Translations under genes and position numbers: made by a program | In this document: positions 1 through 23,659 of the stretch, piece by piece | Position numbering within the stretch: the stretch's first letter is position 1 | Layout: every line of letters starts with the position of its first letter | From: a virus | IMG/VR virus record: IMGVR_UViG_3300024344_000129 | Span: 1-23,659 of that record | Length of the DNA stretch: 23,659 nucleotides | Direction: 5' to 3' (one strand) | Notes under the pieces: model-generated | Told to the model about the DNA's origin: nothing | The model's database searches: none | What the model saw: only the letters and a program-made list of their open reading frames with translations

Positions 1-169
1 TATCCGTTAATAAAGTTATAAGAACAGCTCCCATACCTCCAACTATCCAATACTCTAGTCTTTTAATTCTGTCCTGCATTTCTTTAATTTGTTCAAACGT
101 TTGCTTTTGCATTATCCTGCAAAGCTTCTCGTGTGATTCAATTTTTTGTAACGCCGATTTTCTCGCCAT
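1..169 (-). CDS. Small coiled-coil and membrane protein, cut by window edge (holin-like?)
   Basis: I translated this partial frame by hand: 56 codons are visible from an ATG at 169-167 before the window ends. Residues 8-39 are charged and heptad-like (short coiled coil). Residues 41-54 are hydrophobic (YWIVGG..AVLITLL) and look like the start of a membrane-spanning segment. This layout is seen in small phage lysis proteins of the XhlA/holin type and in other small membrane-anchored phage proteins, so a role in lysis is possible but unproven. The start overlaps the stop of the large upstream gene by one base (TAATG), which supports translational coupling and this start. The C-terminus is not visible. 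The gene call is fairly sure; the function is weak. Confidence 0.7.
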   Translation of the reverse strand, partial: MARKSALQKIESHEKLCRIMQKQTFEQIKEMQDRIKRLEYWIVGGMGAVLITLLTD

Positions 170-3100
170 TATGCTGTCCCTTTGTTTTTATCTCTTAACC
201 TTATTATTTGTTCAGACGGAGATAGTAACGCTAACTCGGTTGCTGTCAATTCATTTGTTTGCCCTGTTTGTTGTGCATTTGCTTGTGTTCCTACAACAGG
301 TTGTGGTGTGCTTGGTAATGATGGTAATAAAGATTCTTCAAATAAAAAGTCATTTACATCTGAATCAAAAGCACTTGTTAAAGGTAAACGTCTAAATTCT
401 TGTAACATTAATCTTAATGTTGGTCTAACTTCTGTAAATATATTTGGGTCACCTAAGTTTCTAGCTATCTCAGCAAATCTTTGTTGGATATCATCTGATG
501 GAAAGTATGGTTCAAATCTACCTCTTGATAAGTTATTAAAAGTTGCACTACTTAATTGTCTATCTTTAAACTCACGTTGTAGTGCAGATTTTTTTACTCC
601 CAATATCTGAGCTGCATTTATATTTTTATTCATTTCTTGTTGAACTAAAAATCTAGCTCTGTTTGAATTGTAGTATGCTTGAATAACATCATTTGGTTTT
701 ATTCTACCACCTCTAAGTATTCCAAAATAACCACCTGTAAATTCTCTTCTAGCATTTCTTATACCTGTTTGATACTCAGCTATCTTAAAACCCATAGAAT
801 CTAGTGGATCTACTTTAATAGGACGCAGTCCCATAAATCCTGCTAACTCTGGTCCTATGTTTAATTCTTCACCACGTTTAGTTGGTGTTCCAAAAGCAGC
901 TTGTCCTAATCTTTGAAACTGTCTATACGATGGTGCAAGTGCAATACCTAAATGTAAAAATCTAATTGCAGCTTTGTTTCCTGCTGGTGTTTGTTCCGTG
1001 TACAATTGTCTACCCTCAGCTGTTCTACCACCTCTGACAGTTAAATCTGTTACAGCCTCTGTCCAGATAGATTCTGATATAAATGGATTCATTATCTCTG
1101 CGCCTGCTTGGTTTACACCATCAACAAAACCAGATAACAATGTTTGATCTGTTGCTTCACCTGCAATAATATTATTAACTAAAGTTCTAAAAGGTCTAGC
1201 TATAACATCGTATGCATTACTGTGACTAAAATCTATATAACGTAATTCACCATCATCTGTTCTGATAGGGACAAGCGTAGAGTTTTTAGACCAATCTGGT
1301 ACGAACTGACGTAATGCTGCTATCTCATCCTCGGTTACATCGTAAATGGCTTTTGCTCCTTCTACAACTACTTGTGGTACAACAACTAATGTTGTGGCCA
1401 TACCTGATAATCTTTTAAATCCTGTGCCATACATAGGGTTATTATTTTTAACAAGACCTTTGCCATCTATATTAACATATGGCGTAACTGTGCTTCCTAT
1501 AATTTTTTCTCCTGCAGCTGGTATGTGTCTCATCTCTTTTAAACCTTGCTCTGCAATATTAGTTGTAGTTCTAATCATTTCTGCAGGAAACGACATAAAG
1601 TTACCAATAGGTAGTATTCTTGCTGTCTTAACTGCAGATCCAACGTACGCATAGTTTGGTACAGTATTTTTTACAATATTAGCTGCCTCTTGTTTTAAAC
1701 CTCTGACTACATCATCTGTTAATTCAACACCTTGTTTTATTGCAGATTGTTTTAATCTATCTAACTCAACAACATAGTTTGTAATCTTCCATGTGTCGTC
1801 CTCTGCAACATATTTACCCTGAAAAAAACTACCAAGTTTTTTTAATTTAGTCATAAAAGGTTTTAGTATTGCATCTGTGGATACAACACCTGGATTACCT
1901 GTTGCATCTTTTAACAAATTAACAAGATCTCCTATCTGCACCTGTGAGTTTACAACACCAAGTTCTAATAATTCTCTGTAAGCTGCTTGTGCCTCTGCAG
2001 AATTTGGTCCTAGTTTTAATAATGCAGATGTATCTACACCTTCTTTAAATGCTCTAGCTAATAAACCAGGATTAGTTAAACCCTCAAACAATATACCGTT
2101 AGCACCAGCAAATGCACCAGCACTAAAAAAGTTACGTAAGTGTGTAGGTATAGATAAAACTGTTTTTGCTAATTGTGATATACCTTTTGGAAATAATAAA
2201 AGATTTCTATAGAACCATGTCACTGCTTTTTCTGCAGGGTTAGCACCTTCTCTACCTCTAATAACAGAAGTAAGACCTGCACCAATATCATTTGCATTTT
2301 TTATACCATCAGCTATTTCTTTTGTTGTAAACTTACCTGACAATGGATTAGCAATACTATTACCACCTGGTAATTTTTGCACTACACTATCAATAGGAAC
2401 TATTTGAATACCAGTTGTTGGTGATTGTACAGCCTCTTTTGCTAAATCTTCTGTTTCCCAAAAAAAACCTCTACCACCAGCTTGTTGTACTTTTCTATTC
2501 TGTGCTGCAACATCATCAAGATATGTTGCTGTTCTTGCTACAGCAGATAAATTAGTCATCGCATTAAATATAGAATATCTTGGATCATTTATTTCACCAA
2601 ACAATTCTCTAAATACTTTGCTACCTCTACCTGGTATGCCTTCAAAAGTTTTTTTCTTAGACATAGCTGTGCCGTTTTGATATGTAATGTCTGGTAAGCC
2701 TGCAGGTCTACCTTTTACTTGTGCTTGATTTACAACATCGTCAACTAAAAATTTTGCTTTCTCGTAATATTCTGTGCCTTCAGGAACAAATTGTCCAAAC
2801 TGATCTTCTTCTAATTTTACCGGTGTTTTTCTTGTGTTATCTGTTTGTGCAAGATATCTTCTAAACAAGTTTATAGATCTTGCATATGCCTCATCTGTTG
2901 GTTTAAATTTTTGAAACAACTTAAACAAACCTTTTGGTTTTTGAAATATTCTATATGTACCACCTAGCCAACCCTCAATCCTATCTTTCATTATCTTTTG
3001 TAAATCTTTTGCACCTGCAGCAATCTTTGTTCCAGCATTTCTATTTAATATGTCAATTAAATTAGTAAACTCGTTTCTTGCACTGTTTAAATTTGTTACT

Positions 3101-4137
3101 ATGTTTGTAACAGATTCTTCTGGTATCTCTTTATTTTTTAATAATCTAATTAAGTCATCAGATGCTTTTGGATTTATTGGTTTAGTTAAATCACCCTCAA
3201 ACAACACATCATTTATTTTTTTATAAAAATCTACTTGTTCTTTGTTTGTAGTTGTATCAAAAAACTTACCTGTTCTAGGAAATATTTTATCTACTTCTCT
3301 TGTTATATTTTCTACAATCTCTTTTGCTCTAAAAGTATCTCTTGCTTTTAATCCAGATTTTGCCATTTCGGCTTCAAAAACTTCTGTTGGTAAATCACCT
3401 CTTGGTCTAAATGGTGAACCAATATATTTGTCTACCCATCTTTCAAAAGCACTATCACTGTATGCAAGATCCTTGCCTCTTTTTGCAAGAGCTTTAGCTC
3501 CTGTACCTACACCATAAACAAATGGTGTAATGAATATAGATTCTGTACCAAACTTTAATCTATTTAATATTCTTCTACCTGCTTCCTCTCTACCAACAGT
3601 TTCTCTATCATCTATTGCTGTTGGCCCATCAAAGAAATCACCAAATGTTCCAATATCCTCTACATCAGCAACTAAAGTCTCACCTGCTGCACCACCAAAC
3701 ACACCAGCTGCAAATCTTTTTGTACCATCAGGTATTCTATCGTTTAATGATTTAGCTGTTTTCATTCCATCTTGAATAGATTTAGCTCTTGTATTAACGT
3801 AATTACCAGATCTTTTTGCTTTAATTGCTTTATCTGCTAGTTTAGTTGCTGCTTTAAATCCTGCAGTTCCTGGTATACCTATCTGTGTAAATACTTCTAC
3901 GAGTTTACCTGCAACTCTATCTTGTGCTGTGTCTTCAAATATATTTATGTCGTCAAAAAATTGTTCAACCTCTGCTGCTTTATTTGTATCTGCTCCAAGA
4001 TCAATAAGCTCTGCACCAAGAGATACAACACCCTCTACAGTTTTTAATAAACCAGATGCAAAACCTGCAGCAACAGATGAAAATATGCTACTGTCGTTGT
4101 TTAATTCTGCTTCTGTTAATGGGACATATTTTGCCAT
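169..4137 (-). CDS. Large 1322-aa virion protein, probable internal/DNA-ejection protein
   Basis: This is the longest gene in the window. I do not recognise a catalytic motif. It is rich in predicted helix, with Ala/Gly-rich stretches near residues 21-45, 141-155 and 205-220 and hydrophobic stretches near 646-690 and 905-930. A central part around residues 820-870 (NTVPNYAYV, then GNFMSFPAEMIRTT) resembles a segment I associate with very large proteins of uncultured marine phages. Its size, its place last in a run of low-complexity virion-like genes behind the tail nozzle, and the podovirus-like layout suggest an internal virion or ejection protein comparable in role to T7 gp16. No lysozyme or transglycosylase signature was seen. 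AGGAG lies 6 nt before the ATG, which supports the start. A large polyvalent or host-takeover protein is an alternative. Confidence 0.93.
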   Translation of the reverse strand: MAKYVPLTEAELNNDSSIFSSVAAGFASGLLKTVEGVVSLGAELIDLGADTNKAAEVEQFFDDINIFEDTAQDRVAGKLVEVFTQIGIPGTAGFKAATKLADKAIKAKRSGNYVNTRAKSIQDGMKTAKSLNDRIPDGTKRFAAGVFGGAAGETLVADVEDIGTFGDFFDGPTAIDDRETVGREEAGRRILNRLKFGTESIFITPFVYGVGTGAKALAKRGKDLAYSDSAFERWVDKYIGSPFRPRGDLPTEVFEAEMAKSGLKARDTFRAKEIVENITREVDKIFPRTGKFFDTTTNKEQVDFYKKINDVLFEGDLTKPINPKASDDLIRLLKNKEIPEESVTNIVTNLNSARNEFTNLIDILNRNAGTKIAAGAKDLQKIMKDRIEGWLGGTYRIFQKPKGLFKLFQKFKPTDEAYARSINLFRRYLAQTDNTRKTPVKLEEDQFGQFVPEGTEYYEKAKFLVDDVVNQAQVKGRPAGLPDITYQNGTAMSKKKTFEGIPGRGSKVFRELFGEINDPRYSIFNAMTNLSAVARTATYLDDVAAQNRKVQQAGGRGFFWETEDLAKEAVQSPTTGIQIVPIDSVVQKLPGGNSIANPLSGKFTTKEIADGIKNANDIGAGLTSVIRGREGANPAEKAVTWFYRNLLLFPKGISQLAKTVLSIPTHLRNFFSAGAFAGANGILFEGLTNPGLLARAFKEGVDTSALLKLGPNSAEAQAAYRELLELGVVNSQVQIGDLVNLLKDATGNPGVVSTDAILKPFMTKLKKLGSFFQGKYVAEDDTWKITNYVVELDRLKQSAIKQGVELTDDVVRGLKQEAANIVKNTVPNYAYVGSAVKTARILPIGNFMSFPAEMIRTTTNIAEQGLKEMRHIPAAGEKIIGSTVTPYVNIDGKGLVKNNNPMYGTGFKRLSGMATTLVVVPQVVVEGAKAIYDVTEDEIAALRQFVPDWSKNSTLVPIRTDDGELRYIDFSHSNAYDVIARPFRTLVNNIIAGEATDQTLLSGFVDGVNQAGAEIMNPFISESIWTEAVTDLTVRGGRTAEGRQLYTEQTPAGNKAAIRFLHLGIALAPSYRQFQRLGQAAFGTPTKRGEELNIGPELAGFMGLRPIKVDPLDSMGFKIAEYQTGIRNARREFTGGYFGILRGGRIKPNDVIQAYYNSNRARFLVQQEMNKNINAAQILGVKKSALQREFKDRQLSSATFNNLSRGRFEPYFPSDDIQQRFAEIARNLGDPNIFTEVRPTLRLMLQEFRRLPLTSAFDSDVNDFLFEESLLPSLPSTPQPVVGTQANAQQTGQTNELTATELALLSPSEQIIRLRDKNKGTA

Positions 4138-4146
4138 TTAAAACTC

Positions 4147-5001
4147 CTAATCGTAGAAGCCTATACCAAAATCTTTGTCAGCTCCTGCCTGTATATCTTT
4201 AACTACTTTTTGTTGACCAGGACTTAAATAAGTAAAATCAGGTTTTGTTTTAGGTTCTGGCATGTCTTCACCTGTCGTATCCATGTCAGCAGAGTCTGCT
4301 GGAACAATTTTTAATTTACCTGTTGCAGTATCTTTTAAAATTCTAACCGCTTTACCTGTTGCAACATCATATACAACCTGTCGTTTTGCTTGTGGATTTT
4401 GTTTTACAAATTTTTCTAAACCATTTTTTTGATTTTCATATACAGATAAATCAACCGGATCTATAAAAACACCTTGATCTCCATAATTACCTTCTAGTTC
4501 TTTAAATTTATTATCATAAAAATCTATTTCTCTTGCTGCTTTTATTTCATTACCACCATAGTTTTCTTTTGCAGATTCTATTCTTTTTAATAAATCGCCT
4601 CCACCCATCTTAGCTATTTTTTCTCTTTCAACTTCTAATCTTTTTTCTAATTGTCCACTTTCAAAATCTCTTTCTTCTTGTGATAATTCTCTTGCAAATT
4701 CTCTATCTGATGCTGTTTTCATTTGTGCTGCTTGACTTGCTTGTAATCTATTAAACGGATCTCGTGCTGCTGTTGCTGCTGTTTGAAATATATTACCTTG
4801 TGGTGGTGTTGCTAAAAGATTTAAACCAAAGCCAGTTAAGAAACCTGGTAAACCTGATGCTTGAAACGATGGCATTGATCCTTGTTGATAACCTGTTCTG
4901 CCACCATTAGCCATTTTCTGTGGTTGATCTAGTCCTGATGTGATACCAGTGCCTGCTGATCCACCTATTCTAAACATTGGTCTTTTTAAAGTTCTATTCA
5001 T
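4147..5001 (-). CDS. 284-aa low-complexity virion-associated protein with GGRTG motif
   Basis: This is a hypothetical protein. The N-terminus carries MFRIGG (residues 9-14) and ANGGRTGY (31-38), close relatives of the GGRIG motifs repeated three times in the protein encoded at 5999-7819, so the two proteins share a short signature. Residues 80-130 are highly charged (Arg/Glu/Gln) and likely helical or coiled coil. The C-terminal third is acidic with TTGEDMPEPK near residues 240-250. No enzyme motif was seen. The start overlaps the stop of the upstream gene (TAATG at 5001), and the stop lies 9 bp before the large ejection-like gene. Placed between two ejection-like genes, it is probably a minor virion component or an assembly factor. 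Function unknown. Confidence 0.9.
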   Translation of the reverse strand: MNRTLKRPMFRIGGSAGTGITSGLDQPQKMANGGRTGYQQGSMPSFQASGLPGFLTGFGLNLLATPPQGNIFQTAATAARDPFNRLQASQAAQMKTASDREFARELSQEERDFESGQLEKRLEVEREKIAKMGGGDLLKRIESAKENYGGNEIKAAREIDFYDNKFKELEGNYGDQGVFIDPVDLSVYENQKNGLEKFVKQNPQAKRQVVYDVATGKAVRILKDTATGKLKIVPADSADMDTTGEDMPEPKTKPDFTYLSPGQQKVVKDIQAGADKDFGIGFYD

Positions 5002-5999
5002 TATGCGAAAGGTTTACCTCCTAAAGCACCATATACACCAGCCATAGTTGCTCCTACACCTAATGCAGTTTGTAATGGTGTAGGGTTAGGGACAACTGTT
5101 GATTGGAATTGTCCAGGGTATCCACCCATAATTCCTGTTACCTGTCCAGCAAATCTATCTAATTGTTCTTGTGGTAAAAATGTAGCCTGTCTTGCTGCCT
5201 CTCTCTGTGCATCAAGATTAGCTTGTTGCTGCGCCTGGTTCAGTGCGCCCAACTGACCTAAACGTGAAACATCTGTACCTGTCGCTTGTTGTTGTAATTG
5301 TCCTAAACCTGTTTGGAACTGTCCTAAACCTAATTGTTGTGATGCTAACGCTCCTCTGTTAGCTATATCTTGTTGTCTTTGTGCTGCTGCCTGACCAAAA
5401 CCTTGTTGCAAGAGACCGGCTTGTAATAATGCTCGTTCTCTCGCAGCCCCTGTGCCAAACTCTGCGAGTTGCACTCCCGCTCGACCACTGCCGAGCGCAC
5501 CCAAAGCTGTTTGTTGATCTCGTATACTTTGTTCTTGTATAGCTTTGTTACGATCAAACTCCGCTAATGTAGCGTCAATAACTTGAGATTGAAAAGGGGA
5601 CATAAAGTCTTGTACGTCTTGTTGAAAAGCTTGTGCTCCTACTCCTACTCCACCTAATGCTGTTCCTGCTGCAGTCCCTGCAGTTTGAGCTTGTTGTAAA
5701 AACGGTGCGAAAGATCCTACACCTTGAGTTGCTAAATTTTGTGCCTGTGTTTGTAATGCATCTTGTTGTGCTACCTGTGGTGCAAGTCCTGCTAGACTTT
5801 GTTGTCTTGTTGTAAATTCTCTAGCTGCCTGTTGTCTAGCTTGAAAATCTGCAGCAGCTTCACCTGGTTGTTGTGATATACCAGCAAGTCCAGTTGATAC
5901 TACAGGAACACCTGATTGTGCTGTGACCTGTTTTGCTAGATCTTTTCCTAGATCTTCGACAAATTGTGCGGGTAAAGTTCTTGTAGTTTGTACAGCCAT
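5001..5999 (-). CDS. Gln/Ala-rich internal virion (ejection-like) protein
   Basis: This 332-aa protein is extremely rich in Gln, Ala and Gly, with long predicted helices and no enzyme motif. Around residue 130 it has the run DFMSPFQSQVIDATLAEFD, then GALGSGRAG. Variants of 'MSPYQQ.VVD..L.E.DR' followed by a Gly-rich turn and Gln/Ala helices are familiar from putative structural or ejection proteins of podoviruses. The C-terminus (near 305-332) is Gly/Ala-rich and hydrophobic. Local base composition is richer in G+C than elsewhere (a hand count gives 32 of 60 at 5221-5280), partly because of Ala, Gln and Gly codons. It is linked by TAATG overlaps at both ends, so it is co-translated with its neighbours. 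A role as internal core or injection protein is likely but rests on composition and context. Confidence 0.92.
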   Translation of the reverse strand: MAVQTTRTLPAQFVEDLGKDLAKQVTAQSGVPVVSTGLAGISQQPGEAAADFQARQQAAREFTTRQQSLAGLAPQVAQQDALQTQAQNLATQGVGSFAPFLQQAQTAGTAAGTALGGVGVGAQAFQQDVQDFMSPFQSQVIDATLAEFDRNKAIQEQSIRDQQTALGALGSGRAGVQLAEFGTGAARERALLQAGLLQQGFGQAAAQRQQDIANRGALASQQLGLGQFQTGLGQLQQQATGTDVSRLGQLGALNQAQQQANLDAQREAARQATFLPQEQLDRFAGQVTGIMGGYPGQFQSTVVPNPTPLQTALGVGATMAGVYGALGGKPFA

Positions 6000-7819
6000 T
6001 ATAATACTTCCTCTAATCTTTGTGATGTTTGAAACATTTTACGTGCGCCTTCTAATCCTTGCGATTCTTCTGATACGTCACCCCCGGATTCGAGGTTCTT
6101 CATCATGTTATACATAACTTCTGCGCCTTTGTCCACATCTCCGTCGCCCGCATTTCTAACAGCATCTGCTGTAAATACAAACTCATTCTTAGATAATCTT
6201 GCAGGGACATCATCTGCTTTTTCCATACGTCCTATTGGCACAAATCCACCATCTTCTCTTAGATCCATCTCTTTGCCACCCATATCTAATAGTGGCATAG
6301 TCTTTTTAGCTACCGGTTCTTTTGATCCTTCTTGATATCCTATTCTACCACCCTCTGCTCTAAATGCCAGACCTCTTTGATCTCCTGAAGTTCCTGCCTG
6401 TAAGATCATTCTTCTAGCTGCCTCTATATCTATACCCTCACCTCTTGATAATTCCTGTGCCTCTTCTTCCTGTTCTGGTGTCATTAATCCTGCTAGTGCT
6501 GATGCTCCTATTATACCTGCTCCTACCTTACCACCTACTAAATCAAGTAAGCTTTTACTAGTTTTACCTGGTCCTACGACATCTCCAAAAATTTTATTTG
6601 TAAACAAAGCTTTTGTTTTTCCTAAATTAGCTAAAACATTACCTGGATTAAATATACCACCAAATCCAGTTGTAGCTCTTGTAGCTCCTGCACCTAAAGC
6701 TCCTAATCCTGCTGTTCCTGCATATAATAATGCAGCTTTACCTATTGGTGACTTTGCAATTTTCTTGACTGTTCTTGTAACTTTCTTAACAAGTTTACCC
6801 AGACCATACATTTGTCTTGCTGATTCAAGGTCCATGATCCCACCTTCATAAGGCATGCCACCTTCCATAAGTCCAATACGGCCGCCTTCTGCTTTAGCTA
6901 AACCTAAACTTTTCATTAACTCAGTATCTTGACTTACCAAAGAACCTGTTTGAGTTGTTAATTTTTCAAAATTTTTAGCAGCGTCTGGATTCAATACAGT
7001 GTCTACTGTTTTTTGACTAACACCTGTTTGATCATCATCACTACCTAAACCAAAAATATCCATAATTTTTTGAAGATTACTTTTTTCTTTTACAATATTA
7101 ACAGGTGGTTTTTCTTTTATAACCGGTCCTTTACCACCACCACCGCCACCAGTTGGTCCTTTAGGTCCCTTATCTCCACCACCTCTAAATCCTCCACCTG
7201 TATCTGTTCCAGGAGACATGGCTCCTTTACCTGCACTAGCATCTGCCTGTGCACCTTTAAAAAATCCTATCCTACCACCATTAGCTCTGAATGCTAATCT
7301 TAAACCCTCGTCCTCTTCTTCTGGTTCTTGGTCCATGTTGCTTGGTGCTTGAGTCATGATACCTTGTGGTATTAAAATATTATTGTTATCATTATCGTCT
7401 TGATTAATAGGATTACCATATGCATCTATCTCATTAGCCATCCTTGCTTTCATATAATCGTTAAAAGTTGGAACTTTCATTCCTCTATCTAAAAGTGATG
7501 GTTTAACTTTATCTTCAAAAAATTTTTTATTATCTAATGGACCAAATACACTAGCTATTCTTCTTATAGTGCCAATACCTGGAACAAAATCTAAAAAATT
7601 AAACTTACTTGGCTTTTCAAAAAAATCTTGTTTTTCATCACGTATTCGATTAGTTATATTTCTTAAATCCGCTTTTTTTTGTGCCTCTTTCATAGACTCT
7701 TCTCTTCCTCGGTCTCTATTACCCATACCACCTCTTTCAACAGGTCCCTCTTTGGCTCGTCCTCCGACTCCACCTATTCTATATAATTGTCTCGCGATTT
7801 GAGTTCTAGTTATGGCCAT
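5999..7819 (-). CDS. 606-aa virion-associated protein with three GGRIG motifs
   Basis: No enzyme motif was seen. The N-terminal 65 residues are very basic and rich in Arg and Gly. GGRIG occurs at residues 181-185, 312-316 and 490-494, each in the setting A-[NE]-GGRIG-[FLY]-x-x-G. Residues 206-232 are a Gly-rich linker. Residues 357-383 and 433-446 are hydrophobic and Gly/Ala-rich and could insert in a membrane. Near the C-terminus, ARLSKNEFVFTADAVRNAG (540-558) resembles a segment I have seen in putative structural proteins of marine phages. The mix of membrane-active stretches and flexible linkers fits a DNA-ejection component. The gap to the upstream 56-aa gene is 9 bp. No strong ribosome site is visible, so coupling is likely. 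Function is inferred only. Confidence 0.92.
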   Translation of the reverse strand: MAITRTQIARQLYRIGGVGGRAKEGPVERGGMGNRDRGREESMKEAQKKADLRNITNRIRDEKQDFFEKPSKFNFLDFVPGIGTIRRIASVFGPLDNKKFFEDKVKPSLLDRGMKVPTFNDYMKARMANEIDAYGNPINQDDNDNNNILIPQGIMTQAPSNMDQEPEEEDEGLRLAFRANGGRIGFFKGAQADASAGKGAMSPGTDTGGGFRGGGDKGPKGPTGGGGGGKGPVIKEKPPVNIVKEKSNLQKIMDIFGLGSDDDQTGVSQKTVDTVLNPDAAKNFEKLTTQTGSLVSQDTELMKSLGLAKAEGGRIGLMEGGMPYEGGIMDLESARQMYGLGKLVKKVTRTVKKIAKSPIGKAALLYAGTAGLGALGAGATRATTGFGGIFNPGNVLANLGKTKALFTNKIFGDVVGPGKTSKSLLDLVGGKVGAGIIGASALAGLMTPEQEEEAQELSRGEGIDIEAARRMILQAGTSGDQRGLAFRAEGGRIGYQEGSKEPVAKKTMPLLDMGGKEMDLREDGGFVPIGRMEKADDVPARLSKNEFVFTADAVRNAGDGDVDKGAEVMYNMMKNLESGGDVSEESQGLEGARKMFQTSQRLEEVL

Positions 7820-7828
7820 CGTTCTATC

Positions 7829-7999
7829 TTATTTTGTTTTACTTAAAAAATCAAGGCTAGGCATCACCACAGTAACATCTCTTCTAATATCATCAGGAGA
7901 TATACCTTTTGCTTTCCATTCAGAATCGTCCTTATATTCTTCGCCTGTTTTCTTGTTAGTTATCTTTTCTATTATTTTTTGTGGTTTTATTTCTTGCAT
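7829..7999 (-). CDS. Small conserved-looking phage protein, 56 aa
   Basis: I translated this by hand; it fills the gap between two larger genes. The protein is hydrophilic, starts MQEIKPQKII, contains KKTGEEYKDDSEWKAKG (residues 16-32) and SPDDIRRDVTV, and ends in SLDFLSKTK. The start overlaps the stop of the 113-aa gene upstream by one base (TAATG at 7999). The codon frame has no internal stop. It has no membrane segment and no known motif that I can name. Small proteins of this look occur between tail and ejection genes in marine phages. Function unknown; the gene is supported mainly by tight packing and coupling. Confidence 0.8.
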   Translation of the reverse strand: MQEIKPQKIIEKITNKKTGEEYKDDSEWKAKGISPDDIRRDVTVVMPSLDFLSKTK

Positions 8000-8340
8000 T
8001 ATGTTGTTACCTCTCTTGGCTGTATTTCTAATATAGAGGCTACGACGTGCAGCTCGTTTGCGTCAGCAGCCTGTACTTTTAATGCTTCGCCCTCCTCCAT
8101 TATAAGAGGGTTGGTTAAAAGTTCTGTTGTTGCTTTAGATGCTATTGCCTTATCTTTAAATAGATTAAATATGGCATCACTAGCATTTACCAAAGTTATA
8201 GTTATCGTGCTCCCTGATCCGGCGTCCTCGGATACTAACAGTGATTTAACAACAGCTGTCTTAAAATTAGGAACTGTATACAGTGTAGTTAGGTCTGTTG
8301 TGGTTAAATCCGCTTTTTTATTTATAAAACTATTAGCCAT
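7999..8340 (-). CDS. Small beta-rich virion-type protein, 113 aa
   Basis: This is a hypothetical protein with alternating polar and hydrophobic residues typical of a beta sandwich: DLTTLYTVP (residues 14-22), AVVKSLLV, STITITLVN, then ALKVQAADANELHVVASILEIQP near the C-terminus. There is no Cys and no catalytic motif. Such folds are common in phage decoration, collar or fibre-attachment proteins. Its place directly after the tail-nozzle gene and one 54-aa gene suggests a small tail or capsid-surface component. Both ends are coupled by TAATG overlaps, at 8340 with the 54-aa gene and at 7999 with the 56-aa gene. Family not recognised. Confidence 0.88.
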   Translation of the reverse strand: MANSFINKKADLTTTDLTTLYTVPNFKTAVVKSLLVSEDAGSGSTITITLVNASDAIFNLFKDKAIASKATTELLTNPLIMEEGEALKVQAADANELHVVASILEIQPREVTT

Positions 8341-8504
8341 TAATTTAAAAAGAAGTTTTGAGCCTCTACCTCATCTTTTAATTCTTGTTGATATGTCGTG
8401 TTTAATTTTTGTATTATACCATCTAAATCTCTAGCCTGAGCTTCTGCAACAGTATAATCATATTCTTGAGCTGGTCTAGTTATAATCTGTACAATCTTTG
8501 CCAT
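8340..8504 (-). CDS. Small protein, 54 aa, coupled to tail-nozzle gene
   Basis: I translated this by hand. The protein begins MAKIVQIITRPAQEYDYTVAE, with a likely short N-terminal strand followed by a long amphipathic, acidic helix to the end (QARDLDGIIQKLN..YQQELKDEVEAQNFFLN). The start overlaps the stop of the 728-aa tail gene (TAATG at 8504) and its stop overlaps the start of the next gene (TAATG at 8340). Such precise coupling on both sides is hard to explain unless it is translated. It could be a minor tail-assembly or chaperone-like peptide. No family is known to me. Confidence 0.8.
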   Translation of the reverse strand: MAKIVQIITRPAQEYDYTVAEAQARDLDGIIQKLNTTYQQELKDEVEAQNFFLN

Positions 8505-10690
8505 TATCTACGTCCATCCGGTTGTATATCTAATCTAAAAGTTCCTAACTTCCAACTTTGATCAACAGCTGTGTTTTCTATTTTTAACGAAACAGCTCTA
8601 GCTCTTGCTCGTGTATCAACTTTAGTTGTAGATGAAGTGATATCAAATGGTCCAAGAGGTGAACTAGCTTGTGTGCTGTTTGGATAATTTTTTAATTGTA
8701 ACGTAACTCTTGTAGCTCCTGTTTGTGATATAAAATCTGGTATAAATCTTCTTATCTTCATCAAAAATTCACCGTCTCCTCTAAGATCAGCTGCACCTGT
8801 GGTTTGACCTGTAATACTTCTTCTTTGACTTATATCAAAATCTCCTGAAGATATGTTTGCTAATACCGCTGTTATAGTACCATTTTTATTTTGATCAGTT
8901 CCTATCTCATGTTCATAATATGCAGTTCGACCTTCTGTGTTGCCCACAACATCAAAAGATGAGTCGTTACCTGCAGTGTATTCTAATGCATGTGGTGTTC
9001 CGAAAACGGCAGAGTCTCTCCACATAGTTCTAGCAAGTGTGCCTACAGTCCATACAGGTCTTTGTGGTGAGGAGTCAAAATAATTATAAGCAACCATTTT
9101 ATTAACTACATCTGATGTGCTAGACGGATAAAACCATATGACCTCACCAAATAAATTATTTAATCCTGCAGATACCATTTGATTACCAGATGATAGATTT
9201 ATATCATCATAAACATGATCCTCTACCAAACAAGGTAGTGACTCTAGTCTACCACCATATCTAAAAAAACCATTCTCTGACATCCAATATGCAGCGCCAT
9301 CAACTTCTACACATGCGTTCTGTCCAACAAGTCCACAGTGTGTTCCGACCTGTGAAAAGGCAAAGGTAAAAGGTTGACCTACAAAACGTTGTGTAAATAA
9401 AGCTGTATCAGTCCAAACAAGAATTGCATCTCTACCTCTAATTGCCCCTCTAATCTGTGATCCGTCAGCTAGTCTCTGTGTACCAGCTGTATTGGTTGCT
9501 GTGGGTGTATATGTGTTTATATCTTCTTGATCAGAGAATCTTATAAACATATCATCTTGTGTAGCTGTATTTCCAATAGTTGTCTCTGTTCCAAAAAATA
9601 CTAAGTGTCTATCTGGTGTTGATACTAACATATGACGTGATGCTGTTGGTGCGCCTGTAATAATCGCAGCTCTTGTTTCTGTTGCATTACCCAAACTAGA
9701 ATCCCAAGAGAAAACAGGACCATCGTGAATTAAACAAATAGCTTTGTCACCAAAATTATCTAGTGACCACATACCCGGGTCTAAAGCTAAACCTTCTTGT
9801 GTTTGTTCATTCCACGCACTGTAGTCTGTACCATTTGTAACAGTGGCACCATCACTGTGAGATGCAGCAGAGGTTCCTCTAGCACCTCGTGTTACACCTG
9901 TTAAGGTGTTGCCACTTATACCTGTGTATTGTATCATTTCGGTTCCAATTAATACAAAACTAGTTCCCGTAGAGGGAAACTGCACAGCACTTGTTAAAAC
10001 TATGGTTGTTGTGCTTGCATCTATAGCTCCATTTAAAGTAGTTGTAACAGCTGCAGTATCTTCACCGCCATACGTACCTAAACCCCAACCATAACCTTTT
10101 TCTTGAACCGGTGTACCTACTGGATAGTAATGTTGAACTCTAATACCACCCGATGTTGTTGCACCAGATCCTGTTTCGTTAGATGGCATCGTAATTGTTA
10201 AAGTTGTTCCTGTTGGAACAGAAGTTACCATAAATTTTTTATCGTTAAAATCAGAAGCTCCAAAGTTAGAATCTGTTATAGTTGTAAAGTTGTCTAATAA
10301 AATTATATCGTTAGGAGATATACCATGAGCTGTAGAAAAAGTTATTGTTACTGTTGGTGATCCGTTGGTCGTGCTAAATGCACTGGTAAGCGTTGTCGTT
10401 GTTTTAATAGGGTGTATATCATAAAATACGTTACCAGAGAAAGCATACAGTATTCTGTTAGTCCCAATAATCGCATATCTTCTTCCTTCAGTATTTACAA
10501 AATGATGTAGACCTCTACCAGCACCTGTTAATTCATTAGCATTTATTGACCCTAATTGATTCCAGCCACCTATTTTTTCGGGTATACCATATCTAAATCT
10601 AACATTATCACAATCGGTCCATTGTCCCTCTGCTCCAGTTTCTGTGATTTGTTTATTAATTCCAGGTTGAAACCCTATTTTTTGTAGCAT
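8504..10690 (-). CDS. Tail nozzle / tail tubular B or stabilisation-type protein
   Basis: This 728-aa protein starts MLQKIGFQPGINKQ, followed by GAEGQWTDCDNVRFRYG and PEKIGGW (residues 19-43). That N-terminus is characteristic of a widespread podovirus tail protein usually annotated as tail tubular/nozzle or phage stabilisation protein, placed at the tip of a short tail. It is beta-rich throughout. Two extra beta domains appear inserted: one at about 98-185 (TNGSPTVTITF..AHG..PND) and one at about 212-287, where GTEMIQYTGISGNTLTGV and TRGARGTSA match a small repeat domain common in phage structural proteins. It follows the enzyme cassette by 16 bp and has no clear Shine-Dalgarno. A possible promoter lies just upstream. 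The gene call is very sure; the exact tail role is likely but by recall. Confidence 0.95.
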   Translation of the reverse strand: MLQKIGFQPGINKQITETGAEGQWTDCDNVRFRYGIPEKIGGWNQLGSINANELTGAGRGLHHFVNTEGRRYAIIGTNRILYAFSGNVFYDIHPIKTTTTLTSAFSTTNGSPTVTITFSTAHGISPNDIILLDNFTTITDSNFGASDFNDKKFMVTSVPTGTTLTITMPSNETGSGATTSGGIRVQHYYPVGTPVQEKGYGWGLGTYGGEDTAAVTTTLNGAIDASTTTIVLTSAVQFPSTGTSFVLIGTEMIQYTGISGNTLTGVTRGARGTSAASHSDGATVTNGTDYSAWNEQTQEGLALDPGMWSLDNFGDKAICLIHDGPVFSWDSSLGNATETRAAIITGAPTASRHMLVSTPDRHLVFFGTETTIGNTATQDDMFIRFSDQEDINTYTPTATNTAGTQRLADGSQIRGAIRGRDAILVWTDTALFTQRFVGQPFTFAFSQVGTHCGLVGQNACVEVDGAAYWMSENGFFRYGGRLESLPCLVEDHVYDDINLSSGNQMVSAGLNNLFGEVIWFYPSSTSDVVNKMVAYNYFDSSPQRPVWTVGTLARTMWRDSAVFGTPHALEYTAGNDSSFDVVGNTEGRTAYYEHEIGTDQNKNGTITAVLANISSGDFDISQRRSITGQTTGAADLRGDGEFLMKIRRFIPDFISQTGATRVTLQLKNYPNSTQASSPLGPFDITSSTTKVDTRARARAVSLKIENTAVDQSWKLGTFRLDIQPDGRR

Positions 10691-10698
10691 AATAACCC

Positions 10699-10727
10699 AT
10701 TATATACTATAATTTACTCCAATCCAA
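10699..10727 (-). promoter_or_regulatory. Possible sigma70-like promoter ahead of the tail-nozzle gene
   Basis: On the minus strand a perfect TATAAT (10704-10699) lies 17 nt after TTGGAT (10727-10722), which matches TTGACA at three of six positions. A transcript would begin close to the ATG at 10690 and so be nearly leaderless, which fits the missing Shine-Dalgarno of that gene. The region is AT-rich, where chance TATAAT matches are frequent. The position exactly between the enzyme cassette and the structural operon makes it worth keeping as a weak call. Confidence 0.35.
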
Positions 10728-11327
10728 CTTTAAAGGAGCGCCTAAAAAAGGCCTTCCATCAAACATATACTTGTCTCCATAAGGTCCGTCAAGATCATTA
10801 TAATGTAAAAAAGCTTGGCAACACTCTTCTCCTTTAAAAGGGGTTCTCCAATGAACTATTTCCATACCACGATAAACTGCTAGGTCACCTTTTTTTAAAA
10901 GTATCTTAACTTTCTTTTTTTTATTACGAACATCTTGAACATATATCTCCCAAGGATCACCGCCTAAAGCTACCGTAACAGAAATTTCACAAGCTTTTCT
11001 ATCTATGTGTTTACGAAGATCATTTCCTGTTTTGTACACTCTACCGTAAGAATATGTCGGCACTAACCTAAGTTTAGTTGCTTTTTCTATTATAGGCCTT
11101 GTTTTATCTAAAAACATATCTAACCCAATAGAGCCATACAAAGCGTACGTATCAACTTGTGGGTCTTTCTGCACTCCTAAATTATTTAAATTACCAAAAA
11201 ATTTTTTGTCGCTTTTTACATACTGAAAATATTGTTTTTTAAACAATAAATAATTATATAAAAATTCACACATTTCTGAAGAAACAGCTTTTCTAACAAT
11301 AATATATTTATTTTTTTTAAACGTCAT
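10707..11327 (-). CDS. 2OG-Fe(II) oxygenase-like protein, 206 aa
   Basis: It would catalyse oxidation, typically hydroxylation, with 2-oxoglutarate and O2. Visible ligands are H107-I-D109 on one strand and H159 in YRGMEIVHWR, with R161 or K165 as possible 2OG contacts, in a double-stranded beta-helix context (CEISVTVAL, then WEIYVQDVR, then GDLAVYRG). The C-terminus (DGPYGDKYMF..APLKLDW) is an extension of about 30 residues. Substrate unknown. It is the last gene of the enzyme cassette and overlaps the upstream halogenase by 11 bp (ATGACGTTTAA), so the two are probably co-translated. It aligns by eye with the protein at 15394-16083, which has lost these iron ligands, so the two appear to be paralogues. 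Confidence 0.93.
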   Translation of the reverse strand: MTFKKNKYIIVRKAVSSEMCEFLYNYLLFKKQYFQYVKSDKKFFGNLNNLGVQKDPQVDTYALYGSIGLDMFLDKTRPIIEKATKLRLVPTYSYGRVYKTGNDLRKHIDRKACEISVTVALGGDPWEIYVQDVRNKKKKVKILLKKGDLAVYRGMEIVHWRTPFKGEECCQAFLHYNDLDGPYGDKYMFDGRPFLGAPLKLDWSKL

Positions 11328-12852
11328 ATATATGTTTTTTTAAAAATTTATATAAACTAAGTTCATCTTTAACAATAACATCCCATTCTATTTTTCTGTT
11401 AGTTAAATGATCTGATATACCTTTCCAATTTTTTTTCCATTTATCCATATCATTATCTAAATTGCCTTTAACTAATGAAACAATATTTGTAGGAGCCCAA
11501 TTCATTCCAGCAGCAATTGAATGTATTCCCCCTGGCAAATGAGTAAAACGATAATTAACATTTTTATCTACTGCATAGTTTAAAAATCCTGCATGGCCTT
11601 CATACAATAAATTAATTACTTTATCTGACCATTGTTTGTTAAAATTTGCTTTCCAATAATTTGTATCTTGCCTGTGTGATAAAGCGTAATGCATAGCTAC
11701 AAAATCTGCAAACCCATAAAAAATAGTTTTGCAGGCATTTGTGTACACATCTTTATCCCATTGAGATACTGATCCTCGATCCAATGTTCTAACTAAATGA
11801 TGTAAAAATTCATGAACTGAAAACAAACCATTACTTTCTAACGGTTCAATAAAACCTGCCGATAGACCAATAGCACAAACATTTTTAACCCATAGTCTAT
11901 TATGAATTCCAACTCTCATTTTAATTTTTCTAAAATCTAATTCTTTTGTTTTTAAATGTTTTTGAAATTGTTTTAGTGCTGTATCATCATCTACAAATTT
12001 ACTAGAATAAACGTAGCCACTTCCAATTCTGCTCCACAAAGGTATTCTCCACACCCAACCATTTTCAATAGCTGTGCAATTAGTATAACCTACTAATTCT
12101 TCTTCTTTGTTTTTATAAGGGATACGTGTTGCCCAAGCAGAATCATTTGGTAAAAGATTAGTCATGTCATTAAATTTTTCTTTTAAAGTTTTATCTAAAA
12201 GTAATGATTTAAATCCAGTGCAATCAATAAATAAATCAGCCTTGTGTTTTTTATTTAAACTTTTAATACCATCATCATCTTGTTCAATAGTATTAATATC
12301 TTCTTTAATATGTTTGACTCCTTTAGGTATGCATGCATTATCTCTTAACCAAATACCAAATTTAGTTGCATCAAAATGAAATGCGGTGTGTTTATGAAAC
12401 TCAAATGGTATGTTATTTTTTTCATTTAAAAAACATTTGTTTTTATTAACTAAAGACATTTGAGGATAAGTACAATCAGCAAAATCAGAAGATGGAGTTT
12501 TAGGATATAACATTTTTTTAAACCACCAATCATTTAATAAAGATTGATTTTGATCAACTACAGGATCTCCAAACGGATAATGAAATGCCTCCCCTTTTTT
12601 ATAAAAATCTGTAAACTTAATACTTAATTTATAAGATGCATCACACGCTTTCATAAACTCTGAATCTTTAATACCAACCATAGCTTGCCATCCTCTTATA
12701 GCACCTAGTGTGCTTTCACCAACACCTACTGTAGAAATAGTTGGACTTTCTATAAGAGATATATCTTTTTTAGGAAAAAATTTTATAAGGGTGGTTGCGG
12801 TCATCCAACCAGCAGATCCTCCACCAACAATTATAATTTTTTTAATAGCCAT
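11317..12852 (-). CDS. Flavin-dependent halogenase, tryptophan-halogenase family (511 aa)
   Basis: It would use FADH2, O2 and halide to make HOX and halogenate an electron-rich substrate. The sequence shows the FAD motif GGGSAG (residues 10-15), VGVGEST (42-48), the family signature WVWRIP (266-271) and GSGYVYSS. K75 in DASYK aligns with the catalytic Lys79 of PrnA, and E339-S340 in IEPLES aligns with PrnA Glu346-Ser347, so the active site looks complete. Length is close to the usual 500-540 residues. The substrate cannot be read: free tryptophan, peptide Trp or a phenol are all possible. A phage halogenase (VirX1, cyanophage Syn10) is known precedent. It overlaps neighbours by 11 bp on each side. 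No flavin reductase gene is in the window. Confidence 0.95.
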   Translation of the reverse strand: MAIKKIIIVGGGSAGWMTATTLIKFFPKKDISLIESPTISTVGVGESTLGAIRGWQAMVGIKDSEFMKACDASYKLSIKFTDFYKKGEAFHYPFGDPVVDQNQSLLNDWWFKKMLYPKTPSSDFADCTYPQMSLVNKNKCFLNEKNNIPFEFHKHTAFHFDATKFGIWLRDNACIPKGVKHIKEDINTIEQDDDGIKSLNKKHKADLFIDCTGFKSLLLDKTLKEKFNDMTNLLPNDSAWATRIPYKNKEEELVGYTNCTAIENGWVWRIPLWSRIGSGYVYSSKFVDDDTALKQFQKHLKTKELDFRKIKMRVGIHNRLWVKNVCAIGLSAGFIEPLESNGLFSVHEFLHHLVRTLDRGSVSQWDKDVYTNACKTIFYGFADFVAMHYALSHRQDTNYWKANFNKQWSDKVINLLYEGHAGFLNYAVDKNVNYRFTHLPGGIHSIAAGMNWAPTNIVSLVKGNLDNDMDKWKKNWKGISDHLTNRKIEWDVIVKDELSLYKFLKKHIYDV

Positions 12853-14260
12853 TATGAATCCTGTCTAAATATCCTTTTATAGTTATAGCATCTTTGGTTT
12901 CTGTCTTAATTTGATTTAAATATTTTACACGCATTTGTTTATGAAGTGAAGCAGAATATAAAGAAATTTCTTTAGCTATATCTTTACGATTAAAATGATT
13001 AATGCCCTCTAAAACATATATGTGATTAATTTCATGAAAATTTAAATAACGACTTTGAAAATCTTGAGTAATAGGTAATCTTCTTTTCCAAGTATTTAAT
13101 TTTTCTTGGAAATCATCAGAAAAAGTTATTCTTTCATTTTTCCAAAACGAAGTATTTTTACCTTTTGCTAAATAATGAAGAGCTACAAAGTTACGAATGT
13201 TCCAACTCGTAATCTGCCAATGTTTATTAAAAGTATCAATTTCTTTTTCTGTATAATTACTTATATAATTACAAAAACAAAACGTTTGTTGAACAGATGC
13301 CCCTATCGCACTAGCCCCAAGTGGTTCTGCAAACAAAGCACTCAAACCTATAGCCATGCAATTTTTTATCCATGGTTTTTCTAAATAGCCATCATTAAAC
13401 TTAATAAATTTTTCTATCTTAATAGGATGACCCAATAGTTTTTCTACCTCTTGTTGTGCTTTTTCTCTAGTAATGTAATTTGAATTGTATATGTACCCGT
13501 TACCAGATCTATTATAAGTAGGTATTCTCCAAAGCCAACCAGCATTCATAGCTTGTGCCAAGGTCCATGGATTATAATTATTTTCATCGTTAGTATTAAA
13601 AGCCATTCCTTCATTCATAAGAAGGTTAAAAGGTTTCCATTTACTACCTAATTTAGATATTAAAAGTTTTTTAAATCCAGTGCAGTCAAAATAAAAATCT
13701 GCTTTGTATGTTTTTTTAAGTCCTTTTAAAGATTCAATCTTATCGGTATGAACAACATCAACAATTTCATCATCTATTACTTTAATGTTTCGTTCTTTAC
13801 ATTTCTTAATTAAGAATTGATTTAATTTGTAAGTATTAAAATGATATAAATTACAACGAACATTTTTATTCATTAAATTCTTTTTAAGAAAAGGAGACAT
13901 AATCTCGTTAAAAGAAATCTTATTAGCAATGCAATAAGCATAAAAAAGATCATACTGCCCCATGGTAAAACGATGGTCATTGTCTACAAAATGTAAATAT
14001 GGTTTAGGAGTCCAGTCTTTAAACATAATTCCAAATTTAAATGTTGCATCTGCTTCTCTAATTAAATCTTCAGGTTTAATATTACAAACAGACATGAACT
14101 CACTCCAATGTTCTGAAGTTCCCTCTCCCACACCAACGATTCCAAGACGATCAGATTTAATAATTTTAATATCTATTTTTTCAAAACGCGCTCTTAATAT
14201 TAAAGCAGCAACTAATCCAGATGTTCCTCCTCCTGCAATAATTATTTTTTTTACGTTCAT
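12842..14260 (-). CDS. Second, divergent tryptophan-halogenase-family protein (472 aa)
   Basis: It has the same family features as its neighbour at 11317-12852 but is clearly a separate lineage: GGGTSG (10-15), VGVGEGTS (42-49), K75 in DATFK at the catalytic lysine position, and WLWRIP (242-247). The loop that reads EPLES in PrnA reads EPLGAS here (312-317), so the glutamate equivalent to PrnA Glu346 is replaced by Gly315. This suggests altered or reduced chemistry, a different substrate, or a role needing only HOX production or FAD oxidation. It is shorter at the C-terminus than classical members. The start is 2 bp after the stop of the 170-aa oxygenase gene; the stop overlaps the next halogenase by 11 bp. 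The family call is firm, activity uncertain. Confidence 0.94.
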   Translation of the reverse strand: MNVKKIIIAGGGTSGLVAALILRARFEKIDIKIIKSDRLGIVGVGEGTSEHWSEFMSVCNIKPEDLIREADATFKFGIMFKDWTPKPYLHFVDNDHRFTMGQYDLFYAYCIANKISFNEIMSPFLKKNLMNKNVRCNLYHFNTYKLNQFLIKKCKERNIKVIDDEIVDVVHTDKIESLKGLKKTYKADFYFDCTGFKKLLISKLGSKWKPFNLLMNEGMAFNTNDENNYNPWTLAQAMNAGWLWRIPTYNRSGNGYIYNSNYITREKAQQEVEKLLGHPIKIEKFIKFNDGYLEKPWIKNCMAIGLSALFAEPLGASAIGASVQQTFCFCNYISNYTEKEIDTFNKHWQITSWNIRNFVALHYLAKGKNTSFWKNERITFSDDFQEKLNTWKRRLPITQDFQSRYLNFHEINHIYVLEGINHFNRKDIAKEISLYSASLHKQMRVKYLNQIKTETKDAITIKGYLDRIHNGY

Positions 14261-14262
14261 AT

Positions 14263-14775
14263 TTAATGTTTAAACACAGAATTAAATGCTATTACAGTTT
14301 TTCTATTATTAGCGACAGGCTTTGACCTATGCACTAAAAAACCTGGAAAGGTTATTACCTGACCTTCTTTAGCTTTATATTCTATAATTTTCTTTTCTCC
14401 TGATTTAATTTCTGTTTTTTCTTTAAAACTATTTAATTCTAAAAAATAAACATTGGTGTAATTACTATACTCATGATTATGCCACTCATGAAAAGAAAAT
14501 TCAGTATATTGTTGAAACCAAGCATTAGCTATTTCCCACTTTGACGCTTCAAAATATTTCATCTGTTTATCCATAATAGGAGTTATTACATTCTTATAAA
14601 AATAATCTAAGTATTCTCTTTTAAAATCTGATGGTATATTCCAATCTGTTTTAGATACCGAACTAAAAGATTTATTAGGCATTTTTTTTATTAAATTTAG
14701 TAATTTCTTTTTGTGTTTTTTATGATTAGGAACATCACAAATAAACATAGCACAAGGAATTGTTTTTATCTCCAT
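14263..14775 (-). CDS. 2OG-Fe(II) oxygenase-like protein, HxH type, 170 aa
   Basis: The fold and motifs match the short putative 2OG-Fe(II) oxygenases common in phages (PF13759-like): FHEWHNHEYSNYTNVYF with H99 and H101, then a distal FPGFLVH with H149, and R158/K159 as possible 2OG contact before IAFN. In this subfamily HxH stands where HxD is usual. The frame extends upstream to a GTG at 14793, but I chose the ATG at 14775 because AGGAG lies 4 nt before it and because it leaves the typical 10-bp overlap (ATGGAGATAA) with the upstream gene. Substrate unknown. It lies directly upstream of the two halogenases, so co-expression with them is expected. Confidence 0.92.
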   Translation of the reverse strand: MEIKTIPCAMFICDVPNHKKHKKKLLNLIKKMPNKSFSSVSKTDWNIPSDFKREYLDYFYKNVITPIMDKQMKYFEASKWEIANAWFQQYTEFSFHEWHNHEYSNYTNVYFLELNSFKEKTEIKSGEKKIIEYKAKEGQVITFPGFLVHRSKPVANNRKTVIAFNSVFKH

Positions 14776-15404
14776 GGCTCTCCTAAGTGCCACATTGGCA
14801 TACTATATCTAGTGCCTTTGGTAACAGGTCTAACTCTGTGTTTAACAAAAGAGGGAAACACAATAAGAGATCCTTTTGTATTAATTTCAGTAATAATTCT
14901 TTTTCCCTCAGAACCACCATTACTAAAATCCATTTCAAACTCTCCCCCTTCAAAATCTTTTCCTGGTTGAGACAACAATAAAACAGAACTTAATTTTCTA
15001 ATTTTACCCGCAAAATCTTTTCCTGCGTTACTTTTATAAGGTTCTGCCCAACTGTCCATATGCCAATCATAAAACTGTCCTTTTTTATATTCAGTAAATT
15101 GAGCATTTTCATTCCAATCCCATTGAAAATTCCAACCAGCATTATGGTTTGCTGCTGTAATCGCAGGGTTAATAGTTTCATATATCCATTTTTCTTGTAA
15201 CCAATTAACTTTTGAATTTCTGTGTTTTTTTAATTTCATTAGTTCTTTTTTGGATAACGGATTTTTTTTTAGATTCCTGTTAAAACCTTGGTTCCCAGTT
15301 ATTGCAGTATGTTTTTTATTTTTATTTCCTAGTTTTAAAATTTTATCAATAAAAGATTTAGGAAATGGGTTTTTAAAATACCAATAAAAATTTTTAAGAT
15401 TCAT
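14766..15404 (-). CDS. Prolyl-4-hydroxylase-like (PKHD-type) 2OG-Fe(II) oxygenase, 212 aa
   Basis: This is the most canonical oxygenase in the window. It shows FYDWHMDSW (iron ligands H115, D117), RKLSSVLLLSQP..FEGGEFEM, then GSLIVFPSFVKHRVRPV with distal ligand H189, and R199 in TKGTRYSMPMW as the probable 2OG carboxylate anchor. The layout H-x-D, about 70 residues, H, then R ten residues later is exactly that of the PiuC/PKHD and prolyl-hydroxylase families. Possible substrates are peptide prolyl or other side chains or small molecules. The start lies inside the end of the upstream gene (11-bp overlap ATGAATCTTAA). Basic Lys-rich N-terminal third. Function is confident at the level of chemistry only. 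Confidence 0.95.
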   Translation of the reverse strand: MNLKNFYWYFKNPFPKSFIDKILKLGNKNKKHTAITGNQGFNRNLKKNPLSKKELMKLKKHRNSKVNWLQEKWIYETINPAITAANHNAGWNFQWDWNENAQFTEYKKGQFYDWHMDSWAEPYKSNAGKDFAGKIRKLSSVLLLSQPGKDFEGGEFEMDFSNGGSEGKRIITEINTKGSLIVFPSFVKHRVRPVTKGTRYSMPMWHLGEPWR

Positions 15405-16083
15405 ATTTTTTTAATTTTTCTTTTAAATCATTAATCTCTTGATTTAATGCAACATGTTTTTTAGTTGCCATATTTAATTGATGATGAATATGTTCGTACG
15501 TATTGTTTTTATGATTTTCTGTAAAATCTTTTTTTAACTTTTGATGAAGCATATTAGTTAAAGGATCTAAATGTAAACCTTCGTATGCATACGGCCGACA
15601 CATTGGACAATTACAAACATAATGTGCTTCAAATTCTAAATACGGTTTAGGTCCCTTATAAGATTCTCTCCACATTTCATAACCACTACCATCATAAATA
15701 AAAGCCTCATTAACTCCTAATTCTTGTTCATAAGTTTCATTAGTGCGGACATCTCTAAAATAAGTTGTCCAATTATTTTCTTCAAATAAATTTACTAACA
15801 CAGTTATATCATGTTTTATGGGTTGCAAGTGTTTGGTAACTTTAGCATCTGGCATATAAGAATTTAAACTAGAATAATGAGGCATTATAAATCTATCATA
15901 ATTTTCTTTAACAACATTTAATCTTTTTGTTGCAAGGTACTGACTAACTAAAGTTTGCTTCCACATTTTTTTAAGATTAGCCGGGTATTGATCTCGTGGC
16001 ACTCTTGCTTGTAAAAAATCAATATGACGTATTAATCCTGAGGCGTCATTAGGTTCAAAAAAATTTTTAACTTTTTCTATCAT
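15394..16083 (-). CDS. Degenerate 2OG-oxygenase-like protein with CxCxxC cluster (229 aa)
   Basis: This is not a standard family to me. The middle aligns by eye with the oxygenase at 10707-11327: KHLQPIKHDITVLVNL against KHIDRKACEISVTVAL, W..YFRDVR against W..YVQDVR, and GYEMWRESYKG against EIVHWRTPFKG. At the iron positions it has H85-x-Q87 instead of HxD and M137 instead of the distal His, so ordinary Fe(II)/2OG catalysis seems lost. Right after this fold come C157, C159 and C162 (VCNCPMC), which could bind zinc, iron or another metal. The C-terminal 40 residues are a His-containing coiled coil (EHIHHQLN, then heptads to the end). The start overlaps the upstream stop as ATGA. It could be a regulatory or scaffold subunit, or a different metalloenzyme. 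Confidence 0.93.
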   Translation of the reverse strand: MIEKVKNFFEPNDASGLIRHIDFLQARVPRDQYPANLKKMWKQTLVSQYLATKRLNVVKENYDRFIMPHYSSLNSYMPDAKVTKHLQPIKHDITVLVNLFEENNWTTYFRDVRTNETYEQELGVNEAFIYDGSGYEMWRESYKGPKPYLEFEAHYVCNCPMCRPYAYEGLHLDPLTNMLHQKLKKDFTENHKNNTYEHIHHQLNMATKKHVALNQEINDLKEKLKKYES

Positions 16084-16697
16084 TGTAAAGATTTTGTTAT
16101 TACATCCATGTTTCCTGAAATGCTAACTCTAGTACATTTTGTAGTAAAAGGATAGACTTGATGTTTTAAGTAAGAAGGGAACATTAACATTAAATTATTT
16201 TCAGGGATAAATTCTGCTTGAGTTATTCCTCTTCGAATATCTATGTCACCATAAGAAAATAAAATACAACCAGGACCTGCACAATTAGTTTCTTTTATTC
16301 TTTTTTTAATTTCATTTTTTAATTTTGTTGGCACATCACAATAAACAACAAAAGAATAATCTCCAGAATGTATATGTTGTGGGTTGTATTCATTTTGTTG
16401 TTGATAATTAATCCACAAATTTAATGGTTTCCATTCTACACAATTTATTTTCCAATGTTTTCTTTGAGCATAAAAATAACTTTCAAAGTAGGGTGTTAAT
16501 TTTTTCCAAATTATTTTAGCTATTTTTTTATCAAATAAAAATTCTTTTTTTATTTGTCCGGCTAAATGAGCTCTAAAATTAAATTTTTGTTCTTTTCCTT
16601 TTTCTAAAATATATTTAGAAATGTCTGGATTAATTTTACTTGTCCATAAAAAAGGACCAAAATATTTAAAATAGTATTGTATCTCTACATCTTTCAT
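16080..16697 (-). CDS. 2OG-Fe(II) oxygenase-like protein, HxH type, 205 aa
   Basis: Motifs of the PF13759-like phage oxygenases: NPQHIHSGDYSFVVY with H108 and H110, and MFPSYLKHQVYPF with the distal H179, followed by R190 in TRVSISGNM as probable 2OG anchor. Between them lies an insert with NCAGPGCILFSYGDIDI (138-154), longer than in the neighbouring members. The N-terminal 80 residues are Lys- and aromatic-rich. It is the first gene of the minus-strand run in the cassette, and its start faces the plus-strand oxygenase across a 40-bp AT-rich gap. No Shine-Dalgarno is visible before the ATG. Substrate unknown. Confidence 0.93.
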   Translation of the reverse strand: MKDVEIQYYFKYFGPFLWTSKINPDISKYILEKGKEQKFNFRAHLAGQIKKEFLFDKKIAKIIWKKLTPYFESYFYAQRKHWKINCVEWKPLNLWINYQQQNEYNPQHIHSGDYSFVVYCDVPTKLKNEIKKRIKETNCAGPGCILFSYGDIDIRRGITQAEFIPENNLMLMFPSYLKHQVYPFTTKCTRVSISGNMDVITKSLQ

Positions 16698-16737
16698 GCT
16701 ACAAATTCATATAAAATAAAATAATAAAAATGTCAAT
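16698..16737. promoter_or_regulatory. Divergent 40-bp AT-rich intergenic region
   Basis: This is the only head-to-head gene gap in the window. It holds 40 bases, nearly all A/T (with runs such as ATAAAATAAAATAATAAAAA), between two divergently oriented oxygenase genes. Overlapping promoters for both directions could fit here, and the start of the cassette transcript may lie here, but no clear -35/-10 pair or ribosome site stands out on either strand. Inference from orientation only. Confidence 0.35.
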
Positions 16738-17259
16738 ATGAAAGAATACTTATTTACCATTCCTTATTGGAGTTTTGATTTAAGTCAAGATTGGAAAAAA
16801 AACAAATTAATTTTAAAAAGATTAATTAAAAAATATCCATACAGCCGAAGCACATGTTTTTATTCTAACAAAGATAAAACGGATGAAATTTTTAACAACA
16901 CTCTGTTATCTTTAATTAAAAAACCTCTAGAACAGGTTAGCAAAGAAATTAATCAGTCCCTGGTATTACGTAAAGCTTGGTCCTGTTATTACAAAAAAGG
17001 CGATTCGATAATTGTTCACAAACATAGCAATGAAGGTTTAAGTGGTATTTTATATTTAAACTATAATGAGAAAAAAAATTCAAAAACTATTTATCAACAA
17101 CCCTTTCAAAGTTTTTGGAATGATCAAAGTTTTTTTATTGTCCCTCCTGTCAAAGAAGGAACATTAGTTATAGTTCCTAGTTTTATTGAACATTTTACTC
17201 TACCTGAAAAAACAGATAAAATTAAAGAAATAATTAGTTTTGATTTAAAACTTAATTAG
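16738..17259 (+). CDS. 2OG-Fe(II) oxygenase-like protein on the plus strand, 173 aa
   Basis: This is the only plus-strand gene in the window. It shows the PF13759-like pattern: VHKHSNEGLSGILYLNY with H94 and H96, the family 'LSGxxYL' strand, GTLVIVPSFIEHF with H152, and ISFDLKL at the end. At the position of the usual 2OG-anchoring Arg (11 residues after the distal His, as in the protein at 16080-16697) stands K163, so the anchor would be Lys. It is divergent from one oxygenase gene and convergent with the fibre-associated gene, whose 3' end it overlaps by 8 bp (17252-17259). No Shine-Dalgarno is seen before the ATG. Orientation and base composition suggest separate insertion or inversion. 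Substrate unknown. Confidence 0.93.
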   Translation: MKEYLFTIPYWSFDLSQDWKKNKLILKRLIKKYPYSRSTCFYSNKDKTDEIFNNTLLSLIKKPLEQVSKEINQSLVLRKAWSCYYKKGDSIIVHKHSNEGLSGILYLNYNEKKNSKTIYQQPFQSFWNDQSFFIVPPVKEGTLVIVPSFIEHFTLPEKTDKIKEIISFDLKLN

Positions 17260-17665
17260 CGTCCCAAGAAGATGTGTTTGGATTCCAAACTAAATCTACA
17301 GAATACCACTCTAAATTAGGTTCATCCCAAAATATTGGAGGAGATTCTCCATCTATTTCTGGCGGATTTTGACTAGGGTAAGCAACAGGTGCTTCCCATT
17401 GCCAAGTTGAAGTATTCAAAGTCCATGACTCATATGGTTTAGCATCTATAAAAACATTATTTGTTGGATCCCACGTAGATCCAATTTGTGCTGCATTCGC
17501 TTTAAAACTTCCATCTTTGCTGTATTCAATCCATTGTTCTGCAGGCCATTTTTGAGATTGTTGTAAAAAGTTTTGACCCTCTGCTTCTGTAGAGGCATCT
17601 TCATCTGAAACTACTACAACGTTTAATACGATATTGTCATTTCCTAATTGTGCAAAATATTTCAT
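17252..17665 (-). CDS. Tryptophan-rich tail-fibre-associated phage protein, 137 aa
   Basis: It starts MKYFAQLGNDNIVLNVVVVSDEDA and has KPYESWTLN and WQWEAPVAYP in the middle, a pattern I recognise from a small protein found near tail-fibre genes of T4-like cyanophages and other marine phages. The role is not established; fibre assembly or a small tail protein is likely. It contains ten Trp in 137 residues (W40, 45, 65, 81, 88, 90, 113, 120, 127, 134), many followed by acidic or Asn/Pro residues, suggesting short repeated beta units. It starts 5 bp after the glycine-rich adhesin gene and has no Shine-Dalgarno, so coupling is likely. Its 3' end overlaps the oppositely oriented oxygenase. Confidence 0.93.
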   Translation of the reverse strand: MKYFAQLGNDNIVLNVVVVSDEDASTEAEGQNFLQQSQKWPAEQWIEYSKDGSFKANAAQIGSTWDPTNNVFIDAKPYESWTLNTSTWQWEAPVAYPSQNPPEIDGESPPIFWDEPNLEWYSVDLVWNPNTSSWDAN

Positions 17666-17670
17666 AATAA

Positions 17671-18540
17671 TTATTGGAATTTGTATCTAATGATTACAAC
17701 ACCAGGTCCTCCAGTTGATCCTCCGCCGCCACCGCCGCCGCCAAGGTTAGTTCCGCCATCTACTCCAGGTGCAGCAGGTACAGGTCTTGCGTCTCCTCCG
17801 CCTCCAGATCCGCCAGTTCCACCGCCGCCGGTTCCGCCGCCACCGCCGCCACCAGCGTAATTTACACTTGATCCAGTAATGCTGCTTGGTGCTCCAGCAC
17901 CACCAGCACCATGATTAGGTGAACCAGCACCACCAGCACCACCACCACCGCCTGAGCCGTGAGGAGGGTGAGGGTGACCATTGCCACCAGGGTTTCCTTG
18001 AGAGGGACTTACAGGAGGTGTATTACCTGCTCCTCCAACAGAACCACTAGTAAAATATCCTGCACCACCGCCAGATCCACCTACGTTTCCATTTCTTGGT
18101 CCGTTGGATACTCCACCGCCACCGCCGGTGCTTGTAATAGTTGAAAAAACTGAATCCCCACCTTTGTTAGCATTATTATTATTACCACCGTCAGGACCAT
18201 TTGGTCCACCAGCTCCAACGGTAACAGTGATATCACCATCTGCAACTGTAAGGGCTGCAGGGGCTGCTAAAGGGTCGCCTGGATAATTAGTTCTCATTCC
18301 ACCAGCACCACCGCCAGCTCCATGAGAGGCTGCGCTTCCACCGCCTCCACCAACTACCAGATATCTTACCTTATCGCCATCTGTTGAGTCTGTTCCTGTT
18401 GTTACTGTAAAAGTTCCTGATGAATTAAAAGTATGTATTTTATCATTACCTGAAGTTGTTACCGTACCACCGGTTGCCTCCATAAATTCAGGTCTGCCAC
18501 CTCCTGCTCCGAAACCTAATATTCTATATCCAAAAGACAT
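17671..18540 (-). CDS. Glycine-rich tail adhesin-like protein, 289 aa
   Basis: The N-terminus has a fibre-like strand pair (KIHTFNSSGTFTVT near residues 34-47, then VRYLVVGGGGGSA near 58-70). It is followed by about 200 residues dominated by runs of Gly, with Asn/Pro/His-containing turns, and ends GPGVVIIRYKFQ. This is the layout of the glycine-rich phage domain found in tail-tip adhesins (polyglycine-II packing is known for T-even-like gp38), so it is a good candidate for receptor binding. The DNA is low-complexity, with many CCG/CCA/CCT codon complements in a row, which should favour slippage and recombination. AAGGAA lies before the start. Certain as a gene, likely as adhesin. Confidence 0.94.
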   Translation of the reverse strand: MSFGYRILGFGAGGGRPEFMEATGGTVTTSGNDKIHTFNSSGTFTVTTGTDSTDGDKVRYLVVGGGGGSAASHGAGGGAGGMRTNYPGDPLAAPAALTVADGDITVTVGAGGPNGPDGGNNNNANKGGDSVFSTITSTGGGGGVSNGPRNGNVGGSGGGAGYFTSGSVGGAGNTPPVSPSQGNPGGNGHPHPPHGSGGGGGAGGAGSPNHGAGGAGAPSSITGSSVNYAGGGGGGGTGGGGTGGSGGGGDARPVPAAPGVDGGTNLGGGGGGGGSTGGPGVVIIRYKFQ

Positions 18541-18552
18541 ATTTTATATTCC

Positions 18553-19782
18553 TTACGCGTCGTTAGCAGCATCTGTAGTGAAAAATATTTTTACTCCTAG
18601 TAATTTAGCATCTGCTGTTAAAGAGTCCTCAGACACATCTCTAGCTATTTGAAAAAACACTTGTTCATCTGTGCTAGGGGACCCAGCTATAGTAACTGCT
18701 CCACTTTCTGCTGTAACGTCTAAATCGTTTGCTGTACCACTGTGTGCTTTTGCTGTAGGTGCAACTGCTGTTCCAAAAGCAGTATTGCAAGAATCATTAT
18801 CTGCTATAGCAACACCGGATAAATCCCAAGATACAGTTCCTGTGTTTGTTGAATCTGCTGTAAAAAATGCTTGAAAAGTTATTGTACCCTCGTTCCAAGA
18901 CTTAGGAAAAGCAATAGCAAACTGAGCATTCTCATCAGAGTCTTTGTCAAAATCTAAAGTTTTAATCTCAGGTCCATTCGATAATTCTACTTGACCAGCT
19001 TCTGCTCCGTTAGTGGTGTTAGGGTACATAGCAACTGCTGGAACCCAAATGGATTCTTTTCCTGCAATTTTAACTGCCGCTACGTTTCCACCACCATCTT
19101 CAGCTTTAATAACTCCAGACCCTTTTGTCTTAAGGTCTATACCAATGTTAGTATCGTCTCCAGATGCTGTAATTGATGGATTGTTTCCTGTTGCAGCATT
19201 TGCGTATGTGACTTCATTAACAGCTGAACTTGTAGCTGTTAAAGTAACTAATTCATTTCCGTTTGTATCTTGAATGTTTGTTCCAATTTTTGGTGAAGTT
19301 AAAGTTTTATTTGTTAAAGTCTCTGTTCCAGTAAGAGTTACATCACCAAAATTTAACGTAATAATATCAGGGTTTGTTCCATCATTTGCTGTAGCAAATA
19401 CAAGTTGATCTCCTTTATCTGTAGCTGAAAAAGTAAAACTATCACCAGATCCAGAAACATATTTAAACTGTACTGTGTATGCACCAGAAGTAGAATTTCT
19501 TAAAAAATAAAAAGTTTGAACATCTAAAGGTATTGTTACAATTTGATTTCCTGTAATTGTACCTGTAAACTCAATCATTCTGTGAGATAAAGTTGCTCCT
19601 GTAGATCCATCAGAAACAGATAAAGTTGTTGTTTGTGCACCACCAGCTATTGATTGCTGAGTAAATCCACCAGAAATTTGTTCTAGAATTTGTAAATTAG
19701 TATTAGTCTTCGTCCCCCATGTACCGGCGTTTTCACCAGTTGCCTGAAGTTCTACCCCTAAAGGTGTATATGTTGATGCCAT
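18553..19782 (-). CDS. Tail-fibre-like structural protein, 409 aa
   Basis: The N-terminal part (STYTPLGVELQATGENAGTW, then NTNLQILEQISGG) is typical of fibre or baseplate-associated proteins in marine phages. Near residues 150-165 it has TLTGTETLTNKTLTSPKIG, a 'LTNKTLTSP' element that recurs in tail fibres. The rest is rich in Thr, Asn, Gly and Ala in beta-like alternation and lacks catalytic motifs. The C-terminal 150 residues (from about W245) look like a separate globular domain and may contact the receptor or hold the adhesin. AGGAG is 9 nt before the ATG, in a leader nearly identical to that of the gene at 20678-21109. Confidence 0.94.
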   Translation of the reverse strand: MASTYTPLGVELQATGENAGTWGTKTNTNLQILEQISGGFTQQSIAGGAQTTTLSVSDGSTGATLSHRMIEFTGTITGNQIVTIPLDVQTFYFLRNSTSGAYTVQFKYVSGSGDSFTFSATDKGDQLVFATANDGTNPDIITLNFGDVTLTGTETLTNKTLTSPKIGTNIQDTNGNELVTLTATSSAVNEVTYANAATGNNPSITASGDDTNIGIDLKTKGSGVIKAEDGGGNVAAVKIAGKESIWVPAVAMYPNTTNGAEAGQVELSNGPEIKTLDFDKDSDENAQFAIAFPKSWNEGTITFQAFFTADSTNTGTVSWDLSGVAIADNDSCNTAFGTAVAPTAKAHSGTANDLDVTAESGAVTIAGSPSTDEQVFFQIARDVSEDSLTADAKLLGVKIFFTTDAANDA

Positions 19783-19797
19783 AATTTTTATCTCCTA

Positions 19798-20664
19798 TTA
19801 CGCTGCTACGTCTGTATAACTTGTATTAGAACCTGTGTCAATAGCTTGATATGCTTGAATTCCAAAGCCTGAAGCTGTTCCAAATCCAGCTACAGAAACA
19901 GTTGCAGATTGACCTGTTAAACCCATTACATCTGCAGGTGCAATTGATCCAACAGAAGATGTAAATGAAACTCCTGTTAATCCCATTACATCAGCAGGTG
20001 AAATTGATCCAACAGATGAAGTTGTAGATTGACCCGTTAAATCTATAACAGGACTTGATCCAATACTAATACTACCAACATTAAAAGATGCTGATACTCC
20101 TGTTAATCCCATCACATCAGCAGGGGATAAAGAACCAACACTTGAAGTAGAAGCTTGACCAGTTAATCCAACAATTTCTTGTGTAGGATCTAAACTTCCT
20201 ACAGATACAGTCGCTGAAACTCCTGTTAAAGAAAACGATACGTTACCAATTATTGTAGGAGAACCAACACTACCTGTTGCCGATACTCCTGTTAATCCCA
20301 TTACATCAGCAGGATTTAAAGTAAACATACCCCAACCGTTATCTCCCCAAGATGCATTACCCCAACCATTAACACCTGAGTTTGATGTAATTGCATCAGG
20401 AGCAGTTAGTTCTACCGTAAAACTTGATTCACCCCAAGATTCAAAATTCCAAGTATCTCTACCCCAACCTTGTTCAGGAAAAGTAATTAAATCTCCAACA
20501 GAGGAGGTTATTGATTGACCAGTTAAAGAAACTGTTTCATCTTTTAATTCACCCCACTCACCATCGTTCCATGCTTTTGCACCCCAACCAGTTACAAAAG
20601 GGTCGGTTGTACCCCAACGACCGGTGTCCCAGGTTGTGCCTGATTGGTTCCAAGTATTGGCCAT
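19798..20664 (-). CDS. Repeat protein with Trp triads and LTG..SVGS repeats, 288 aa
   Basis: The first 112 residues carry four tryptophan triads: W5/12/17, W27/32/37, W67/72/77 and W101/106/111. The last three have the form GWGxxxWxxxxWG. From residue 121 there are seven tandem units of 20-22 residues with core LTG[VQ]xx[TS]xxVGS (cores at L124, 146, 167, 187, 209, 229, 249), with one more core at L47, spaced PADVMG or similar. Regular unit length and alternating residues suggest a beta-solenoid or repeated hairpins. Related repeat proteins occur next to fibre genes in marine phages, so a tail-fibre or virion-surface role is likely. The ribosome site AAGGAG lies inside a small hairpin that overlaps the upstream stop. 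Function not established. Confidence 0.93.
   Translation of the reverse strand: MANTWNQSGTTWDTGRWGTTDPFVTGWGAKAWNDGEWGELKDETVSLTGQSITSSVGDLITFPEQGWGRDTWNFESWGESSFTVELTAPDAITSNSGVNGWGNASWGDNGWGMFTLNPADVMGLTGVSATGSVGSPTIIGNVSFSLTGVSATVSVGSLDPTQEIVGLTGQASTSSVGSLSPADVMGLTGVSASFNVGSISIGSSPVIDLTGQSTTSSVGSISPADVMGLTGVSFTSSVGSIAPADVMGLTGQSATVSVAGFGTASGFGIQAYQAIDTGSNTSYTDVAA
19885..20304 (-). repeat. Tandem coding repeats (20-22 aa units)
   Basis: Seven consecutive protein repeats are also visible in the DNA. A 29-bp block is identical at 19970-19998 and 20285-20313, and a third copy at 20096-20124 differs by one base. Such direct repeats would allow gain or loss of units by recombination or slippage. 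They keep the reading frame and are not a CRISPR array. Confidence 0.85.
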
Positions 20665-20680
20665 AAGGACTTTCTCCTTA
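20664..20680 (-). promoter_or_regulatory. Hairpin over ribosome binding site, stop and start
   Basis: On the minus strand TAAGGA-GAAAG-TCCTTA is a perfect 6-bp stem with a 5-nt loop. The 5' arm contains the TAA stop of the upstream gene and most of the AAGGAG ribosome site. The 3' arm runs up to the ATG of the repeat protein. A ribosome finishing the upstream gene would open it, so it may enforce translational coupling. The stem is short and its stability was not calculated. Confidence 0.45.
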
Positions 20681-21109
20681 TGCTAATCGTATGATCGCGT
20701 TACTTGCGTTTGGTGTAGGGAATTGAATTGTAAAAGTTCCTGATGTTACGGTTTTATCTCCACCAAATGCTACAACCACACATGCAGGATCTCCTGAAGC
20801 TGAATCGTTATATATTAAACAACCGTTTGCAGTAAAACTTGCACTTGTATAACTAACATCAGTAAAATCACAAACTGCTGTTGTGCTATCAGCAACCGGA
20901 TCGCTACTTGTAAGTGTTGCGCCTGCAGCTGTATATCCTGTTCCAGATATTTCGTTAGAAGTTGAATATGCTGTTGTAGAAGCCCCTAAAGATGCTGAAC
21001 TTGTATAAAGAGCTATTTTAAAAGTGTTTCCACCTGATGCGCTAAAATTATGAACTCCTTTTAAAAGTTCAACTTTAAAACTTGTGCAAACTGCCGATGT
21101 TATTGCCAT
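20678..21109 (-). CDS. Conserved phage virion-type protein, 143 aa
   Basis: I recognise this as a short protein widespread in cyanophages and other marine phages: MAITSAVCTSFKVELLKGVHNF, then TFKIALYTSSASLGASTTAYS, EISGTGYTAAGATL, and a C-terminal TVTSGTFTIQFPTPNASNAI. It is Thr/Ser/Ala-rich and likely all beta. Its function is not established; the usual position among fibre and neck genes suggests a virion protein. AGGAG sits before the ATG in a leader (TAATAGGAGATAAATTATGGC) nearly the same as that of the fibre gene at 18553-19782. It contains a few Cys (residues 8, 80, 96, 109). Confidence 0.95.
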   Translation of the reverse strand: MAITSAVCTSFKVELLKGVHNFSASGGNTFKIALYTSSASLGASTTAYSTSNEISGTGYTAAGATLTSSDPVADSTTAVCDFTDVSYTSASFTANGCLIYNDSASGDPACVVVAFGGDKTVTSGTFTIQFPTPNASNAIIRLA

Positions 21110-21122
21110 AATTTATCTCCTA

Positions 21123-21827
21123 TTAAGGGTTTGCTGAGGTTACTGGTATACGAACAGCGCCATCAGTGTAGTCATCTCTTCGTCTTCTACCAACTTGCTC
21201 GTTAGCAAACTTCTGTATCTCTTGTTTATATTTATTTTCATATAATGTCAACATATCTATCGGACCTTTTAAAAAGCTGTATGCCTCTGATAAACAACAA
21301 TATAATAAGCCATTTGGAAAGTTTAAACTTATATAATTAGTATCATTATTTTCTAATAATGCAGGTGCAGCGTTAAAATGGACTCTAAATTTATAGGTCG
21401 TATCAGGGACTGGAGCAAACATCATTCTTCCAGATGTAGTATCAGACTCTCCTGTGCCCCCTCCAAACATGGCATAATATTTAGGTTGTCCTCTTTTAGC
21501 TGATGCAGTCGAGGATACATACTCTTGTAAATAAGTTATATCTTTTTTTTGCAACCATACGTTAGGACCAGTTATTTCTGAAGTAGAATCATAAACTTGT
21601 ATTCCTCTTATGAATACACACCCAGCTGGAGCATTTATTGTTTCTTGACCTGTAACTAAATTACCTGATTGTTGTTTTCTGTCTGCATCAATAGGCACGT
21701 CTCTAAATATTCTATACTGTGCATTTAAAATAATGTTTTCTAAAACAGCGTCTGTTAAAACATTTGAGTCTGTTTCAGTATAACTTCTTATTTGTGTTTT
21801 TAATCCTGATGCACTTAATCCAGCCAT
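21123..21827 (-). CDS. Adaptor / tail-tube-like connector protein, 234 aa
   Basis: The N-terminal helix region (LKTQIRSYTETDSNVLTDAVLENIILNAQ, residues 9-37) suits proteins that dock under the portal. The middle has APAGCVFIRGIQV and RGQPKYYAMFGG followed by RMMFAPVPDTTYKFRVHF, and the C-terminal helix has LYENKYKQEIQKFANEQ and RRRRDD. This order (helical start, 'G.P.YY....', '.P.PD..Y', final 'Y..E...A') is the pattern of phage adaptor and tail-tubular-A-like proteins that join portal and nozzle. It starts with TAATG overlap on the stop of the 25-codon ORF, with AGGAG 8 nt upstream. A second adaptor-like gene lies at 22395-23147. Confidence 0.93.
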   Translation of the reverse strand: MAGLSASGLKTQIRSYTETDSNVLTDAVLENIILNAQYRIFRDVPIDADRKQQSGNLVTGQETINAPAGCVFIRGIQVYDSTSEITGPNVWLQKKDITYLQEYVSSTASAKRGQPKYYAMFGGGTGESDTTSGRMMFAPVPDTTYKFRVHFNAAPALLENNDTNYISLNFPNGLLYCCLSEAYSFLKGPIDMLTLYENKYKQEIQKFANEQVGRRRRDDYTDGAVRIPVTSANP

Positions 21828-21904
21828 TAATTAGACTCCTCTTTACATTTACATTCTTTAATACCAAATAATTTACAAATTAAATTTTTAATTTTTTTAA
21901 TCAT
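21827..21904 (-). CDS. 25-codon micro-ORF, Lys/Cys-rich peptide
   Basis: This is too short for normal gene calling. Hand translation from the ATG at 21904 gives MIKKIKNLICKLFGIKECK, then CKEESN and stop. Its ATG overlaps the upstream stop as ATGA, and its own stop overlaps the next ATG as TAATG. Its end also carries the GAGGAG that serves the adaptor gene. The peptide has an amphipathic Lys/Ile start and three Cys (C10, C18, C20). It may be a real peptide, or only a coupling device that carries ribosomes and a Shine-Dalgarno into the next gene. Confidence 0.5.
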   Translation of the reverse strand: MIKKIKNLICKLFGIKECKCKEESN

Positions 21905-22395
21905 GCCGTTACTGTGACTGGCCCTGCTGAAGCTATGTCACCTCCTCCTTCTAATGTTACTGAAGCCGTAACTCCAGAGTTGAAAGTATATTTATTATCA
22001 TTAACTTTAGTAATTGTATACCCCCCAGCTACATTAATTGTTGCTGCTGGTAAATTTGCTACATTTGAAGCATCTCTAAATCTAACAGTATCACTAGTGG
22101 ATCTACCATGATTTGGTTCAGTAACTGTAACTGTTGTTGATCCGTTAGTAATACTAAACGGATTTGAAGGTAAAAGATTAGGTACAGCTGTTTCTATTCT
22201 ATCAGGTCTTACGTGTCTTAAAGATATTGAATCACCATTCATAGGTTTTGGTTCTAATTGTGGTTGCTTTGGTTCAAACTCAGATACATGCACAAAAGAT
22301 CCATTCCATTCTCTAACCATCTCTTTGTATGGAAATTCCATACCAGATCTATCTGATATTGCTCTTGCGTATTTACCTGTTGCGTATTTTGCCAT
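21901..22395 (-). CDS. Conserved phage structural protein with C-terminal beta domain, 164 aa
   Basis: The N-terminal half (KYATGKYARAISDRSGMEFPY, then REWNG and EPKQPQLEPKP up to residue 51) is a pattern I recognise from small structural or neck-region proteins of uncultured marine phages; the role is not established. The C-terminal half (about 80-164) is a beta domain with TNGSTTVTVT..NHGRSTSDTV and YTITKVNDNKYTF, clearly related to the insert near residues 105-130 in the tail nozzle protein at 8504-10690. It is coupled on both sides: TAATG with the adaptor gene at 22395, ATGA with the micro-ORF at 21904. It sits between two adaptor-like genes, so a neck or head-completion role fits. Confidence 0.93.
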   Translation of the reverse strand: MAKYATGKYARAISDRSGMEFPYKEMVREWNGSFVHVSEFEPKQPQLEPKPMNGDSISLRHVRPDRIETAVPNLLPSNPFSITNGSTTVTVTEPNHGRSTSDTVRFRDASNVANLPAATINVAGGYTITKVNDNKYTFNSGVTASVTLEGGGDIASAGPVTVTA

Positions 22396-23147
22396 TATGT
22401 TCCTGGGTAATATGCTTTAGGCGTAATATGTGTGCTTGAAGCTGACCCGTCCTCCGCTAGTGCTCTTGCAAACTCATCCTCGTAAGCTAGTTTTGTAGCC
22501 TGTATGAGTTGTGGTTGATATTTTTGTGATAGATAATATGCAAGTCCTGATACCATGCAAGGCACAAATCTAAATGGTACATCAGTTGCATTTGTATAAT
22601 CTCCCACGTCTTGTATTCTTTTTATAAAATAAAAATGCATGTCTTTAGATGCATTAGTAGAATCTGGTGTTGGATAAATATGTATTCTAACTTTATCAAT
22701 AAATCTCTCTACCCAATATTGATTAGGTGTGCCTTTAGATAATTTGTTTGAGAATCCTGCATATGTAGATCTATCTACTTTTGTCATCGGACTATCAGAT
22801 TGTGTTGTCTGTGTTCTATTAGATCTTAACTGTGCCTCAAGGACATCGGATATACCAAATACGCTAGCAGGACTTGTGGTTGTTGCTGACGTTCCATCAT
22901 CACTTGATCTAAAAAAGTCATAGTCTGATTGACCCTCTATTAAATCTAAATTAGTTTCTCCTACTTCCCAATAATGAATTCCTCTATTACCCCATTCTTG
23001 AAATAGAATATTAAGGGATCTTCTAGCTGATTTTATTTGATAACCAGCTACTGAATTTAATCCAATACGCTCAAATGCCTCTTCTATTATTTCATCAATA
23101 GAAAAAGTTTTATCGAACGTTGTTGTTCCCGAAGTAGTATTAGCCAT
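22395..23147 (-). CDS. Adaptor / head-tail connector-like protein, 250 aa
   Basis: N-terminal helices (FSIDEIIEEAFERIG at 15-29, SARRSLNILFQEWGNRGIHYW at 40-60) are followed by a beta region with KGTPNQYWVERFIDKVRIHIYP and a C-terminal helix LIQATKLAYEDEFARAL. 'A..SLN.....W...G...W' followed by '.G.P..YW..R......I.IYP.PD' is a pattern I know from phage adaptor proteins below the portal. It is probably the first ring of the short tail, with the 234-aa protein at 21123-21827 as a second ring or paralogue. The start has AGGAG 5 nt upstream. The portal gene itself is not in the window. Confidence 0.94.
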   Translation of the reverse strand: MANTTSGTTTFDKTFSIDEIIEEAFERIGLNSVAGYQIKSARRSLNILFQEWGNRGIHYWEVGETNLDLIEGQSDYDFFRSSDDGTSATTTSPASVFGISDVLEAQLRSNRTQTTQSDSPMTKVDRSTYAGFSNKLSKGTPNQYWVERFIDKVRIHIYPTPDSTNASKDMHFYFIKRIQDVGDYTNATDVPFRFVPCMVSGLAYYLSQKYQPQLIQATKLAYEDEFARALAEDGSASSTHITPKAYYPGT

Positions 23148-23155
23148 TTAATCTC

Positions 23156-23452
23156 CTAGCCAGTGTAGCCAATAGTAACAGAATCTGTAGTAGTTAAATC
23201 TAAATATACTCCTGTTTCAAATCTAATACCATTTCCTGGCACATAAATATCTAAACCCTCGCTACTAAATTTAGCTTGGAATTGTAAAGAACCACCTGTT
23301 CCTGTTCCATCATGTAATTTAACTAAACAATCACTTCCACCGTGAGCTTGTATGTATGTAACTCTACAAGGCCCAATATTAGTAGAACCGCCTGTGATAG
23401 TTTTAAAATTACCATCTGCTGTTAGTGTACTAAACTTTTGGTCTGAACTCAT
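23156..23452 (-). CDS. Small beta-rich virion-type protein, 98 aa
   Basis: It is a 98-aa protein with alternating strands (GNFKTITGG, CRVTYIQAHGG, CLVKLHDGTG, LQFQAKF, GIRFETGVYLDLTTTDSVTIGY). This looks like a compact beta sandwich without catalytic residues, comparable to small decoration or head-completion proteins. I cannot name the family. AGGAG is placed 6 nt before the ATG, and the stop is 8 bp before the adaptor gene. A stable hairpin lies between it and the upstream partial gene, so it may be the first gene after an RNA processing or termination point. Confidence 0.9.
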   Translation of the reverse strand: MSSDQKFSTLTADGNFKTITGGSTNIGPCRVTYIQAHGGSDCLVKLHDGTGTGGSLQFQAKFSSEGLDIYVPGNGIRFETGVYLDLTTTDSVTIGYTG

Positions 23453-23476
23453 ATTTTTCTCCTTAAAATTTAAGCA

Positions 23477-23492
23477 TGGGGCCGAAGCCCCA
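23477..23492 (-). terminator. cUUCGg hairpin, possible partial terminator or mRNA stabiliser
   Basis: On the minus strand the sequence TGGGGC-TTCG-GCCCCA forms a perfect 6-bp stem closed by C(UUCG)G, the very stable RNA tetraloop. It lies after the stop of the partial gene and before the 98-aa gene. Only a weak U-rich stretch follows (TGCTTAAATTTT), so full rho-independent termination is uncertain. Attenuation or protection of the upstream mRNA end, for an abundant virion protein, is as likely. It is the only GC-rich hairpin I saw between genes. Confidence 0.6.
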
Positions 23493-23506
23493 CACTAAAT
23501 TAATTA

Positions 23507-23659
23507 TTAACTTACGGCTGCGCTAAAAGGTGTAGCTGCATCACCAGTGCCACCAGTGTTCACTTGAACACCCCATCTATTTGCACCGATTGCTTTGCAA
23601 GTTATGATTGTTCCAGCTAATCCTCCAGTTGTAGTACCATTTAAAGTAATAGTATCTGA
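23507..23659 (-). CDS. C-terminal end of a small virion-type protein, cut by window
   Basis: Fifty codons and a stop are visible, in frame from the window edge: SDTITLNGTTTGGLAGTIIT, then CKAIGANRWGVQVNTG and ending FSAAVS. It is Gly/Thr-rich and beta-like. This ending looks like small abundant capsid-associated or decoration proteins placed downstream of the major capsid gene in marine phages, which would also explain the stable hairpin after it. The N-terminus and start are outside the window, so family and length are unknown. Confidence 0.8.
   Translation of the reverse strand, partial: SDTITLNGTTTGGLAGTIITCKAIGANRWGVQVNTGGTGDAATPFSAAVS

Follow-up and report, generated by a model that had tools for sequence, protein, structure and literature searches.

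The gp38 adhesins of T-even phages carry hypervariable regions flanked by glycine-rich motifs (PMC12892980), and among podovirus ejection proteins of the T7 gp14/15/16 type, functional domains such as lysozyme move from one protein to another (PMC8954989). Domain shuffling in phage proteins is ongoing, recent mosaicism of tape-measure proteins could not be confirmed (PMC10684548), and Rad52-like recombination acts on short or diverged sequence (PMC3945230).

The window studied here is the whole of a 23,659-nucleotide stretch of viral DNA (IMG/VR record IMGVR_UViG_3300024344_000129); its source virus is related to ocean phages. Two nearby genes, coding for proteins of 606 and 284 aa, share a short glycine-rich peptide that occurs exactly where the original prediction had placed it, three times in the former and once in the latter (Table 1), and every copy has Ala-Asn or Ala-Glu before the core, followed by Phe, Leu, or Tyr, two residues, and a Gly. 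The surroundings of the copies had been described as unrelated sequence; this is correct and is the key to the nature of the motif, the flanks being different modules that meet at it. We think it probable that the peptide, A-[DEN]-GGR[IVAT]G-[FYL]-x-x-G, is a joint between exchangeable modules of tape-measure-like phage ejection proteins, in which it would act as a hinge.

Table 1. Positions of the joints, their genes, and associated features in the window.
Feature	Coordinates	Strand	Remarks
1322-aa gene	169..4137	(-)	same block, no joint; position as HTVC027P gp85
284-aa gene	4147..5001	(-)	one joint
Joint ANGGRTGYQQG	4879..4911	(-)	284-aa protein aa 31-41; core 4891-4905
332-aa gene	5001..5999	(-)	DNA ejection protein family, no joint; phrog_4287, E 4.8e-10
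606-aa gene	5999..7819	(-)	three joints; mosaic, tape-measure-like, putative ejection protein
C-terminal element GGFVPIG..DDVPARLSKNEFVFTADAVR..	6089..6250	(-)	606-aa protein aa 524-577; common to tape-measure proteins
Joint 3 AEGGRIGYQEG	6326..6358	(-)	606-aa protein aa 488-498; core 6338-6352
Predicted cationic amphipathic helix, module after joint 2	6749..6805	(-)	aa 339-357; predicted helix 331-356
Joint 2 AEGGRIGLMEG	6860..6892	(-)	606-aa protein aa 310-320; core 6872-6886
Joint 1 ANGGRIGFFKG	7253..7285	(-)	606-aa protein aa 179-189; GGR[IT]G core 7265-7279
N-terminal joint slot, degenerate RIGGVGG	7760..7780	(-)	606-aa protein aa 14-20; GGR[ITVA]G in many homologues

Among 926 unique ORFs from the window, two named phages, and 80 IMG/VR loci (identical proteins merged), the pattern GGR[IVTAML]G[FYLAVM]xxG occurs 106 times, against 0.18 expected from residue shuffles. 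The IMG/VR loci are a selected set, the top 80 among 509 relatives of the 606-aa protein, and the second motif copy is touched by one (MEGGMPYE) of the six peptides used as seeds; a motif-only DNA scan of viral contigs, which is free of this bias, returned at least 120 viral stretches, against one for the permuted isomeric control A[DE]GGIRG[FY]xxG. These counts rule out chance or composition as the origin of the motif. The original prediction had made its motif depend on a frequency above chance and on conservation among homologues, and we find both, with the motif present in 57 of 76 homologues of the 606-aa protein and 16 of 41 homologues of the 284-aa protein. A literature text search for GGRIG gave no phage paper by title among the matches listed, an observation that concerns those matches and is not a claim of absence from print.

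All but one of the copies (105/106) lie in homologues of the 606-aa gene (89 copies, with some of the proteins truncated by contig ends) or of the 284-aa gene (16 copies), and the remaining one is in a gene of phage 023Pt_psg01 at the position of the 284-aa gene; in the same ORF sample, the motif is present in 0/61 homologues of the 332-aa protein, 0/30 of the 1322-aa protein, and 0/71 of the 728-aa protein. The phrog_4287 DNA ejection protein gene sits between the two carriers, and the gene order is retained in phage 023Pt_psg01 and in the cultured pelagiphage HTVC027P, where gp83 matches phrog_4287 (E 5.6e-06) and gp85 is annotated as a putative structural protein. These neighbors back the ejection-module setting proposed at the outset; in our reading, the neighboring genes and relatives look podovirus-like, and the carriers probably help phage DNA into the host cell.

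Sequence comparison further shows that the last module in the 606-aa family contains an element also present in tape-measure proteins. The 606-aa protein matches the tape-measure family phrog_5448 over this one element only (E 0.0032), as do 32 of 80 scanned carriers at E 0.01, and the element is detectable by pattern in only 39 of the 80; a tblastn search with the element of a related locus (L126) returned 22 records, some phages being represented more than once, of which 16 are annotated as tape measure (E 3e-5 to 4e-3). HTVC103P gp52 has the motif at aa 1455, ahead of a lysozyme domain (1504-1644). A Pfam search of the carriers yielded no informative match, a solved-structure search with the carrier alignment yielded no match, and neither the 284-aa protein nor two other carriers had a tblastn match in the named phages. 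The inspection of HTVC008M, HTVC011P, HTVC026P, and HTVC103P covered 50,000 of 147,284, 39,000 of 39,921, 30,000 of 32,480, and 30,000 of 54,103 bases, respectively.

At the joint, the sequence is continuous on one side and passes into a different module on the other, in both DNA and protein. The left 45 nt were scored in 231 joint pairs whose right 90 nt are at least 85% identical, and in 179 of these pairs they are <50% identical without gaps; the corresponding counts with anchors shifted by +90, +150, and -90 nt are 0/105, 4/109, and 2/34. With gaps allowed, and nine pairs dropped because the copies are too close to an ORF end, 149 of 222 pairs, involving 52 genes, lack similarity in the 40 residues upstream of the joint and 73 retain it, against 0/105 and 0/109 for anchors 90 and 150 nt downstream; the joint pair counts are mutually dependent. 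DNA HSPs (those of <80% identity or <90 nt excluded) start at a joint in both genes in 824 of 7538 cases, with 27 expected. HSP ends are not enriched at query joints (74/3460, 205 expected), so exchange is visible mainly as a change on the upstream side; ends at joints in both genes number 48, with 12 expected. A crossover joining two joints of one relative is seen in at least one gene: L051 matches L042 at 43/45 nt to the left of joint 1 and at 74/75 to the right of joint 2, and the switch falls inside the motif.

Protein comparisons behave similarly. HSPs of at least 60% identity and 30 aa start within -10 to +14 aa of the motif in 386 of 1053 cases (69 expected), compared with 639 of 1387 at other GG pairs (573 expected). 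Pairs with equal right flanks also share the left in only 31/314 cases at the joint, but in 297/300 at +20 and 98/98 at +60. Upstream of the joints such pairs show partial linkage (15/30 at -60 and 20/36 at -40), and there is a further break ~60 aa downstream, where 97 of 258 same-left pairs share the right; the joints are therefore not the sole boundaries. With identical joint contexts merged and copies near an ORF end dropped, as in the flank-sharing counts, 25 of the right clusters pair with at least two left clusters, and 19 of the left clusters with at least two right ones; the right modules of joints 2 and 3 are found behind 15 and nine left-flank clusters, respectively. Some left-flank clusters resemble diverged relatives of one another. 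The window itself, as locus L083, was excluded from the DNA HSP, ungapped DNA pair, and flank-sharing counts, and it is represented under that handle in the flank-cluster count.

Of 68 aligned sequences, 52 contain the KEPVA anchor; at their joint-3 slot A-x-GG is present in 52/52 and GGRxG in 9/52, and a strictly required tag is therefore unlikely. The residues after GG differ among homologues at one slot, and the residue before GG in 92 distinct copies is D (50), N (15), E (8), Q (6), or K (5), among others. A mobile DNA insert is also rejected, as the slot is retained with substitute peptides and is not gained as a fixed unit. In the structural model of the 606-aa protein, which consists of short and medium helices (mean pLDDT 54.9), pLDDT is <50 around joint 1 (180-215) and joint 2 (306-331), and a predicted helix stops at 487, just before joint 3; in the 284-aa model the joint is inside a low-confidence coil (10-53). 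Because 309 of the 606 residues are under pLDDT 50, low confidence at the joints is weak evidence for a hinge. The best PDB match of the 284-aa model, a phage KHP30 tail chain, is not significant (E 0.28). Within the module after joint 2, aa 340-357 have a predicted hydrophobic moment of 0.83, a net charge of +7, and a mean hydrophobicity of -0.22, and stretches of higher hydrophobicity are predicted at 362-380 and 427-445; these are candidate membrane-interacting segments.

We suggest that the joint is a glycine-rich hinge following a helix, which would keep the adjoining modules independent: an anchor at the N terminus, segments of cationic amphipathic or hydrophobic character, the lysozyme of one relative, and a tape-measure-like end. 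Independent modules could allow the protein to be threaded from the virion and to fold again afterwards; a module swapped at a joint might still function. With a joint copy at the N-terminal edge of each module, the joint would spread along with the modules, and the spread copies may offer short homology to later crossovers. RecT and ERF families were found in none of the three named carrier records, a point against this reading. More tentatively, GGRIG[FY]xxG may be a standard connector under selection, in effect a peptide grammar that lets envelope-crossing modules be re-assorted among different virion proteins; if so, new ejection proteins could arise by joint-to-joint crossover with function kept, across a broad and mostly uncultured group of phages, some infecting SAR11 bacteria.

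For the roles suggested originally (binding tag, processing site, or packaging signal) we found no positive support. A short linear motif that docks a shared partner such as the portal, the core ring, or the 332-aa ejection protein is unlikely; several copies would then provide avidity and shuffling would be a by-product. Confinement of the motif, in the loci examined, to the two genes flanking the 332-aa gene would fit docking, as would the modeled low-confidence coil at the joints, the conservation of the peptide across differing contexts, and the use of 20 distinct 15-nt spellings to encode 65 GGRIG copies, which is consistent with a constraint on the protein. However, 43 of the 52 anchored homologues do without GGRxG at a slot where all keep A-x-GG, and 19 of 76 homologues of the 606-aa protein, some of them truncated by contig ends, lack the full motif. 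Polyprotein cleavage sites part modules of differing nature, and the joint does so too, but a protease cutting at or near the double glycine to free the modules is quite improbable given the variable residues before GG and, at one slot, after it.

The same diversity of spelling argues against a recombination site or hotspot in the DNA, of which the peptide would be a mere by-product. The crossovers do map to the joint, and two codons are biased, with CGN for the joint Arg in 51 of 112 copies (~12 expected) and GGT for the first Gly in 88 of 112 (~59 expected); the 258 joint copies of the codon control include loci selected with AGR codons, a selection from which the 112-copy count is free. The second and fifth Gly and the Ile codons are, however, near background, and CGN is also frequent at another Arg of these proteins (IG-R-[MK]E, 35/58), so that the joint Arg bias loses weight as a DNA signal; CGN is used in 23/84 at a third Arg site and in 0 to 3% at seven others. 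Moreover, all 83 motif matches in the 80 loci, out of the at least 120 matching viral stretches, are in frame within an ORF (83/83). We therefore reject a purely DNA-level site, which we hold to be very improbable, while the bias at the Arg and first Gly codons remains. Least credible of all is low complexity, or fast upstream divergence that mimics module exchange: the carriers are Gly-rich and variability upstream is a general feature, but the shuffle and permuted-pattern counts contradict low complexity, and the left flanks that recur with other right flanks and the near identity of L051 to both parents speak against divergence alone.

Fast divergence makes the origin of ejection and tape-measure-like proteins hard to see. 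A recurrent joint between modules allows many module boundaries to be called from sequence alone, makes intragenic shuffling measurable in metagenomes, and helps to catalogue the modules with which such phages, including some of SAR11, may traverse the envelope. It further provides a connection, at the sequence level, from podovirus-like ejection proteins to tape-measure proteins.

Like gp38, the carriers in the window have conserved glycine-rich motifs between variable segments. However, gp38 is a receptor-binding tail-fiber tip with a poly-glycine II sandwich, whereas the carriers look like ejection proteins, and their joint peptide has an Arg and an aromatic or aliphatic residue in surroundings modeled with low confidence; family searches of the window proteins covered gave no match to gp38 or to the T7 gp14/15/16 families. 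HTVC103P gp52, with its lysozyme after the motif, resembles the mosaic ejection proteins of podoviruses, and the available portion of PMC8954989 makes no mention of a conserved joint peptide for T7-type ejection proteins. With the tape-measure proteins of long-tailed phages the carriers share the element GGxV..D.[VI]PA.LS..E[FY]V, but the window's neighbors and relatives look podovirus-like, and the 606-aa model is one of short and medium helices at low confidence. In contrast to the account of tape-measure proteins in PMC10684548, a tape-measure-like protein here yields DNA recombinants that are near-identical and have one recurrent peptide at the switch.

Four GGR[IT]G cores, noted as recurring in two neighbouring virion proteins with otherwise unrelated surroundings, proved exact and in frame in the minus-strand 606-aa and 284-aa ORFs; we call each copy of the full motif, A-[DEN]-GGR[IVAT]G-[FYL]-x-x-G, a joint. 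At E 1e-5, the 606-aa protein has matches in just two named phage records, pelagiphage HTVC027P (residues 482-578, 56.7% identity) and phage 023Pt_psg01 (residues 510-578, 71.0% identity), both of seawater origin and both containing the motif. In the window, a virus record of 23,659 bases, the gene order 606/332/284/1322 aa is that of HTVC027P gp82-gp85 and of four genes in 023Pt_psg01, and the 332-aa protein matches phrog_4287, a DNA ejection protein family (E 4.8e-10).

Features of the window, with joint cores and other genes
Feature	Position (nt)	Strand	Residues (full motif)	Sequence or match
Joint 1, 606-aa protein	7265-7279 (core)	minus	179-189	ANGGRIGFFKG
Joint 2, 606-aa protein	6872-6886 (core)	minus	310-320	AEGGRIGLMEG
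Joint 3, 606-aa protein	6338-6352 (core)	minus	488-498	AEGGRIGYQEG
Joint, 284-aa protein	4891-4905 (core)	minus	31-41	ANGGRTGYQQG
IG-R-[MK]E site	6215-6235			IGRMEKA
Flavin-dependent halogenase	11317-12852	minus		Trp_halogenase, E 1.1e-109
Flavin-dependent halogenase	12842-14260	minus		Trp_halogenase, E 2.6e-78
2OG-Fe(II) oxygenase-like	14263-14793	minus
2OG-Fe(II) oxygenase-like	14766-15404	minus
2OG-Fe(II) oxygenase-like	16080-16697	minus
2OG-Fe(II) oxygenase-like	16738-17259	plus
Glycine-rich protein, 289 aa	17671-18540	minus		Gly_rich_2, E 1.9e-21

Elsewhere in the window, four oxygenase-like genes (14263-17259) adjoin two tandem halogenase genes (Pfam matches in the table; 'marine viral halogenase' is a term already in the literature), and together these perhaps form one modification cassette. 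The 289-aa glycine-rich Pfam match is without the joint motif.

The motif exceeds chance. We pooled 80 IMG/VR loci, the best among 509 retrieved with the 606-aa protein, with the window and both named phages; these hold 926 unique ORFs and 106 copies of the motif, versus 0.18 expected from residue shuffles. It is carried by 57 of 76 homologues of the 606-aa protein and 16 of 41 of the 284-aa protein, and by none of the homologues of the 332-aa (0/61), 1322-aa (0/30) and 728-aa (0/71) proteins. Because this locus set was chosen via the 606-aa protein, IMG/VR was also searched with a bare DNA pattern for A[DE]GGRIG[FY]xxG, which matched at least 120 stretches, versus one for a control isomer with R and I swapped; in 80 loci of these stretches, 83/83 matches are in frame. 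After masking of the motifs, the 80 carriers form 10 groups at E 1e-4, the largest of which (n=65) appears, by our reading, to be linked largely through a common C-terminal element. Across the genomes of 84,980 bacterial and archaeal species, the same pattern gave a raw count of nine matches; three (L217, L218 and L220) look virus-like by context and the others look like chance. Among other pelagiphages, the regions scanned of HTVC008M, HTVC010P, HTVC011P, HTVC019P and HTVC026P lack the full motif, with partial lookalikes in HTVC008M, HTVC010P and HTVC026P, and that of HTVC103P has a single copy, in gp52.

The joints mark where modules meet, and crossovers take place there. Across the copies, the same downstream peptide lies behind differing upstream peptides, at varying protein positions. 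Within the 606-aa family, 386/1053 internal protein-similarity starts fall within -10 to +14 residues of the motif versus 69 expected, compared with 639/1387 versus 573 expected for other GG dipeptides. Among 241 copies, 25 right-flank (downstream) clusters pair with more than one left-flank (upstream) cluster, one with 15 and one with nine, 19 left-flank clusters pair with more than one right cluster, and two left-flank clusters have five right clusters in common, with the caveat that some left clusters resemble diverged relatives of one another. Pairs with the same right flank also share the left in 31/314 cases at the joint, versus 297/300 at +20 residues and 98/98 at +60; upstream anchors are intermediate (20/36 at -40, 15/30 at -60). 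Pairs with the same left flank also share the right in 30/64 cases at the joint, 40/41 at -20 and 11/11 at -60, and in only 97/258 at +60, so another boundary exists downstream.

The DNA behaves similarly; pair counts, here as for the protein flanks, are non-independent and thus to be read as effect sizes, not probabilities. In ungapped comparisons, 231 joint pairs have right-hand 90-nt stretches of 85% identity or more; identity over the left 45 nt is 70% or more in 35 of them and below 50% in 179, versus 0/105 below 50% at control anchors at +90 nt, 4/109 at +150 and 2/34 at -90. With gaps allowed, 149/222 such pairs (52 genes) are without similarity across 40 upstream residues and 73 retain it; controls without similarity number 0/105 at +90 nt and 0/109 at +150 nt. 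Query joints show no excess of HSP ends (74/3460 versus 205 expected), so the exchange seen is chiefly a change of the upstream side.

One exchange can be followed in detail. Left of its first joint, gene L051 matches the first joint of L042 at 43/45 nt, and on the right it matches, at 74/75 nt, joint 2 of L042, which lies 186 residues downstream of the first; the converse comparisons give 11/45 and 28/75, and the 15-nt core fits both L042 joints (13 and 14 matches). In L051, joint 1 is thus fused to joint 2, with the intervening part missing, and the motif is where the sequence changes over. L029 and L008 have the same arrangement at lower identity (left 33/45, right 56/75; converse 19 and 28).

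At joint 3, the 52 of 68 aligned homologues with a KEPVA anchor all have A-x-GG before it (52/52), as GGRxG in nine, GGRIE in five, GG[ILM]MRxxY in eight and the short A-x-GG in 30. What stays constant at joint 3 is therefore a brief glycine interruption following Ala, of which RIG[FYL]xxG is one frequent extension. Substitutes also occur in the N-terminal slot, where the window version is a degenerate RIGGVGG. GGRIG has 20 spellings among 65 copies; CGN encodes the motif Arg in 51/112 (about 12 expected) and GGT the first Gly in 88/112 (about 59 expected), with codons of the second Gly, fifth Gly and Ile near background. CGT is over-used for Arg at joints and at IG-R-[MK]E (35/58 CGN); the same genes elsewhere use mostly AGA.

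The C-terminal module element GGFVPIG..DDVPARLSKNEFVFTADAVR matches tape-measure families, and phrog_5448 is matched in 32/80 motif carriers. By tblastn, the copy from carrier L126 matches 22 phage records at E 0.01, including the two named relatives; 16/22, some of them duplicates, carry a tape-measure annotation (E 3e-5 to 4e-3), from Vibrio, Tsukamurella, Gordonia and Nitrincola phages and a lake phage. Gp49 of Roseobacter phage CRP-1 (L213 4977-7124), whose gene immediately follows that of a putative portal, has a tape-measure-like element (E 9e-3) near its N-terminus, so the element is not tied to the C-terminus. In HTVC103P gp52, a lysozyme domain (1504-1644; phrog_7, E 5.9e-20; phrog_2083, internal virion lysozyme, E 1.2e-08) lies downstream of the motif. 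The module after joint 2 of the 606-aa protein has a predicted, strongly amphipathic helix (aa 340-357, +7, hydrophobic moment 0.83); behind it come hydrophobic stretches rich in Gly and Ala. An Arg/Lys-then-hydrophobic module recurs after the joint in L141, L162, L099 and L217, as in KGRRNFMKLMVGLGSLPFVGKFFK, and is a possible membrane-inserting segment. Pfam gave weak TAT-signal matches in 2/80 carriers.

AlphaFold2 places the joints of the 606-aa protein in low-confidence coil (180-215, 306-331 and 489-509), in a model where low confidence is common (mean pLDDT 54.9; 309/606 residues below 50), and that of the 284-aa protein in low-confidence coil at 10-53 (mean pLDDT 68.7; 82/284 below 50). 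From the neighbouring genes and the tape-measure-like element, we infer a role in ejection. A glycine joint would terminate a helix to give a free hinge, which might keep modules independent during capsid exit and action in the envelope, so that swapped modules stay functional; sited at the modules' leading edge, the joint would be spread by exchange. Less probably, the motif itself acts in binding, cleavage or packaging, the roles originally raised for it.

Module exchange of this kind has known relatives. One report describes a swapped lysozyme domain in mosaic ejection proteins (PMC8954989), and a survey of phage protein shuffling notes a sequence-mosaic signal for tape-measure proteins, with no recent case confirmed there (PMC10684548). 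Relaxed recombination by Rad52-like enzymes is described in PMC3945230; a search for RecT and ERF families in three named carrier records gave no match. The present joint is a variant of this known phage shuffling theme, with its own peptide and its own protein class.
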